63,099 bases of DNA from positions 1 to 63,099 of the forward strand of contig JAUYJN010000015.1 of NCBI GenBank assembly GCA_030700255.1. Reading direction: 5' to 3'. The notes beneath the pieces are model-generated. The model ran no database searches. It saw nothing but the letters and a program-made list of their open reading frames with translations, and was not told where the DNA came from. Position 1 is the stretch's first letter, and the number at the start of each line of letters is the position of its first letter. The position numbers and the translations under genes were made by a program. The stretch comes from Candidatus Peregrinibacteria bacterium. GTDB lineage: Bacteria > Patescibacteriota > Gracilibacteria > UBA1369 > JABINC01. This document shows positions 1 through 63,099 of this stretch, one piece after another.

Positions 1-111
1 AACAGCTGTGATGGTTCCTTTGCACACTGGAAAGGCAAGCTGGGGGTTCACAGAGGATTGGCGAAAAAAAGGAAGCAAAAGATGATGCATTATTTACTCG
101 AAAATTCATAA
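1..111 (+). CDS. 3' end of an unidentified gene cut by the window edge
   Basis: Frame 1 is open from the first base to a TAA at 109-111 and gives 36 residues. The end is basic (AKKRKQKMMHYLLEN). The reading frame ends 89 bases before the Phd-like gene on the same strand, so both may belong to one small transcription unit. No family is recognisable from so short a piece, and it could be chance open frame. Confidence 0.3.
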   Translation, partial: NSCDGSFAHWKGKLGVHRGLAKKRKQKMMHYLLENS

Positions 112-200
112 CATCAGCCCGCAAAAAATTCCCTTATCCCAGAATTTTTAACTTTGAATGCTAAACTTTGAAAACATCGAAATTCATAACCAACCCAACC

Positions 201-503
201 ATGAAAATACCCACTCAAGTGTCCGTCAGTAATTTCAGGAAAGACATCGCCAAATACCACAAAATGGCAATTGACGGCAAACCAGTAATGGTAAGTAAAT
301 CTTGGAATCATACGGTCTTGGTAAATTTTCACCTTTATGAAGATTTATTTGAACTACTCGAAGAACTTTTGAACGGAATGTCTATTTCACATGCAATCCA
401 AGACAAAAGAAGCAAAGATTTCCACAAAAGAGTCAGAGAACTCGGCTTCAACAAAAACTACACTCAAAACTTCGGAGTGGACGAACCACGAAATAATATT
501 TAA
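201..503 (+). CDS. Phd/YefM-like antitoxin, orphan
   Basis: A 100-residue protein starting at the ATG at 201; an in-frame TTG at 168 would add 11 residues but has no better context. The first 50 residues have the Phd/YefM fold pattern: a short strand, VSVSNFRKDIAKY as the first helix, then a turn and a strand (GKPVMVSKSWNHTVLV) before a long helix (LYEDLFELLEELL). Such proteins bind operator DNA and neutralise a RelE/Doc-type toxin. No toxin follows; the next gene is convergent and overlaps its last four bases. It may therefore be an orphan antitoxin, or work with a partner outside the window. The family call rests on the N-terminal pattern only. Confidence 0.55.
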   Translation: MKIPTQVSVSNFRKDIAKYHKMAIDGKPVMVSKSWNHTVLVNFHLYEDLFELLEELLNGMSISHAIQDKRSKDFHKRVRELGFNKNYTQNFGVDEPRNNI

Positions 504-1555
504 TAATAGAAATACCACACACCTCCTAGCACCACAGCCAGCAATAATAGAATTTGAAATGCCAACCCGACAACATGCTTCCACCACCAGAGTTCTGGAA
601 CCGTTATGAGTACAAAAGCGACGTTTGGGGATTTGAGGAAACGAGGGGCAAGCCATTTATAATTAATGCGGTGCCCTATTCCCATGGTAAATACAGTTAA
701 ACCAAATTCATCTGAAGACTCATCGCTTGCCACGACATGTAGATTTTCAAGTGCCAATGCGAGAGATGCTTTCTCACGATAATTTGACTTAATAGCTTTG
801 TTAAAAGCCCGAACAAGCTCACCGTATTTGGTCATTGCATCATATTCTTCTTTCGTCAGACCTTTGCCTTTTTTTGACTGTGCCGACCTATAATTCATAT
901 CTTTTTCCATTTTCATCATTTCTTCCTGGTTTTTCCTCACTCCGGAACTCACTTGAGAGTAAGCGCTCTCACCTTCTATAGGATAAAAAGTCACCTCATC
1001 TGCAACATAAGTATAAAGCCGAAGCCCATTTACAGCGGAGGCATAAGGAGCGATTTCTCGCTCTCCATATTGCAAATCTTGACCAAAAATCTTCATCTTC
1101 CTACACCATTCTCCAGCCAACCTTTTCAAAATCTTACCAACTGTATCCGACCCAAGAGCCTCATCTTCAGCCTTGATACTTTGCATTTCTTTTGGGAGTA
1201 AAACTTTATCCAAAAAATCATCATGATACCGGAACCGACTGCCCTTACCATTTGCTATGGCGCCTTCGGCGCCAAACGACACAACATTCCACTTATGATG
1301 AAAATACCTATAATAATCAAAAAGCCGACCCTGCACCTTCGCAATACTTTTCGCACCCCATTTGGTAATTTTCCCTCTATGCACAGTATGTTTTTGCCCA
1401 AGGCAAACTATCACTTTTGACGTTCCGGCGCGCGGCACAAATACATCAAATCTCGCATGCCGGAAAGTCTCCGCGGTCTTCAACTGCTCAATAAACTTAA
1501 GCGCCGCACCCCGCTTCTCCTTACCAATCAAAAATCTAAATGGATATATGTTCAC
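500..1555 (-). CDS. Hypothetical tail-anchored membrane protein
   Basis: A 351-residue protein that starts at a GTG (1553-1555). I do not recognise a family. The bulk is a soluble basic/acidic region with a charged stretch in the middle (KNQEEMMKMEKDMN), and the last ~30 residues are a single hydrophobic segment (HVVGLAFQILLLLAVVLGGV) ending in WYFYY, so the protein is probably anchored by its C-terminus with the body in the cytoplasm. The middle contains a perfect GGCGCC-TTC-GGCGCC hairpin at 1259-1273. The stop overlaps that of the convergent antitoxin gene by four bases. No operon partner is obvious. Confidence 0.55.
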   Translation of the reverse strand: MNIYPFRFLIGKEKRGAALKFIEQLKTAETFRHARFDVFVPRAGTSKVIVCLGQKHTVHRGKITKWGAKSIAKVQGRLFDYYRYFHHKWNVVSFGAEGAIANGKGSRFRYHDDFLDKVLLPKEMQSIKAEDEALGSDTVGKILKRLAGEWCRKMKIFGQDLQYGEREIAPYASAVNGLRLYTYVADEVTFYPIEGESAYSQVSSGVRKNQEEMMKMEKDMNYRSAQSKKGKGLTKEEYDAMTKYGELVRAFNKAIKSNYREKASLALALENLHVVASDESSDEFGLTVFTMGIGHRINYKWLAPRFLKSPNVAFVLITVPELWWWKHVVGLAFQILLLLAVVLGGVWYFYY

Positions 1556-1657
1556 TTAGCGCACATTTAATAAATCTCAAACATTGTAACAAAGGACGTA
1601 GAGAAGAACAACAAACTACAACACAACATCACATTCCATGCCAATGCTTATACATTT

Positions 1658-2590
1658 TTAACGCTCAAGAATAGGTTTTGGCCTATACAGCTCTGGATCA
1701 ATAACGCGCTCAAAGCAAGTTCGCTCAGCTTTGTGAGCCCAATTTTGTTGATACATGTCATATGGATAACTCATCCTTTGCGTCCGAGCCCCCGAACCAT
1801 CACTCACTGTCATGAAAGTAGCACAAAGTTCAAAAATAAGTGGGGTTTTGATCGTATATTCATAGTCCGCATTCGTTTCCGGATCCTGCGGAGCGATGAA
1901 ACCTGAAATACTATTTTGAAGCGCACTTAAGTCTTCCGGAAGTATATCTTTTTGTGTCCAAAAATTTACTATTTCACCCTGCAACATTTGCAAATTCTCA
2001 AGACGTTGAGAATCAAACCTACGTGCACGTTGCTCAAAAGGAGTACCGATGATAAAAAATCCGGCAATCACACTCAAAAAAACAACTCCAAGCAATGACC
2101 ATGCCAATATTTTTGGAGTATGAGATTTAAGATTTGTACGTTGCAAATCCCAAAGGAAATAAGCGAAAACGGCCACTGCGACAATCAATACAATCATTAT
2201 TTTCAAGAAAAACTGAATGGTAAGTTCTCCACTCAAAAAATTATAAACAAAAGTAATAAGATCAATAACGATTGTCACCGCCGCAACAAAAAGAGTTAAA
2301 TACACAAGCCATTTCACAAGACCAAGATTATGTTTCGCAGGTGTTTTACGCATATCCTTTTCTAAAGCGGAGCTACTGAGTAAATAAGCGGGAGTCACAA
2401 TAATCAACATCGCAGAAGCAAAACGCACCGTTCCCGCAATACTGTCAAAATAGTAATTCAACGCATCTGGAAATCCCACATTCACATACTGAATACACAA
2501 AGTTATAAAGCTCGTCACAAGCATATAAAAAACCAAAATATTAAACAGACGAAGAAACACGTCTTTCGGTGTTATGCTTAAACTTGACAT
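1658..2590 (-). CDS. DUF5671-like multi-pass membrane protein
   Basis: A 310-residue membrane protein with about five hydrophobic segments (roughly residues 12-35, 52-72, 92-116, 127-147 and 162-183), followed by a soluble C-terminal domain of ~120 residues containing RRFDSQRLENLQMLQ. The N-terminal PKDVFLRLFNILVFYM and the segment arrangement resemble the DUF5671 membrane proteins common in Patescibacteria; this assignment is from memory of the pattern. Function is unknown. The C-terminal domain after the last TM resembles the extracytoplasmic part of pilin-like proteins (a helix, then QNSISGFIAPQDPETN), but that is speculation. It lies 25 bases downstream of groEL on the same strand and may be read through from the groESL promoter. 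Confidence 0.6.
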   Translation of the reverse strand: MSSLSITPKDVFLRLFNILVFYMLVTSFITLCIQYVNVGFPDALNYYFDSIAGTVRFASAMLIIVTPAYLLSSSALEKDMRKTPAKHNLGLVKWLVYLTLFVAAVTIVIDLITFVYNFLSGELTIQFFLKIMIVLIVAVAVFAYFLWDLQRTNLKSHTPKILAWSLLGVVFLSVIAGFFIIGTPFEQRARRFDSQRLENLQMLQGEIVNFWTQKDILPEDLSALQNSISGFIAPQDPETNADYEYTIKTPLIFELCATFMTVSDGSGARTQRMSYPYDMYQQNWAHKAERTCFERVIDPELYRPKPILER

Positions 2591-2614
2591 ATATATGAGG
2601 ATTAGTTGATACGG

Positions 2615-4590
<1,976 letters not shown>

Positions 4591-4621
4591 TTTTTTTGAT
4601 TAAATTATATTTGTAAATAAA

Positions 4622-4648
4622 TTAGCACTCTCAAAAGAGCAGTGCCAA
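4622..4648 (-). promoter_or_regulatory. CIRCE operator (HrcA binding site)
   Basis: TTAGCACTC, nine bases, then CAGTGCCAA. The left arm equals the consensus CIRCE arm exactly; the right arm differs from GAGTGCTAA at two positions, and the nine-base spacer is canonical. It sits at the expected start of transcription of groES-groEL, where HrcA would block RNA polymerase. No hrcA gene is in the window. Confidence 0.93.
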
Positions 4649-4676
4649 TTCTATTTAAACTACCTATATAAGTCAA
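4648..4676 (-). promoter_or_regulatory. groESL sigma70-type promoter
   Basis: On the minus strand TTGACT (4676-4671), a 17-base spacer and TAGAAT (4653-4648). The -10 box abuts the CIRCE operator, so bound HrcA would cover the start site. The promoter overlaps the last codons of the upstream gene (stop at 4660). Confidence 0.85.
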
Positions 4677-5019
4677 GAGCGATTACCCTCCCTCTTCCTC
4701 CCTCCAAAACTTGTAATTGAGGTGCTGTAGTTGACTGAGCGATAGGCTGATCGCTAGGAAGAATACCAAGCACCTCATTGCCTTCATTCAAACGTACAAT
4801 TCTAGGCTCCCCATCAACTTGACGTACACCAAAATGAGCACCGGTAGCCACTCCAATGCCAGCAAGCCATAAACGTAATTCTTCAAGTTGAGAACCAATC
4901 GCAGATGGGCCGGATATGTCATAACCTTTAACGTCTTCCATTCCTCTAAGGGCTGGGTCAAGCTCTGAAGTTACATCAGGGGCAACTCGTAAATCATGGG
5001 CAGTAGTACTTCCACTCAT
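4660..5019 (-). CDS. Hypothetical protein, 119 aa
   Basis: A small acidic protein starting at an ATG (MSGSTTAHDLRV). It has no membrane segment or signal peptide. A predicted helix (IGSQLEELRLWLAGIGV, ~42-58) is followed by strands (HFGVRQVDGEPRIVRL) and a C-terminal strand (GRGRVIALDLYR). I do not recognise the family. It lies between rny and groES on the same strand, and its 3' end contains the groESL promoter. Confidence 0.55.
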   Translation of the reverse strand: MSGSTTAHDLRVAPDVTSELDPALRGMEDVKGYDISGPSAIGSQLEELRLWLAGIGVATGAHFGVRQVDGEPRIVRLNEGNEVLGILPSDQPIAQSTTAPQLQVLEGGRGRVIALDLYR

Positions 5020-5096
5020 AAAGTTAAATTAGAAATATAAATTCACCCGCATTAAACATCAGACGAAAAAATAGTCAATAGAAACAAGGATAGGCA

Positions 5097-6623
5097 TTAG
5101 CGTGCAAAATCCTCAGTTCGAGTTTCACGAAGTACGTGGATTTTTATCTCACCCGGGTACATAAGATCTTTTTCGATCTTGCGAGCAATACTGTGAGAAA
5201 GCTTGATAGCTTCCAGGTCATCAATTTTGTCAGGATTTACGATAACGCGGATTGATTTACCGGCTTGGATTGCAAATACATCACTCACTCCATCAAAGCT
5301 CTTTGTAAGCTCTTCGAGATCTTCCATTCTGTGAATGAATTGTTCTAGATTGTCTTCGTTGGCACCGGGACGAGATTGTGAAATCAAGTCAGCCGCTTGC
5401 ACGATCATAGCTTCAACCGTCCTTGCCTCTACTTTCGAATCCCCTGACTCAACTGCATGAATAACATTCTTATCAACATTAAATTTCTTCAATATATCAG
5501 AACCAATTTTTGGATAAGTACCGGATACTTCATGATCAGCAGCTCTACCTATATTATATAGGATTCCCGCCTTCTTACACACAGTTTGATCTGCACCAAT
5601 TTGTGACGCCAAATTACCGGCCAAATGAGCGACGGAGATCGAATGTTTAAGCACATTCTGTCCACGAATAGTTCTAAATTTAAGTCGACCGAGAAGCTTA
5701 ACGAGATTTGGATGAAGACCTGCAACTCCAGTCTCATAAACAGCACGTTCACCAAGTTCTTTGATTAAGGTATCCACTTCTTTTTGAACCGCTACGACAA
5801 TTTCTTCAATACGAGCCGGATGGATACGTCCATCTTCGACTAGTCGCTCAAGAGCGATTTTTGCTATATAACGACGAAGTAAATCAAAACAAGAAATCGC
5901 AACCGCCCCCGGAGTATCATCTACAATCACATCAACTCCTGTAGCCTTTTCAAAAGTTTGGATATTACGACCTTCACGACCAATGATACGACCCTTCATG
6001 TCATCAGATGGAATATTTACAGTTGTTGCAGTAGTCTCAGCAGTCACATCCATTGCAAATTTTTGAATCGCCTCAGCGAGAATAGTACGAGCTTTTTCTT
6101 CAACTTCTTCACGCGCCTCAGATGAAACTTTTCTGTAATGTTTAACTATGTCATCCTTGTATTCTAACTCAACATTTTTGAGTAGAAGTCCCTTTGCCTC
6201 TTCCTTTGAAAGACTAGCAATTTTCTCAAGCTCGATGGCCTGAGAATCAAAAACCGCTTTAGCCTCTTCATGTATTTTTTTTGCCTCTTCAAGCTTTTCT
6301 TCGAGCTCCTCTTTTTTCTTATCAGAGTTCTCTATCTTGTCATCCAGAGATTGCTCTTTTTGAAGAAGCTTCTGCTCCAATTCCCGGAGCTCCGACCTTT
6401 TTTTTGTCTCGTCTTTCTTAATACTCTCCTCAAGCTTCATAGCTTCTTCTTTTGCCTCAAACAAAATCTCTTTCGCTTTGCTTTCAGCATCAGCAAGCTT
6501 TTTCTTAGACTCAATAGCAGCCCCTTCTTTCATTTTAGAATCCCGAATAACTTTGACCATATACCCTGTGCCAGCACCGATGACCGCGCCTATAAGCGCA
6601 AGCAGAATAGTAATTGCATCCAT
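5097..6623 (-). CDS. rny: RNase Y homologue with a degenerate HD active site
   Basis: A 508-residue homologue of RNase Y, the membrane-anchored endoribonuclease that starts mRNA decay in many bacteria. Domains in order: N-terminal membrane anchor (3-26), long charged coiled coil (~30-185), KH RNA-binding domain with the GREG loop (~205-260), HD domain (~325-415) and the conserved C-terminal domain ending in LRETRTEDFAR. The length is normal. The catalytic HD pair, normally LLHDIGKA, reads ILYNIGRA here (Tyr356-Asn357), and the later HH of the SHHGD motif is ES (392-393). The first His (327) and the last Asp (412) remain. It should still bind RNA and membrane but probably cannot cleave by the usual two-metal mechanism. 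Confidence 0.93.
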   Translation of the reverse strand: MDAITILLALIGAVIGAGTGYMVKVIRDSKMKEGAAIESKKKLADAESKAKEILFEAKEEAMKLEESIKKDETKKRSELRELEQKLLQKEQSLDDKIENSDKKKEELEEKLEEAKKIHEEAKAVFDSQAIELEKIASLSKEEAKGLLLKNVELEYKDDIVKHYRKVSSEAREEVEEKARTILAEAIQKFAMDVTAETTATTVNIPSDDMKGRIIGREGRNIQTFEKATGVDVIVDDTPGAVAISCFDLLRRYIAKIALERLVEDGRIHPARIEEIVVAVQKEVDTLIKELGERAVYETGVAGLHPNLVKLLGRLKFRTIRGQNVLKHSISVAHLAGNLASQIGADQTVCKKAGILYNIGRAADHEVSGTYPKIGSDILKKFNVDKNVIHAVESGDSKVEARTVEAMIVQAADLISQSRPGANEDNLEQFIHRMEDLEELTKSFDGVSDVFAIQAGKSIRVIVNPDKIDDLEAIKLSHSIARKIEKDLMYPGEIKIHVLRETRTEDFAR

Positions 6624-6871
6624 AATAATAAGGTTTAGATTACCTTAAAAGAAAAAGATTTGTTCGCTGTAAATTCCTGTTTTTGACTTGAAGGTGCGCT
6701 ACAATAATGCGCGAAAATCAATGAAACTGCTTAAAACACTCTAAAATTCTTAATTCGTCTGCCCTTTCTTTCTTTAAGATAACACATAAATAATATACAT
6801 ATACAAATTATATAAGTTTGACAATAATGTAAAGACTATGTGAGAATGACTGGCCCATAAACAATAATATA

Positions 6872-7612
6872 ATGAAAATCCTCCGACACCTTATAATATA
6901 TACGCTTTTGATAATGGTTCTTGGCTGCACCCCAAGTGATGCGGATTTTCAAAGTAATATTCCGGTCAATGAGCCAATCGAAGAAACAGAAGTCCCAATT
7001 GCAACTGATAAATTACCGGAATCATTTAACCTCGATATACAATTTTACTCTCAAGCACCACAGTCTGACTGGGGCATGCCTTACCAAGAAGCTTGTGAGG
7101 AAGCTAGTATGATTTTGGCATACAATTATATTAATCTACGTGAGATGACGGTTGAAGAGTTCGATCAAGCTCTCAGAGATATGGTACAGTGGCAAATCGA
7201 CACTTACGGAATCCACAAAGATATAACAATCGAAGAACTCGGAATAATAGCTGAAAAATATTTAGGATTTGCAAATTTTGAAGTCATAGACAATCCAACT
7301 GTCGATCAAATCAAAGGATTTTTAGTAAAAGGTTATCCGGTCATTGCACCATTTGCAGGAAGGGCGCTCGGCAATCCATTTTTCACGGCAGAGGGACCTA
7401 TATATCACATGCTTGTAATTCGCGGATATGAAGAGGGTCCAAACGGACTTCGGTTTATAACAAATGATGTTGGTACACGTCGTGGTAAAAATTTCGTATA
7501 CGACGAAAAAGTACTGATGAATGCACTTCATGACTGGGTGGACGGTTCACTCAAAGATCCATCTCTTATGAACGAAGGTGCAAAAAGGATTTTAGTCTTG
7601 AAAGGAATGTAG
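6872..7612 (+). CDS. C39-like peptidase-fold lipoprotein
   Basis: A 246-residue protein with a lipoprotein signal peptide; the lipobox is VLGC with Cys19 as the lipidated residue. After a Glu/Pro-rich linker (20-50) comes a C39-like papain-fold domain: a Gln region (FYSQAPQSDW, 59-67), the nucleophile context YQEACEEAS (Cys75), and YHMLVIRGY (His179) followed by ND (198-199), which matches the Cys-His-Asp/Asn arrangement of the peptidase C39-like 2 family. It probably acts on the outer face of the cytoplasmic membrane; the substrate is unknown. Its last 47 bases overlap the convergent murJ 3' end. A TATAAT overlaps the start codon but is too close to serve as its -10 box. Confidence 0.8.
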   Translation: MKILRHLIIYTLLIMVLGCTPSDADFQSNIPVNEPIEETEVPIATDKLPESFNLDIQFYSQAPQSDWGMPYQEACEEASMILAYNYINLREMTVEEFDQALRDMVQWQIDTYGIHKDITIEELGIIAEKYLGFANFEVIDNPTVDQIKGFLVKGYPVIAPFAGRALGNPFFTAEGPIYHMLVIRGYEEGPNGLRFITNDVGTRRGKNFVYDEKVLMNALHDWVDGSLKDPSLMNEGAKRILVLKGM

Positions 7613-8957
7613 TTGCCTCGAGAAGTTGATATAACGAAAAACCTAACAGTGTGATCTGCACGACAAGTCCGATTGCAAAACCTGTAGGAATTGCAAACAG
7701 ACCGATTTTTGGAAGTAAAAAATAACTCGCAAACATTGTAAGCAATATAGTGAACACATGTATACTGGAAGGACGAAGTGTGTTTTTCAGAGCATAGTGT
7801 GCGCGCGCGAGCAAATGCATAAGACTCTCAAGTGGAATCGAAATACAATATATTATAAGGAGGGCGGCGGTCGCGGAGACCGCTGCTTCATCAAACTTCC
7901 CACCACCGAGAAACATTCCAATTACAAAATTGCTCACAACTCCGAGCGCGACCGCCGCAACGGCGGTAACACCCAAAATATAAAGCCCCTTCTTCCACAC
8001 AACACTTTTAAACTCTTTATAATCTTTTTTTGCAGCAATATGTGAGAGCCGAGCAAAAGCCGATAGTGCAATGGCTATTCCTATCAAGCTCACCGGTACA
8101 CTTTGAAAATTTCTCGCAAAAGAATAAATCGTCACCGACCCTTCAGGAAGCCTACTCGCCAAATTCACAAACCACCAAAGTAACACTTGCCACATTCCCA
8201 TTTGAAACATTTTTGGAATCATCAAAACAGCAGTCTCTTTCATCCTTCCATCAAATTTCAAATTAAATCTAAATCTAAATCCATATTTCAAAACTAAAGG
8301 TAGCCGAATCGCCAAATGCAAAAATGCACCAATAATAGTTCCAATCACGAGACCCATCATACCAAATTGCGGAACGATAAAATAAACACCCATAACGATT
8401 CCCAAATTATACATCACAGGAGCAAGTCCAAACCAAAAAAATTCTTTTATACTTATAAGTACATTTCCAAAAGTATTACTGATCGTAAATAATATCGGGG
8501 ACAAAAGCATAAGTCGCGTAACCTTTATATATTCAGCAGTTTTGACCTCATCAAATCCCGGCACCAAATACTCAGTAATATAAGGAAGTGAAATTGCAAA
8601 AATAATCAAAATAAATACAAGCAACAAAAGCCCATATGAAAGAACTTGATTTGTATAGACAACCGCTTCTTTTTTCTTACTTTCATCGAGTCCCGAAAAT
8701 ATCGGAACGAACGCGGCAGAGAGTCCACTGGTCACAAGTAATGCCAAGAAAAAATCCGGAACAACGAAAGCCGCATTATAAACATCAAGCGCGGCAGATG
8801 CCCCAAATGTATGAGCAAACGCACGATCACGCACAAGTCCCAAAAAATAACTCAACCCGGAAGTCAAAGTCAGCGCAAACGCAGTATGAAGTAGTAAGTT
8901 TTTAAACCCACCTACCTCTTCTCTTTTTCTAAAAATTTTATTTATGAAAGAATTCAT
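7566..8957 (-). CDS. murJ: MurJ/MviN lipid II flippase
   Basis: A 463-residue polytopic membrane protein of the MurJ (MviN) family, which moves the peptidoglycan precursor lipid II across the cytoplasmic membrane. The N-terminal TM1 region (SYFLGLVRDRAFAHTFG, with the conserved Arg-Asp) and PDFFLALLVTSGLSAAFVPIF are classic MurJ sequences, and about 12-14 TM segments follow. It is a little shorter than the 500-550 residues usual elsewhere. Two perfect GC-rich hairpins (7867-7883 and 7951-7967) lie in the coding sequence. The 3' end overlaps the convergent lipoprotein gene. No murein genes flank it. Confidence 0.92.
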   Translation of the reverse strand: MNSFINKIFRKREEVGGFKNLLLHTAFALTLTSGLSYFLGLVRDRAFAHTFGASAALDVYNAAFVVPDFFLALLVTSGLSAAFVPIFSGLDESKKKEAVVYTNQVLSYGLLLLVFILIIFAISLPYITEYLVPGFDEVKTAEYIKVTRLMLLSPILFTISNTFGNVLISIKEFFWFGLAPVMYNLGIVMGVYFIVPQFGMMGLVIGTIIGAFLHLAIRLPLVLKYGFRFRFNLKFDGRMKETAVLMIPKMFQMGMWQVLLWWFVNLASRLPEGSVTIYSFARNFQSVPVSLIGIAIALSAFARLSHIAAKKDYKEFKSVVWKKGLYILGVTAVAAVALGVVSNFVIGMFLGGGKFDEAAVSATAALLIIYCISIPLESLMHLLARAHYALKNTLRPSSIHVFTILLTMFASYFLLPKIGLFAIPTGFAIGLVVQITLLGFSLYQLLEATTFLSRLKSFLHLRS

Positions 8958-9007
8958 TAAAGTTATTATACTGATACAAGAAAATTTATCACTAGAATTA
9001 TTTAACT

Positions 9008-9042
9008 AAAAAAATCCCCCAAACATTAGTGTGGAGGATTTT
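9008..9042 (-). terminator. Rho-independent terminator of the histone-like gene
   Basis: On the minus strand AAAATCCTCCA, a 10-base loop and TGGGGGATTTT, followed by more T residues: an 11-bp stem with one mismatch and a T-run, 43 bases after the stop of the 61-residue basic gene and before murJ. Confidence 0.8.
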
Positions 9043-9085
9043 ATCTACATATCTTAATCCTTGGTACAAAATAAAAAAGAAATAA

Positions 9086-9271
9086 CTATTTCTTTTTCTT
9101 AGGTGCAGCCTTTTTCTTTACGACTTTCTTAGCAGCCTTCTTGACTACTTTCTTAACTGCTTTTTTTGGAGCAGCTTTCTTGACAACCTTTTTTACTACT
9201 TTTTTAGCAGCAGGTTTCTTAGCAGCAGCCTTCTTTGGAGCCGCTTTCTTAACTGGTTTCTTTACAGCCAT
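9086..9271 (-). CDS. Histone H1-like Lys/Ala-rich DNA-binding peptide
   Basis: Sixty-one residues made almost only of Lys, Ala, Val and Pro in repeats of KKAAPKK, AAKKPAAKK and KKVVKKV. This is the composition of bacterial histone H1-like proteins (Hc1/AlgP-type tails), which bind and compact DNA through charge. No folded domain is present, so it is a free tail-like peptide. It has its own transcription unit, with a strong terminator after it. The repeats make its length prone to change by slippage. Confidence 0.85.
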   Translation of the reverse strand: MAVKKPVKKAAPKKAAAKKPAAKKVVKKVVKKAAPKKAVKKVVKKAAKKVVKKKAAPKKKK

Positions 9272-9387
9272 ATAGGTGTATTTAGGGGATAAGAATAAAC
9301 TTGATACATTGTCTTATTTTTCTTTCAAAAATACAATACCAAAATAAGAAAAAACTATTAACTTTTGCAAAAAAATTTCGAGTAAAT

Positions 9388-10683
9388 TTATGGCTTCATG
9401 CGATTGAGCAATCTTGGGAATGGAATGGTCTCTCGAATATGCTGAGTACCAGTGACATACCTCACCATTCTCTCAAGCCCAAGCCCAAATCCACTATGCG
9501 GAACCGACCCATATTTCCGGAGATCCAAATACCATTGATACTCTTCACCTTTCAATCCCTCATGTTCAATCGCAGCCTTCAAAATCTCATAGCTATCTTC
9601 ACGTTGCGACCCTCCAATCAATTCTCCGGAACCTTCAGTACCAAGTAAATCATTATTGAGTACAAGCTCTGGATTTTCCGGATCAGTTTTCATATAAAAA
9701 GGTTTGATAGATTTTGGCCACTTGTGAACAAACACCGGAACCTCACTGTCATCTGTAAGTAACGATTCATCCTCCGTACTCAAATCATCTCCAAATTTAA
9801 TTTGAGATCCTTTAGCTTGGAGCTCTTTGATTGCGTCAGTGTATTCAAGTCTCTTAAATGGCTGACTTAATTTTTTCATAGGTTCGATATCACGTTCAAG
9901 AATTACGAGCTCCTTCGCGCATCTCTCCATACACCTTTCAACTATAAACCTCACCATACCTTCTTGAATATTCATATTTTCTTCATGCTCAACGAACGCC
10001 GCTTCCGCATCCATCATCCAAAACTCTATTAAATGTTTTCGAGTCTTACTTTTTTCAGCCCGAAACACCGGACCAAAATCAAACCCACGACCAACAGACA
10101 TAATCGCCGCTTCAAGATACAGCTGCCCGGACTGAGAAAGATAAACAGTGCCTTCATCGAAATAATCAATTTCAAAAAGTGTAGTCGCACCCTCACATGC
10201 GTTTGGCGTAAATATAGGAGTATCGATTTTTACAAATCCTTCTCCATGAAAATAATCATACACAGCGGTTATCACGCAATCACGCACACGTTGTATCGCC
10301 CACTGCTTACTCGACCGGAGCCAAAGATGTCTATTATCAAGCAAGAAATCCGGGCCATGTTCTTTTTTTGAAATAGGGTATTCATCTTCAGTAATATGCA
10401 CAATCTCAATATCAGTAACTTGCAATTCAAACACATCATCATGCTTTGGATGTTTTACAACTTTACCGGTAACCTTGCATGATGATTCAGCTGTAAGTTT
10501 CTCAGCATTCTCCATGACTTCAGCCGAAGCTCTGCCCTCTTCCGCCACTCCTTGAGTCAACCCACTCCCATCCCGCAACTGCAAAAAATAAATCTTCCCG
10601 CTCCCCCTCTTATTGTACATCCACCCACGAATAGTCACCTCCTCTCCTACATGATTTGCAAAATCAGATATTCTAACAATCAT
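9388..10683 (-). CDS. asnS: Asparaginyl-tRNA synthetase
   Basis: A 431-residue class IIb synthetase charging tRNA-Asn. The N-terminal OB anticodon-binding domain (EVTIRGWMYNKRGSGKIYFL, ~14-33) is followed by the catalytic core with motif 2 (FRAEKSKTRKHLIEFWMMDAE, Arg after F) and motif 3 (GFGLGLERMVRYVTG near the C-terminus). The EFWMMDAE and GGSQRED signatures and the compact length fit AsnRS rather than AspRS. A tRNA-Asn gene lies elsewhere in the window (22081-22155). A direct AsnRS means Asn-tRNA need not be made by GatCAB transamidation. Confidence 0.95.
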   Translation of the reverse strand: MIVRISDFANHVGEEVTIRGWMYNKRGSGKIYFLQLRDGSGLTQGVAEEGRASAEVMENAEKLTAESSCKVTGKVVKHPKHDDVFELQVTDIEIVHITEDEYPISKKEHGPDFLLDNRHLWLRSSKQWAIQRVRDCVITAVYDYFHGEGFVKIDTPIFTPNACEGATTLFEIDYFDEGTVYLSQSGQLYLEAAIMSVGRGFDFGPVFRAEKSKTRKHLIEFWMMDAEAAFVEHEENMNIQEGMVRFIVERCMERCAKELVILERDIEPMKKLSQPFKRLEYTDAIKELQAKGSQIKFGDDLSTEDESLLTDDSEVPVFVHKWPKSIKPFYMKTDPENPELVLNNDLLGTEGSGELIGGSQREDSYEILKAAIEHEGLKGEEYQWYLDLRKYGSVPHSGFGLGLERMVRYVTGTQHIRETIPFPRLLNRMKP

Positions 10684-10810
10684 ATAATTATATTAAAAAT
10701 TAATCAAGCGCATTGTAGCACGACAAATTAAAATACAAAATAATTTCGGAATGGCTTTTCTTTTTTGAATGCTTATATTAAGATAAACGAAAAATAATAA
10801 TCTATATAAA

Positions 10811-11212
10811 ATGAAATTAAACAAATACATAATCACGTCAACGATAATGATAACCTTGATTTTAAACGGGTGTGGCTATTCATCAAATACAAATAATTCT
10901 AATAATAATATGGATACAATAAAGGTTGACGGACTTATATGGAATACAGGAGATATTCCTATAATGACTTACGATGAAGCATTGGCGTTTTGCACTGAAA
11001 ACGGAATGCAACTGCAAGAACAAAACGCACTATTACTAAATATAATAGGTAGCACATATCTTCAAAATCCGGAAGGAGGATACTGGGCGTCAGGCGAATC
11101 CATGATAGATGATAATGAAGCATACGTAGTTAATTTTGAAAGCCATGGGACGGTAGGTGCATCGACAAAACCGAAAAGCGAAAAACATTACGTACGATGC
11201 TTCAAAAGATAA
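10811..11212 (+). CDS. Small lipoprotein with a DUF1566-like domain
   Basis: A 133-residue lipoprotein with a signal peptide and lipobox LNGC (Cys21), then an Asn/Ser-rich linker. The mature part resembles DUF1566/Lcl-type C-terminal domains: IWNTGDIPIMTYDEALAFC, then GGYWASGES and, at the very end, KSEKHYVRCFKR, matching the family's W...A..yC...yWsS...vRCv pattern. Two Cys (in ALAFC and VRCF) could form a disulfide outside the cell. Function is unknown. A TATAAA precedes the ATG directly. Confidence 0.65.
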   Translation: MKLNKYIITSTIMITLILNGCGYSSNTNNSNNNMDTIKVDGLIWNTGDIPIMTYDEALAFCTENGMQLQEQNALLLNIIGSTYLQNPEGGYWASGESMIDDNEAYVVNFESHGTVGASTKPKSEKHYVRCFKR

Positions 11213-11258
11213 ATAACAATATGAATTGTCTGGGGTGGCATCTTGGACGTTATTCGAA

Positions 11259-11495
11259 TCAATAAATATTTCCACGGAAATTGATATCCACTATTTCAAT
11301 ATCATTTTCTAAAACCTTATAAATAACTCGAATTTTCCCAATTCTTACGCGATATACATTCTCACCCCAGCCTTGCAATTTCTTAACACCAGATGCCTTA
11401 AAAGGATGAGCCTTAATTTCAGTAAGCTTATCATGAATTCTTTTCTTCATTTTCTCATCAAGAGAATCAAAGAATTTCCGCACTTTGTCTACCAT
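11259..11495 (-). CDS. RelE/ParE-family toxin
   Basis: A 78-residue basic protein with the RelE/ParE fold: two N-terminal helices (KVRKFFDSLDEKMKKRIHDKL) and then strands carrying the diagnostic VYRVRIGKIRVIYKVLEND and DIEIVDINFR. Such toxins cleave ribosome-bound mRNA or hit gyrase. It follows the antitoxin gene by 24 bases on the same strand, the usual antitoxin-first order. Confidence 0.85.
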   Translation of the reverse strand: MVDKVRKFFDSLDEKMKKRIHDKLTEIKAHPFKASGVKKLQGWGENVYRVRIGKIRVIYKVLENDIEIVDINFRGNIY

Positions 11496-11519
11496 AGTAA
11501 TAGTTATAGGAGGGTAATC

Positions 11520-11732
11520 CTACAACATCGACATCACATCATCAATATTAATTCCCTTCCCGGCGTTATCACGATCAGCATTAAAAACATTTCCAGGCTT
11601 GTCATCTTCATCCAAAAACGCCTTAACCAAAACGATTTTCACCACAGAGCTCACCGGCACTCCGTACTTTTTTGCACGACCTTTTATAGCCTTTTTAAGA
11701 TCATCATCTATATTGATTTGAAGCAAACTCAT
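11520..11732 (-). CDS. RelB/DinJ-like antitoxin
   Basis: A 70-residue protein starting MSLLQINIDDDLKKAIKGRAKKYGV, the beta strand and two helices of a ribbon-helix-helix DNA-binding domain as in RelB/DinJ. The disordered acidic C-terminus (DEDDKPGNVFNADRDN) would wrap around the toxin. It is the first gene of the pair and should repress its own promoter. Confidence 0.8.
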   Translation of the reverse strand: MSLLQINIDDDLKKAIKGRAKKYGVPVSSVVKIVLVKAFLDEDDKPGNVFNADRDNAGKGINIDDVMSML

Positions 11733-11794
11733 AGTTTTTCAATTAAAAATACATGCTAATTATATGGAAAAAGCATGGAAAATGCAAGTGCAAC

Positions 11795-11830
11795 AAAAAA
11801 AAATCCTAGTTCCTAGTTAATTAGGAACTA
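11795..11830 (-). terminator. Rho-independent terminator of tRNA-His
   Basis: A perfect 9-bp inverted repeat, TAGTTCCTA and TAGGAACTA with a 6-base loop (11807-11830), followed on the minus strand by GGA and nine T (11803-11795). It begins eight bases after the tRNA 3' end. Confidence 0.92.
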
Positions 11831-11838
11831 ATACCAAA

Positions 11839-11915
11839 TGGGGTGGTCGATGGGGCTCGAACCCACGGCATCCAGGACCACAACCTAGCGCTCTACCAAC
11901 TGAGCTACGACCACC
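11839..11915 (-). tRNA. tRNA-His (GTG)
   Basis: Read on the minus strand it folds as a cloverleaf with acceptor GTGGTCG/CGACCAC, D-arm GCTC/GAGC, anticodon stem CTAGG/CCTGG around the loop TTGTGGT (anticodon GTG), T-loop TTCGAGC and an encoded CCA. An extra 5' G (position -1, base 11915) faces C73, the identity pair of tRNA-His. Confidence 0.97.
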
Positions 11916-12113
11916 ACAATGTGCATTCTTTCTCAAATGCGGAGGTATTTTAGGCGATTTCAGGGGCAACAGCAATAGCAATCTCATAAAAATTTTAGAG
12001 ATTATTAGAGTTAAAAAATTCTTAAACTAATTCTAAAAAAAAATCCCTTTGTTTTTTAAAGAAATTTTAACTTCGCCTGTTACATTCGAAGCCTACTTTT
12101 TTATATCACCACC

Positions 12114-14354
12114 ATGAAAAAATTACTCCTCCTTATAATAGCAAGCCTTCTGTTGGCTTACACAATCAAAGAGATGACGTCCCCAATCAAAAAAACTATG
12201 GCTGAAGATAATGTTATTCAAAATAATATCGTAATAACTGAAATCATGGCGACGGAGCCTTCAAATTTAGAATGGATAGAAATACAAAATACAAGCGACC
12301 AAATGATAAATCTCGAAGGCTGGAAGTTTTTTGAGAACAATACAAACCATGGGCTCACATTGTTTCAAGGGAGCTTCGACCTACGAGCAAATGAAATCGC
12401 AATAATCGCAAACAAGGCATCAAAGCTTAAAACTAAATATCCGCTCCTCGAAAACACAATATTTGATTCAACATGGGCAACGCTTAACCAAAATGGCGAA
12501 GAAATCGGACTCAAAAATAACAACAGTCAGTTCATAGAACTTTTCACATACATCCCAAACACTGAAAACTCACTACAACGAATAGATAATTCCAAAAATG
12601 ATTATTCCGCAAACAATTGGATAAATTCACTCTCAACTTTGGGCAAAGAAAACCTGATGTCTGAACTCGTTTTCAATGAAACGGAAATCTTGGAAGAAAT
12701 ACCTGCAACAGAAGAAGTGGATCTCAAAGAAGAAGAGATTGTATCTGAAAGACCCGCCACTGAAAATGTAGAAATAGAAACTGAAAACACAGAGGATGTC
12801 AAAGTACGAGGAATCAAAACATTAAAGCCAAAAGCTATAATCACAATACAATCCGGCGTAATGGAAGCGACTAAAAAAGTCACAATCAATCTCGATGGAA
12901 GGAATTCGGCTGACCCGAACAAACAAAAACTCACGTATTACTGGGACTTCGGAGACAAGTACACTTATGAAAATAAAAACCCTCCATCACATAGTTTCAA
13001 AGAGGTAGGGAATTATATAATTACTCTTCGTGTAACAAATGAAGATGGTATTTTTGACGAAACCAACATAACCATCAAAGTTTTACCGGAAGATGAGGTA
13101 GGGGGAACGGCAAAAAAAGAACAATCAGAAGAAATCAAAAACGATCCGGTAGAAAAAGCCCCCGCGGACAAACTTGAAGAAGAGGTCGAGAAGCAAACAA
13201 CCTACCCTACCTTATTATTAAATGAAATTTTTCCAAATCCGGCTGGCCGTGATAATGGACAAGAATGGGTAGAGATTTACAATCCAAACGAATTCTTAGT
13301 AAACACCAAAGGCTATGTTTTAGATGACTACACAGACCAAGGAAGTGCAGCAATGAAACTCAAAGAAATCGAAATTTTGCCAAAAAGTTACTACCTTATA
13401 TACGATCCTTCGGTAAATTTAAATAATTCAAATGAAGAAATTCAACTACTAGATCCAAATGGCGCCCTACTCGACAAAATATTTTTCATCGATGGATTCG
13501 AAGCTCAAAGTTATGCTCGCGTAAAAAACGAATGGCTTTGGACGACTTTCCCGACGCCGGGTTTTGCAAATGAGATAATGTCAGAAGAATTGGAAATCAC
13601 AGAAAAAACAAATCAAGAAAGTAAATACAAAACCGGCGACTTGAGCTCTGAAATATATATATCCGAAATCCTACCGAATCCACTCGGCGAGGACGCCCCA
13701 AACGAATGGGTTGAACTATACAATGCAGGGGATGCTGATATAAATCTCGGTAACTGGCGACTCGATGATAATGAAAACGGCAGCAAACCTTTTACTCTTT
13801 CCGATAAAACAATTATCAAAGCAAAAGGCTATCTCATAATACCAAGAACCGAAAGCAAAATCAGTCTCGATAACAGGCTGGACACAGTAAGGCTTTTTAA
13901 TTTCGAAGAAGAAATCCAAGACGAAATAAGCTACGAAAAAGCGAAGGAAAACCTAAGTTTTGCGAAAACTACAATGATATATGAAGATAAAATTGAAACC
14001 GAATGGATATGGACACCTATGATTACTAAGGGGGCTGCAAATCAGAAACTTTATAAACTTCGAGGTGAGGTAGAGGAGAAAAATGCTGACTTAATTTTGA
14101 TCCAGGCAAAATCCCTAAAACTAAAAGACGACAATGAACTCAGCGAGATTGCATTGAGTCCGGGGAACATAGTTGAGCTAACATACGACGATAACAATGA
14201 AATCAAGGACTATTCACTAATAAAACAAAAAACAGCACAGACGAAGGTGGTCAATTCACCAGGATCATTCGAACTAATTAAAATAATAATAACTCTTACG
14301 ATCATAGGAATATATGCATTCCTAAAAAGAAGAAATACACTTAAAAAAACGTAA
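12114..14354 (+). CDS. Surface protein with lamin-tail and PKD domains
   Basis: A 746-residue exported protein. A short hydrophobic N-terminus (LLLLIIASLLLAYT) acts as signal/anchor, and a C-terminal TM (IKIIITLTIIGIYAFL) with a basic tail (KRRNTLKK) anchors the end. Between them are three lamin-tail domains (starts near IVITEIMATEPSNLEWIEI, LLLNEIFPNPAGRDNGQEW and IYISEILPNPLGEDAPNEW) and, after the first, a Glu-rich linker and a PKD domain (DGRNSADPNKQKLTYYWDFGD...YIITLRV). Lamin-tail and PKD modules are common in bacterial extracellular nucleases, adhesins and surface proteins, but there is no catalytic domain here. It probably displays binding modules at the surface. Confidence 0.85.
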   Translation: MKKLLLLIIASLLLAYTIKEMTSPIKKTMAEDNVIQNNIVITEIMATEPSNLEWIEIQNTSDQMINLEGWKFFENNTNHGLTLFQGSFDLRANEIAIIANKASKLKTKYPLLENTIFDSTWATLNQNGEEIGLKNNNSQFIELFTYIPNTENSLQRIDNSKNDYSANNWINSLSTLGKENLMSELVFNETEILEEIPATEEVDLKEEEIVSERPATENVEIETENTEDVKVRGIKTLKPKAIITIQSGVMEATKKVTINLDGRNSADPNKQKLTYYWDFGDKYTYENKNPPSHSFKEVGNYIITLRVTNEDGIFDETNITIKVLPEDEVGGTAKKEQSEEIKNDPVEKAPADKLEEEVEKQTTYPTLLLNEIFPNPAGRDNGQEWVEIYNPNEFLVNTKGYVLDDYTDQGSAAMKLKEIEILPKSYYLIYDPSVNLNNSNEEIQLLDPNGALLDKIFFIDGFEAQSYARVKNEWLWTTFPTPGFANEIMSEELEITEKTNQESKYKTGDLSSEIYISEILPNPLGEDAPNEWVELYNAGDADINLGNWRLDDNENGSKPFTLSDKTIIKAKGYLIIPRTESKISLDNRLDTVRLFNFEEEIQDEISYEKAKENLSFAKTTMIYEDKIETEWIWTPMITKGAANQKLYKLRGEVEEKNADLILIQAKSLKLKDDNELSEIALSPGNIVELTYDDNNEIKDYSLIKQKTAQTKVVNSPGSFELIKIIITLTIIGIYAFLKRRNTLKKT

Positions 14355-14359
14355 CAACA

Positions 14360-14407
14360 GGCGAAGCGTGACAACTTGCTTTGCCAAATAAGGATGCGAA
14401 GCAAACC
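14360..14407 (+). repeat. REP-like intergenic repeat, copy C
   Basis: It contains GGCGAAGCG, GCTTTGCCAAATAAGG and GCGAAGCAAAC in the order seen in the other copies. It lies just after the lamin-tail gene stop. Other copies: 20318, 38513, 45290, 51751 and 55511. Confidence 0.6.
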
Positions 14408-14464
14408 AAATATTACGTAACATTAAGCAAATAAACATGTTATAATATGAACAACATCACAAAT

Positions 14465-14905
14465 ATGAAATTTTTCTCAATATCACAGGCGAACAAGTCA
14501 TTAGCATTAGTAACACCAATCGTTGAAGATATCCAAACAAAATGGGTAGAGGTAAAAAAACTCAAAGAAGATTGTGATGCAATAATACTAAATCATCTGG
14601 AAAGCGAAAATATTCTAAACGAAAAACAAGACAGGCTTGATGACCTACTTGAAGAGATTGAAAATAATATAGAAGAACTCCAAGAAATAGGGGCGGAATT
14701 CAAAGGTTTTGAGAAAGGCCTGGTTGACTTCCCTGCAAAAATTGACACAAGAATAATATATCTATGCTGGAGGAGGGGAGAGAAGAATATATCGTGTTGG
14801 CATGAAATATTCGAAGGATTTTCAAACAGGAAAGATATAAGCAATGACTTAAGGGGAATCGTTGAAAAAGAAAACCAAACAAAGACTAATGCTGAAATTA
14901 AGTAA
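14465..14905 (+). CDS. DUF2203-family protein
   Basis: About 146 residues. The fold is a long helical hairpin (~15-85, with EKQDRLDDLLEEIENNIEELQE) followed by the family hallmark VDFPAKIDTRIIYLCWRRGE, SCWHEIFEGFSNR. DUF2203 proteins are small and of unknown function. The upstream ATG at 14447 directly follows a TATAAT (14441-14446); if that is the -10 box, transcription starts near 14453 and the ATG at 14465 (MKFFSISQANKSL) is the real start, which also fits the family N-terminus. It lies between surface-protein genes and pepA. Confidence 0.8.
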   Translation: MKFFSISQANKSLALVTPIVEDIQTKWVEVKKLKEDCDAIILNHLESENILNEKQDRLDDLLEEIENNIEELQEIGAEFKGFEKGLVDFPAKIDTRIIYLCWRRGEKNISCWHEIFEGFSNRKDISNDLRGIVEKENQTKTNAEIK

Positions 14906-14993
14906 GAGTTTAGATATTGCAATAAAACCATAGCTCAAGTATCTTTTGTTATGCGTAAAATAAATAAAAATAAAATTTAAAAATCACATATAT

Positions 14994-16466
14994 ATGAAAT
15001 TCTCTGTCTCTTCAAAGCTCACAAAAACAGATTGCTTGGCTATTTGCATGTTCGAAAAAACTGAGTTGTCAAAACAGTTTAGCGATTTGCCAAAAAACAT
15101 TTCAGAACTTATTCAAAAAAGAATAAAAGCAAAAGATTTCGAAGGCAAAGCCGATACATCTATAACTCTTTACCCTGAAAGCACTTTTGAAAAAGTTATT
15201 GTTTTTGGACTGGGAGAAAAACAAAAAAAAGGATCTGACGAATGCGCAGACATACTTAGAACTGTGGGAGCGAGCGCACGACAAAAAACAGAGAAATCAA
15301 AATCGATCTCAATCATGCTACCAAAGGGAATGGATGATGATGAAAATTTTGAGGAGTTCGCCGAAGGATTTATGCTGGGAGGATATAAATTTGAAAAATA
15401 TTTATCAAAAAAAGCTGATAAATGCTTAATCGCAACTATTACTTTGATAGGTGCTGACAAAAAAGTTCTCAAAAAAATTAAAGAAGCAGAATCGATTGTA
15501 GAAGCTGTATTTTGGGCAAGAGACGTGATCAATATCCCAGGTAGCGACATGTCTCCAAACCAAGTGGAAAAAGAGGCGAAAACAATAGGTAAACTAAAAA
15601 ACATATCAGTAAAAGTACTTGATCATAAAAAACTGGAGAAGATGAAAGCCGGAGCCATACTGGCAGTTGGGCAAGGAGCCACTGAAAAGGCACGTATGAT
15701 TGTTTTTGAATACAAAAACAAGCCTCGCAACAAAAAGCCTATGGCATTTATAGGTAAAGGAGTTTGTTTTGATACGGGAGGATTAAATTTAAAACCTACA
15801 AAATACATAGAAGATATGAAGCTCGATATGTCCGGAGCAGCGACAGTCATGGGGATTTTCAAAATGCTCGGCGAACTCCAACCAAACTTGCACGTAGTTG
15901 GAGTTGTAGGTGTAGTAGAAAATGCGATTTCTGAAAAAGCATATAAACCGGGAGATATCATCAAAGCTTTGAATGGTAAAACGATAGAAATTCTAAATAC
16001 AGACGCTGAAGGACGCCTCGTATTAGCAGATTGTTTAACTTATATAGAAAAAGAATACAAACCTGCTCACATGATGGATTTCGCTACTCTAACCGGCGCA
16101 GCACTATACACAACCGGACATGACATCACACCAATCCTCGGAACGGACCAAGAATACATAAATAAAGTGCTTGAAATGGGTAAAAGAACTGATGAAATCA
16201 TGTGGCAACTACCACTTTATAAACAATATGCAAAAGCTATGAAAGGAACTATTTCAGACCTAAACAATACTGGAGATGGGGTAAGGTGTGGAACAATTAC
16301 TGCAACATTATTTCTTCAGAATTTCATAAACAATGGAACTCCATGGATACATTGCGACATGGCAGGGACTGCTCATGGAGACTCGGCGCAAAGCTCATAC
16401 AAACCAAAAGGAGGTAGAGGTGTATTACTTCGCGCATTATGGGAATTTTTACGAGAATACAAATAA
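14994..16466 (+). CDS. pepA: Leucyl aminopeptidase (M17, PepA)
   Basis: A 490-residue cytoplasmic zinc aminopeptidase that removes N-terminal residues from peptides and works as a hexamer. The variable N-terminal domain (1-~160) leads to the catalytic domain with metal-binding motifs: FIGKGVCFDTGGLNLKP (Lys and Asp), MKLDMSGAATVMG, and the family signature NTDAEGRLVLAD. All ligands are present and the length is normal. It sits in the same orientation as the surface proteins on both sides, 12 bases before the SLH-protein gene, and could share its transcript. Confidence 0.96.
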   Translation: MKFSVSSKLTKTDCLAICMFEKTELSKQFSDLPKNISELIQKRIKAKDFEGKADTSITLYPESTFEKVIVFGLGEKQKKGSDECADILRTVGASARQKTEKSKSISIMLPKGMDDDENFEEFAEGFMLGGYKFEKYLSKKADKCLIATITLIGADKKVLKKIKEAESIVEAVFWARDVINIPGSDMSPNQVEKEAKTIGKLKNISVKVLDHKKLEKMKAGAILAVGQGATEKARMIVFEYKNKPRNKKPMAFIGKGVCFDTGGLNLKPTKYIEDMKLDMSGAATVMGIFKMLGELQPNLHVVGVVGVVENAISEKAYKPGDIIKALNGKTIEILNTDAEGRLVLADCLTYIEKEYKPAHMMDFATLTGAALYTTGHDITPILGTDQEYINKVLEMGKRTDEIMWQLPLYKQYAKAMKGTISDLNNTGDGVRCGTITATLFLQNFINNGTPWIHCDMAGTAHGDSAQSSYKPKGGRGVLLRALWEFLREYK

Positions 16467-16478
16467 CCCTAAATAATT

Positions 16479-19163
16479 ATGGGAACTTATAAAAAATATC
16501 TCTGCTATATCGGAGTGATATCTGTGCTTATTGCTGCAATACCTATGACTGTATTCGCGGTAAGAGATTTAACGTTTGAAGAAAGAAATACAGACATACA
16601 AGTAAAAATAGATGAACACATATTAGAAAGCCCATTTGGATATGGACAACCTGAAGCGACTTACCCTACATTCGCTGATCTCGATAACGATGGGGATATG
16701 GATCTTTTTGTAGGGACTGGAGAAGGAACGATAATTTATTACCAAAATGATGGCGGATCAAGAATTCCTAACTTCACACTCACAGACAGGACGTTTTTAG
16801 GTATAGATAAAAGCCAATTTATAATGTTCCCTACTTTTGCTGATACGGATAGCGATGGAGACCTTGATATGTATTTCGGAGAATGGGGGAATAAATTAAG
16901 CTACTATAAAAACAGAGGTAATGCGGAAGTTTCTGACCTTGTATTTGCACAAGGAGCTGAGGCCACAGTTGATGTAAAAAACTTCGCCGCTCCGGCATTT
17001 GTAGATATAGATGCTGATAATGACTTAGATCTTTTTGTAGGAAATTTCGATGGAAAAATTTCATTTTATGAAAACACAGGAAGTCCAAAGGTCGCACAAT
17101 ACATACTTACAAGTAACAACTACAAGGGATTAGAATTCAACGAGGTCGCAGTCCCAAGGTTTGAAGATATAGATAGCGATGGGGATTTTGATTTATTTAT
17201 AGGAAGTGACAATGGTAAAATAGCCTATTACAAGAACACCGGTGGCCCACATACTCCAGAATTTGAGTTAGTGGATGCAGGTTATTTCAGCATAGAAGAA
17301 TCATATATCTATCCTGCTTTCGTAGATATAGATGGAGATAAAGATTTAGATTTGTTTTTAGGAAACAATCTTGGGGCAATGTATTTTTATAGAAATGAAG
17401 GGACTATACAATCTCCGAATTTTAAAAAAGTCACTGACGAATATTTTCATCTTGACACCGGAACTCATTCAAATATAGATTTTGCAGATCTGGATGACGA
17501 CTCAGATGTTGATTTATTTATGAACAACGGTACGGGTGGATTTTATTTTTATGAAAATACCAATACGACTGCAGATCCTCAGTTTGAGTTAAAAGATAAA
17601 AGTTTTATAAATACAAAAGAAGGAGCGAGCCAATTTAGATTCATCGATATAGATGGAGATAAAGATCTGGATTTGGTTGTAGGGTACTTGGGTCTACTAA
17701 ATAGTGACAATGGAGGTAAATTAGATCTATACAAAAACATCGGTTCAGTACGTACGCCAAAATTCCTAATAGAAGAAGATTTTTTCAAAAATATAGATGT
17801 TGGAACGGCTAGTGCTCCGGAATTATATGATTACGATGAAGACGGTGACTTGGATTTATTCGTAGGGACTGATCTTGGAACTATTTATTTTTATGAAAAT
17901 ACAGGTACAAAAAAAGAAGCAAATTTTACATTTAAAAGTAATAAATTCGAAGATATAAACGTTGATTCACATGCACGCCCCAGGTTCATGGACCTAGACA
18001 GAGATGGGGACGCTGATTTACTGGTAGGTAATAAACATGGAAGAGTTTTTTATATAGAAAATGTAACCGGCAATGTAGGGAGGAATTTTCTAGAAGTAGG
18101 CGAAATCACTGACGACCTCGGTAACTACACATCTATAGCACCACTTGATTCTAATAACGATGGCCAAATGGATTTCTTTGTAGGCTCTGCGAATGGGAAC
18201 ATTCAACATTTCATACAAACAAGTAAAAATATTTACCCACCGGAAAATGTTACAAATCTCGATGCAACAATCAATGAACATGGGATTATGACGGTAAGTT
18301 GGCAACCAAGTTCAAACTCAGAGAACGACTTAAAAGAATACAGAGTCTACCAAGTGACAGGTAATGGAGCATACACCGGTAGTACCGGAGTTGGTAAGCT
18401 AACTTCAATCACACTGGTTCAACCAAATAAATACCTAAGCTACAAATTCAAAATAACTGCGGTTGATGATTCCGGACTCCAAAATGATGGGATTGAGATT
18501 AAAGTATCATTTCCAAATGAAAGTTATGAAGGATATGTAGTAAGTAAGATTGAAAAACAAGTTCAACTTGAAGCTAATGTAATTACAGAATATTGCGCAG
18601 GATTTCCTGATGTAAAAAAGACAGATGTAGAATCATCAGTATGTGACGCTATAGGTTTTGTAAAAAATGCAGGGATTTTCTCTGGAACTGCAGAAGGTAA
18701 ACTGGAACTAGATAGACCTATAAACAGAGCAGAGGTGACAAAAGTACTTTCAGAAGCATTTGACTTTACATTAGAAGTGCCTATAGATGGTGAGTTTTCT
18801 GATGTAGATATTACGCAATGGTACGCACCATATATACAAACTGCAAAAATCAACGGTATAGTAGAAGGTTATGCTGATGGTACTTTTAAACCTGAACAAA
18901 CCATAAACAAAGTTGAACTTCTAAAAGTAGTACTTGAAATGGCTGAAACTGATTTTTCAACTGTCGACATAGGTCAAAGTCTTTATGATGACATAGAAGC
19001 CACTGCCGAAAATGAATGGTTCATCAAATACACCAACTTCGCACATACCAAAGAACTAATAGAGGTCAGTGAAAATTCACTTAATCCAAACGAAGCTATG
19101 AGTAGAAAAGATGTAATTCAACTTTTATATAGAATGAAAGAAACCGACTTGGCATTTCAATAA
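16479..19163 (+). CDS. S-layer-anchored FG-GAP/VCBS repeat protein
   Basis: An 894-residue secreted protein with a signal peptide (VISVLIAAIPMTVFA). Residues ~55-590 are at least nine FG-GAP/VCBS repeats of the type FADLDNDGDMDLFVGTGEG and FVDIDGDKDLDLFLGN, each with a D-x-D/N-x-D-G calcium loop and a following YYxN strand, expected to form a beta-propeller-like surface. A fibronectin III-like domain follows (PPENVTNLDATINEHG...WQPSS, ~590-690). The C-terminus has S-layer homology repeats (CAGFPDVKKTDVESSVCDAIGF; FSDVDITQWYAPYIQTAKINGIVEGYADGTFKPE; a third partial one), which bind cell-wall polymers. It probably acts as an adhesin or cell-surface scaffold. Confidence 0.92.
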   Translation: MGTYKKYLCYIGVISVLIAAIPMTVFAVRDLTFEERNTDIQVKIDEHILESPFGYGQPEATYPTFADLDNDGDMDLFVGTGEGTIIYYQNDGGSRIPNFTLTDRTFLGIDKSQFIMFPTFADTDSDGDLDMYFGEWGNKLSYYKNRGNAEVSDLVFAQGAEATVDVKNFAAPAFVDIDADNDLDLFVGNFDGKISFYENTGSPKVAQYILTSNNYKGLEFNEVAVPRFEDIDSDGDFDLFIGSDNGKIAYYKNTGGPHTPEFELVDAGYFSIEESYIYPAFVDIDGDKDLDLFLGNNLGAMYFYRNEGTIQSPNFKKVTDEYFHLDTGTHSNIDFADLDDDSDVDLFMNNGTGGFYFYENTNTTADPQFELKDKSFINTKEGASQFRFIDIDGDKDLDLVVGYLGLLNSDNGGKLDLYKNIGSVRTPKFLIEEDFFKNIDVGTASAPELYDYDEDGDLDLFVGTDLGTIYFYENTGTKKEANFTFKSNKFEDINVDSHARPRFMDLDRDGDADLLVGNKHGRVFYIENVTGNVGRNFLEVGEITDDLGNYTSIAPLDSNNDGQMDFFVGSANGNIQHFIQTSKNIYPPENVTNLDATINEHGIMTVSWQPSSNSENDLKEYRVYQVTGNGAYTGSTGVGKLTSITLVQPNKYLSYKFKITAVDDSGLQNDGIEIKVSFPNESYEGYVVSKIEKQVQLEANVITEYCAGFPDVKKTDVESSVCDAIGFVKNAGIFSGTAEGKLELDRPINRAEVTKVLSEAFDFTLEVPIDGEFSDVDITQWYAPYIQTAKINGIVEGYADGTFKPEQTINKVELLKVVLEMAETDFSTVDIGQSLYDDIEATAENEWFIKYTNFAHTKELIEVSENSLNPNEAMSRKDVIQLLYRMKETDLAFQ

Positions 19164-19736
19164 TTATAAGTTGTCCAAGATCGTTTTTTCAACTAGCTTA
19201 CATTGCTGCTCTATTTCTCCCTCAATACTCTCTATAACGAAATCGCATTCATCCTGCCATTGCATTTCACGAAGATAACTCTCATAGCGTTCATTTAATT
19301 CCTCATCACCGATAGGTGCGCGATTGCGAATTCGTTTCTCAAGATTGTCCCATTTTGCCTTCAAAAATATAGTCATTACCTGATCTTCAGGAAGTATCTC
19401 TTTGATTGAACGAACTCCTTGTACATCAACCTCACGCACAACAGTTTTACCATCCTCCAGGGAATCTAGGATCGGTTTTTTGAGCGTTCCATAATAATTC
19501 ATGTCATGCACATATGCATATTCCAAAAATTCACCATCTTCAATTTTATCTTTAAATTCCTTTTCTGTGACGAAATTATATACCTCTCCATCTTTTTCAT
19601 GAGGGCGAGGAGCGCGAGTAGTGCAAGATATAGGGAATACGAACTCAGAATGACTCTCTTTCAAAAAAGAAAGTACAGTACCTTTACCGGATCCGGAAGG
19701 TCCCAAAATTAAAACAAACTTACCCCTACTCGACAT
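19164..19736 (-). CDS. gmk: Guanylate kinase
   Basis: A 190-residue P-loop kinase converting GMP to GDP with ATP. The P-loop is GPSGSGKGT (residues ~13-21), followed by the GMP-binding SCTTRAPRPHEKDGEVYNF and FLEYAYVHDMNYYGT. The lid contains RIRNRAPIGDEELNER. Length and motifs are complete. It abuts the convergent SLH-protein stop with no gap, and lies 48 bases after ssb on the same strand, so ssb-gmk is probably one transcript. Confidence 0.97.
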   Translation of the reverse strand: MSSRGKFVLILGPSGSGKGTVLSFLKESHSEFVFPISCTTRAPRPHEKDGEVYNFVTEKEFKDKIEDGEFLEYAYVHDMNYYGTLKKPILDSLEDGKTVVREVDVQGVRSIKEILPEDQVMTIFLKAKWDNLEKRIRNRAPIGDEELNERYESYLREMQWQDECDFVIESIEGEIEQQCKLVEKTILDNL

Positions 19737-19784
19737 AAAAAATTATTAGAAGTTGGAATTAATAAAACTATAATAGCAATCACA

Positions 19785-20282
19785 CTAGAATGGTAAATCA
19801 TCTATAGCGACATCTCCATCTATATTTGAGTCAGCAGCAGAAACGGCAACAGGTGATTTATCTTCAAGTGGATCTCCCATATCAGCAGGTACCGCTGCAA
19901 CCTTTGCAGCTCCAATTCCGGCAGCTGTTCTATCCATATCTACAGCATTACCTTTTTTATCCAACATGATAAGATTTTCCGCTACTATCTCTGTTTTTCT
20001 TCTTTTTGTACCATCTTCAGCATCCCACTCTCTAGTCTGAATACGTCCTTCGATATAAACTTTAGATCCCTTTGTAAGGTATTGTCCTGCGATCTCTGCA
20101 AGCTTCCTCCATGCTACAATGTCATGAAATTCCGCTTTTTCTTGACGAACTCCATTTTGATCATTCCATACTTGATTTGTAGCAACAGAAAAACTACAAA
20201 CAGTAACTCCGGTAGAAAGTTGTCGCGTTTCCGGGTCACGAGTGATATTACCAATTAACTGAGCTCTATTGAGTGAATACAT
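19785..20282 (-). CDS. ssb: Single-stranded DNA-binding protein
   Basis: A 165-residue SSB. The OB fold covers residues ~1-108 (LNRAQLIGNITRDPETRQL, FSVATNQVWND, FHDIVAWRKLAEIAGQYLTKGSKVYIEGRI), followed by a flexible Ala/Gly/Asp-rich linker and the conserved acidic tip DDLPF that recruits repair and replication proteins. The length is typical. A REP-like repeat lies 36 bases upstream of its start. Confidence 0.97.
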   Translation of the reverse strand: MYSLNRAQLIGNITRDPETRQLSTGVTVCSFSVATNQVWNDQNGVRQEKAEFHDIVAWRKLAEIAGQYLTKGSKVYIEGRIQTREWDAEDGTKRRKTEIVAENLIMLDKKGNAVDMDRTAAGIGAAKVAAVPADMGDPLEDKSPVAVSAADSNIDGDVAIDDLPF

Positions 20283-20317
20283 ATGTACAGGGGTTAGAAT
20301 CTAAAAGTGCAACGTAA

Positions 20318-20366
20318 CGCAACTCGCCAACGGCTTGAGTTGCGAAAGAAGGTCTCGCTAAGCGAG
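20318..20366 (+). repeat. REP-like intergenic repeat, copy E, with two hairpins
   Basis: It shares TTGCGAAAGAAGGT-CTCG with TTGCGAAAAAAGGT-ACG of the copy at 55511 (minus strand). It contains a strong hairpin, CGCAACTC/GAGTTGCG (20318-20344) with inner GCC/GGC pairs, and a second, CTCGC-TAA-GCGAG (20354-20366). It lies in the ssb leader region. Confidence 0.6.
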
Positions 20367-20591
20367 TCCAATTCACTACTCACGTGCCATGCGATTATAT
20401 GTCTCGATATCTCTTAACACAACCGAATTTAAATGTTTTCGAAAAATATGATTTGACTTCGATTCAAATACATATAATAAAAGTACAAAAATCTAGACAA
20501 AAGTATCAAAACATATACTAAAAGCATCAAGCATAGTATATGATTCCATCTGTCAGTTAGAATATTCCAAATATAGATTAAAAATAACCTC
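20367..20591. other. Intergenic region with three phased A-tract repeats
   Basis: The spacer between ssb and the Trm11-like gene. It holds three imperfect direct repeats of AAAAGTAC/AAAAGTATC/AAAAGCATC starting at 20479, 20499 and 20520, that is, 20 and 21 bases apart, about two helical turns each. This could be curved DNA or a protein-binding array. A TATAAT (20473-20478) lies at its left edge with TTGACT 14 bases before it, too close for a standard promoter. No other feature is seen. Confidence 0.4.
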
Positions 20592-21827
20592 ATGCTTTAC
20601 AGTTTTAAACTAGGTAGAAATAAAGAATTATCAATCGCAGAAATAGCTGCCGTTTTTACTGAAAAAAAAGTAGAAGAAATGATCGATAACCATTTAATAG
20701 TACACACGGGCGAGCAGCTAAACCAACAATCCATAGATCGCCTTGGAGGAACTATCAAAATCTCACAAATCGTTGCTGAGTGCGAAAAAGCTGATTTAGC
20801 GGCGAAAATCTCAGAGGCTGTTTTAAAACATTGTGACATAGACTCAAAAATTACATATGCGATTAATATTGAACCTATAACATACAAATCTAAAAAATTA
20901 TTAAAATCTTTACTGATAGAAACTAAAAAAACTCTAAAAACAGAAGGTGCCAAAGTAAGATTCATGAACAAATTCAATAGAGATGAGGCCAAAAACATAG
21001 AAAACATTCAATCAAAAAAAGAAATTCTCGATAAAGATAATTCAATAGAGATAAACATTATCCAAAAATCAGACACGCTATACATGGTTTCTTTTTTGGT
21101 AGCGAGTCAGGATATCGATGGATATTCAAAAAGAGATTATGAAAAACCATGTAGAGATGCCATAAATGGAATGCTCCCACCAAAGCTTTCACAAATACTC
21201 ATAAACTTGAGCTTGGCAGGGATGCACCACGTAGATCCTAAAAATATAACAATTGTCGATCCATTCTGCGGATCCGGTAGCCTTCTTATCGAAGCACTCC
21301 TCATGGGATTCCATGCAACCGGATCGGATATAAACCCAAAAATGATCAGCGATTCAAAGATGAACGTCGACTGGCTACGCAAAAACTATGGTGTTCACAA
21401 AAAACAAGATTGTATAGTTTTTCCACATGATGCAACGGAGCGCCTCCCAAAGGCAAAACGCATGGCATTGATCGCAACAGAAGGCTACCTAGGTGACCCT
21501 ATGACGGTCTACCCATCAGAAGAAGAAATCAAAAGAAATTTTGAAATCATTACATCTTTATACGCAGATTTTTTCAAAAACCTTTGGCACATGCATGACA
21601 AAGTAACTATCGCTATCTGCATACCCAACTACATAAAAAAGCATCAATCTCGCGAACCAAAAGATCTATTAGAAAGAATCAAGAGACTTGGTTTCAAGCA
21701 AGTGCCACTCATATCCAGGAATCTAACTCCAAAAATCAATCCTGGCAAAAAAGGTGACGTTTTAAGCTACCTGTACAGCCGTCCAGATCAAATAGTCGGT
21801 AGAAGAATACACGTATTTCAGAAATAA
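20592..21827 (+). CDS. Trm11-like tRNA guanosine N2-methyltransferase
   Basis: A 411-residue protein. The N-terminal ~170 residues look like a THUMP/ferredoxin-like RNA-binding region (MLYSFKLGRNKELSIAEI), and residues ~185-411 form a class I methyltransferase with the SAM-binding motif VDPFCGSGSLLIEALLMG and the acidic TGSDINPKM. This layout matches the Trm11/TrmG10 family, which methylates the N2 of guanosine in the tRNA core. The catalytic motif IV, normally D/N-PPY(G), reads TEGYLGDP, so amino-methylation chemistry is not assured. It is a monocistronic gene. Confidence 0.75.
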   Translation: MLYSFKLGRNKELSIAEIAAVFTEKKVEEMIDNHLIVHTGEQLNQQSIDRLGGTIKISQIVAECEKADLAAKISEAVLKHCDIDSKITYAINIEPITYKSKKLLKSLLIETKKTLKTEGAKVRFMNKFNRDEAKNIENIQSKKEILDKDNSIEINIIQKSDTLYMVSFLVASQDIDGYSKRDYEKPCRDAINGMLPPKLSQILINLSLAGMHHVDPKNITIVDPFCGSGSLLIEALLMGFHATGSDINPKMISDSKMNVDWLRKNYGVHKKQDCIVFPHDATERLPKAKRMALIATEGYLGDPMTVYPSEEEIKRNFEIITSLYADFFKNLWHMHDKVTIAICIPNYIKKHQSREPKDLLERIKRLGFKQVPLISRNLTPKINPGKKGDVLSYLYSRPDQIVGRRIHVFQK

Positions 21828-22011
21828 TTGACTAGAAGTACAGTGCTAACACTCCAAACGAGACGTGCCAAGCCAGCATAACCAAAGTTAATGCCGAAAC
21901 GAATTGTGGAAAGTAAAGTGACATAAGAGAGAGGATTTATATCATTTATAGTGGTAAGGGCCTTTGTTCAAATATTAAAACGCAACAACCAAAGAAAAGT
22001 TACAAAAAATA
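21828..22011. other. Spacer with no recognised feature
   Basis: The region between the Trm11-like stop and the tRNA-Asn promoter. I see no conserved RNA, repeat or open frame of note in it. Confidence 0.4.
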
Positions 22012-22041
22012 TTGCACTTTTAACAACTGCATGCCTATAAT
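22012..22041 (+). promoter_or_regulatory. Promoter of tRNA-Asn
   Basis: TTGCAC (22012-22017), an 18-base spacer and TATAAT (22036-22041). Transcription would start near 22048, giving a 5' leader of ~33 bases to be removed by RNase P. Confidence 0.75.
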
Positions 22042-22080
22042 GCACGGGCTTGCAAAAGCAAACCATAAAAAACGTATTAT

Positions 22081-22155
22081 TCCGGAGTAGCTCAGTGGTA
22101 GAGCAGTTGACTGTTAATCAATTGGTCGCCGGTTCGAATCCGGCCTCCGGAGCCA
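22081..22155 (+). tRNA. tRNA-Asn (GTT)
   Basis: A cloverleaf with acceptor TCCGGAG/CTCCGGA, D-arm GCTC/GAGC, anticodon loop CTGTTAA (anticodon GTT), T-arm GCCGG-TTCGAAT-CCGGC, discriminator G and an encoded CCA at 22153-22155. Confidence 0.98.
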
Positions 22156-22238
22156 CGTTTAAATTTATATTTTGCAAACTTTGCTACTATTATGATAGTA
22201 TTGGTTTGCAGATAACTTTATTAATTTAGACATAAGCA

Positions 22239-22403
22239 ATGGTGCTAAAGATATTACAAAAATATAGTGTAAAGGTCGAATTACCTACAAAGAAAAAGAA
22301 AAAAACACTTTTTGATTTGGCAAAAAAACATATTTGCAAAACAAGGGGAAAGAAAGAAGATCTAGCGCTCAACACGGATAAGATTTTGTATGGCAAAAAA
22401 TAA
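22239..22403 (+). CDS. vapB: VapB-like antitoxin (54 aa)
   Basis: A short frame from ATG 22239 to TAA 22403 that overlaps the toxin start by 14 bases. The protein is basic (VELPTKKKKKTLFDLAKKH) and ends in the typical VapB tail EDLALNTDKILYGKK, the toxin-wrapping segment of the form (D)L..N.D.ILYG seen in VapB/Phd-type partners. The DNA-binding N-terminus is very short. The overlap predicts translational coupling with the PIN toxin. Confidence 0.75.
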   Translation: MVLKILQKYSVKVELPTKKKKKTLFDLAKKHICKTRGKKEDLALNTDKILYGKK

Positions 22404-22776
22404 AATCATTCTTGATAGCAATATTTTTATTGCATTTTATTATAAAGAAGACTCCTTGCATGAAGAAGCTCTTAGTTTGCTGAGCTCTTTAGATGATTAC
22501 GAAATAATCATTCCTTACTGCGTCATTCAAGAAGTCAGCACAATTCTGACATACAAACTTGGTAAAAAAGTAGCCGATGATTTTCTCAACGACATACAAA
22601 ACGCAGATACAACTCTTATCATAAACAATGACGTACAATCCGAAATTGAATTTTTCAAAACCATCAAGGCGAATTTGTCTTTTACAGACTTAGCACTGCT
22701 ACACTTAAGTCAAAAATATGATGCAACTCTCCTGACATTTGACCAGCAACTACTTAAGCTCTACAAGAAATCTTAG
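22390..22776 (+). CDS. vapC: VapC-like PIN-domain toxin
   Basis: A 128-residue PIN-domain RNase. The acidic residues of the active site are visible: ILDSNIFIAFYYKED (first Asp), a Glu in YCVIQEVSTIL (~47), and the C-terminal pair in FTDLALLHLSQKYDATLLTFDQQL (two Asp). VapC toxins cut specific RNAs, usually initiator tRNA or rRNA. It follows and overlaps the antitoxin gene, the canonical order. Confidence 0.88.
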   Translation: MAKNKIILDSNIFIAFYYKEDSLHEEALSLLSSLDDYEIIIPYCVIQEVSTILTYKLGKKVADDFLNDIQNADTTLIINNDVQSEIEFFKTIKANLSFTDLALLHLSQKYDATLLTFDQQLLKLYKKS

Positions 22777-22826
22777 CTCTAACTTCGTTCTGTCGGGGGA
22801 GCCACTAAAATTTATATTTCACGAAC

Positions 22827-24011
22827 TTACATATCATCATAATCATACTGCTTAGGCACGCTCCCAAATTCACTCCCAACACGTGGATATCTATTTGGTT
22901 CAGATACTTCTATCACATCATATAATGTCACAATAAATTCCCAATTATCACCATAATCAAAGAGAAAAAGCATTTTCTTTCCAATTTTAGAAAACACTTT
23001 ACTCAAAAGCGTATTTTCAACACTGCTCGCATCGGTTTCTTCACCCATATCAGCAAAAACTTCATATTTTTCTTGTGAACTCGCAAAAGAATCCTCCAAA
23101 TTGGAATAGAAACCATAGCAATGGTCATTTTCAAAATTGAAAACCTCAAGAATAGTCGCTGCCAAGTAACTGAGAGACATAGCAGGCAACATTTCAATAT
23201 TTCTCCATGGATTCCCCTTATACTTCATCTGAACCTTAAAACAATAAACTCTCGGCGCTACAACTAAAGGCGCCAAAAGCTCTTCCCCATCATAAGCAAG
23301 CCCATATGACAAAGGGTCACGTAACTGTTTATAAGCAAATTCTAAATACGACTCATGTTTTGCCATAATGTCAGCAAGACGTCCTCTGAACGTCTCCTCC
23401 ATAACTCTTCGCAAAGTGACAAAACTCATCTTATCCTTCTTTACATCATCAGAATTAAGCTCAAGCAAAATACCATGCAAAGATTCACCCATATTCTGAT
23501 CAATCACAAATTCTTTTTCCACAAACTCTCTCAATAAAAAATATGTATGCTCAAAGCAATGCATCATAAACTTCTCCACTTCCTCCAATAATCCTTTATT
23601 TCTACCTATATATCCTCTTATACGAGGAGTAGTCATTACAAGATCCAAGGCGAACCAAAATCGCGAAAACGCATGCACAGCTGCACTACGAACATTTCCA
23701 TTATCATGATGAAAATTGTCCATCAAAAATTCCCATATTTTTTCCTTATGCATAACAATAAATTTCCCACTTCCCATCGCAAATTTACAAAGTCTCATAG
23801 CATTGTAGTGCGCATCAACACTAAGTTCATCAGTCAACAAAATGTTTTTACAATGAAGAAATAAGATCTCTGCGAAATCCTCATCTTTAACAGCAAAATA
23901 ATCTCCATGCATCTTTACAAATCTCTTTAGGACCTGAGTATAATCTTTTATAGATCTACTTTCCGCAAGCTTCACATATTCTTTCAGTTGATCAAGAGTT
24001 GGATGACTCAT
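22827..24011 (-). CDS. HEAT-like helical protein with a pRiA4b ORF-3 domain
   Basis: A 394-residue protein. The first ~230 residues are helical and look like HEAT/ARM-type repeats (NVRSAAVHAFSRFW). The C-terminal ~160 residues belong to the plasmid pRiA4b ORF-3-like family: YCFKVQMKYKGNPWRNIEML, a central LSYLAATILEVFNFENDHCYGF, FLFDYGDNWEFIVTLYDV and the acidic end PKQYDYDDM. That domain is found on plasmids and transposons and has no established biochemical role. Its position beside VapBC and Fic supports an accessory patch. Confidence 0.8.
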   Translation of the reverse strand: MSHPTLDQLKEYVKLAESRSIKDYTQVLKRFVKMHGDYFAVKDEDFAEILFLHCKNILLTDELSVDAHYNAMRLCKFAMGSGKFIVMHKEKIWEFLMDNFHHDNGNVRSAAVHAFSRFWFALDLVMTTPRIRGYIGRNKGLLEEVEKFMMHCFEHTYFLLREFVEKEFVIDQNMGESLHGILLELNSDDVKKDKMSFVTLRRVMEETFRGRLADIMAKHESYLEFAYKQLRDPLSYGLAYDGEELLAPLVVAPRVYCFKVQMKYKGNPWRNIEMLPAMSLSYLAATILEVFNFENDHCYGFYSNLEDSFASSQEKYEVFADMGEETDASSVENTLLSKVFSKIGKKMLFLFDYGDNWEFIVTLYDVIEVSEPNRYPRVGSEFGSVPKQYDYDDM

Positions 24012-24089
24012 CGTATAGTAATATTTGCTATTTAAAGGAATATAATATTATATTTTTATATAATTGAAAACAAGTAAAAAGACTCCCAC

Positions 24090-25118
24090 TTACTTAAGCC
24101 TATAAATAGTAGCCTTTCCCTTACCTACCATTTCAATTAATCCCAAATCAATCAAGTGATTAAAATCTTGGTTACGAGTTGGCTTCGCCCTCTGCGTCAG
24201 AGTCGAATAAATCTTATCGGTAATAAAATCATTCTTCTCAATATAATCAAGAATCTGCTTATGATGCTCCTTCAAAATTGTTTTCGGAGTAATACTTTTT
24301 TTCGCAAGTATCTTAGAAACACGCAGTAGTTCATCAATAATTCCATCCGTGAAGTATTCAAGCCAAGAAGTAAAATCAATCTGATCACAAATATCGTAGT
24401 AATTCCCCTTCACTCCAACCTTCTCAAAGTACTTTGAAACATTCTGATTATAATAATTTTCAAAACTAAAAAGATTGAATATATTGAGCCCCATAGCACG
24501 AAGTAAAATCTTAGTAGTAAGACGTACGGTACGACCATTACCATCTACAAAAGGATGAACAACAACAAATTGCTTATGAAAAATACCAGCAAGAATTAAA
24601 GGATCGGTGTACCCTTTATTCTTATCAAGAAAAACAAATAAGTCTTTCATTAAAGCATTAACATCCTGATGATCAGGTGGCCAATATATCGTTTTTCTTA
24701 TCAGAGGATCATTTACAAAAACTGGTTCTTTTCGAATTTTCCCACATCGAGAATCAGACATTAAATCTTTTACAACAAACTTATGAATATCTAAAATTAA
24801 GCTAAGGTCAAACTGAACATCCTTTTTTTTCGCAAAACTATCGAGCCAAGTTAAAGCTTTGTTATAATTCAAAACCTCACGCTCACTATCACGAATATGC
24901 TTCGGATTAGATTTTAAAAGAGTCTTCACATCCGTTAAAGGTAAAGGATTCCCCTCAATACTTGTTGAGGCATGTGCTGAAATTTCATGAGCTCGTTGAA
25001 TCAAGTCCATCAAAACAACTTTTGAGAAATTCCTATTATTCAAATCATATATAAGAGTTGCAATACTCTTGATATTAGCAAGAATCTTCGCTGAAATTTG
25101 ATACTTTGGATTAAACAT
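24090..25118 (-). CDS. Fic-domain AMP-transferase (class II)
   Basis: A 342-residue Fic protein. The catalytic motif HPFVDGNGRTVR (188-199) is intact, so it can bind ATP and AMPylate a hydroxyl group on a target. The N-terminal inhibitory motif S-x-x-x-E-G (STSIEGN, 51-57) is also present, the class II arrangement in which the same chain auto-inhibits the site. The C-terminal ~70 residues (HHKQILDYIEKNDFITD...STLTQRAKPTRNQDFNHL) look like a winged-helix domain, common in Fic/DOC regulators. Target unknown. It is monocistronic. Confidence 0.92.
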   Translation of the reverse strand: MFNPKYQISAKILANIKSIATLIYDLNNRNFSKVVLMDLIQRAHEISAHASTSIEGNPLPLTDVKTLLKSNPKHIRDSEREVLNYNKALTWLDSFAKKKDVQFDLSLILDIHKFVVKDLMSDSRCGKIRKEPVFVNDPLIRKTIYWPPDHQDVNALMKDLFVFLDKNKGYTDPLILAGIFHKQFVVVHPFVDGNGRTVRLTTKILLRAMGLNIFNLFSFENYYNQNVSKYFEKVGVKGNYYDICDQIDFTSWLEYFTDGIIDELLRVSKILAKKSITPKTILKEHHKQILDYIEKNDFITDKIYSTLTQRAKPTRNQDFNHLIDLGLIEMVGKGKATIYRLK

Positions 25119-25235
25119 AATTTAGAATAAATACAGTCATATTATAGACGATTAATAGACGATTGCACAAGTGCAAACAGTTCGGATATCATCTACCATG
25201 CCGAGCCACATATTTTTTTGGCTTGTTTAAAGCGT

Positions 25236-25499
25236 TTAATCAAAGCTAAGAAGAGGAAGCCATCTCCATTCTTTAATATAATCAATTTTATCATACAAAT
25301 TAACTAGCTTTTGTTTAAAAAAACCAAGATCATTCATCTTACCATTTTCATCAACTTTAATTCGCAAACTATAAGTTTTAGAAGATTCTCCATAACCAAC
25401 ATATTTCTTACCAACAATATACACGCCACCGTCATCAGCTGGAACAAGCTTAACGCCTCCTTCATCCCACATTCCACCATACTCTTCAGCAGATTTCAC
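25236..25499 (-). CDS. Hypothetical protein, 87 aa
   Basis: It starts at a GTG (25497-25499) with no clear ribosome-binding site; an internal Met at residue 10 is the alternative. The sequence is mostly predicted strand (GVKLVPADDGGVYIVGKKY, KTYSLRIKVDENGKMN) followed by a helix (FFKQKLVNLYDKIDYIKEW). No family is recognised and the reading may be truncated at either end. Confidence 0.4.
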   Translation of the reverse strand: MKSAEEYGGMWDEGGVKLVPADDGGVYIVGKKYVGYGESSKTYSLRIKVDENGKMNDLGFFKQKLVNLYDKIDYIKEWRWLPLLSFD

Positions 25500-25675
25500 A
25501 TTTTGATAATTGTATGTATGGCATAGGAATTATTATTTTTATAATGAAAAATCATTCCACTCCAAATTTACACTATTACATTTAAAATAAAAACAATGAA
25601 ATGAAAGGGAGCCTGTAAAGATATTTTTTACCACCAAATACGCAACCTGGCTAGTTTAATGGGTGCGTGCAAGGA

Positions 25676-25689
25676 GGCTTGTACAAGCC
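25676..25689. repeat. 14-bp perfect palindrome in an intergenic region
   Basis: GGCTTGTACAAGCC. It lies in the 257-base spacer 25500-25756 upstream of a Cys-rich small gene. A second weaker pairing (ACGCAACC with GGGTGCGT) precedes it. It could be an operator or an RNA hairpin; no family is recognised. A TATAAT at 25735-25740 is the likely -10 box of the next gene. Confidence 0.45.
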
Positions 25690-25756
25690 ATTATTTTGCT
25701 ATTTACTTTTAATAAAAAATGAAGATAATTTGCGTATAATTCTTGAATAAAAAAAT

Positions 25757-25933
25757 ATGAATACAAATGCTTGCGAATGCGGTTACAACTGCTCACACTG
25801 CCCTGAGTGCAAAATGCCTGAATGCGAATGTGAGTGTTTTGGTGGACTAATTGATGACGATGAAGATTTCAACGATGCGCAAATTGATATCGACATGGAT
25901 ATGGATGAAGATGATATGGATGACGAGCAATAA
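25757..25933 (+). CDS. Tiny Cys-rich, acidic protein (58 aa)
   Basis: A 58-residue frame from ATG 25757 to TAA 25933. The N-terminal half carries nine Cys in CxC and CxxC spacing (ACECGYNCSHCPECK, then CECECF), and the C-terminal half is almost pure Asp/Glu/Met (DIDMDMDEDDMDDE). This suggests a small metal-binding peptide: Cys for a soft metal or Fe-S, the acidic tail for divalent ions. There is no signal peptide. A -10-like TATAAT lies 17 bases before the start. No family is recognised, but the composition is too biased to be random. Confidence 0.65.
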   Translation: MNTNACECGYNCSHCPECKMPECECECFGGLIDDDEDFNDAQIDIDMDMDEDDMDDEQ

Positions 25934-25999
25934 AGAATTGCTTTATTTCTGGAGGATTTTTGATATGATAACCAGAGGTAAAATATAAATAAAAAAACT

Positions 26000-26377
26000 A
26001 TGGAAGCTTTTCTATCTTCATTGATCGGACCAATTTACTTGGTGTTCGGATTTTCTATTTTGTTTCATCACAAATCGTGGATGAAACTTATTAAAGATTT
26101 TAAAAGTTATCATTTCGGACTATTTACGCTAAGTTTTGTAATGGTAACATTTGGACTGTTGCTTGTTCGCACATATAACGTATGGGAATGGAATCCTTTT
26201 GTGATTATAACTCTTACAGGTTGGGGAATGCTCCTAAAAGGATTATTCTTCTTTTTTGCTCCGGGTAAATGGATTCAATCAGTTCTAAAACTTGCACAGG
26301 CTAAATACGTACGCTTTGGCGGACTTATCCATTTAGCGTTAGGTGTAACTCTATGCTACTACGGTTACTTCGCATAA
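26000..26377 (+). CDS. Small 4-TM membrane protein, paralogue A
   Basis: A 125-residue protein with four hydrophobic segments (about 8-24, 38-58, 67-88 and 104-123). It is a paralogue of the 30956-31336 gene: both have a first TM, a basic loop with HHKSWMKLIKDF or LLDTKRMQKLLKEL, a second TM with GLL(N/V)xVFGL(I/L), GWGMLLKG or GWLITLRG in TM3, and FGGLIHLALG or FAGFVHLILG in TM4. Family and function are unknown. Confidence 0.7.
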   Translation: MEAFLSSLIGPIYLVFGFSILFHHKSWMKLIKDFKSYHFGLFTLSFVMVTFGLLLVRTYNVWEWNPFVIITLTGWGMLLKGLFFFFAPGKWIQSVLKLAQAKYVRFGGLIHLALGVTLCYYGYFA

Positions 26378-26390
26378 GAAGAAACTTACT

Positions 26391-28133
26391 TTACAAAGAT
26401 TTAACCATATAAGTTCCTTCCAAGGAATATCCAAGTTTTTTGTAATACTCTCGTGTACCAATCGCTGCTATAACTGCTATTTTTTGGAAATTATTTTCTT
26501 TGGCGATCTCTTCAGCGCGCTGCATAAGCCGACGACCATAACCTAAATGTTGAGTGTTAGAATCTGCAGACCCCGTATTGGATAAACTTTTTTGCTGCCC
26601 ATAAACATGAAGTTCACGCACAATTGCCGAGCTTTTTAATTCCGGGAAAACTTTTGCTAATTCCGGATCAAGACCGTTTGTAAGGAGGCGGAGCCGCAAA
26701 AGTCCAATCAGCTTATCTTCTTTTGTATCTTCAAAACTTAAAAAATATTCCTTGCCCTCATTTGCATCATAATTACGTTCTACTAATCCTATATTCTCAA
26801 ATTTAAATTTATCATCTTTAATTTCACGACAACGAACACAGCGGCATGAAATGCCGCGATTTTGCATGATCTGCCTTACATTAAGTAGTTTTGAGCCACT
26901 AAGTACTAACTCAGATGGGAAATCTCTAAGAAGACGAATAATTCTACAATATTCCGGAACTTCTTTTTTAATTTCAGTAAGTATTTTTATCAATTCTTCA
27001 TCAGAATATGGAGAATATATAGATGAATCTTTTTTATACATGCCTTCAAGTTCAGTGTAAGGAAGCACCATGCATGGATAAATTTTGATATAATCAGGAT
27101 TCAAAATTCCTTTTGAAAAAAGATCACGCACAGTTTGTAAATCAGATTCAACAGTAGATGCCGGAAGATTTGGCATAATATGATGGCAGATTTTAAGACC
27201 TACGTCACGACAAAGCTTGGTTGCTCGCACGGACTCTTCGAGTCCGTGCCCACGCTTATTAAACTCATTCACTTTGTCATCAGTTGTTTGAATTCCAAGT
27301 TCTATCCCGGTTACACCAAACCTACGGAGTTTCGTCAACTCATCTATTGTTATCCAATCAGGTCGTGTTTCAACGAAGAGCCCGACACAACGTGAAACTG
27401 CCGTTTCATTTTGTTTTATCAATTCTTCCAAAGTGATATTTTTTAGCCTTTCTTCAACTTCAGCGAAATCCAACATATCTCCCCTCCCTTCATTTAATGC
27501 AAAATAAATTCCTTTTACAAAATCCTCCTGATAATCATGTGGGTAAGATGACCAAGTGCCACCAGCGGTGCGCACATCTATCTTGGTAACATCATGCCCT
27601 TGCGAATAAAGCCCATTGAGCCTCGCCTTCACCTGCAAATACGAATTAAAATCATTGCGCACCGCCCTCATCATAGCCGGCTGCGTCGAAAAATAACTCT
27701 TTGGCATACCTGGCTGCGTCGGACAAAATATACACTCCCCTGGGCACCCATAATCTTTCATAAGCACCGTAATATTTGCGATACCGGAAAGTGTACGCAC
27801 TTTTCTTTTTATAATAACAGAAAGTACGATCTCAGATGGCTCTATACGAGAATCTTCGATCATATCACGATAGGCTTGGACCAATTCAATGTTTCTTGGG
27901 ACTTGACCTTGAAATTTCTTAGTCACCTGATTGCGAATTTTTTCAAATACACGCTCACTCAACATTGCCTCATCCATCTCTTCAACAAAGCCATAAAGCG
28001 CCTTGATTACCGCTTCACACAGCGAAGTATTACCTGTACGTACTTTATAGACACTCGATTCTTCCTTCTCAAAAAGATGAGCATGCTTATCATTCATAAA
28101 TTCATTAATTAAGTCGGGTATGGAAAATATCAA
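26391..28133 (-). CDS. Elp3-like tRNA wobble-uridine carboxymethyl transferase
   Basis: A 580-residue protein with the two Elp3 domains. The radical SAM domain has the clustered Cys (DYGCPGECIFCPTQPGMP, ~128-145) and ELGIQTTDDKVNEFNKRGH. A Zn-type Cys group (ISCRCVRCREIKDD) precedes the C-terminal GNAT acetyl-CoA domain (GYGRRLMQRAEEIAKEN, ~540). Elp3 makes the cm5U side chain of wobble uridines in tRNA; single-subunit versions occur in archaea and some bacteria. The start is a TTG (28131-28133), supported by GAAGG five bases upstream. The coding sequence holds two perfect hairpins (26841-26857 and 27227-27249). Confidence 0.92.
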   Translation of the reverse strand: MIFSIPDLINEFMNDKHAHLFEKEESSVYKVRTGNTSLCEAVIKALYGFVEEMDEAMLSERVFEKIRNQVTKKFQGQVPRNIELVQAYRDMIEDSRIEPSEIVLSVIIKRKVRTLSGIANITVLMKDYGCPGECIFCPTQPGMPKSYFSTQPAMMRAVRNDFNSYLQVKARLNGLYSQGHDVTKIDVRTAGGTWSSYPHDYQEDFVKGIYFALNEGRGDMLDFAEVEERLKNITLEELIKQNETAVSRCVGLFVETRPDWITIDELTKLRRFGVTGIELGIQTTDDKVNEFNKRGHGLEESVRATKLCRDVGLKICHHIMPNLPASTVESDLQTVRDLFSKGILNPDYIKIYPCMVLPYTELEGMYKKDSSIYSPYSDEELIKILTEIKKEVPEYCRIIRLLRDFPSELVLSGSKLLNVRQIMQNRGISCRCVRCREIKDDKFKFENIGLVERNYDANEGKEYFLSFEDTKEDKLIGLLRLRLLTNGLDPELAKVFPELKSSAIVRELHVYGQQKSLSNTGSADSNTQHLGYGRRLMQRAEEIAKENNFQKIAVIAAIGTREYYKKLGYSLEGTYMVKSL

Positions 28134-28140
28134 AAATACC

Positions 28141-28170
28141 TTCAGAAAGCCATGCGAAATGTGTTATAAT
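28141..28170 (+). promoter_or_regulatory. Extended -10 promoter of the channel-like gene
   Basis: TTCAGA (28141-28146), an 18-base spacer and TGT-TATAAT (28162-28170). It is divergent from elp3, and the transcript would start near 28177 ahead of the ATG at 28200. Confidence 0.6.
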
Positions 28171-28199
28171 ACTATGAATACATTTAAACAAATAAAAAA

Positions 28200-28511
28200 A
28201 TGCATAGACGAACACCCGTCGCCTTCGCACTTGTAAACATAGTTGTTATACAAACAATGGGAACAATATTATTCCATCACCTTGAAAACTGGCATTATAT
28301 TGACTCGTTCTACTACACAGGAATGATCATCACAACTATCGGGACTTCAGAGCCGGTACCTGAAAATAGCATTACAAAAATTCTAGCCGTAATATTTGCG
28401 TTTTATGCGATCACACTGTTTTTATATTGTTTAGGTGTTATGAGACCAAGGTTAGATGAATTTCTGACAAATCTTTTCGATAAAATTATCTTTTGGAAAA
28501 AAATAGTATAA
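28200..28511 (+). CDS. Two-TM ion-channel-like protein
   Basis: A 103-residue protein with the layout of the Ion_trans_2 pore module: TM1 (FALVNIVVIQTMGTILF), a pore helix with a signature loop (SFYYTGMIITTIGTSEPVP, ~36-54) and TM2 (ILAVIFAFYAITLFLYCLGV). The selectivity-filter position reads TIGTSEP rather than the potassium TxGYGD, so ion choice is uncertain. There is no cytoplasmic gating domain, only a ~20-residue tail. It is followed after 9 bases by a CDF transporter gene, which suggests a shared ion-homeostasis operon. Confidence 0.7.
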   Translation: MHRRTPVAFALVNIVVIQTMGTILFHHLENWHYIDSFYYTGMIITTIGTSEPVPENSITKILAVIFAFYAITLFLYCLGVMRPRLDEFLTNLFDKIIFWKKIV

Positions 28512-28520
28512 TATAGAGGT

Positions 28521-29450
28521 ATGGAAAAAGCCTCTACGAATAAATCAAATTACAATAAAAAACGTACAACTGCACTTACTTCAGTTATAGCCGCTTCTTT
28601 TTTGGCAATATTAAAAATGGGATTCGGTATCACGACAGGGTCCCTCGTTATACTTGCTTCAAGTATTGATTCAATATTAGACATAGTTGCCTCAACATTT
28701 AATTATATCTCAATAAAAGAAAGTGCAAAACCACCGGATGAAGAACATAGATACGGCCATGGTAAAGTAGAGAGCCTAGCCGCTCTATTCCAATCCATAG
28801 TTATCTTCGGCTCAGCGCTGTTTATAATCTATAAAGGCATATTAAGCATCACAAATGGTTCTCATATAGATCATCTAAGCGATGGTATAGTTGTAATGGT
28901 ATTTTCAACGATCGTAAGTATCGCACTAACTTACAGACTCAGAAAAGTAGGACGAGAACTTAATTCAGAGGTTCTGAAGACAGATGCACTACATTATGCA
29001 ACAGACATATATCAAAATATCGGAGTACTCATCACTATCACACTTATATATTTAACCGGAATCCAAATATTTGACCCAATCGTCGCATTTATAATTGGAG
29101 CATATATTATCAAGCAAGTATGGGATATTTTTATAAGTGCCATAAACTGCCTCATGGATCATGAACTGCCACATGAAACCAAAGCAAAATTAAAAAAAAT
29201 CATACTTTCACATCCAAAAACTACGGATTTTCACAATCTCCGCACACGCAAAGCCGGCTCTACAATATTCATGGATTTTCACCTGGAACTCCCGCATGAC
29301 ATAAAATTAATCGAAGCTAACAGCATAGCACATGAAGTTGAACACATGATTCAAGAAGAATTCCCACACGCCGAAGTCCTAATCCACCCGGACCCATATG
29401 ACGATTCAAAACAGGATGAAAAAAGAAGAAATAAGATTTATGGTAGATAA
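28521..29450 (+). CDS. Cation diffusion facilitator (CDF) transporter
   Basis: A 309-residue CDF efflux pump, exchanging divalent cations such as Zn2+, Fe2+ or Mn2+ against protons. It has six predicted TM segments in residues ~15-205, with transport-site residues in TM2 (SIDSILDIVAS, two Asp) and TM5 (LHYATDIYQN, His-Asp), i.e. the D-D-H-D set of FieF/YiiP-type members. The C-terminal cytoplasmic domain (~210-300) has the metal-sensing fold (NLRTRKAGSTIFMDFHLELP, VEHMIQEEFPHAEVLIHPDP). A ribosome-binding GAGGT precedes the ATG. Confidence 0.93.
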   Translation: MEKASTNKSNYNKKRTTALTSVIAASFLAILKMGFGITTGSLVILASSIDSILDIVASTFNYISIKESAKPPDEEHRYGHGKVESLAALFQSIVIFGSALFIIYKGILSITNGSHIDHLSDGIVVMVFSTIVSIALTYRLRKVGRELNSEVLKTDALHYATDIYQNIGVLITITLIYLTGIQIFDPIVAFIIGAYIIKQVWDIFISAINCLMDHELPHETKAKLKKIILSHPKTTDFHNLRTRKAGSTIFMDFHLELPHDIKLIEANSIAHEVEHMIQEEFPHAEVLIHPDPYDDSKQDEKRRNKIYGR

Positions 29451-29454
29451 AGGA

Positions 29455-30813
29455 TTATTCAACTCTATACGCTTCTTCCAATGGAACTTTTAAATGCATT
29501 CTACCTTGCTGTGCAAACGACCTAGCTAAATCATGAGTAGCGAGCACTAAATCTCGATCTCCGGAAACTAAGGGGACTTGATTTTGAGATTGCCATTCTC
29601 GAAGAACCTCAGGTTTTTTGACGGTTAACCATACAAGGGCAGAAAAGAATTTACTTAATTGAGCACACAATTGCCATAATTCTTGGTCTTTGCGATGTAA
29701 ATTCAACCCCTCCATCGCTTCAAAACTTATCTCAAATGGCTCAACTAATTCATGTGGAACATACATATTACTACTATCCCTCCATAAACTGGTTGTATCA
29801 ATTTCAGGATTAGTACCAAGCAAATATTCACCATAATCATGTGGGGTTTTATGATGGAAATTCATCATTCCATTCGGAATAGCATTACGCGATAATGTTT
29901 GTAAATAATTCTCAACAACAGGCATATATTGACCGTCAACCCTTTCCACAAGATCAACTGGGAAATGCAAACCTTGATTCTTCGGATGCAATAAAGTAGC
30001 AAGCACAAACATTATCTCTTCCAAAGTACCGGCGCCACCAGGATGAACCCTCAAACGATGGCAAACTCTAAGAAATGTCTCCATCCTTTTTTCTATATCA
30101 GGCAAAGTCAAAAGATGCGTAATAAATTTATTTGGAGCTTCAGCCGCAAGAATAGCAAGTTCAGTTATACCAATCATTGGGACATCATGATTACCTTGTC
30201 CTTCATAAATAGAAGCGGCTCCTTCAAATGGAGCTTCCATCATACCTGATCCGGAACCGGTAACCATTCTACCTCCAAGTTGTGCATCAATCGCACCGAT
30301 CTGCCGTGCAAAATCATATTCGGTCTGGGGTACTTTGTGGCCACCGAATACTGTTGTAACCATATGTGCATTTGAGAATCCAAGTATACCGGACCTCCTA
30401 GCCCCTCTGTGTAATGAACGTTCACGTCCCCTACTATTAATGAAATCACCGGATGTTATTGGCGCAGCTATATCATTCATTAACATACTCAAAAGACGCG
30501 TAGTTCTACTTGTTCCATTGTGTGCAAATACCCATTCCGGAACATGATGTAATACAAGTTCAGGACCATGACCATTTAGTTCAAATTCAACAGACATCCC
30601 ATCCAACCTCTCCTGTAAACGATCTATATCATCATCTACTTCATCACATGTCGCAATAACAGCCGCAACCAAATTTCTAACGCGAGTTGCATCTTTTGAC
30701 ATCAAATCACTAACATTTGCACGTAAAGCACTAGAACGAGAAATGCGATCGTCACCATCAAGTCTCAATATACTAGGGTCTAAAGATATTTTTTTCGAAA
30801 TAATTTCTGACAT
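29455..30813 (-). CDS. ppnN: PpnN/YgdH-type nucleotide 5'-monophosphate nucleosidase
   Basis: A 452-residue protein, close to the 454 of E. coli PpnN. The LOG-type core has GSGSGMMEAP (186-195) and the catalytic HPGGAGTLEEIMF (257-269). N- and C-terminal domains are also present (MPFEISFEAMEGLNLH-type ending), as in PpnN rather than the short cytokinin-activating LOG proteins. PpnN splits nucleotide monophosphates into base and ribose-5-phosphate, and in E. coli is a (p)ppGpp target. That fits the presence of a Rel-type gene nearby, though they are not in one operon. Confidence 0.88.
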   Translation of the reverse strand: MSEIISKKISLDPSILRLDGDDRISRSSALRANVSDLMSKDATRVRNLVAAVIATCDEVDDDIDRLQERLDGMSVEFELNGHGPELVLHHVPEWVFAHNGTSRTTRLLSMLMNDIAAPITSGDFINSRGRERSLHRGARRSGILGFSNAHMVTTVFGGHKVPQTEYDFARQIGAIDAQLGGRMVTGSGSGMMEAPFEGAASIYEGQGNHDVPMIGITELAILAAEAPNKFITHLLTLPDIEKRMETFLRVCHRLRVHPGGAGTLEEIMFVLATLLHPKNQGLHFPVDLVERVDGQYMPVVENYLQTLSRNAIPNGMMNFHHKTPHDYGEYLLGTNPEIDTTSLWRDSSNMYVPHELVEPFEISFEAMEGLNLHRKDQELWQLCAQLSKFFSALVWLTVKKPEVLREWQSQNQVPLVSGDRDLVLATHDLARSFAQQGRMHLKVPLEEAYRVE

Positions 30814-30894
30814 ATTATTAATGAAAACTTAATTCAAGAATAAAACATACAGAAATTTACGTTTATGTAAATACTTAGATTTTAATTTTAATTT

Positions 30895-30923
30895 TTGCAC
30901 TTTTTGAAAAAACAACGTATGAT
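30895..30923 (+). promoter_or_regulatory. Promoter of the 4-TM paralogue B gene
   Basis: TTGCAC (30895-30900), a 17-base spacer and TATGAT (30918-30923), 32 bases before the ATG at 30956. Confidence 0.75.
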
Positions 30924-30955
30924 TGGTAACAATCTAGCTTCTAAACCTAAAAATT

Positions 30956-31336
30956 ATGTTTGAACTCTCACTGATACTCGGCGTATTGATGTTAACAATA
31001 TCGCTGGCAGTTTTACTTGATACAAAAAGAATGCAAAAACTTCTTAAAGAATTACTTGATAGTCCAAGTGATTTCTTTGTATTAGGACTACTTAACATAG
31101 TATTCGGACTTATTATGTTAGTGCAAAATCATGTTCTTAGTTTAAGCTTTCAAGGACTATTCGCACTACTTGGTTGGCTTATCACTTTACGTGGACTACT
31201 TATGACATGGTTCACAGACGAGCTTACTGCTTTCGGGAAAAAGAAAGTAAAACAAAATGGATTTGTAATGTTCGCAGGATTTGTACACTTGATACTTGGT
31301 GGTGGACTTCTCTACTTCGTATGGACTATGGTTTAG
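30956..31336 (+). CDS. Small 4-TM membrane protein, paralogue B
   Basis: A 126-residue protein with four hydrophobic segments (4-22, 42-60, 68-88, 102-124). It matches the 26000-26377 gene in TM order and motifs: GLLNIVFGLIMLVQNHVL, LGWLITLRGLLM and FAGFVHLILGGGLLYFV. It overlaps the stop of lysK by four bases on the opposite strand. It has its own promoter. Function unknown. Confidence 0.7.
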   Translation: MFELSLILGVLMLTISLAVLLDTKRMQKLLKELLDSPSDFFVLGLLNIVFGLIMLVQNHVLSLSFQGLFALLGWLITLRGLLMTWFTDELTAFGKKKVKQNGFVMFAGFVHLILGGGLLYFVWTMV

Positions 31337-32550
31337 TTACCGGTTGAGAAATTCGGCAACAATTCAATGAAAACTTTTGAGAGCACCTCGCTCGACCGCA
31401 ATAAGTGGTCGAGATAGAGGTGCTCTTCTTCTGTATGATCTAATTTACTATCTCCAGGTCCGTAAGTTAAAATTGGCACCTCTGAGAAGTAAGCGCCGAG
31501 GACATTCATGTCCGAGGTACCGGTCTTATAACTAAATCGAGGCTGAATATCATATTCACGCATAGAACGTAAAAATGCCTTAACTAAAATAGTGTTTTTT
31601 GGCGAAACAACAGTTGGATCAAATACTTTCGTATAAAGAGTGATTTTTAGTTTTTCCTCAACAAATTGAGGCTCAACTGCATGAGTAATAGCAAGAGCCT
31701 TCACCTCATCAATAGCATTTTGCAAAACTTCTTCGTATTCCTTCACATCAAAATCCGGCCCACCTCTAAGTGCAAGCTTCATAACACCAATATCAGAGTC
31801 TTCATCCTGAACATTATCATTCTGAGTTTCAATAGAGCGAATATGCAATTGGAAAGAATCAAAAACCCCTTTATCTTTATTGAACTCATTCACACGATCA
31901 TTCAATTTATTGTAAATATAAATCAACATCTCAGCAGCCCCCATATTCCCATGGGCGGTATGTGTACGAGGTGCATCAACCTTAACTTCACAAACCCACC
32001 TACCCTTATAACCAATAGTCATCTTCCGATAATCACTCGGCTCACCAATTACAATTGCACGTAATTTATCTTTTTCTAAAAATCCATTCGTACTAACATG
32101 GTGCGCCCCTTTTGAAGTAGTAATTTCTTCTTCGACCGCACCAATAATTATAATTTTATACTGTTCTTCAATAAAAACTTTTGAATTATATTCTTCAAGT
32201 TCCGCCTTCGCCTTAAGAGCAGACAATATGAAATTTGAAAAAGGCCCCTTCGCATCTACGGATCCCCTTCCCCAAAAAATACCATCATCATCAACAAATT
32301 TCACAGGCAACTCACCATTTACAGTATCAATATGCCCAAGACAAACAATGTGATTCGGTGCATTCTCCGGTCCAATTTCACCAATTGCATTATAAACTTC
32401 ATCAGAAAAAGATCTATCAAAACCAAACTCAAGCATTTTTTCAACCAACCATTTACTAACTTCCATCTCACTACCTGATGGAGAATAATGATTTACAAAT
32501 TCAAGAAAAAACTCTTTTAAATCCCCTATATTTTCTACAATATTTGTCAT
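31333..32550 (-). CDS. lysK: LysK-type [LysW]-lysine/ornithine hydrolase (M20)
   Basis: A 405-residue M20-family metallopeptidase that releases lysine or ornithine from the C-terminal Glu of LysW, the last step of the carrier pathway. Zn-ligand motifs are present: GHIDTVNGELPVKF, WGRGSVDAKGP (His and Asp), GAVEEEITTSKGAHH (Glu-Glu) and IGEPSD. The length is near normal (LysK is ~350). It is the distal gene of lysZ-ferritin-lysJ-lysK, 10 bases after lysJ. A long hairpin (31381-31425) sits in the codons for the C-terminus. Confidence 0.9.
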   Translation of the reverse strand: MTNIVENIGDLKEFFLEFVNHYSPSGSEMEVSKWLVEKMLEFGFDRSFSDEVYNAIGEIGPENAPNHIVCLGHIDTVNGELPVKFVDDDGIFWGRGSVDAKGPFSNFILSALKAKAELEEYNSKVFIEEQYKIIIIGAVEEEITTSKGAHHVSTNGFLEKDKLRAIVIGEPSDYRKMTIGYKGRWVCEVKVDAPRTHTAHGNMGAAEMLIYIYNKLNDRVNEFNKDKGVFDSFQLHIRSIETQNDNVQDEDSDIGVMKLALRGGPDFDVKEYEEVLQNAIDEVKALAITHAVEPQFVEEKLKITLYTKVFDPTVVSPKNTILVKAFLRSMREYDIQPRFSYKTGTSDMNVLGAYFSEVPILTYGPGDSKLDHTEEEHLYLDHLLRSSEVLSKVFIELLPNFSTGN

Positions 32551-32560
32551 TCAAAAAAAA

Positions 32561-33757
32561 TTAAGCATTCAAAACTTTTCGCACTTTACTAAGTGCCTCA
32601 TCAATCTCTTCTTTGCTAACATTAAATGGTGGGAGAAATCTCATAGTCAGTGACCCACATGCAAGCACAAGCAAACCTTCTTCCTCCTGAAGCTGACGCA
32701 AGTATCCAACAACTCGCTCTTTTAATTCGATAGCAAGAATAAGTCCACGCCCTCGAACTTCACGAATTTTATCACACTCTAAAGCTAATTTCTCAAGTTC
32801 ACCTTTGAAATACGCACCCATCTCCGTGACATTATTCAGAATTTCCTCCTCTTCAAAAATATTCAGGACTTCAAGACCGATGCGCGATGCAAGTGGCCCT
32901 GCCCCATATGTTGATCCATGAAATTTATCCGGAATCTTTTCAGCAAATTCTTTTTTAACAATTGTCGCACTAATAGGGAATCCGGTACCAAGAGCTTTTG
33001 CAAGACAAACCATATCTGGAACAACCCCAAAATGTTCAAAGCAAAAGAATTCGCCGGTTCTTCCACATCCTGTCTGAACTTCATCAAATATCAAGATTGC
33101 ACCATATTCATCACATAACTCACGCACTTTTACAAAATATTCAACCGAGGCTTCAATCACACCGGATTCACCTTGAATAGGCTCGAGAATAACTGCTGCC
33201 AAATCTTTACCTCTTTCTTTAAAAATCGCTTCCATAGATTCAACGTCACCATAAGATATCATATGAAAATCAGGAATAAGTGGCTCTGCCGGCTGCTGAT
33301 ATTTCTTCGTACCACATGCGGAGAGCGCCCCCATAGTTCGTCCATGAAATGCATTTTTAGTATAAACAATGCCACTTTTTCCAGTGACACCCTTCGCGAA
33401 TTTAAGTGCTGCTTCAGTTGCTTCAGTACCCGAATTCAAAAGTGAAACCTGAGATTCCCCTCCTCCGGCATTCTCAAAATACATAGCTAACCTCTCACAA
33501 AGCTGTGCACGAAGCGGAGAGTAATAACTCGTATTACAAGCAATTATTTCACCACCTTGCTCAGCCATAACTTTAGCAATTCGAGCATGCGCATGCCCAA
33601 GGGCGGCAATTCCAAGTGAAGTCGTAAAATCTAGATATTTCTTTCCTTTATCATCAAACACATAAGAACCATCCCCACGTACAAGCATCAATTCGCCACG
33701 TTTCGCATAAGTCGCAAGAAAATATTTTTCTTCAATTTGTCTGTAATCCATATTCAT
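32561..33757 (-). CDS. lysJ: LysJ/ArgD-type [LysW]-aminotransferase
   Basis: A 398-residue class III PLP aminotransferase that converts LysW-bound semialdehyde to the amine, producing LysW-bound lysine or ornithine from Glu. Features: SLLNSGTEATEAALKFAK, the PLP-facing IFDEVQTGCGRTGEFF, LAKALGTGFPISAT (Schiff-base Lys) and HGSTYGAGPLAS. ArgD-like enzymes act on several omega-amino substrates, so its context beside lysW, lysX and lysZ is what points to the carrier pathway. It starts three bases after the ferritin stop, probably translationally coupled. Confidence 0.9.
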   Translation of the reverse strand: MNMDYRQIEEKYFLATYAKRGELMLVRGDGSYVFDDKGKKYLDFTTSLGIAALGHAHARIAKVMAEQGGEIIACNTSYYSPLRAQLCERLAMYFENAGGGESQVSLLNSGTEATEAALKFAKGVTGKSGIVYTKNAFHGRTMGALSACGTKKYQQPAEPLIPDFHMISYGDVESMEAIFKERGKDLAAVILEPIQGESGVIEASVEYFVKVRELCDEYGAILIFDEVQTGCGRTGEFFCFEHFGVVPDMVCLAKALGTGFPISATIVKKEFAEKIPDKFHGSTYGAGPLASRIGLEVLNIFEEEEILNNVTEMGAYFKGELEKLALECDKIREVRGRGLILAIELKERVVGYLRQLQEEEGLLVLACGSLTMRFLPPFNVSKEEIDEALSKVRKVLNA

Positions 33758-33760
33758 AAT

Positions 33761-34183
33761 TTATCTTCCAAGTGAACTTAATATATCTCTTTTGTGTTCC
33801 TCCTCTTGAATTAAAATATCTTCAAGAATTCCACGAACACCATATTCTTTTAACTCTTCTGCCATTGCAATCAAATTCTTATAAATCGAAATAGCATTTT
33901 CTTCTCCCCAAAGATCTTGTTCAAGCATTATTTTCGCATCTTCAGAAACTTCTCTTTTTTCCACATCAATACTCGGCACTCCTCCAAGATCAGAAATAGC
34001 ATTCGAAACCATAACCGCATGCGCCATTTCTTCATTTGAATGTATTATAAGTTCTTTTGAAATAGCATCATACTCAGGGCCGGTAATAACAGATGCATGT
34101 TGAACATACTGCACAGCCGCTGCGTACTCCCACTCAAGAGCAACATTTAGTTCTTCAATAAATTGTTCCTTTGTAACTGACAT
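33761..34183 (-). CDS. Ferritin-like diiron protein
   Basis: A 140-residue four-helix protein of the ferritin-like superfamily. The iron ligands are readable: LEWEYAAAVQYVQHA (Glu in helix 1), NEEMAHAVMVS (Glu-x-x-His, 52-55) in helix 2, GEENAISIY in helix 3 and QEEEHKRDI (Glu-x-x-His, 127-130) in helix 4. It lacks the loops and C-terminus of classical bacterioferritin, and resembles short ferritin-like proteins of the Dps/rubrerythrin group. It sits inside the lysZ-lysJ gap, 25 bases after lysZ and three before lysJ, so it is certainly cotranscribed with the amino-acid genes; the reason is unknown. Confidence 0.85.
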   Translation of the reverse strand: MSVTKEQFIEELNVALEWEYAAAVQYVQHASVITGPEYDAISKELIIHSNEEMAHAVMVSNAISDLGGVPSIDVEKREVSEDAKIMLEQDLWGEENAISIYKNLIAMAEELKEYGVRGILEDILIQEEEHKRDILSSLGR

Positions 34184-34207
34184 ATTAAGTTGGTTTAAAA
34201 ATTAACT

Positions 34208-35038
34208 TTATTTTGTAAATATTGTCCCCTCACCTTCCAAAGCCTTTTTAATAGGCTCATCTACTCTCATATCTGCAAACACAACTTTCTTGACTCCATA
34301 TTCTATCGCCTCGCGAGCCCCAAGCACTTTTCTCTTCATCCGACGTTTCGCCCAAGATTCAAGAGCCTCATCTATTTGATCATACCTTACTTCAGAAATA
34401 AAAGAATCTTCATTTGGAAAATCAGTATAAAGCCCACGAGTGTTTGATAGATAAAGTAAAACTTCCGCTTCATATGTTTTTGCAAGTAACGCAGCAACCG
34501 AATCATTGTCAGAATTACAAGCTTGTGGCAATTCATCGTCCGAACCAAAACTCAAAAACGGTAACGAAAGAACCGGCACATACCCTCCACTCATTACAAG
34601 ATCCAAAAGCTCTTTATTGATTTCAGAAACACGACCGGACAAATCATCCCTCACCATAACAACTTTTTCGCGATCATCCTCATCTACAACTTTTGACCGA
34701 ATAGCATTTTTCCGCTCCCCTCGAAAAAGTCTGCCATCAAGGCCGGAAAGCCCAACTGCATTACACCCGAGCTGTTGCAATCTCTCAACAATTCGTGAAT
34801 TCATAAAACCGGGATATGACATCATAAAAATATCTATCGCATCACTATCGGTTCGCACACTTTCTATACCGGTCGGCGATGTAACATGTTTCACAGGCTT
34901 ACCAAGGTCAACTGCAAGTTGATCTCGAAAATTTGAAGCCCCATGTAATAAAATCTTCGGCCCGCTATAAGCTGCAAAATCTTTTAGCACATTTTCGATC
35001 TCTCCTTGTGACGGCCCACCGACCTTAACTATAAGCAT
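34208..35038 (-). CDS. lysZ: LysZ/ArgB-type [LysW]-aminoadipate/glutamate kinase
   Basis: An amino-acid kinase that phosphorylates the side-chain carboxylate of LysW-bound aminoadipate or glutamate. The start MLIVKVGGPSQGE (ATG at 35038) is the family N-terminus; a GTG at 35065 would add nine residues not seen in the family. Core motifs include KILLHGASNFRDQ, VGLSGLDGRLFRGERK, VPVLSLPFLSFGSDDELPQACNSD (ATP and substrate site) and the ending GEGTIFTK. LysZ rather than ArgB is favoured by the gene neighbourhood. It is the first gene of a sub-operon after the opposite-strand rel gene. Confidence 0.9.
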   Translation of the reverse strand: MLIVKVGGPSQGEIENVLKDFAAYSGPKILLHGASNFRDQLAVDLGKPVKHVTSPTGIESVRTDSDAIDIFMMSYPGFMNSRIVERLQQLGCNAVGLSGLDGRLFRGERKNAIRSKVVDEDDREKVVMVRDDLSGRVSEINKELLDLVMSGGYVPVLSLPFLSFGSDDELPQACNSDNDSVAALLAKTYEAEVLLYLSNTRGLYTDFPNEDSFISEVRYDQIDEALESWAKRRMKRKVLGAREAIEYGVKKVVFADMRVDEPIKKALEGEGTIFTK

Positions 35039-35133
35039 AGTTATTTGATTAAATCGCCAAAGCACTATACAAAAAGCCGTGTTGAAAATCCACCAAAAAC
35101 TTGTTACCCTGTGGGAGGATCTAACTTACGCTT

Positions 35134-36459
35134 ATGGAGTTCCCAATAATCACAAAACATAGAATCCATTTACAAGATTTTGAAAAAATAAACGCCTGTT
35201 TTGAATTTACAAAAAAACACCTCTCAGACATTAATCGTAGAAGTGGTGAATCTTATGCAGAGCACTGCTCAGAAGTCGCACAAACTCTACAAGAGGCAAT
35301 TTATGATCCATCACTAATTTGCGTAGCATTATTACATGACTTACTCGTACATCCATTTGGAGAAACAATAATGAAAGAAGCACCACTTACTGAAAAAGAA
35401 AAAAATCTAGTAAGAAAAATGCACATACTTCGTAGACTGCATATAGACTCAAACACAGAGGACTTAGAACAGTTTTTCGACGCATTTACAAATGATGGGG
35501 AAATCTTAGTATTAAGAATGGCGCACAGATTGAATGATGTAAGGCAGCTTGAAAATTTCGAAAAAGACCTACAGCTACAAATCGCAACTGAAACACTTCA
35601 TATGTATACAGCGATAGCCGGAAGACTCAGTATGCACACATGGAGACATGAAATGGAAGATGTATGTTTTTTCAAAGTATATCCGACAATAGCAGATGAG
35701 GTCTCAAAAAAGTTTGAAGCTTACAAGGAAATAGACGAAATATGCATGTACCAAACACAAGCACTTTTAGAAAGAAAATTAAAAGAAAAAAACATTCAAT
35801 GTGAAATTGATAACAGAGTCAAAACATATTATTCAACGTATAGAAAAATGATATTTAAGAATAGGCAATTTGATAAACTTACAGACAGATTGGCGATTAG
35901 AATAATTACAGAAACACTCGAAGATTGCTATAAGGTCCTTGGAATAGTACATCAAATTTTCAACCCGATTCCTGGGAAATTAAAAGACTATATTGGCGCT
36001 CCAAAAATAAATGGGTATCAATCTATTCACACTGTCATTTACCCACTCAAGGGTGTGACAGAAGAGCCAATAGAAATACAAATCAGATCAAAAAACATGC
36101 ATCGTATTTGTGAATATGGTACTGCGGCTCATGAAAACTACAAAAATTACACTTATCAGCTAAAAACGAATACGTCACAAATTGATCTATTACGAGAATT
36201 ACAAAATTTAAAAGAAGGCGTCAAATCACCCAAGCAATTTGAGAATGCATTAAGAGAATATTTCCATAATGATCATATTGCAGTATTTGATGGAGAAAAT
36301 AATTTATATCATATAAAAAACACCTCAACTGCAGCGGATTTCATAAAAACGGTACATAAACGTAATCATACAAGTACAAAAGAATTAAGAATAAATGGCA
36401 AAAAATCCGAAGTCACAATTGAACTCAAAGATGGAGATATAGTCGAAGCAAAATTCTAA
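35134..36459 (+). CDS. Rel-family (p)ppGpp synthetase with degenerate hydrolase
   Basis: A 441-residue HD-synthetase-TGS protein; the C-terminal ACT/RRM parts of long Rel proteins (~700 aa) are absent. Synthetase motifs are intact: FDKLTDRLAIRIIT, KDYIGAPKINGYQSIHT and PIEIQIRSKNMHRICEYG. The TGS domain ends the protein (IAVFDGENNLYHI...VEAKF). The hydrolase part keeps H44, H68 and D69, but the next ED motif (usually HDVVEDT) is HDLLVHP, and LADRLHN is MAHRLND. So it should make, and not remove, the alarmone. It sits on the plus strand between lysZ and argC, overlapping argC's end by four bases, with a TTGAAA-N17-TACCCT-like promoter (35082-35110). Confidence 0.88.
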   Translation: MEFPIITKHRIHLQDFEKINACFEFTKKHLSDINRRSGESYAEHCSEVAQTLQEAIYDPSLICVALLHDLLVHPFGETIMKEAPLTEKEKNLVRKMHILRRLHIDSNTEDLEQFFDAFTNDGEILVLRMAHRLNDVRQLENFEKDLQLQIATETLHMYTAIAGRLSMHTWRHEMEDVCFFKVYPTIADEVSKKFEAYKEIDEICMYQTQALLERKLKEKNIQCEIDNRVKTYYSTYRKMIFKNRQFDKLTDRLAIRIITETLEDCYKVLGIVHQIFNPIPGKLKDYIGAPKINGYQSIHTVIYPLKGVTEEPIEIQIRSKNMHRICEYGTAAHENYKNYTYQLKTNTSQIDLLRELQNLKEGVKSPKQFENALREYFHNDHIAVFDGENNLYHIKNTSTAADFIKTVHKRNHTSTKELRINGKKSEVTIELKDGDIVEAKF

Positions 36460-37502
36460 ACCGGATGTAAGCCACAGAACTCAAGACTCATGTCCTCAGG
36501 AAATCCACACATAAGATTCATACATTGTACGGCTTGACCGCTCGCCCCTTTCATCATGTTATCGATAGCTCCTATCATCACAAGGTGCTGCCCATCAGTA
36601 TCAAGCTCAAATCCTATATCACAAAAATTTGTACCTGCGAGAAGTTTTGGTTCCGGATATCGGAAGATTCCCTGCTTATCTTTTACTAAACGGATAAATC
36701 TTTCATTTCCATAGGCTTCTCGATAAATTTTCCAAATATCAATTTCTTGCATTTTTTCTTTTAATTTCAAATGAGCCGTGACAAGAATTCCTCGAACAAG
36801 AGTTACTGAAGTTGCGGAAAAATTCACAGTCAAATCTTGACCAGCGACATCCGAAAGCTCTTGCTCCATCTCAGCAATGTGCCGATGCCCGGTTGGTTGA
36901 TAGGACCTGAGACATTGAAATCTCTCAGCATAATGTGAACCGGGTGTAACTTTTGTTCCAGCTTGAGAAGCCCCACATTTAGCATCAACATGAAATTCAG
37001 ACTCAACTACGCCTGCTTTGAAAAGTGGATACAAAGTCAAAATAGTAGTCGTAGCATTGCAACCACAAGCTGCAACATATTTGGCCTTGCGAATCGCTTC
37101 GCGATGGAGCTCGGGTATACCATACACGAATTCTTTTAGGAGGTCCGCACGAGGGTGCGGAGTGCCATACCATTTTTCATAATCAGCAGAAGTTTTTAGA
37201 CGAAAATCAGCAGACAAATCAATAATTTTATCGGCTTTATCCAAAAATTCTCCGATCTTGTGCATCGAAGTGCCATGCGGCAAACAAAGAAACATCACGT
37301 CGCTGTGAGGTAAATCTGCAATAGAAGAAAATTTCAAATCAGTAACATTCCTCAGATTAGGATGCTCGCTTTTGACTGGTTTGCCGGCGAGTCTTTCAGA
37401 CGTCGCCGCCACTATCTCCACCTCTGGATGAAACAACAATAAACGCAATAATTCTCCTCCAGTGTACCCACTCGCCCCAACTATCGAAACTTTTATAGCC
37501 AT
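36456..37502 (-). CDS. argC: LysY/ArgC-type [LysW]-phosphate reductase
   Basis: A 348-residue NADPH-dependent reductase that turns the LysW-bound acyl phosphate into the semialdehyde. The NADP fold is VSIVGASGYTGGELLRLL (4-21), and the catalytic Cys is in YVAACGCNATTTI (~145); the GCNAT form is typical of LysY-type members, whereas classical ArgC has GCYPT. SQAGTKVTPGSHYAE and TVNFSATSVTLVRGI are family motifs. It follows lysX by 16 bases. Two small perfect hairpins occur in the gene (37093-37105, 37144-37161). Confidence 0.92.
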   Translation of the reverse strand: MAIKVSIVGASGYTGGELLRLLLFHPEVEIVAATSERLAGKPVKSEHPNLRNVTDLKFSSIADLPHSDVMFLCLPHGTSMHKIGEFLDKADKIIDLSADFRLKTSADYEKWYGTPHPRADLLKEFVYGIPELHREAIRKAKYVAACGCNATTTILTLYPLFKAGVVESEFHVDAKCGASQAGTKVTPGSHYAERFQCLRSYQPTGHRHIAEMEQELSDVAGQDLTVNFSATSVTLVRGILVTAHLKLKEKMQEIDIWKIYREAYGNERFIRLVKDKQGIFRYPEPKLLAGTNFCDIGFELDTDGQHLVMIGAIDNMMKGASGQAVQCMNLMCGFPEDMSLEFCGLHPV

Positions 37503-37518
37503 TTCTAAAATTTAAAAA

Positions 37519-38445
37519 CTAAACCTTACACTCTCCATTTCCACAATGCGCATAACACGCATCCCAGTGTAATTTTTCTTCACCTCTTCCAACCGCGATA
37601 ACATAGTCCGCCATCAAACCTGGAATATCAACTCCAGATGTCTCAATAGAATTTTTAAACTCCATAGTATAATTCACTTCATTGATCGAGAATGTTCCGT
37701 CCTTCATTTCAAAAACGTCTATAGCAAGCATACCTCCACCACAAGCTTTCGCCGCACGCACACATATATCATCAAGCTCAGGAGTAATTTCACATTTTGA
37801 GGCCTTACCACCACGCGCAGTATTTGTGATCCAATGCTCACTATCACGATATATAGCTGCAATAGTTTTATCTCCAATTACAAAGGCACGAATATCACGA
37901 CCACCTATCTTATCTATATATTCTTGAATATAAAAAGTTGAATGATGATAACTACCAAGAACTTCTTTGTGTTCAAGAATAGCTTCTGCAGCATCACGGT
38001 CATTTATCTTTGAAATCAATCTACCCCATGAGCCGACGCAAGGCTTGAGAACTACAGGGTAACCCATTTCTTCAATAGCCTTAAGGGCTGACTCTGCAGT
38101 AAATGCGACCCTCACTTGAGGCGTCGGCACACCTGCCTTATACAAGGCTACCGAATTCTTCATCTTATCTCCACAAATATTCGCAGCTTCATAAGAGTTT
38201 ACAGTCTTGATCCCATGTGCATTCAGCACATCCAAAATATAAAGAGCTCGTGAATGATTGATACATCTTTCAACGACAACATCATAATCCTTAAGTCGGG
38301 TCAAAACATCAGTCACATTAAGTATAAGTTCACGATCATCTATTCTATCAACTACTACCCCTCGCTTCTCAAACGCTTCAAGAAGATATTTTTCATCCAA
38401 ACGAATTCGAGACAAGATCATTGCAACTTTTGGTTTTTGAGTCAT
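37519..38445 (-). CDS. lysX: LysX-type ATP-grasp ligase for LysW
   Basis: An ATP-grasp ligase that joins the amino group of aminoadipate or glutamate to the C-terminal Glu of LysW. Start ATG 38445; a TTG nine bases earlier is less likely. Motifs: [18 protein letters not shown], the grasp loop [42 protein letters not shown], and [17 protein letters not shown]. It ends in an added Cys/His-rich tail, [12 protein letters not shown], that the short LysX proteins I know lack. Whether it prefers aminoadipate (lysine) or Glu (arginine) cannot be told from motifs I trust. A REP-like repeat separates it from lysW. Confidence 0.9.
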
Positions 38446-38512
38446 ATATATCAAGTTAAATTTTTATTATTACTCATTAACGTACTATTGGCATCAACAA
38501 CAAACTTTCACT

Positions 38513-38552
38513 CAACAGCTTACGCAAGAAGCTCCATCTCGCTTCGCGAGAT
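38513..38552 (-). repeat. REP-like intergenic repeat, copy F
   Basis: On the minus strand: GCGAAGCGAG, ATGGAGCTTCTTGCGTAA, in family order. It includes the perfect hairpin ATCTCGC-TTC-GCGAGAT (38536-38552). It lies between lysW and lysX. Confidence 0.55.
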
Positions 38553-38557
38553 TCCGC

Positions 38558-38740
38558 TTATTCACCCCAATCTTCATCAGCTTCAGGTGCAAGCTCCAAA
38601 GTAGCTTCCATGCCATCGACTTTACGAACCTCTAATTCACATCCACAGTCCTCACATATAACAATCTCACCTGCCTCAGTTCCTGCTGCTAGAGTAAATT
38701 CTGCCGCACATTCTGTACAAGTTGCTTTTATATCATTCAT
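38558..38740 (-). CDS. lysW: LysW amino-group carrier protein
   Basis: A 60-residue acidic zinc-ribbon protein that carries the growing amino-acid intermediate on its C-terminal Glu. Zn ligands are in CTEC (8-11) and CEDCGC (29-34). The C-terminus ADEDWGE carries the conserved EDWGE ending whose last Glu is the attachment site. This single small protein identifies the pathway. It is the first gene of lysW-lysX-argC on the minus strand and has its own promoter facing the next gene's. Confidence 0.96.
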   Translation of the reverse strand: MNDIKATCTECAAEFTLAAGTEAGEIVICEDCGCELEVRKVDGMEATLELAPEADEDWGE

Positions 38741-38778
38741 GTTAAATAAATTAATAATTAAATTCTAGAGCGCCGGCA

Positions 38779-38829
38779 GTATAACCAAAAACAAGAGTTA
38801 TTGTAAATACATATCCAAAAACATATAAT
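38779..38829. promoter_or_regulatory. Divergent, overlapping promoters of lysW and the DUF3352-like gene
   Basis: Minus strand: TTTACA (38808-38803), an 18-base spacer and TATACT (38784-38779) for lysW. Plus strand: TTGTAA (38802-38807), a 16-base spacer and TATAAT (38824-38829) for the gene at 38859. The two -35 boxes overlap, so polymerases would exclude each other. Confidence 0.65.
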
Positions 38830-38858
38830 CTTCGAGATTTACAATCTAAAACAATAAC

Positions 38859-40454
38859 ATGTTAAAAAAATCCCTCATATCGCTATTCACAATAATAGCA
38901 ATTATTGCACAGGCTGGAATTACATATGCAAACCCAAATGCAATGACTCCACTTCAAGTACTACCACAAAATTTAGATATGGTATTGAACCTGGATTTAA
39001 AACAATCACCGGAAATCACAAATACATTTAAACAATTCACATCTAACGAAAATGAATCAATCAAAGAGCTAATAGATATTGGTAAACGCAATGAAATAAT
39101 AGCTGGATTCAGAGGTGTAGATAAAAATAATGAAATACGAGATATGTTTATGTCTGTAAAAGTGTCAAATGGACAATTTAAAACAATTACTAATTCTTAC
39201 GGTTCATCAAGTGGGCTGGAAGCACTTGGGGAAATAGTAGATTACAAATGTACAAAAACAAAAGACGTATGTTTTGCAAAACTTGGAACATACTTTTACC
39301 TAACAAACAGAGCCTCAAATATGGATGAGCTCGTAATGAATTTCACAAAAGGAGAACGAGACGTACTAAATCAAAACAAGGAATATATGAATTCACAAAA
39401 CCTAAAGGTTTTCGGCTCATATATTAGCGCATATTTAGATTTCAAATGGATAAACAAAGAAATACTAAAAGCATTTGAAAACCCATACAGAAGTGAACTA
39501 AGCGACCTGGTTACTAACATGGTTAAAAGCCTAAACTATGAAGGATTTAGCATGTCAACAAATGATATAAGAACATCTGGACGACTATACATTGAGCACA
39601 ATAACATGATGAAAAATTTATCATTTGCTTATTCAGACTTCATGTTTAACCCGGATCTTTACAATTATGTGGATGCTAAAAATATGATTTTTTATACAGA
39701 ATCAAGCAACCTTGCAAAAAGAATGAGTATTTTAAATAACGCTATAGACGATGAATTCGGAGATGAGATGAAAGAAGTACTAAGATTGTTTGAAATAATG
39801 GATACAAATATGGCATTCTCAACAAGATATGTAGAAGGTGACTTAGTGCCACGCATCACGCTAATGGCAGAACTCAAAAGGAACAATAAAAATAAAGCAA
39901 AAGATGTACTTGAAAACCTAATAGGGCAAATAAAAGAAACTACCAAAGCTCAGGATGACTGGTACAAAGAAATGGGGATGGAAAATCCAAATCAAGTAGA
40001 AATTAGAACAATTAAAAGCGACCTATACGAAATAACCATAAGTTTAGATGATGACTCGGTGCTCGCTCTTGGAGTAGATGATATTACAATTAAGTTTGGA
40101 ATAAATGAAAGTGGGATCCTAATCGCTTCAAACGATGAAACAGCGGGAATAATACACAACAATGCTAGAACAAATTTCCTAAAAAATGTTAAAGGCCCAA
40201 TCAATAGCGTAGGTACTGCATTTATCGATTTCAAATCTTTAAGTAGCTATATCGATAAACTAGAAAATAAATACCCTACAATAGGTTCTGAAGAGCAAAC
40301 AATTAATACTTTAAATAAATTAGACTTTATGAGTATTCATGCATATGCAGGACTAAACTGGCTAAAAGTAGACTTTAATATTACTTATGAATGGGGCGAC
40401 ACTCTTGAATCGCTTTTAAAAGGCTTAGAAAGTGGGTTATTTCTGCCTGAATAG
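38859..40454 (+). CDS. Secreted protein, DUF3352-like
   Basis: A 531-residue protein with a signal peptide (LISLFTIIAIIAQAGITYA). The mature N-terminus, NAMTPLQVLPQNLDMVLNLDL, resembles the 'P.da..v..ld' opening of DUF3352 proteins, which are extracellular domains of unknown function; the match is weak and from memory. The remaining sequence alternates helix and strand with no known catalytic motif. It is divergent from lysW and may respond to the same control. Confidence 0.6.
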   Translation: MLKKSLISLFTIIAIIAQAGITYANPNAMTPLQVLPQNLDMVLNLDLKQSPEITNTFKQFTSNENESIKELIDIGKRNEIIAGFRGVDKNNEIRDMFMSVKVSNGQFKTITNSYGSSSGLEALGEIVDYKCTKTKDVCFAKLGTYFYLTNRASNMDELVMNFTKGERDVLNQNKEYMNSQNLKVFGSYISAYLDFKWINKEILKAFENPYRSELSDLVTNMVKSLNYEGFSMSTNDIRTSGRLYIEHNNMMKNLSFAYSDFMFNPDLYNYVDAKNMIFYTESSNLAKRMSILNNAIDDEFGDEMKEVLRLFEIMDTNMAFSTRYVEGDLVPRITLMAELKRNNKNKAKDVLENLIGQIKETTKAQDDWYKEMGMENPNQVEIRTIKSDLYEITISLDDDSVLALGVDDITIKFGINESGILIASNDETAGIIHNNARTNFLKNVKGPINSVGTAFIDFKSLSSYIDKLENKYPTIGSEEQTINTLNKLDFMSIHAYAGLNWLKVDFNITYEWGDTLESLLKGLESGLFLPE

Positions 40455-40553
40455 TTAATATTGACTTAATATTAGCACTTCAATATACTTCCAGCACTTT
40501 ATGGGGCGGGCGCAAGCTAATCTCTCAAATATATTTAAAAAAACTGAAGGACA

Positions 40554-40703
40554 ATGACAAATAAATCGAGTTCAAAACAACACTGTTTAATAGGTAATAT
40601 AAGACCTAAAAGCAAGCTCAGGAAAAGAGCAAACAAAGAAAATAATAACGCACGCAAAGCGATAATAATGGCTGAACGAGCAGCTGCCCAAAAGTCAGCT
40701 TAA
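40554..40703 (+). CDS. Small basic protein (49 aa)
   Basis: A frame from ATG 40554 to TAA 40703 with the ribosome-binding site GAAGG five bases upstream. The protein is basic and polar (IRPKSKLRKRANKENNN) and ends in an Ala-rich helix (MAERAAAQKS). It could bind nucleic acid. No family recognised. Confidence 0.5.
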   Translation: MTNKSSSKQHCLIGNIRPKSKLRKRANKENNNARKAIIMAERAAAQKSA

Positions 40704-40754
40704 CAAACCCATTCAAAACATCTATTTTCTATATGGCACTTAAAAACCGTGACC

Positions 40755-41630
40755 ATGATTTTTAGAAGAAAAAAAACAACCAAATCAAAATATACAAGTT
40801 ATTCAAGCTATACCAGGGGGAGTGATGGACGCAAGTTTAATCCAAAGAAGGCGGGGAGCCTTGGCGGTGCCATAGTTTCAAAAAATATAAAGATAATATT
40901 TAAAATATTTATTATTTTATTTTTAATAGTTGTTGTGTTTTTTGGCGGTTATTACGTATTTTTCTCTGGAAGTATGATAGTCAAAGAAACCGCTTTATTT
41001 GAAAACGATATCCGTATTGATCATGACATAATCTTAAGTGAAATAAATTCTCATAAAGGAGGGTCTTTATTGGGTATCAACAAAATGGATTTGACAACCG
41101 AATTGAAGGCGAAATACCCGGAAATAGAATCAGTGAAAATAAAAAAGAAAATGCCCGATAAACTTTATGTTTACATCTCAAAATATCCTGCGGCGGCAAA
41201 CCTAATAGTCAAAGTAGATGAAGTACAAAGGAAATATATAATAAATACAGAAGGGAGTATCATGAAGGCCGATGCGGAAGACAATACGCTACCATACATA
41301 ACGATGACACGAGACAAAGCTTACAACTCAAAAGAGCAGATATTTACACCAGGGCAACTTGATAAAATACTAAAAGCTGAAAAACTTTTTGAACAAAAGT
41401 TCGGTATGCAAGTTATAGACGTTATATACTTAGAAAAAGCTCGAGAATTTCATCTAAAAACTGAGAAAAACTTTGATGTATGGCTAAGTCTTGAGATAGA
41501 TTACAAATCACAATTATCAAAATTAAAGGCTGCAGAGCAAAAATTAAATATAAATACGGAGGTCTTGGAATATATAGATCTTAGGATTTCCGGCAATAAT
41601 GGTGAAAAAGTCATTTTCAAAAGAAGATAA
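40755..41630 (+). CDS. ftsQ: FtsQ/DivIB-type division protein
   Basis: An ~290-residue bitopic protein of the FtsQ/DivIB family, which links cytoplasmic and periplasmic division machinery. A cytoplasmic basic tail (~1-45) is followed by one TM (IIFKIFIILFLIVVVFFGGY) and an extracytoplasmic POTRA domain (VKETALFENDIRIDHDIILSE, IKKKMPDKLYVYISKYPA), with the C-terminal beta domain ending EVLEYIDLRISGNNGEKVIFKRR. A GTG six bases before the chosen ATG is in frame. The gene is followed by the DUF1290 protein usually found next to ftsQ. Confidence 0.8.
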   Translation: MIFRRKKTTKSKYTSYSSYTRGSDGRKFNPKKAGSLGGAIVSKNIKIIFKIFIILFLIVVVFFGGYYVFFSGSMIVKETALFENDIRIDHDIILSEINSHKGGSLLGINKMDLTTELKAKYPEIESVKIKKKMPDKLYVYISKYPAAANLIVKVDEVQRKYIINTEGSIMKADAEDNTLPYITMTRDKAYNSKEQIFTPGQLDKILKAEKLFEQKFGMQVIDVIYLEKAREFHLKTEKNFDVWLSLEIDYKSQLSKLKAAEQKLNINTEVLEYIDLRISGNNGEKVIFKRR

Positions 41631-41670
41631 AAATGATAGCCTAACGATGTAACCATCTAACCTATTACTC

Positions 41671-42039
41671 ATGATTTGGTCTCTGATTGGAATACTTTTA
41701 GGAATTATCATAGGGTTGAGCATGGATATCGACATCCCTATTGAACTCACAAGATATACAGCGGTTATTATTATAGGTATGCTAGATGCTCTTTTTGGGG
41801 CTATCCGTGCAGAATTCACCAAAGACGACTATGATCCGCTTATTTTCCTTACAGGTCTGTTTTTTAACACCGTGCTAGCAGTAGGTATTACATATCTGGG
41901 AGACAGACTTGGACTTGATCTATATCTTGCTGCAACTGTTGTATTTACGTTCAGAATCTTCTCAAATGTTGGAATAGTTAGAAGAGTTATGATTGAAAAG
42001 TGGATAAGTGAAAAAACTGTAAAGACAAACAAAAAGTAA
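41671..42039 (+). CDS. DUF1290 small basic membrane protein
   Basis: A 122-residue membrane protein with four TM segments in ~1-95 and a basic tail. The sequence GMLDALFGAIRAEFTKDDYDPLIFL and the position right after ftsQ are those of the DUF1290/'small basic protein' family that neighbours ftsQ in Firmicutes and CPR. Role is linked to cell division but unknown. Confidence 0.8.
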   Translation: MIWSLIGILLGIIIGLSMDIDIPIELTRYTAVIIIGMLDALFGAIRAEFTKDDYDPLIFLTGLFFNTVLAVGITYLGDRLGLDLYLAATVVFTFRIFSNVGIVRRVMIEKWISEKTVKTNKK

Positions 42040-42074
42040 AAACAACTTAAAAAGGCTTGTTAAAAACCAAAACA

Positions 42075-42103
42075 TTGTGCTTAAATGCTTTCCCTGGTAT
42101 AAT
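42075..42103 (+). promoter_or_regulatory. Promoter of the 42148 gene
   Basis: TTGTGC (42075-42080), a 17-base spacer and TATAAT (42098-42103), 44 bases before the ATG. Confidence 0.75.
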
Positions 42104-42147
42104 TACACGGAAATAAAACACAAATTAACCTCTCAAAGAAAACAAAA

Positions 42148-42687
42148 ATGGAAAACTCAAAAGACACAATAGCTCTATTGAAAGAGATGTTGGACTCAGC
42201 AGAGAGTAGTCTTAAATCCGCTCGTAGCCTACTTATTGAGCTTGCCGGTGGTAAAATTGAAAGTACAAAAGACTATGCAAGTTTCGCAGCCTCTATGTCT
42301 GAAAGTAGTACAGAAGAAGGTACGATAATAGAAGGTGTATTCAATGGTGAACAAATGATCGGACCAAATGAAAAAATGTACCCGGTACCTGCTAATTATG
42401 CATCAAAATCGAAACTTATAGAGGGAGATGTTCTAAAATTAACTATAAAAGACGATGGAAAGTTCTTATACAAACAAATCGGACCTATCCCACGTAAACA
42501 TATCATAGGACAGTTAATCAACGATGATGGACAATACAAAGTTATAGTAGGTTCAAAAAGCTATAAAGTATTACTGGCATCTGTGACATATTTCAAAGCT
42601 ACTATCAACGACCAGATCACACTTATCATACCGGAAGATGATAATTCAGAATGGGGCGCTATTGAAAATGTAATACCAAAAGCGTAG
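42148..42687 (+). CDS. Conserved Patescibacteria-type protein of unknown function
   Basis: A 179-residue soluble protein. An N-terminal helix (KDTIALLKEMLDSAESSLKSARSLL) precedes a Ser/Glu linker and two beta-rich domains with the phrases GEQMIGPNEKMYPVPANYASKS and KLIEGDVLKLTI. I recall this YPVPANYASKSKLxEGDxLKL pattern from many CPR genomes, where it has no function assigned. The beta part could be an OB/TRAM-like binding domain; that is inference. It has its own good promoter and dus follows one base after the stop. Confidence 0.65.
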   Translation: MENSKDTIALLKEMLDSAESSLKSARSLLIELAGGKIESTKDYASFAASMSESSTEEGTIIEGVFNGEQMIGPNEKMYPVPANYASKSKLIEGDVLKLTIKDDGKFLYKQIGPIPRKHIIGQLINDDGQYKVIVGSKSYKVLLASVTYFKATINDQITLIIPEDDNSEWGAIENVIPKA

Positions 42688-42688
42688 C

Positions 42689-43714
42689 ATGCCAAAATTC
42701 TCCTGGAACAATTTGCCCCACCCAATTATTTGCCTCGCTCCGATGGCGGGTTATACAGATTCAGCGTATCGCCAACTCATCAAAATGATAGCCCCGGAGG
42801 TTATTTGTTTTACTGAATTTACAAATGTCAAAGGTCTCAAATATGGTTCCAAAAGAACGCTAGCTCAAGTTGGATTTAACCCGGAAATAGAACGACCAAT
42901 AGTTGCCCAGATATTTGGAAAAGAACCTGATGATTTCGCAGGAGCGGCAAAAATGCTAGAAGAAATGGGAGTTGATGCAATAGATATAAATATGGGATGT
43001 CCTGCGAAAAAAGTTGTATCTTCGGATCACGGGTCTGCACTATTCAAAAACCCTAACTTGGCTGCACAAATAGTAGAAGCCACTGCAAAGGCGACATCTT
43101 TGCCGGTATCAATAAAAATGAGACTTGGAACCAAAGATAAGGATGCAAAATTTCTAATTGATTACTGTAAAGAAATGGAATCATGCGGAGCTGCTTTGAT
43201 TACTATTCATGGCCGCACTGCAAAACAAATGTACACAGGAATAGCTGATTATGAATTAATTTATGAAGTAAAAAAGAATGTAAAAATCCCAGTAATAGGG
43301 AATGGTGACGTCGTTTCCGTAGAATCCGCAAAAGAAAAGCTAGGAAACCTGGACGGCCTCATGATCGGCCGTGGCACCATGGGCAACCCATGGCTTATGG
43401 CTGAGGTTTGGCATGCTTTTCATGACGACAAAAACTCCCCAGATTACACACCATATGTACCCCCACTCACTTTTTCCGAAAAGCTCCCATGGACACTCAA
43501 ACACATGGAGCTCTCTGTCGAGACCAAAGGCGAAAAACGCGGAGTCATGGAAATGCGCAAATACCTTGCGATGAGCGTAAAAGACTTCCATGGAGCATCC
43601 GAATACCGCCAGCGCCTCGTCCGAATGGAGACTTATGACGAAGCAAAAAAACTCCTCCTCGAAATAAACGAACATTTCGGAGATTTGGAGACCAAAGTGG
43701 TTATGATGGACTAA
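42689..43714 (+). CDS. dus: tRNA-dihydrouridine synthase (Dus)
   Basis: A 341-residue FMN enzyme reducing specific uridines of tRNA to dihydrouridine. The TIM-barrel motifs are all present: CLAPMAGYTDSAYRQL (~16-31), IVAQIFGKEPDDF, AIDINMGCPAKKV with the catalytic Cys, SIKMRLG, LITIHGRTAKQMY, and the phosphate-binding IPVIGNGDVVS and DGLMIGRGTMGNPWL. The C-terminal helical domain follows. Length is typical. Its stop overlaps the convergent neighbour by four bases. Confidence 0.95.
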   Translation: MPKFSWNNLPHPIICLAPMAGYTDSAYRQLIKMIAPEVICFTEFTNVKGLKYGSKRTLAQVGFNPEIERPIVAQIFGKEPDDFAGAAKMLEEMGVDAIDINMGCPAKKVVSSDHGSALFKNPNLAAQIVEATAKATSLPVSIKMRLGTKDKDAKFLIDYCKEMESCGAALITIHGRTAKQMYTGIADYELIYEVKKNVKIPVIGNGDVVSVESAKEKLGNLDGLMIGRGTMGNPWLMAEVWHAFHDDKNSPDYTPYVPPLTFSEKLPWTLKHMELSVETKGEKRGVMEMRKYLAMSVKDFHGASEYRQRLVRMETYDEAKKLLLEINEHFGDLETKVVMMD

Positions 43715-45108
43715 AACTTAGTCCCCATCAATTCCATTCTTTTTCTATATCTTACTTCAAAAGGCTCTACCGGTTTTGGAATCCCATGCTTTTCATAAAA
43801 TTCTAATTCTTGCTTTGAATAATTCAAATCACAGAAATCCGTAACAGTGCCCCATCTCACAGCCATATCTGCATCAAAAAGATCATATGCAATTGTGTCT
43901 TCGTATTTAAACGGACTTAAATTCATTGGGAAAAATCGCCCAAATTCACCAGAAATGCGCATTTTTTCAATCAACTCGGCAACTTTAATATCGTATTCTT
44001 CTTTAGAATATTCTTTATTAAAAATATGATATTTCTTACCGCGGAGCCCAATACAACCAAAACAATCCTGACAATTAATAGTTAAGTAACAATATCTCAT
44101 GTTTGAGCTATGCCAGGTAAAAGCACAGTTATAAACATTTTGAGAATCAATTCCTGTGGCGATGCACTGATAACACATTTCAATTCGATCATTACACATA
44201 TACGAATCAATGATATCTTTGCCCTTAGCATTTTGAAAACCATTGAAACAATCCCTCAGATCAAAACTTTCAAAAAGTCTCTCGCAATCCTTTGAATTTT
44301 TTAAATATTTACTTGAAGAAACATCTTCACAATTCTCAAGCCACTCTTCCTCAAGATTTTTACTTCCAACAATAGTATCTCTGAAATACTTTTTAAACTC
44401 TTCCATTGTTTCAAAATCCGAAAAATCAATTTTTGAAATAAACTCTTCGTACTGCTCCTTTGTATACTGTTGATTATAAATACAATATTGCTGATTGCGT
44501 AGCCCTGAGCACATAAACGAGTTCTGAGTATTCCTACAATCAAAAAGAAAATACGAATCTGTCGCCTGCTTACAGTTATAGCTATACCGCGTATTATAAC
44601 AATTAAACATATATACACACTCATACAGAAGCTCTGATTCCATTGCAAAATAACAATCCACACAAGACTTACAATTATACATTCTCACAGAGTAATAAAT
44701 ATCCTCCCCAGTGATCGCATCAAAAACTATATATGAATTCTTAAGACCTTCGACATCATGACAATATTCAGCATTTTGTTGTTGAGTGGAAAGCAGAGTC
44801 ACGACAGGAGCGATTTTTTGAAGATCAGCAAACTGCTCAAATACAGATTTTTGAGGATCAATTTCTATACCTGGAGACATCCAATCGTCTTTGTACCATT
44901 CATCATGAGAATAAATCGGACAAGTACTTTCTGGTGGATAAACTGAAATTATCGTTTTCCCAGATTTATTTGACTGCCGTTTATAAAACTTTTTATTCGG
45001 ATACCAAGCCATAACCGCCCGAAGTCGCTCACGCGAATTTGGATTTTTGGCATATACATGGCCCATTCCCAGTTTTTCATACAGTTTTCTAGCGAATTCA
45101 GATACCAT
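43711..45108 (-). CDS. Cys-rich protein with repeated CxxC units, CPR-type
   Basis: A ~465-residue soluble protein. It holds a series of short repeats containing C-x(2-5)-C (CKSCVDCYF, VYMFNCYNTRYSYNCKQ, YFLFDCRNTQNSFMC, DRIEMCYQCI, INCQDCFGC) separated by strands, twice leading to a matching element: GLRNQQYCIYNQQYTKEQYEE (~220) and GLRGKKYHIFNKEYSKEEYD (~385). The pattern suggests a solenoid with metal-bound turns. I do not know a function. A TTG at 45117 adds three residues; the ATG at 45108 is preferred. No signal peptide is seen. Confidence 0.65.
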   Translation of the reverse strand: MVSEFARKLYEKLGMGHVYAKNPNSRERLRAVMAWYPNKKFYKRQSNKSGKTIISVYPPESTCPIYSHDEWYKDDWMSPGIEIDPQKSVFEQFADLQKIAPVVTLLSTQQQNAEYCHDVEGLKNSYIVFDAITGEDIYYSVRMYNCKSCVDCYFAMESELLYECVYMFNCYNTRYSYNCKQATDSYFLFDCRNTQNSFMCSGLRNQQYCIYNQQYTKEQYEEFISKIDFSDFETMEEFKKYFRDTIVGSKNLEEEWLENCEDVSSSKYLKNSKDCERLFESFDLRDCFNGFQNAKGKDIIDSYMCNDRIEMCYQCIATGIDSQNVYNCAFTWHSSNMRYCYLTINCQDCFGCIGLRGKKYHIFNKEYSKEEYDIKVAELIEKMRISGEFGRFFPMNLSPFKYEDTIAYDLFDADMAVRWGTVTDFCDLNYSKQELEFYEKHGIPKPVEPFEVRYRKRMELMGTKF

Positions 45109-45239
45109 CTTATACAAGAGAAATTCTAATCAAGAGAATTGTAAAGCTATATTAAGTAATCAAGCAAGTAGAAGTAATTACGCATTCCTAAATTTTGAAG
45201 CCAATATGCTGATAACATAACAAAAAAACACATCAGTCA

Positions 45240-45262
45240 AAAATTTCTGCGCAGAAAATTTG
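45240..45262. repeat. AT-rich palindrome in the 45118-45473 spacer
   Basis: AAATTTCTGC followed by GCAGAAAATTT. A near-perfect inverted repeat with no loop, in the 356-base spacer before pilT, 28 bases upstream of a REP-like copy. The rest of the spacer shows no coding frame I trust. Confidence 0.45.
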
Positions 45263-45289
45263 GACAACTGTCGTGAAGTGGCGTTTAAT

Positions 45290-45336
45290 CACCTTTGCGC
45301 ATACTCGCTTCGCTATGATTGTGACACGCAAGTAGT
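45290..45336 (-). repeat. REP-like intergenic repeat, copy D
   Basis: On the minus strand AGCGAAGCGA, GTATGCGCAAAGG, nearly identical to the copy at 51751 (AGCGAAGCGA, CTATGCGCAATAAGG). Lies in the spacer before pilT. Confidence 0.6.
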
Positions 45337-45416
45337 TTTAACCAAGAAAACCAATCCCACGTCAAGCGCAAGCCCTCAAAATCTCCCAAAACAACTCATG
45401 AAATTACTTCTTACCC

Positions 45417-45445
45417 TTCAAATAAAGGGGATTTTCTGCTAATAT
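45417..45445 (+). promoter_or_regulatory. Possible promoter of the pilT-pilin operon
   Basis: TTCAAA (45417-45422), a 17-base spacer and TAATAT (45440-45445), 28 bases before the ATG at 45474. Four of six matches in each box, so moderate. Confidence 0.4.
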
Positions 45446-45473
45446 ATATAGATATTAATAAGTAAATCCACTC

Positions 45474-46544
45474 ATGAGTGACCAAGTAAACAAAATTCTT
45501 AAGACGGCGGTTGAATATGGGGCTTCTGACGTGTTCATTTCCTGTGGTAGTAAGCCATCTTTACGTATTAATGGGGATTTGGTGATTATCGATCAACATG
45601 ATGAAGTTGATGAGATGATATTCGAGGAATATTTGAACTTTTTGGCGACAGATAGCCAAAAAAATAAATTTGCAGAAACACGAGATTTGGATTTTTCAAT
45701 ACATATAGAAAATCTAGGACGATTTAGAGTAAATATGTTTGTCCAAAGAAAAGGCCCTTCAGCAGTACTTAGGCCAATTCCACATAACATAAAATCCATA
45801 GATGAGCTTAATCTACCAGAACAACTTAAGGATATAACCAAATTAGAAAGTGGACTTATATTGCTTACAGGGCCAACCGGTTCCGGTAAATCCACCACGC
45901 TAGCTGCAATGATAAATGAAATTAATACAGCAAATGCCAAACATATTATTACAATTGAAGATCCAATCGAATTTGTACATGACAACAAAATGTCAATTAT
46001 AGAACAAAGGGAAGTTGGTACACATACAGATAGTTTTGGGACGGCGCTCCGCGCCGCCCTCCGCGAAGACCCGGATGTAATCCTAGTCGGAGAGATGCGA
46101 GACCTTGAAACGATCGCTATGGCGGTAACAGCTGCTGAAACAGGCCATCTGGTCTTCGGCACCCTGCATACAGCAGGGGCTCCTAATACAATTGACCGTA
46201 TTATCGATGTATTCCCTCCGAATCAACAATCTCAGATCAAAACGCAACTTGCGATGAGTCTGAAAGCCGTGATCTGGCAAAAACTAATTCCAACGATCAA
46301 TGGTAAGACTCGCATCCCCGCAATCGAAATAATGATGAATACAAATGCTATCGCAAACCTGATCCGCAAAGGATCGACTCATCAAATTTACTCATCAATG
46401 GAAACCGGAATGCGTGAAGGTATGCAGACAATGTCAACCGCACTGCGAACACTCGTCCAACAAGGCCACATCACGGAGAATCAAATGATGTACCACCTCG
46501 GTGAAATCATGGAAGACGAACCAAATAACCAACAGCAACAATAA
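45474..46544 (+). CDS. pilT: PilT-type pilus retraction ATPase
   Basis: A 356-residue hexameric secretion-superfamily ATPase that drives pilus retraction. The N-terminal domain (1-~110) leads to Walker A GPTGSGKS (133-140), the Asp box IEDPIEF (161-167), Walker B DPDVILVGEMRD (199-210) and the His box GHLVFGTLHT (224-233). Length matches PilT (no N-terminal GspE-type N1 domain). The next gene starts on the last base of its stop, so pilT heads an operon of five VirB2-like proteins rather than sitting with pilC/pilN/pilO, which are 5-10 kb away on the other strand. Confidence 0.95.
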   Translation: MSDQVNKILKTAVEYGASDVFISCGSKPSLRINGDLVIIDQHDEVDEMIFEEYLNFLATDSQKNKFAETRDLDFSIHIENLGRFRVNMFVQRKGPSAVLRPIPHNIKSIDELNLPEQLKDITKLESGLILLTGPTGSGKSTTLAAMINEINTANAKHIITIEDPIEFVHDNKMSIIEQREVGTHTDSFGTALRAALREDPDVILVGEMRDLETIAMAVTAAETGHLVFGTLHTAGAPNTIDRIIDVFPPNQQSQIKTQLAMSLKAVIWQKLIPTINGKTRIPAIEIMMNTNAIANLIRKGSTHQIYSSMETGMREGMQTMSTALRTLVQQGHITENQMMYHLGEIMEDEPNNQQQQ

Positions 46545-47161
46545 TGAAAAAATTATTTCTTACAATTTGGCTACTCACACTCTTAATCCTACAGCTAACA
46601 ATGCCACTAACAGCATTTGCAGGGCCTGGTGATTCAGTCCCTGGAGAAGAAGACCTAGCATTGGATGAAGGAGAAACTTTTAATAGTGCTTTAGACTCTG
46701 AATCATACGGTGTAGATGATGAAGGCTCCATCAGTGGGCCCTCAGAACACAATGATGCAGATGCTGAACGACTAAGAAGAGAATCTTTAACAGGATCACA
46801 AATGTTCAACGAAGATTGCTACGGATATCCAAATGGGGATAGTACGGATTCTTCGGATTTTGCACTTAAGATAGATTGTATTCTAGATACAGACGAACAA
46901 GATCAATCTTATTTTAATTGGGGGTGGCGGACGGCTCCAATCGAAAAAGTAATCATCAAAGCTATAAATTATCTAATGGCAACTATCGGATCTGTCGCAA
47001 TGTTACTTATAGTCATTGCAGGGCTTATGATGATAACTAGTCCGGCAGATGAAAACCAAAGATCAAAAGCTATAGAAATTTTACAATCATCAATTGTTTC
47101 CTTGGTGGTTGCCTTTTCTGCGTACATAATAGTAAATGCAGTTGAAGGACTATTTTATTAA
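46544..47161 (+). CDS. VirB2-like T4SS pilin-family protein 1
   Basis: A 205-residue protein: signal peptide (FLTIWLLTLLILQLTMPLTAFA), a long Glu/Asp/Ser-rich acidic linker with two Cys, then a C-terminal pair of TM segments separated by a charged hairpin: AINYLMATIGSVAMLLIVIAGL, TSPADENQRSKAIEILQ, and SIVSLVVAFSAYIIVNAVEG. This layout fits the small TrbC/VirB2-like pilin family seen in CPR and mycoplasmas. It begins on the last base of the pilT stop. Confidence 0.75.
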   Translation: MKKLFLTIWLLTLLILQLTMPLTAFAGPGDSVPGEEDLALDEGETFNSALDSESYGVDDEGSISGPSEHNDADAERLRRESLTGSQMFNEDCYGYPNGDSTDSSDFALKIDCILDTDEQDQSYFNWGWRTAPIEKVIIKAINYLMATIGSVAMLLIVIAGLMMITSPADENQRSKAIEILQSSIVSLVVAFSAYIIVNAVEGLFY

Positions 47162-47164
47162 AAT

Positions 47165-47569
47165 ATGAAAAAAACAATTAAAAAAATCGGATTACTGGGA
47201 CTGTTCTATACTCTAAGTTGTATACAAATCGTAACAACATTTGCAGCGGGAACAGATGCACCGGGTGAAAGCACAAAAATAACAGTTGAGCTCAATGAGC
47301 CAATTGGAGACGTCGCCATAGTTCAATCAGAAACAGCAATGGGATTTATCGTTCAATATTTGAGAATTATGTATAACTACGGAGCTGCAATGGTCGGAAT
47401 AATTTGTGTACTAGTTATCGCAGTAAGTGGAATGCAATATGCATTTAATTCTGAATCTGCGGAGGAAGCAAAAAAAAGAATTATCAATTCTTTGAGTGGA
47501 CTCGCCGTACTCTTCTTATCAGCAATCTTCTTATATTTTATCAATCCAAACTTTTTCCAAGCCGGATAA
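47165..47569 (+). CDS. VirB2-like T4SS pilin-family protein 2
   Basis: A 134-residue protein: signal peptide (LLGLFYTLSCIQIVTTFAA), a short linker, then TM (YGAAMVGIICVLVIAVSGMQY), charged turn (NSESAEEAKKRIINS) and TM (LSGLAVLFLSAIFLYFINP). It matches its neighbours in the AGxxY...E.AK pattern between the TMs. Three bases after protein 1. The mature part is short (~110 aa), the size range of VirB2 pilins. Confidence 0.75.
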   Translation: MKKTIKKIGLLGLFYTLSCIQIVTTFAAGTDAPGESTKITVELNEPIGDVAIVQSETAMGFIVQYLRIMYNYGAAMVGIICVLVIAVSGMQYAFNSESAEEAKKRIINSLSGLAVLFLSAIFLYFINPNFFQAG

Positions 47570-47573
47570 ACAA

Positions 47574-48113
47574 ATGAAAAAAACAATCCACACAATTGGT
47601 AAGATTTTCAAAAAAAGTATAATTACACTTAGTCTTATATTATGCTTAATTGCAGTTGCGCAACCGGTAATAGTTCATGCGGAAGACACAACATGTGCAA
47701 ACAATACACAAGATAGTAATGATACGGGGACGGCTGTCAGCAACCCTTGCGTTGTTCCACCAACTATCCCAAAACCAGACACATTGCCAGGCCCGAGCAC
47801 TGCTACTGACACAGGGCTCAATCATGAAAGATATTTGATCACTGATCTCATACCAACCTTGATTCGCGGAGCTATAAATCTCCTCGGGGGAATAACTATT
47901 ATCGCTATCATGTATGCGGGTATCCAATACCTAACAGCATTTGGAGATGACACAAAACTTGAGGCCGCAAAGAAAAATCTTATCTATGCAATAATAGGTT
48001 TGATGATAGCAATGTTCTCATACACAATAGTTCGTATAATTAGCGACGTACCACTTTCTAGTACAAATGAAATCCCGGAAGCAACAAGTGATACTACATA
48101 CCAGGTACCATAA
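47574..48113 (+). CDS. VirB2-like T4SS pilin-family protein 3
   Basis: A 179-residue protein read from the ATG at 47574, four bases after the previous stop; an upstream frame-in start overlaps the previous gene and is rejected. Signal peptide (ITLSLILCLIAVAQPVIVHA), a Thr/Pro-rich linker with two Cys, TM (INLLGGITIIAIMYAGIQYL), turn (AFGDDTKLEAAKKNLIYA) and TM (IIGLMIAMFSYTIVRII). It has the clearest AGIQY...EAAKK family pattern of the five. Confidence 0.8.
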   Translation: MKKTIHTIGKIFKKSIITLSLILCLIAVAQPVIVHAEDTTCANNTQDSNDTGTAVSNPCVVPPTIPKPDTLPGPSTATDTGLNHERYLITDLIPTLIRGAINLLGGITIIAIMYAGIQYLTAFGDDTKLEAAKKNLIYAIIGLMIAMFSYTIVRIISDVPLSSTNEIPEATSDTTYQVP

Positions 48114-48119
48114 AAAATC

Positions 48120-48527
48120 ATGAAAAAATTATTCAATAAAATTCGAACTTCAGCAATGGTTCTCTGCCTACTCGCACTACCACAAATAGTTAATGCAAAA
48201 GTTAACTTGGAAAGTGTATTCAAAAAATACAGAATCAACGGTAGGACTGAATACAGCGAACTCAACAATGTGGCGAATTTGCCGGATCCGGATGTAATCG
48301 ATTTAATTATAGAGATTATAAAAATAATATTACGAATATCCGGCATACTTACATTCTTGGCACTAAGCATCGGTGGTATAATGTACATAATTTCGAGAGG
48401 TGAAGGTGACGGGACAATGCTTGAGAATGCAAAGAAAACAATGATCTGGTCAGTTGTCGGAGTTATTATAATCATGTCCGCTTACGCAATCGTCTACGGA
48501 ATCACCACAATAAAATATAACGTATAA
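48120..48527 (+). CDS. VirB2-like T4SS pilin-family protein 4
   Basis: A 135-residue protein: signal peptide (AMVLCLLALPQIVNA), a short linker, TM (IILRISGILTFLALSIGGIMY), turn (SRGEGDGTMLENAKKTM) and TM (WSVVGVIIIMSAYAIVYGI). Six bases after protein 3. The IGGIMYIISRGEG..ENAKK region matches the family. Confidence 0.78.
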   Translation: MKKLFNKIRTSAMVLCLLALPQIVNAKVNLESVFKKYRINGRTEYSELNNVANLPDPDVIDLIIEIIKIILRISGILTFLALSIGGIMYIISRGEGDGTMLENAKKTMIWSVVGVIIIMSAYAIVYGITTIKYNV

Positions 48528-48531
48528 TTGC

Positions 48532-49023
48532 ATGAAAAAAATTCTACAAAAATTAAGTTATCTTGGAATAATGTTGCTAGTGCAATTGTCATCAGTAAAA
48601 CTTGCATATGCTGATGCGGCAACTGATGCGGCGGCGAATGCCGCCGGAGACACAGGCCCAACAACGGCACCTCCACCAGGTACAGACCTTTCAACACTCG
48701 ATCAAGAGACGGGCATACGTATAAACAATGCTTTCAAACCTATCAATGCACCCGAGGCAATAAATCAAAATTACACGAGTGACACAGTGAATGCATTTCT
48801 ACAATTCCTTGCCGGAAGTATTATAGAACTCACAGCAGGGGTAGCGATTTTCGTACTTGTTATCGCAGGTTATATGTTCGTCACCGCAGGCGGTGACCAA
48901 GGCCGAATAGACAAAGCCAAAGAAATCATCAAATACACAATCTTCGGAATCCTAATGGTGATACTTTCATTTGTAATCATTAAAAGCGTCATCTCACTCG
49001 TCATCGAAGTCGATACTTTTTAA
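48532..49023 (+). CDS. VirB2-like T4SS pilin-family protein 5
   Basis: A 163-residue protein: signal peptide ([17 protein letters not shown]), an Ala/Thr/Pro-rich linker, TM ([21 protein letters not shown]), turn ([17 protein letters not shown]) and TM ([19 protein letters not shown]). Last gene of the pilT operon; overlaps the stop of the convergent metG by four bases. A perfect GC hairpin (48629-48646) lies in the linker coding region. Confidence 0.78.
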
Positions 49024-50552
49024 ATCACTTCTATCCTGGGAAAAAGTGATTCACCTTTTTTTACGCTATAACTTCCTTGAACTTCAAACATGTTTTCAAA
49101 ATTGAAATCATCTGTGGATAAGCCAAGTGATTCAAAAACTAAAACAGCTTTATCAGGAATAAATGGAAGCAACATAACCGCCATCACACGTATCACTTCA
49201 AGTAAGTGAAATAATGCAAATGCCAGTTCATCGTTTTTTGAGCTGTCTCCTTCGGCGGCAAGCTTTGCGAGTGCCCAAGGCTTGTTATCTTCTACAAATT
49301 TATTTGCGTATTCAGCGACCTGCATAGATTTTTCAGTTGCAAGCTTGATATCATAATCTTCAAAAGCCTTGGCATAATCAGCATACAATTCTTCAATCGT
49401 TTTTAATGAATGTTCACCACCTTTATCAGCCATTGATTTACTTATCTTGCCATCAAAATATTTCTCCACCATTGCAACTGTACGAGAAACCAGGTTCCCA
49501 ACATTGTTTGCAAGATGCGCTTCGTAGCTTTCGAGAAAACGATCTTTTGAGAAATCCCCATCATCTTGAGTTGGCACTTGAGAAAGCAAATAATAACGAA
49601 GCGCATCCGCCCCGTAAACAGCCGCAAACTCTATCGGATCAACTACATTCCCAAGTGACTTACTCATTTTTTTACCTTCTGAAGTGACAAATCCATGCAC
49701 GTATAATTTTTTTGGTAACGGTAAATTTGCAGATTTAAGCATAGCCGGCCAATATATCGCATGAAATTTCATAATATCTTTCCCAATAATATTTATATCT
49801 GTTGGCCAGAATTTTTTATAATCCTCAGAGTCCTGCGCATACCCAAGTCCAGTCAGATAGTTCGCCAAAGCGTCCGACCAAACATACATCACATGTTCAG
49901 GATCGTCAGGAACAGGCACTCCCCAAGGAAGTACTGATTTTGGACGAGAAAAACTAATATCATTCAAATCCTTTAACATATTTTTTATTTCCGAAACTCG
50001 AAACTCAGAAACAACCTGAAGTTCTATGCCAATATGTTCATTTAACCAAGGAATATATTTTGAAAGTTTGAAAAAATAATTCTCTTCTTTGAGTACTTCA
50101 GGCGCACGCATGTGATTTGGACACATACCATCTACCAAATCCTTCTCTAGCATGTAATTTTCACACCCTGAGCAATAAAGCCCTTCGTACGCAGCTTTGT
50201 ATATATCACCTGCATCAACAAGTAATCTCCAAAGTTTCTGAGCTCCGGCTTTTAACATTTCGTCTGAAGTTCGAAGAAAAAGATCATTGCTTATATTTAA
50301 CTTTTCACACATATCTTTGAAATATGGCACATTGTGATCAAGTAATTCTTCAGGGGTCATACCTTCTTCTTTTGCAGTTTTATAAATTTTTGTCCCATGC
50401 TCATCGGTACCGGTTGTAAACATCACGTCAAAACCGGCTAATCTATAAAATCGTGCCAAAGCATCCGCCTGCACAAATTCAAGAGCATGCCCAATATGCG
50501 GTTTCGCATTTGGATAAGCTATAGCTGTCTGAATAGTAATCTTCTTTTGCAT
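49020..50552 (-). CDS. metG: Methionyl-tRNA synthetase
   Basis: A ~510-residue class I synthetase for tRNA-Met. The HIGH motif is PHIGHAL (19-22), Zn ligands are in [14 protein letters not shown] and CPNH, and KMSKS is [11 protein letters not shown]. The catalytic CP domain and helical anticodon-binding domain are complete; the C-terminal EMAP-like dimer domain is absent. The start ATG at 50552 ([15 protein letters not shown]) is preferred over a GTG 30 bases upstream. Confidence 0.97.
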
Positions 50553-50629
50553 AAATTTTGAAATTCGTAAAAAAGTAACCACACTCTATACCAAAGATAA
50601 CACATCTAACAAGCCAAGATGCACTATAT

Positions 50630-51742
50630 TTAGTGAATCTCAGGCTGATTTTGATACCAAACGAAGTCCGTAAATGGTGAAGCTTGGTCTAGTGGGCGAA
50701 TAACATCAATACTCTGAACAAAATCTTCATTTGGACTATGCCCATCTGCACTAATGTGAACTGCGCTACAGGCGATAGTAAAGCGTTCTCCGGCCGCTAT
50801 GTCAGGGTTTGGATTAACCCTATAATAAAGATCATAGTCATTTGCATTGTAAATAAGCGGAAGTTCAGGGTCTGTTGGCGGTATAACATTCAAATAATTA
50901 GTCAGCATCAGTTCGTTATTTCCATGTGAAGAGAGGAAATCAGAAATCATATAATCCGGATGGAAAATATAATGGAATCCACCATCCGCAAAATTATTAC
51001 TATATGCATCTATATCAAGATAAAGCGAATCAGCGGTAGCATCGAAAGTTGCACCCTCTATAATGTCGTAATACTTACCTTTTTGAAAAGGTAGGGCATC
51101 AGCACTTGTACCAAATGTAGATGGAGTATCCGGAGTATTGTGAGTTACATCATTAATTGGGAAATAATCAGAAATCGCTTCAAGGGCACCCAAGGAATCA
51201 CCTAACGAACGATTACCCAAAATCTTCCAACGAAGCACGTCGTTTAACATAATGAGTGAAGGATCATTGCTCGTGGTATTATCAGGATAAGCAGTGTTCA
51301 CTATATAATATTCAACATTAAAAACATTATTACCATTCAGTGGAATCACGACTGATTCTCCGGATTTCAAAACTGCAAAACCATCTGCTGTTTTATTTTC
51401 AAACACACATGGATTCCTACCACCTCGTGCAGTAACTGTATAAGAATATTTTGATTGTGAAACTTGAGAGATATCTTCTTCATCAAACGCATCTGTAACA
51501 AATGGGATAGAAGAAGTTTGCGAGATATCTTCGCCTGCATTGTTCACACTAACTTGCAAAAGTGCATCTTCAACGCCGGCCTCTGCACTATAATAAGCCT
51601 TCACTCCTTCCAAGAAATTTCGCTCTGAGCGAACTTCGTTGAGAAGCATGTAATTCACTGCAAAAGAAAGCACGATAAGTATCGACATAAAAAACAATGA
51701 CATAACCAGTGCGGAACCTTTCTTTGAAACTAATTTATTCAT
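50630..51742 (-). CDS. PilX-like pilus assembly protein
   Basis: About 370 residues from ATG 51742 (MNKLVSKKGSALVMSLFF). The N-terminus, KGSALVMSLFFMSILIVLSF, is the hydrophobic PilX/PilV-type helix that follows a basic leader, then NEVRSERNFLEGVKAYYSAEAGVEDALL, a common sequence after the TM in PilX and other type IV pilus minor proteins. The large C-terminal region is beta-rich with few Cys. The in-frame GTG at 51796 lies inside a REP-like repeat and is rejected. It is the last gene of the pilus operon. Confidence 0.8.
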   Translation of the reverse strand: MNKLVSKKGSALVMSLFFMSILIVLSFAVNYMLLNEVRSERNFLEGVKAYYSAEAGVEDALLQVSVNNAGEDISQTSSIPFVTDAFDEEDISQVSQSKYSYTVTARGGRNPCVFENKTADGFAVLKSGESVVIPLNGNNVFNVEYYIVNTAYPDNTTSNDPSLIMLNDVLRWKILGNRSLGDSLGALEAISDYFPINDVTHNTPDTPSTFGTSADALPFQKGKYYDIIEGATFDATADSLYLDIDAYSNNFADGGFHYIFHPDYMISDFLSSHGNNELMLTNYLNVIPPTDPELPLIYNANDYDLYYRVNPNPDIAAGERFTIACSAVHISADGHSPNEDFVQSIDVIRPLDQASPFTDFVWYQNQPEIH

Positions 51743-51750
51743 AATTTTAT

Positions 51751-51808
51751 TGTTACTTCGCGCCTTATTGCGCATAGCCAGTTCGCTTCGCTTCACGGCA
51801 TGCGTGAT
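51751..51808 (-). repeat. REP-like intergenic repeat, copy A (reference copy)
   Basis: Minus-strand order: GCCGTGAAGCGAAGCG, CTGGCTATGCGCAATAAGG, CGAAGTAACAAT. It shows the family best, and it lies between the pilW-like and pilX-like genes, overlapping the last bases of the pilW-like gene. Arms CGCAT(A)GCC and GGCATGCG can pair. Confidence 0.7.
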
Positions 51809-52473
51809 GAAACTGTCGTTTGAATGTCAAAAGAAATACTATCTCGAATTTGACTATCCCCGGTAAGTGATAAATAAATCTGTACATATGGTGAAACAGA
51901 TGGATCGGGCTGAGCCGGCTTAATAACAAAATATGCATTTTGAACTTCTAATTTTTCAAGATTCATATTTTGGAAACCATTATCTGCAGGACCATAATAT
52001 CCATCCGCATTACTTGGCACCCAGCCGTTTTGACCTTCATTATATTCTTGTACGATTTTTTTCAGTACGACACATGGATCACCGGTAGAGTCGCAAGCAT
52101 CCTCTGATTTTATAACAACTCTCTTGCCGTCCGGTCTTATAATTGCGAGAACATTCCCATTTATAGATTCACCAAAAGCGTCAATAGTATAACCTTCACA
52201 AGTTGCATTTCCAGGTTGATAACAGTCGTAAGCGATGCTAGCTCCACGCGCGACTTCTATCATTTCATCCATCAAGAAACGAGATTCAGAATAAAGTTTG
52301 CGGAGCTCATTTGTATCGCGCGCTGCGCGCGTCAAAAACAAATAGCTACTCGCAAGCGCTCCAATAAACATTGCAAATACAGTCATCGCAACTAGAAGTT
52401 CGATCAAAGTAAAAGCCTTACGATTACCTCGGTTTTTTTTCAAATCCAAATTTTTTATCGAAGATATTTTCAT
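51793..52473 (-). CDS. Type IV pilus prepilin-like protein (PilW/GspJ type)
   Basis: A 226-residue prepilin-type protein. After a 19-residue basic leader (starting MKISSIKN) is the prepilin-peptidase motif KAFTLIELLVAM, with Ala before Phe and Glu at +5, then the hydrophobic helix. The rest has paired Cys (CYQPGNATCEG; ACDSTGDPC) suggesting disulfides outside the cell. Minor pseudopilins of this kind prime pilus assembly. Shares a 29-bp start region with the next upstream gene. Confidence 0.88.
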   Translation of the reverse strand: MKISSIKNLDLKKNRGNRKAFTLIELLVAMTVFAMFIGALASSYLFLTRAARDTNELRKLYSESRFLMDEMIEVARGASIAYDCYQPGNATCEGYTIDAFGESINGNVLAIIRPDGKRVVIKSEDACDSTGDPCVVLKKIVQEYNEGQNGWVPSNADGYYGPADNGFQNMNLEKLEVQNAYFVIKPAQPDPSVSPYVQIYLSLTGDSQIRDSISFDIQTTVSSRMP

Positions 52474-52475
52474 AA

Positions 52476-53111
52476 TTAATTATTCCAATCGGTTAATTCT
52501 GTATAAAGTTTTATTTCTTTATCGTTCCCCCTATCCACATAGTAAACTTTGCTCTCCACCAATACTTTCAAAATATAGTTGTCAGGAAGCGTCAAATCGT
52601 ATGAGCCACCAGGAGCATCTGAATTTAAAAGTACAGGTGTCACAGTAATAATCCTGTGAAAAGGTGTAGCATCCTCGCTTTCCAAATGTGAGTACTCAGT
52701 ATAACTACCATTTAGATTAACATCCTTATATAATAAATCATCATCAGGAGGTGAAGGGGCGAAAACATTAAAATCCTCTCCAATCTGACCATGTGAATCA
52801 ACTGCAAAAGCATAAGATCCGGATCCACTATAAATATCAGTCAACCAATTCCTATAATTCCTCCAGTTTGTGTCGCGAATATTTCTAGTAATTTCAATTC
52901 CTTCACGAGCGAGCTCAGTTGCAATTAGATGATTTTGATTCAAAGAATTCGCACGCATCATAGATATAGTCAACGATGAAATCGTGATAATAGTTGCCGA
53001 CAGAAGTGAGATCGCGAGCAATACTTCTACAAGAGCGAAGCCACGAACGTGGCGGAGCTCACTACATAAGCTTCTTTTCTTAAACCAATTTTTTATCGAA
53101 GATATTTTCAT
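52476..53111 (-). CDS. Type IV pilus prepilin-like protein (PilV/GspI type)
   Basis: A 211-residue prepilin-type protein. The leader (25 residues, beginning MKISSIKN) is followed by RGFALVEVLLAI, with Gly before Phe and Glu at +5, and the hydrophobic helix. The mature domain has AREGIEITRNIRDTNWRN, characteristic of PilV/GspI-like minor pilins. Its first 29 bases, including four bases before the ATG, are repeated at the start of the next gene downstream, 2 bases after its stop. Confidence 0.87.
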   Translation of the reverse strand: MKISSIKNWFKKRSLCSELRHVRGFALVEVLLAISLLSATIITISSLTISMMRANSLNQNHLIATELAREGIEITRNIRDTNWRNYRNWLTDIYSGSGSYAFAVDSHGQIGEDFNVFAPSPPDDDLLYKDVNLNGSYTEYSHLESEDATPFHRIITVTPVLLNSDAPGGSYDLTLPDNYILKVLVESKVYYVDRGNDKEIKLYTELTDWNN

Positions 53112-53139
53112 AATTTCATTTAACTTGTTAGAAAAAAAG

Positions 53140-53715
53140 TCACTGATATCGAAAGTTAAGTTGCCCTGATTTATTAATAGTTAATATTCCATCATTCGGA
53201 TAATCCGACAATGTATATGCAAAAGTCAAATCAACTGACCCAAATCCTAAATTATTTCCAAGTGATACACCACTTCCATCAAAGAATTGAACTGACCCCG
53301 TAGGCGGCTGGAACAAAACAGTCAAAACATGAATAGGTAAGCTATTCAAAGGAACGATCGATTGAAGTTCAACTCCGGATGCATGAGAAAGTGCTGAAGA
53401 AACATTCAAAGTATTACTACATTGACCGGCAGCATAATTACTCCAAACCGGAACATAAGAATTTTTATTTTCTTCAAAAGTATATCCTCTGCAAATTTGA
53501 TTTCCATTTGGTGAGAGGAATCCACTCTTAACCTCAGTTTGATCAAACCTTAGATTACTAGCTACTTGCTCCACCGACATTTGCAACTTCACCTGCTGTG
53601 AAGCTCTCCCAAGAGTATAAAAAGCAGTGAGCATGATAAGACCAAAAATAGTAATCACAACTAGCAATTCGATTAGTGTAAAACCTTTTTTTGAATTCGG
53701 GGACTTCATCTTCAA
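53140..53715 (-). CDS. Type IV pilus prepilin-like protein (FimT/GspH type)
   Basis: A 191-residue prepilin-type protein with a short basic leader (~10 residues) and the motif KGFTLIELLVVI, a Gly before Phe and Glu at +5. Following helix and the NLRFDQTEVKSGFLSPNG region match GspH/FimT-like minor pseudopilins. It lies between pilC and the PilV-like gene in one operon. Confidence 0.85.
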   Translation of the reverse strand: MKMKSPNSKKGFTLIELLVVITIFGLIMLTAFYTLGRASQQVKLQMSVEQVASNLRFDQTEVKSGFLSPNGNQICRGYTFEENKNSYVPVWSNYAAGQCSNTLNVSSALSHASGVELQSIVPLNSLPIHVLTVLFQPPTGSVQFFDGSGVSLGNNLGFGSVDLTFAYTLSDYPNDGILTINKSGQLNFRYQ

Positions 53716-53727
53716 TTGAGTTAGATG

Positions 53728-54918
53728 CTAAACAAACTGACTCAATTGGAAAATTGGTCCAAGAATTGCATAAGCCATAATTGCCACAAGTATACCTACG
53801 AACAAAATTACAAGCGGCTCAAGTATAGTCATCAAATTCTTGATCGAGTGATCAAGTTCTTTTTCATACTGACTTCCTATTTTTTCACAAATAGAAGCAA
53901 GTGTCGCTGACTTCTCACCTATCGCAATCATCTGAGTAACTGTAGATGGAAAAAGCAATGGCGCATCTTCAAGGGATGAAGAAATCTTCTCACCTCTCTC
54001 AACTGACATCTGCACATCAGAAATTTTCTCACTATATAAAACATTCTTCATAGACTCACTCAAAATCTTAAGAGACTTCGTGATTGGAAGCCCTGATTCA
54101 ACCAAAATTCCAAGTAAACTTACAAAACGAACAATTTCAGAATGTCTAAACAGTTCTCCTATAACCGGAAGTTTTAATTTCAAATAATCTAATTTAAATC
54201 TACCCATCACACTTGAACGATAAGCATTGAATGCAATGACGAGTCCGATCGAAACAATAACAACAGCAATCCAATAATTTGTAAGGAAGTCTGAAATCCA
54301 AAGTAGACATCTAGTCAAAAATGGAAGTGCATGCCCTGATTCAGAGAAAAACTTAAGTAGTTTTGGTAATACAAAAAGTACAATCACACCACCGGACAAG
54401 AAAAGAGCGATAAGTACTGTCGCCGGGTAAACAAGTGCGGAGCGGAGTTTAAGACCCATACCATAAGACCGTTCAAGCTGACTTGAAAGTTTAAAAAGCA
54501 TTCTATCCAAATGCCCAACGGATTCACCACTTTTTACTATTCCAATTTCACTATCATCAAAAACTTCAGGAAAATTCTCCATCGCAGCAGAAAGCGTCTT
54601 ACCTTTTTCAACATTGTATGCAAGCGTATTGATAATACGTCTAAGCCTCTCATTTTCAAATTTCTTTGAAAGAGTTTTGAGAGCTTCAAGTATCGACATA
54701 CCGGCATCAAGCATTACTGCAAGTAAATGGAAAAAGTATGATTTCTCTTTTAAACTAACGTTATGATTATCTATAAAGAAATCATTAATTCGTGAAAAAA
54801 GAGTATCATCCGAGTTATCATAAACACCATATACGATATCTTTTCTGTTAGAGGTATCTCCTAAATTTAACTCATTTAGAATTTTTTTAGTATCTTTTGA
54901 ATCGTCTCTATTTGGCAT
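53728..54918 (-). CDS. pilC: PilC/GspF inner-membrane platform protein
   Basis: A ~396-residue platform protein of type IV pili/type II secretion, on which the ATPase acts. Two repeated GspF domains are seen, each with a TM: LAVMLDAGMSILEALKTL (first) and LGILVESGLPITKSLKIL (second), plus LSGGVIVLFVLPKLLKFF and the C-terminal VAIMAYAILGPIFQL. Total length is normal. Start ATG 54918; a TTG six bases earlier also lies in frame. It joins pilN, pilO and pseudopilins in one operon. Confidence 0.92.
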   Translation of the reverse strand: MPNRDDSKDTKKILNELNLGDTSNRKDIVYGVYDNSDDTLFSRINDFFIDNHNVSLKEKSYFFHLLAVMLDAGMSILEALKTLSKKFENERLRRIINTLAYNVEKGKTLSAAMENFPEVFDDSEIGIVKSGESVGHLDRMLFKLSSQLERSYGMGLKLRSALVYPATVLIALFLSGGVIVLFVLPKLLKFFSESGHALPFLTRCLLWISDFLTNYWIAVVIVSIGLVIAFNAYRSSVMGRFKLDYLKLKLPVIGELFRHSEIVRFVSLLGILVESGLPITKSLKILSESMKNVLYSEKISDVQMSVERGEKISSSLEDAPLLFPSTVTQMIAIGEKSATLASICEKIGSQYEKELDHSIKNLMTILEPLVILFVGILVAIMAYAILGPIFQLSQFV

Positions 54919-54941
54919 ATACAAATGATATTATTTTATAT

Positions 54942-55478
54942 TTATTCTTGGTAATAACTTTCGATTGCGAGCGTAAACGTTACATTTGCAGATACATCAC
55001 GTGAAACTTCTAGTACTTGTACGGAAATATTTTTGACTCTCATTCTTCTCGCATTCTTTTCAATGTCTGCGAGTAGATTGATAAGATCTTGATAAGTCCC
55101 TTCAAAACCTGTCGACATCGTGATCACTCCAACTTTTGTATTAGGATCTGCTTTAGCGAGTGAAAACCCGATATTTTTGAGCTCGATACCTCTACTTTGA
55201 GCCAATCTGTTTAAATCTTTTATAAGACCATCTTGGTCAACCTCAGTTGGTACTTGTGCAAGTAGCAGTTGTCTCTGCGCCGCGCTCTCCGGAATTGAAG
55301 CTTTCAAACTCTCCAACTCGGCAACCGAATTTTTAAGATCATTAAGCTTTTGCTCCGACGCTACCAAGTTTTGTGTATCTTGAGCCAAAACTCCGCGCGA
55401 AGGTTGTATATAATACATATAAACCACCAGTATGGCAAGTACTAATATAAGCGAAATGATGTTTTTCTTATTTTGCAT
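54942..55478 (-). CDS. PilO-like pilus assembly protein
   Basis: A 178-residue protein: one N-terminal TM (IISLILVLAILVVYMYYI), a coiled-coil (LVASEQKLNDLKNSVAELESL), then the ferredoxin-like domain (LIKDLNRLAQSRGIEL, TGFEGTYQDLINLLADIEKN, ANVTFTLAIESYY). This is the PilO layout. PilN and PilO form an alignment complex between the platform and the outer layers. Confidence 0.85.
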   Translation of the reverse strand: MQNKKNIISLILVLAILVVYMYYIQPSRGVLAQDTQNLVASEQKLNDLKNSVAELESLKASIPESAAQRQLLLAQVPTEVDQDGLIKDLNRLAQSRGIELKNIGFSLAKADPNTKVGVITMSTGFEGTYQDLINLLADIEKNARRMRVKNISVQVLEVSRDVSANVTFTLAIESYYQE

Positions 55479-55510
55479 TGGATTTAATAATTAGTTTTTA
55501 TTGATTTAAT

Positions 55511-55558
55511 TGTTACTTCGTACCTTTTTTCGCAAGGCAAGCTTCACGCCTTGCGTCA
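55511..55558 (-). repeat. REP-like intergenic repeat, copy B
   Basis: Minus strand: GGCGTGAAGC, TTGCCTTGCGAAAAAAGG, ACGAAGTAACAAT; the last 13 bases match copy A. It holds the hairpin CGCAAGGC/GCCTTGCG (55531-55555) and lies between the PilN-like and PilO-like genes. Confidence 0.7.
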
Positions 55559-56089
55559 TTTTTCAAATTCAACATTCAGTGCGAAGCTGTAAACAGCTGC
55601 ATTTGTAGGGCTAGTGCCCTTTACTACGGATGGTACAAAAACATTTTTAACAAATGGTTTGTTATCCAAAATATTTATAAGATCAGCCACTCTATTGAAC
55701 GACTGAGCGAGTACTGCAGTAGTAATTGTCCCATTTTCATTACCTGAATAAGAACGATAAACAATATCATCAGGTGTCGCATCAAGTAACAATGTCAAAA
55801 TTTCTGACCATTTCACATCAACTGAATTTATCTTTTCAACAGCTTGGCTCGCAATCATCAAATGTTCTATTTGATCAGCTTCCAACTTAGTCATTTCCGC
55901 TTCAACTTCTTTCATTTCAGAATCTACCAAAGATTGCTCACCGGCAACATTTGCTATCGAATAAGCCAAAAACACCGCATAGAAAACAGTAGCTACTGTC
56001 AAAACAGCAACTATTTTATGTGAAAAACTCCACTTTGCCTTCAATTTAGAAGCCAGATCCAAACCTTTGTCATGAGATATTTGAGCCAT
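55556..56089 (-). CDS. PilN-like pilus assembly protein
   Basis: A 177-residue protein with a cytoplasmic N-terminus, a TM (IVAVLTVATVFYAVFLAYSI), a coiled-coil (EMKEVEAEMTKLEADQIEHL) and a ferredoxin-like C-terminal domain (ILTLLLDATPDDIVYRSYSG, VADLINILDNKPFVKNVF, YSFALNVEFE). First gene of the pilus operon PilN-PilO-PilC-pseudopilins. PilM and PilB are not in the window. Confidence 0.82.
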   Translation of the reverse strand: MAQISHDKGLDLASKLKAKWSFSHKIVAVLTVATVFYAVFLAYSIANVAGEQSLVDSEMKEVEAEMTKLEADQIEHLMIASQAVEKINSVDVKWSEILTLLLDATPDDIVYRSYSGNENGTITTAVLAQSFNRVADLINILDNKPFVKNVFVPSVVKGTSPTNAAVYSFALNVEFEK

Positions 56090-56190
56090 AACGTTTTAAT
56101 TTAACTATTAAATCTAAATATTCTACCACAAAAACCCTTAAAAAACAACGCTGTAATAAAGAGAACACACAAGCGCAAAAATAAAAAATG

Positions 56191-56221
56191 TTGACCACAA
56201 CGGCGACAAAGTGTACACTTT
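56191..56221 (+). promoter_or_regulatory. TA promoter with a palindromic operator
   Basis: TTGACC (56191-56196), a 17-base spacer and TACACT (56214-56219). A perfect 14-bp palindrome, AAAGTGTACACTTT (56208-56221), covers the -10 box, placed for autorepression by the antitoxin. Confidence 0.8.
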
Positions 56222-56247
56222 AGTTGTAATAAATAATAATTTTTACT

Positions 56248-56496
56248 ATGAAAACAAAATTAATCGGCATAAAACAATTTAGAAAAGATATAACTACTCT
56301 ATGGAAAGACTCACAAAAACAAAACATACGATATATAGTTATGTATCATGCAACTCCGATTTTTGAAGTAAACCCAATAGATCAAAAGGATATAACTCTT
56401 GAGAATCTAGCTTTTGACGTTGAAGAGGCTCGCGCAGATATAAAGAAAGGAAAGGTATACACGCAAGAAGAAGTATATAAAGAACTTGGTATTTAA
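56248..56496 (+). CDS. Phd/YefM-like antitoxin
   Basis: An 82-residue antitoxin with the Phd/YefM N-terminal pattern (IGIKQFRKDITTLWKD, strand YIVMYHATPIFEVNP) and an acidic C-terminal tail (FDVEEARADIKKGKVYTQEEVYKEL). It is cotranscribed with the RelE-type toxin, whose start overlaps its last base. A clear promoter and operator precede it. Confidence 0.82.
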   Translation: MKTKLIGIKQFRKDITTLWKDSQKQNIRYIVMYHATPIFEVNPIDQKDITLENLAFDVEEARADIKKGKVYTQEEVYKELGI

Positions 56497-56774
56497 TGGC
56501 AAAATATAAACTCATATTTACAGAACGATCTGTAAAGGATTTAAAGAATTTAGAGAAACAGGTAGCAAAAAGAATAGTCGATAAACTTGGGTTTTTCACC
56601 GAGCAAACTGACCCATTGTCATTTGCAGACAAATTAAAAAATCCAAAATTCGGAACGTATAAATTCAGAATTGGAACCTATAGGGCGATTTTTGATATTG
56701 ATAAAGATAGTAATGTCACTATTCTTCTCGTGTTAACAATCAAGCACAGAAAGGAGGTATATAAAGACATCTAA
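56496..56774 (+). CDS. RelE-type toxin
   Basis: A 92-residue RelE/ParE-fold toxin (LIFTERSVKDLKNLEKQVAKRIVDKL, then KFGTYKFRIGTYRAIFDIDKDSN and the C-terminal LVLTIKHRKEVYKDI). The IKHRKEVY ending is typical of RelE members that cut ribosome-bound mRNA. It overlaps the antitoxin by one base. Confidence 0.9.
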   Translation: MAKYKLIFTERSVKDLKNLEKQVAKRIVDKLGFFTEQTDPLSFADKLKNPKFGTYKFRIGTYRAIFDIDKDSNVTILLVLTIKHRKEVYKDI

Positions 56775-56776
56775 AC

Positions 56777-57115
56777 ATGCAAAAAAAGAAACATTTCATC
56801 ACTCTAAACGAAGGCTTCACATGTAATAATTGCGGTATCACTATACCGGCAGCCAATAAAACATGTCGGAATCACTGTACGACATGCCTATATTCTTTGC
56901 ATATTGATGATATATTACCGGGTGATCGAGCTAGCAAATGCCTTGGTTTGATGCAGCCTATTTCACTTGGAATAGACAAGAAAAAAGGGTACATAATTAC
57001 CCATGAATGTAACGCATGCGGGAAAATCCAGAACAACAAGACTGCAGAGGATGATGATTTTGACAAATTAACCGAATTACTCACGAAAACTAATTTAAAA
57101 AACACAGTAAGATAA
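56777..57115 (+). CDS. RNHCP-domain zinc protein
   Basis: A 112-residue protein with the RNHCP domain: FTCNNCGITIPAANKTCRNHCTTCLYSLHID and LPGDRASKCLGLMQP, with a C-terminal CNACGK pair. The Cys/His groups should bind zinc. Domain function is unknown. It lies two bases after the RelE toxin, so it may share that transcript. Confidence 0.88.
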   Translation: MQKKKHFITLNEGFTCNNCGITIPAANKTCRNHCTTCLYSLHIDDILPGDRASKCLGLMQPISLGIDKKKGYIITHECNACGKIQNNKTAEDDDFDKLTELLTKTNLKNTVR

Positions 57116-57191
57116 AAGTCCGAAATGGCTTGTTTGAGCTAAAAAACTATGCTAAAAGTCTGCACGTGCAGACCCTTTAAAATCAAAGTAC

Positions 57192-58439
57192 TTGAATATT
57201 TCAAAAATTAAAAAAGGTTCAAAAATAATAGTCGCTCTATCGGGTGGTCCGGATTCGGTATATTTGTTGCATCAACTCAAAAAACTCGAGAAATCTTTGA
57301 AAATCACACTAATTGCGGCTCATCTAAATCATGGCACACGTTTTGCGAGCAATAGAGATGAGCGATTTTGTAAAAAGTTATGTGAAAAACTCAACGTAAA
57401 ATTCGAATCAAAAAAATTAAATCTAAAAGGCGTGAAAAATTTCGAAGAGACAGCGCGCTCCTCGCGCTACGGTTTCTTTGATGAATTAAAGAAAAAATAC
57501 AAAGCTACTTATATTGCAACAGGGCACCATATAAATGACTCAATTGAAACTGTATTGCTAAATCTCACGCGTGGCTGCGGACTCCAAGGTCTAACTGGAA
57601 TTCAAGATAGAGACGACATTATCCGTCCTATCAAAAATATGCGCAAAGAAGAGATTTTGAATTATCTCAAGAAAAACAAAATCAAATTTATCGTTGATTC
57701 TTCAAATAAGAAAAATACCTACACACGAAATAAAATTCGAAATTTGATTCTACCTGTTCTGAAAAAAATCAATCCAGGGATCGAAAACACTTTCGCAAAA
57801 AATATCGAACATTTTGGCAAGCTACAAAGCTTTTTAGAAGGACTGGCAAAAGATTGGCTAAAAACGAATGACAATAAATCAATCAATAGATTCTCAATTT
57901 TAGAATTCAAAAAACTAGATGAAATCCTACAAAATGAAATCCTTATATATATATATAAAGGAATGACTGGTTCAACAAACGGACTCTCTACAAAACAAAT
58001 CGAAAATACGAGAGAAATTATTTTGAAAAACAAAAATTTGAAAGGCAAACTCGCAAACACAAAATTTAAAACAGAATATGGACAATGCACTTTTGGAGAA
58101 AAAAATACAGAAACACTAAATGTGAAAATCAAAGTAACTAATGTATCAAAAGCCCCTTCGAAAAAAGTCAAAAACACAATATACATCGCAAGTATAAGCC
58201 ATCCGGAGAAACTACTGGTCCGCACATGGCAACCGGGAGATAAATTTCAACCACTAGGAATGAAGGGAACGAAAAAACTTCAAAATTTCTTCACGGATAG
58301 AAAAATTCCAAAATCAAAAAGAAAAACAATACCTATAATCATATACAAAGATGAGATTGTTGCAGTTGGTGATTTAGCAATTAGCGAAAAATATAAAATA
58401 CATCAAAACAATGAAATACTTGAAATTACAATCAACTAA
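57192..58439 (+). CDS. tilS: tRNA(Ile)-lysidine synthetase
   Basis: A 415-residue enzyme that adds lysine to C34 of tRNA-Ile (CAT) so it reads AUA. The PP-loop SGGPDS (17-22) and the N-type ATPase core (AHLNHGTRFASNRDERFC; TGHHINDSIETVLLNLTRG) are intact. The C-terminal domains (PGIENTFAKNIEHFGKLQS; WQPGDKFQPLGMKGTKKLQ) are present. The only in-frame start is a TTG at 57192, because a stop lies at 57177. Confidence 0.95.
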   Translation: MNISKIKKGSKIIVALSGGPDSVYLLHQLKKLEKSLKITLIAAHLNHGTRFASNRDERFCKKLCEKLNVKFESKKLNLKGVKNFEETARSSRYGFFDELKKKYKATYIATGHHINDSIETVLLNLTRGCGLQGLTGIQDRDDIIRPIKNMRKEEILNYLKKNKIKFIVDSSNKKNTYTRNKIRNLILPVLKKINPGIENTFAKNIEHFGKLQSFLEGLAKDWLKTNDNKSINRFSILEFKKLDEILQNEILIYIYKGMTGSTNGLSTKQIENTREIILKNKNLKGKLANTKFKTEYGQCTFGEKNTETLNVKIKVTNVSKAPSKKVKNTIYIASISHPEKLLVRTWQPGDKFQPLGMKGTKKLQNFFTDRKIPKSKRKTIPIIIYKDEIVAVGDLAISEKYKIHQNNEILEITIN

Positions 58440-58440
58440 A

Positions 58441-58920
58441 ATGAAATTCACACAACAGCTCACTTTAATTATATTCATATTCTTTATATTTGCTGGCAAA
58501 ACTTTCGCGGGTGCCCCTGCCGTAGTATCAATAGTTCTTTGTGATAATTTAATGGAAAATTATAATGAAGGTATGGTGGGGGTAAGGGATGGGCTCACTG
58601 AAAATCAGCTTCAAAAACTAGGCGCAAAATACGTGTATCAGCTAAAAAATGCCATTCCTGTAATAGGTCATTATGGTTACGAGCGAGAAATTACGAAATT
58701 CGGCTTTTCATTATTATATTTTTGGCACAGAAACATCCATGGCGATGAAGAGTTTCTTACTGAAAATGAAACGAAAACAATAGAAGAGAAATGGACAATG
58801 CTCAAGGATCATAAAAAGCACATAGGGAAGGGAAGGCTGTATAGAAAACATATAGGTGATTGGATCATAACGCACGACAGCAAACCAGGCATTTTTAGTT
58901 TTTTAAATAGATTCAATTAA
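58441..58920 (+). CDS. Secreted hypothetical protein
   Basis: A 159-residue protein from ATG 58441 (one base after the tilS stop), with a signal peptide (LTLIIFIFFIFAGKTFA) and mature start near GAPAVVS. It is predicted helical with YGYEREITKFGFSLLYFWHRN in the middle and a basic end. No family recognised. Starting at an in-frame ATG at 58411 would put 10 residues before the signal peptide. Confidence 0.6.
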   Translation: MKFTQQLTLIIFIFFIFAGKTFAGAPAVVSIVLCDNLMENYNEGMVGVRDGLTENQLQKLGAKYVYQLKNAIPVIGHYGYEREITKFGFSLLYFWHRNIHGDEEFLTENETKTIEEKWTMLKDHKKHIGKGRLYRKHIGDWIITHDSKPGIFSFLNRFN

Positions 58921-58944
58921 TATAGTCATGAAATCATACACCTA

Positions 58945-58978
58945 TTGACTTAGCGTTTCATATTTGATATGATATCAT
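58945..58978 (+). promoter_or_regulatory. abiE promoter with palindrome on the -10 box
   Basis: TTGACT (58945-58950), a 17-base spacer and TATGAT (58968-58973). The perfect 10-bp palindrome ATGATATCAT (58969-58978) overlaps the -10 box, a possible operator for AbiEi. Confidence 0.8.
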
Positions 58979-58985
58979 CATAATT

Positions 58986-59600
58986 ATGAAATACCAAAAA
59001 ATACTTTTACAACAACTCGGGCACTTGCCTTACTTTGATAAAGGGGCAATATGCCAACTAAGTGAACAGTATGGACTTAAAAAAACAACAGTCGATGCCT
59101 ATATTAGTAGATCTTTAAAACGCAGAGAACTACTCGCGCTTAGAAATGGATTATACGTCACAAAAGAGTTCTATGATAAAAATAAAAATGATATCTCTTA
59201 TTTGTTTTATTTAGCAAATATACTACGCACACCATCGTACGTAAGTTCATGGACAGCCCTCCAGTATTACAATCTAGCAACTGAAGCTATATATGGAGTA
59301 ACCTCAGTGACTACAAGAGTAACAAGAGATTACACAACCAAAGCGGGTAATTTCCGATATCAGTCGATGAAAAACGGACTATTTACCGATTTCAATTTGC
59401 AAAAAGGAACTTTTGATTTTTTCATCGCTTCACCATCAAAGGCTTTGTTCGATATGTTATATTTTAAAACAAATCAATTCAGAGGATTATCCATAAAAGA
59501 CATCGAAATTATTATTGAAGAATTACGAATAGACTTTGATGAAATGGCCAAGAGTGAACAAAAAAAATTCTACAAAACACTTAAACATTTCTTATCATGA
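58986..59600 (+). CDS. abiEi: AbiEi antitoxin (type IV TA)
   Basis: A 204-residue protein with an N-terminal winged helix (LPYFDKGAICQLSEQYGLKKTTVDAYISRSLKRRELLALRNG) and the AbiEi antitoxin domain (RTPSYVSSWTALQYYNLATEAIYGVTSVTTRV, SPSKALFDMLYFKTNQFRGL). AbiEi represses its operon and, in the type IV system, counters the toxin without binding it. The toxin start overlaps its stop (ATGA). Confidence 0.9.
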   Translation: MKYQKILLQQLGHLPYFDKGAICQLSEQYGLKKTTVDAYISRSLKRRELLALRNGLYVTKEFYDKNKNDISYLFYLANILRTPSYVSSWTALQYYNLATEAIYGVTSVTTRVTRDYTTKAGNFRYQSMKNGLFTDFNLQKGTFDFFIASPSKALFDMLYFKTNQFRGLSIKDIEIIIEELRIDFDEMAKSEQKKFYKTLKHFLS

Positions 59601-60865
59601 GTGAACAAATTATAAAAATTCTACAAAATAGACTGACAATATCCAAAGATACTGGTCCTGAGACGCAACAAAATGCATTAAAAGAAGAGCTGCAGTTTTA
59701 TATTTTAAATTTCATTTACCACCATCCAAAATACAAAGAATGGGTTATGTATGGAGGTTCAGCATTACGTATTATGCACGGCCTTGATCGAATGTCCGTC
59801 GATCTGGATTTTGAAATAAATCATCCTATTACAGGGCAATTCCTAGAAAATTTGAAAAATGAAATTGAATATTATTTTCAAAAAACATATGAAACTACAA
59901 AGAATTTTCTAAAAATCAAAATAACAAACAATAGAGGGCTGACACTCAAATTCAACATAGGAAATCTAATCCCAGGATACACATCGGATTGGATACACGT
60001 GAAAATAGACCTCAATCACTTTGTGGCACCAAAAACAAGTGTCACAGAACGATGGCCAATAAACCAAGGACAATTGTCATTCGTTATTCTTACATACAAT
60101 ATGGCCTCACTCATGGCTAGTAAAATTTGTGCAGTTTTCTTACGTGGCACTCGTGGTGTGGGTAAAAACATCTACAACGAAAAAGGACGTGATATATATG
60201 ATTTACTTTGGTATATGAGACAAAAGGCCGCGCCTAATTTTGATTATTTATCAGCCAAAGGAATTGAAGTGAAAAACCTTCATAAACTTTTTGTAAAATT
60301 AACACTTAAAATGAATAAAGTAAGTGATAAAAATTTAAAAGACGATCTTACCGACTTATTCTTAGATAAAAACTTTATTCGTAATTGGCTGGAAAATTGG
60401 ATGGAAACCTATTCGAAACTAATAAAATCATATGACATAAGAACCGTTACAAAACTTACAGATGTGGGTATGACTGTAGACTACAGTACAAATGCACTTT
60501 CATTTATTTACTTTTACGACACCGAAGAAGGATCAAAATTTATGATAAAATATCGACTAAGCGACTATTGGCTCGAAGACAAAGAAGGAGAGTTGCCAAT
60601 TAAAATAAGCGACTACATTGTCGAACGTATGACAGCTGAAGCAAAAGCCGCGACAGGCAAAAAGGTGATGAAACAGAAGCAATACGCCACATTATTCTAC
60701 AAAAAAACAGAAAAATTTCTCGAAAAAACAAATCGAGTCGTACTGGGAAAAGGCGTTACCACCAAGGTCATAAGAATGACAGCTGATAATTTTGATCCGA
60801 AACAGCAGATCGTTCTTGACAAAAATGCCCTGCTGTCTTCAAAACTGAATGATCTGCTAATGTAA
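59597..60865 (+). CDS. abiEii: AbiEii toxin, nucleotidyltransferase
   Basis: A 422-residue nucleotidyltransferase toxin (type IV TA/phage abortive infection). The signature is complete: YGGSALRIMHGLDRMSVDLDFE (52-73), with GGS and two catalytic Asp (69 and 71). A further Lys/Asp-rich region (NEKGRDIYDLLWYM) is also typical. AbiEii enzymes inhibit growth, reported to act through nucleotide transfer to tRNA in some members. Overlaps abiEi by four bases (ATGA), so the two are translationally coupled. Confidence 0.93.
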   Translation: MSEQIIKILQNRLTISKDTGPETQQNALKEELQFYILNFIYHHPKYKEWVMYGGSALRIMHGLDRMSVDLDFEINHPITGQFLENLKNEIEYYFQKTYETTKNFLKIKITNNRGLTLKFNIGNLIPGYTSDWIHVKIDLNHFVAPKTSVTERWPINQGQLSFVILTYNMASLMASKICAVFLRGTRGVGKNIYNEKGRDIYDLLWYMRQKAAPNFDYLSAKGIEVKNLHKLFVKLTLKMNKVSDKNLKDDLTDLFLDKNFIRNWLENWMETYSKLIKSYDIRTVTKLTDVGMTVDYSTNALSFIYFYDTEEGSKFMIKYRLSDYWLEDKEGELPIKISDYIVERMTAEAKAATGKKVMKQKQYATLFYKKTEKFLEKTNRVVLGKGVTTKVIRMTADNFDPKQQIVLDKNALLSSKLNDLLM

Positions 60866-60944
60866 AGGCTCTCCTACCCAAAAAACAAAGAAAAAATGGT
60901 CGACCTCGTTTTATTACTGATTAGTGGGAAGTATAAAATGTGAC

Positions 60945-61160
60945 TTACTTCCGCTTCTCCGAAGTCAGACAATTCAATGCACCCATTTGATACACCCCCG
61001 GGAGCAAACCTTGAATTGGAATCACTCTCACGCCGGCCTGTTGATACACATTTATTGCCGCTTCATCGAGTTCGGGAATCCCATATTGCGGAAGTGAAAT
61101 TTGCGTAACCGGTTTATTACCATCCTGAAAATTTTCAACCAGAACATTGTTATAACTCAT
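60945..61160 (-). pseudogene. C-terminal fragment of an agmatine deiminase-like protein
   Basis: Seventy-one residues matching only the C-terminal end of PAD/agmatine-deiminase proteins: NVLVENFQDGNKPVTQISLPQYGIPELDEAAINVYQQAG-type strand-turn-helix and the catalytic-Cys neighbourhood GALNCLTSEKRK. The family has ~340-370 residues, so the N-terminal 80% is lost, and I see no other part nearby. It starts at an ATG but is not likely to make a working enzyme. Family match is from motif memory. Confidence 0.5.
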
Positions 61161-61295
61161 CGGGGGATATAGGGAATTTTGGGTTGCTGTTTCGCTTTAG
61201 TTTTGGCTTATGTAAGCTGTTAAGTGCAATTTATCTACTTAACGATTTAGTTATGTTTAAAAAAAAGGGATTTTAGTTGGATAAATTCATCCCTT

Positions 61296-62210
61296 CTATT
61301 CCCCCACCTCATTCAACCGCTTCTTCTCATCACCCTGCAGGTAGGTTTCCTTTGAAATCACACTACGGCCAAGTTCTTTTTCCGTCAGCTTGCGAGCATT
61401 ACCGGCCACACCTCCGCCGCGTTGTGCGACCTTTTTATTTTTAGGCATTCCACTTGGCTTTTCTTGAACGGAAATTTCAGTGGTCACCTTTTCTCCAAGC
61501 ATAGTAAAAATTAATTCCAAGTCGGTCATATTATCGCGCAAATTCGCCTTTGATGTATTGGGAATATTTTTGAACTTCTTATATTTACTCGGGGTCATAC
61601 CAAATGTAGCCTGGGATATTTCGGCGGTCAAAATCGCATAATCCTTTGCATGAGTGAGACCACGATCTTTCCATTCATCAGTCAAATCCTGGCGAATGGC
61701 AATGCCACGCAAACGCTTATCAATCCAATCTTTTGGATAACCTTTTTTTTCATAAAGCTTCTTTATCCTCTCCTGTGCCAACTCCGGATTTTCTATTTCA
61801 TCAAGTCGCTCTTTACCCACCTCCGCCAACCACATCTTAAAAGGTTCAGCTTTTGGTGATGGGATTGATTGGATAAGGCGAAATGCATTTTTGGTATTTA
61901 CACAGTCGGTAGAGTATTTTTTACCGTCGGCACTTTCCAATTTCAGTTGTAAACAAATCGTTAACAACTGAGATTCTCTTTGCTTTAATACCCCCCAATA
62001 TTGACGAGGAGAAGGGCTTTCAGTTAGCGCCTCCACAATGTCCACCACAGAATAAAACCATTCGTTATCATGCCAAATACGGCGAATCTTTATAAAGAAC
62101 CCCGCCCACGGACGGGGTATCAACCCGCCAAAGGCGAGCAGCTCCGCTTTAGAACATGCCAGCCGTGCCATTTTTTCCCGCCTCACCTTTTCCTTTAACC
62201 CACCCTCCAT
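61296..62210 (-). CDS. BRO-N domain protein (phage antirepressor-like, DinD-type)
   Basis: About 304 residues from ATG 62210 (a GTG at 62243 and an ATG at 62171 are alternatives). The BRO-N part is IRRIWHDNEWFYSVVDIVEALTESPSPRQYWGVLKQRESQL; the C-terminal part (GLTHAKDYAILTAEISQATFGMTPSKYKKFK, LRDNMTDLELIFTMLGEKVT) is DinD-like. Such proteins occur in phages, plasmids and CPR genomes, thought to be DNA-binding regulators. The N-terminal 50 residues (MARLACSKAELLAFGG..PRPWAGFF) are GC-rich and not typical of the family. Confidence 0.85.
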   Translation of the reverse strand: MEGGLKEKVRREKMARLACSKAELLAFGGLIPRPWAGFFIKIRRIWHDNEWFYSVVDIVEALTESPSPRQYWGVLKQRESQLLTICLQLKLESADGKKYSTDCVNTKNAFRLIQSIPSPKAEPFKMWLAEVGKERLDEIENPELAQERIKKLYEKKGYPKDWIDKRLRGIAIRQDLTDEWKDRGLTHAKDYAILTAEISQATFGMTPSKYKKFKNIPNTSKANLRDNMTDLELIFTMLGEKVTTEISVQEKPSGMPKNKKVAQRGGGVAGNARKLTEKELGRSVISKETYLQGDEKKRLNEVGE

Positions 62211-62424
62211 CTTTAACTCGCCTTTTTCCCACCATTTCCCCACCCATGACCTCCGTTATCCCCTCAGTAGGTGAGTGCGCGTATACCACGAAACATTTTC
62301 ATTCTCACGCAACTCGAAATGGTGATTTTTGGCTTATTACTCATGTTTTTTGCCTATTTTTGTCTAGCAATTTTGACGGATTTTTGTTAATATTTTCTTC
62401 TAATAATCCTTAAACATAAAAGAT

Positions 62425-63099
62425 ATGTACAATAAAAAATCAAGCGGACTCGTGGGAGAAAACACCCTGCAGGAATCAAACGGACTCGTGGAAAATACCC
62501 TGCAGAAATCCGCCGGACTCAGGGAAAATACCTTGCAGAAATCCGCCGGGGTCAAGGCGAAAAACGATCTTTTGGCGGCAAAAAACCTTCATAAAAAATT
62601 TATTTCCCTTGGCAATCAACGAAATAAAATTACTCACGAACTTATCCTTCTGATTCCCGAGATCTATAAAAAAGAGATTTATAAATCTTATGGTTGCGCG
62701 AATATTTACGAATACGCCGCACGATTTGGCGGTGGAATCTCCGCCGGAGTCGTGGATAAAGTTATAAAAGTTGAAAAAAAATTAAGCGAATTCAGATGTC
62801 AAAATTTGTTTGAAACCGAGAGAGAGAAAGTAGTTCACAAAATCGCTATAGTGGCTTGCTTTGCTACAAAAGAAAACGAGAAAGAGTTGATAAAAGTGGT
62901 CGAAAATCTGCCAAAGGCGGCGGGGATGGAATATTCGAGAGAAATGCGAGGAAAAATCTCACGTGCGCCGATGAAAATTGAGCTCGACGCCGTGATGCGA
63001 AATCAACTTGAAAAAATGAAACAAAAAATGAAGGTGCAATCTAACAAGGAAATATTGAAACGGCTTATACAAGCCCAGTTCGACCACTTTTTCCCCGGG
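62425..63099 (+). CDS. 5' part of an HNH-endonuclease-associated type gene
   Basis: A frame open from ATG 62425 past the window end (225 codons). It starts with three and a half in-frame repeats of an 11-residue unit (GLVENTLQKSA). After this, ARKLHKKF-type helix and the sequence FISLGNQRNKITHELILLIPEIYKKEIYKSYGCANIYEYAARFG match the N-terminal region of many HNH endonuclease proteins seen in Patescibacteria; the nuclease domain itself would lie beyond the window. GC content is above the window average. Confidence 0.6.
   Translation, partial: MYNKKSSGLVGENTLQESNGLVENTLQKSAGLRENTLQKSAGVKAKNDLLAAKNLHKKFISLGNQRNKITHELILLIPEIYKKEIYKSYGCANIYEYAARFGGGISAGVVDKVIKVEKKLSEFRCQNLFETEREKVVHKIAIVACFATKENEKELIKVVENLPKAAGMEYSREMRGKISRAPMKIELDAVMRNQLEKMKQKMKVQSNKEILKRLIQAQFDHFFPG
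62446..62553 (+). repeat. 33-bp in-frame tandem repeat
   Basis: GGACTC...GAAAATACC.TGCAGAAATC units start at 62446, 62482 and 62515, with a fourth partial one at 62548. Period 33 bases (36 for the first, which has an added GGA codon). Confidence 0.85.

Follow-up and report, generated by a model that had tools for sequence, protein, structure and literature searches.

The window analysed here is the whole stretch of 63,099 nucleotides on contig C15 (JAUYJN010000015.1) of a Candidatus Peregrinibacteria bacterium genome (1.37 Mb, 97% complete; standard genetic code at the locus). The part under study holds a gene for a PilT-type ATPase (pilT-A) followed on the same strand by five small pilin-like genes (p1 to p5), flanked by a tRNA modification gene, a convergent tRNA synthetase gene and a type IV pilus (T4P) operon, as follows.

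dus, 42689..43714, + strand: tRNA-dihydrouridine synthase, assigned by neighbour clustering, with a relative (L202:1753-2775) matching Pfam Dus; conserved upstream flank.
pilT-A, 45474..46544, + strand: PilT-type ATPase, TIGR01420 450.6 bits, with the DotB and VirB11 models far under their cut-offs.
p1, 46544..47161, + strand: 205 aa with a long acidic ectodomain; PF18895 30.4 bits; position-1 HMM 82 bits, others ≤37.
p2, 47165..47569, + strand: 134 aa; PF18895 29.6 bits; position-2 HMM 90 bits, others ≤27.
p3, 47574..48113, + strand: 179 aa; PF18895 36.9 bits; position-3 HMM 96 bits, others ≤71.
p4, 48120..48527, + strand: 135 aa; PF18895 28.3 bits; position-4 HMM 76 bits, others ≤49.
p5, 48532..49023, + strand: 163 aa; PF18895 28.0 bits; position-5 HMM 76 bits, others ≤52.
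metG, 49020..50582, - strand: tRNA-synt_1g 345 bits and neighbour clustering; convergent to the array.
T4P-1 operon, 50630..56089, - strand: PilX-like protein, pseudopilins, PilC, PilO and PilN, assigned by Pfam.

An earlier note on this DNA had given the limits of pilT (45474-46544) and of the five genes (46544-49023) correctly and had rightly placed the T4P genes on the opposite strand, where they form the T4P-1 operon past metG. The stop codon of pilT-A and the start of p1 share one base (TAATG), the gaps from p1 to p5 measure 3, 4, 6 and 4 bases, and p3 has an alternative longer start upstream at 47496. Because all five pilins are 50-67% identical to those of a congener (L074), with changes mostly at third codon positions, p1 to p5 are real genes and not chance ORFs; codon comparison also indicated purifying selection in all five positions. 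Between dus and pilT-A, the opposite strand (43711-45117) encodes a protein of 468 aa whose repeats are rich in cysteine and tyrosine and which has no Pfam match; among the loci compared, only the source genome has it at this place.

All five products exceeded the curated cut-off (26.6 bits) of the VirB2-like family PF18895 (T4SS_pilin), with scores of 28.0-36.9 bits. None exceeded the cut-off of TrbC/VirB2 PF04956 (27.9 bits), which matched four of them weakly (≤22 bits) and p5 not at all, and scores with the Mbov_0395 family pilin-like conjugal transfer protein model NF045849 were 21.7-29.8 bits, under its cut-off of 40. The proteins follow one plan: a predicted signal, an ectodomain that varies between them, and a two-helix hairpin whose loop is charged. 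Hydropathy and motif analysis identified in most members a hydrophobic stretch at the N terminus that carries an AXA-like site and is predicted to be a cleavable signal, so that the combination expected of a VirB2-type pilin (predicted signal plus charged-loop hairpin) was found in most members, the hairpin being modelled for p3. The AF2 model of p3 was a plain helical hairpin (82-121/126-158; block pLDDT about 71-82, mean 62.7) for which Foldseek returned generic helical matches only, none with an E-value <0.001. Sequence searches of the PDB with p3 alone or with a 20-sequence profile yielded nothing useful, and no solved VirB2 relative was found by profile or fold searches. Identity between copies inside the window array was 12-32%. 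The previous description of five related, non-identical two-TM subunits was thus confirmed, all being PF18895 members distinct by position, and the shared AGxxY...AK pattern attributed to them held in part, p1 having neither the Y nor AKK and p5 carrying F.

To place the array in its lineage, 59 genomes of the order were surveyed, covering 16 families and 45 genera; since these genomes are relatives and many assemblies are fragmented, the counts below are not independent trials, though many families are spanned. PF18895 was present in 59/59 genomes, usually with about 15 matches each. Each of 28 PilT-linked loci contained exactly five domains, and leave-one-out position HMMs built from these arrays assigned 140/140 domains to their own position. 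Seven complete arrays unlinked to PilT, and new to the HMMs, also read p1-p5, and one further unlinked array read p2-p5 before being cut by a contig end. The domain tree was built from 40 complete arrays (39 from genomes of the order and one from a Candidatus Peregrinibacteria genome), all with five domains in a single order, and in it the positions formed separate pure clades containing 39/40 members for p1 and 40/40 for each of p2-p5, with low support (0.31) for the p3 clade. Identity was 34-52% within a position as against 24% between positions of the same genome, p2 being the most conserved position (52% mean identity). Nine further genomes had five consecutive PF18895 matches, judged from coordinates only, and a genome related at class level (L225) kept the p1-p5 order with HMM margins of 14-34 bits. 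The earlier note had proposed searching related genomes for the five-gene order, and both number and order proved to be conserved across the order.

One array departed from five: in genome G003, where no PilT was found, the locus (L201, on contig C4) had six domains, with p1 doubled and the last domain tying between p3 and p5. In eight genomes from three families (L100, L107, L109, L110, L200, L202, L203 and L237; f4, f9 and f11) p3 and p4 were fused in one ORF, always with five domains still; the hydrophobic signal segment of p4 was gone from the linker, with an AXA-like remnant in 7/8. These fusions suggest that p3 and p4 would be neighbours in an assembly. The position HMMs failed to resolve the arrays of other classes of the phylum, which had 3-8 domains in the loci read. 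At one such locus (L218, G185:C1), a run of eight T4SS_pilin-like domains preceded a lysozyme-like (SLT_3) protein.

The pilT-A product, above the TIGR01420 cut-off (319.1 bits) and with Walker A (GPTGSGKST) and AIANLIRKG motifs, is of the hexameric retraction ATPase type of the PilT/PilU family. DotB, a PilT-like ATPase able to serve a type IV secretion system (T4SS), was its second-best NCBIfam match; DotB and VirB11 belong to the same secretion-ATPase superfamily, but the cut-offs of their equivalog models were not reached (161.9 vs 463.3 and 54.2 vs 249.95 bits, respectively). PilT-A genes, linked to the array or unlinked, mostly retained an AIRNLIRE-like motif (A[IV]xN[LM]IRK). Thus pilT-A shares with T4P retraction ATPases its TIGR01420 score, its motifs and a T4P operon nearby, but it is operonic with T4SS-type pilins and not with T4P genes. 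A scan of named genomes returned PilT matches mostly from unrelated phyla, the closest being from Candidatus Peregrinibacteria (L115) and Candidatus Peribacteria (L116).

The array lay downstream of PilT-A on the same strand, mostly as an operon, in 35/59 genomes; PilT-A was located elsewhere in nine (families f3, f10 and f15), fell at contig ends in four, which count as neither linked nor unlinked, and was missing in 11. In 27 of 36 linked loci (35 of the order plus L115) PilT-A and p1 were ≤21 bases apart or overlapped, the other nine having a longer spacer. The wider neighbourhood was likewise syntenic, with dus and other genes upstream and metG, in many genomes followed by a T4P-1 operon, downstream, and metG was conserved 3' of the array even without PilT. 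The PilT slot between dus and p1 was occupied in family f4 by a conjugation ATPase of the VirD4/TraG type; in one locus it was in frame with p1 in a single 826-aa ORF (L200:3872-6352), and in two it ended exactly where p1 starts (L202, L203). Three genomes had FtsK upstream of the array instead. PilT is thus a frequent but not required partner of the array, which persists with PilT-A unlinked, with a VirD4-type replacement or with no PilT found, and PilT as an obligate partner was rejected. The proposal that PilT might power the five subunits is not established and is somewhat weakened, as the array was also kept in genomes with another PilT only. A second PilT paralogue, followed by a cyclic-nucleotide-binding protein, was detected on contig C16 of the source genome (L096:558-2554), and in some families this paralogue or a close relative was the sole PilT detected.

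PilC was found in 58/59 genomes, often with at least two paralogues, and most genomes combined a T4P PilC with PilT-A as the sole PilT-type match. Together with the retained retraction-ATPase motif pattern, this makes it most likely that PilT-A is mainly a T4P motor, with a second role on the array being possible. In six f13 genomes (L076, L081, L084, L093, L101 and L102) the T4P-1 PilC was not found and PilT-A and the array were still linked, which fits either a PilT-array link or use with a second T4P, and PilT-A may act there on one of these or on both. As for the secretion context, a VirB4 orthologue was detected in 53/59 genomes, and in the source genome it was a 740-aa protein on contig C36 (P-loop_TraG 89.6 bits). 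Of two signs of a T4SS in Patescibacteria, VirB4 in the same genome was thus present there, and an array within 20 genes of virB4 was not, the array being on C15. No VirB4 match was found in G004, G023 and G032, near-complete genomes with the array in which assembly gaps are possible. Contig C1 of the source genome encodes two proteins (319 and 325 aa; L095:590-7382) with three T4SS_pilin-like domains each, adjoining a 1575-aa PKD-repeat protein with one such domain, after which comes a PKD protein of 790 aa; most genomes of the order have multi-domain ORFs like these.

The recurrence of the same five distinct pilins in an unchanged order suggests a surface machine with five parts, as opposed to interchangeable copies. 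We regard it as reasonably probable that p1 to p5 are five fixed, non-interchangeable VirB2-like subunits of one hetero-oligomeric envelope structure that is part of the chromosomal T4SS-derived machine of the order. The subunits would enter the membrane by Sec, be cleaved by signal peptidase and sit as N-out/C-out hairpins, each position taking a set place in an assembly that faces the host, be it a short pilus, a tip or a channel. The array and PilT-A are probably co-transcribed and, with PilT-A most likely being mainly a T4P motor, the operon would couple T4P approach with deployment of the five-part machine. Besides the positional evidence, the VirB4 orthologues and the VirD4-type ATPase of family f4 favour this reading. 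Counting against it are the separation of VirB4 from the array, the three genomes without a VirB4 match, the f13 genomes in which PilT-A and the array are linked but no T4P-1 PilC was found, the six domains of G003, the low support of the p3 clade, the relatedness of the genomes and the failure of profile and fold searches to find a solved VirB2 relative.

The evidence bears unequally on the alternatives. Interchangeable pilin variants, arising by tandem duplication and serving host range or antigenic diversity, would account for the low identity between copies and for ectodomains that differ much in length; set against the complete position assignment, the pure position clades, the constant five and purifying selection, this is very improbable, and positional orthology led us to reject it for this order as largely refuted. 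A rather doubtful but more credible alternative is that the five stay within the membrane as a channel or platform resembling VirB6 or CedA and at no stage build a filament outside the cell. Against it, the nearest curated family bears the name of pilins, and subunits of one domain with a signal and an exposed ectodomain resemble VirB2 and not VirB6; such a channel would nevertheless accord with a predicted fold that is a two-helix hairpin only, with the three-domain proteins of the same genome and with the relationship proposed between VirB2 and VirB6 (PMC9905601).

It is unlikely that the T4SS has recruited PilT-A as an assembly or retraction ATPase, in the manner of VirB11 or DotB, to act directly on the structure built from the five subunits. 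The close spacing or overlap with p1 in most linked loci, the f13 genomes, the VirD4-like motor, another hexameric type, in the f4 slot and the DotB match all speak for such an action, but the array persists with PilT-A unlinked or with no PilT found, most genomes have PilT-A as their sole PilT-type match together with a T4P PilC, the DotB and VirB11 cut-offs were not reached, and synteny covers the whole neighbourhood and not the pilT-array pair alone. Known conjugative pili polymerise one pilin. Because F and T-pili have five-start strands (PMC5018250, PMC9905601), it is tempting to speculate, by analogy, that p1 to p5 might assemble as a VirB2-like heteropentamer, a filament or ring with each position supplying one of its five strands, handled by a PilT-family motor. 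We consider this improbable; if true, it would be the first conjugative-type pilus of five different obligatory pilins.

Returning to the five fixed subunits, the array resembles VirB2/TraA pilins (F pilus, PMC5018250; T-pilus and archaeal CedA1/TedC, PMC9905601) in its hairpin, charged loop and, in most members, signal; those pilins form filaments of a single subunit, whereas p1 to p5 are five different proteins under the PF04956 cut-off. The earlier note knew of no described system of this composition, but VirB2-like arrays have been published for Patescibacteria: arrays of 2-11 pilins occur in 383 assemblies, where variation, possibly for host adaptation, was suggested (PMC12102498), and a series of pilins is essential in S. 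epibionticum (PMC10633639), there numbering six (PMC12857230). Those arrays share with ours tandem divergent PF18895 pilins, a chromosomal location and VirB4 in the genome; as described there, they differ in their variable number and in being discussed as variation, whereas here five positions are fixed and orthologous order-wide, and the array is separate from virB4 and usually headed by pilT. The searchable text of the two open papers (PMC12102498, PMC10633639) makes no mention of PilT or of fixed positions. The kind of array is therefore already known, and the fixed five-position array appears to be new.

In this order of tiny, probably host-dependent Peregrinibacteria-type Patescibacteria, pilT thus usually leads five fixed pilins. 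Pilin arrays have so far been read as variable copies; five separately conserved parts across a whole order call for a fixed multi-subunit structure, and the composition of a Patescibacteria T4SS becomes directly testable. Motor partners also differ between families, most having PilT, one having a VirD4-type ATPase in the equivalent slot and others having neither, so that the order provides a natural experiment on them.
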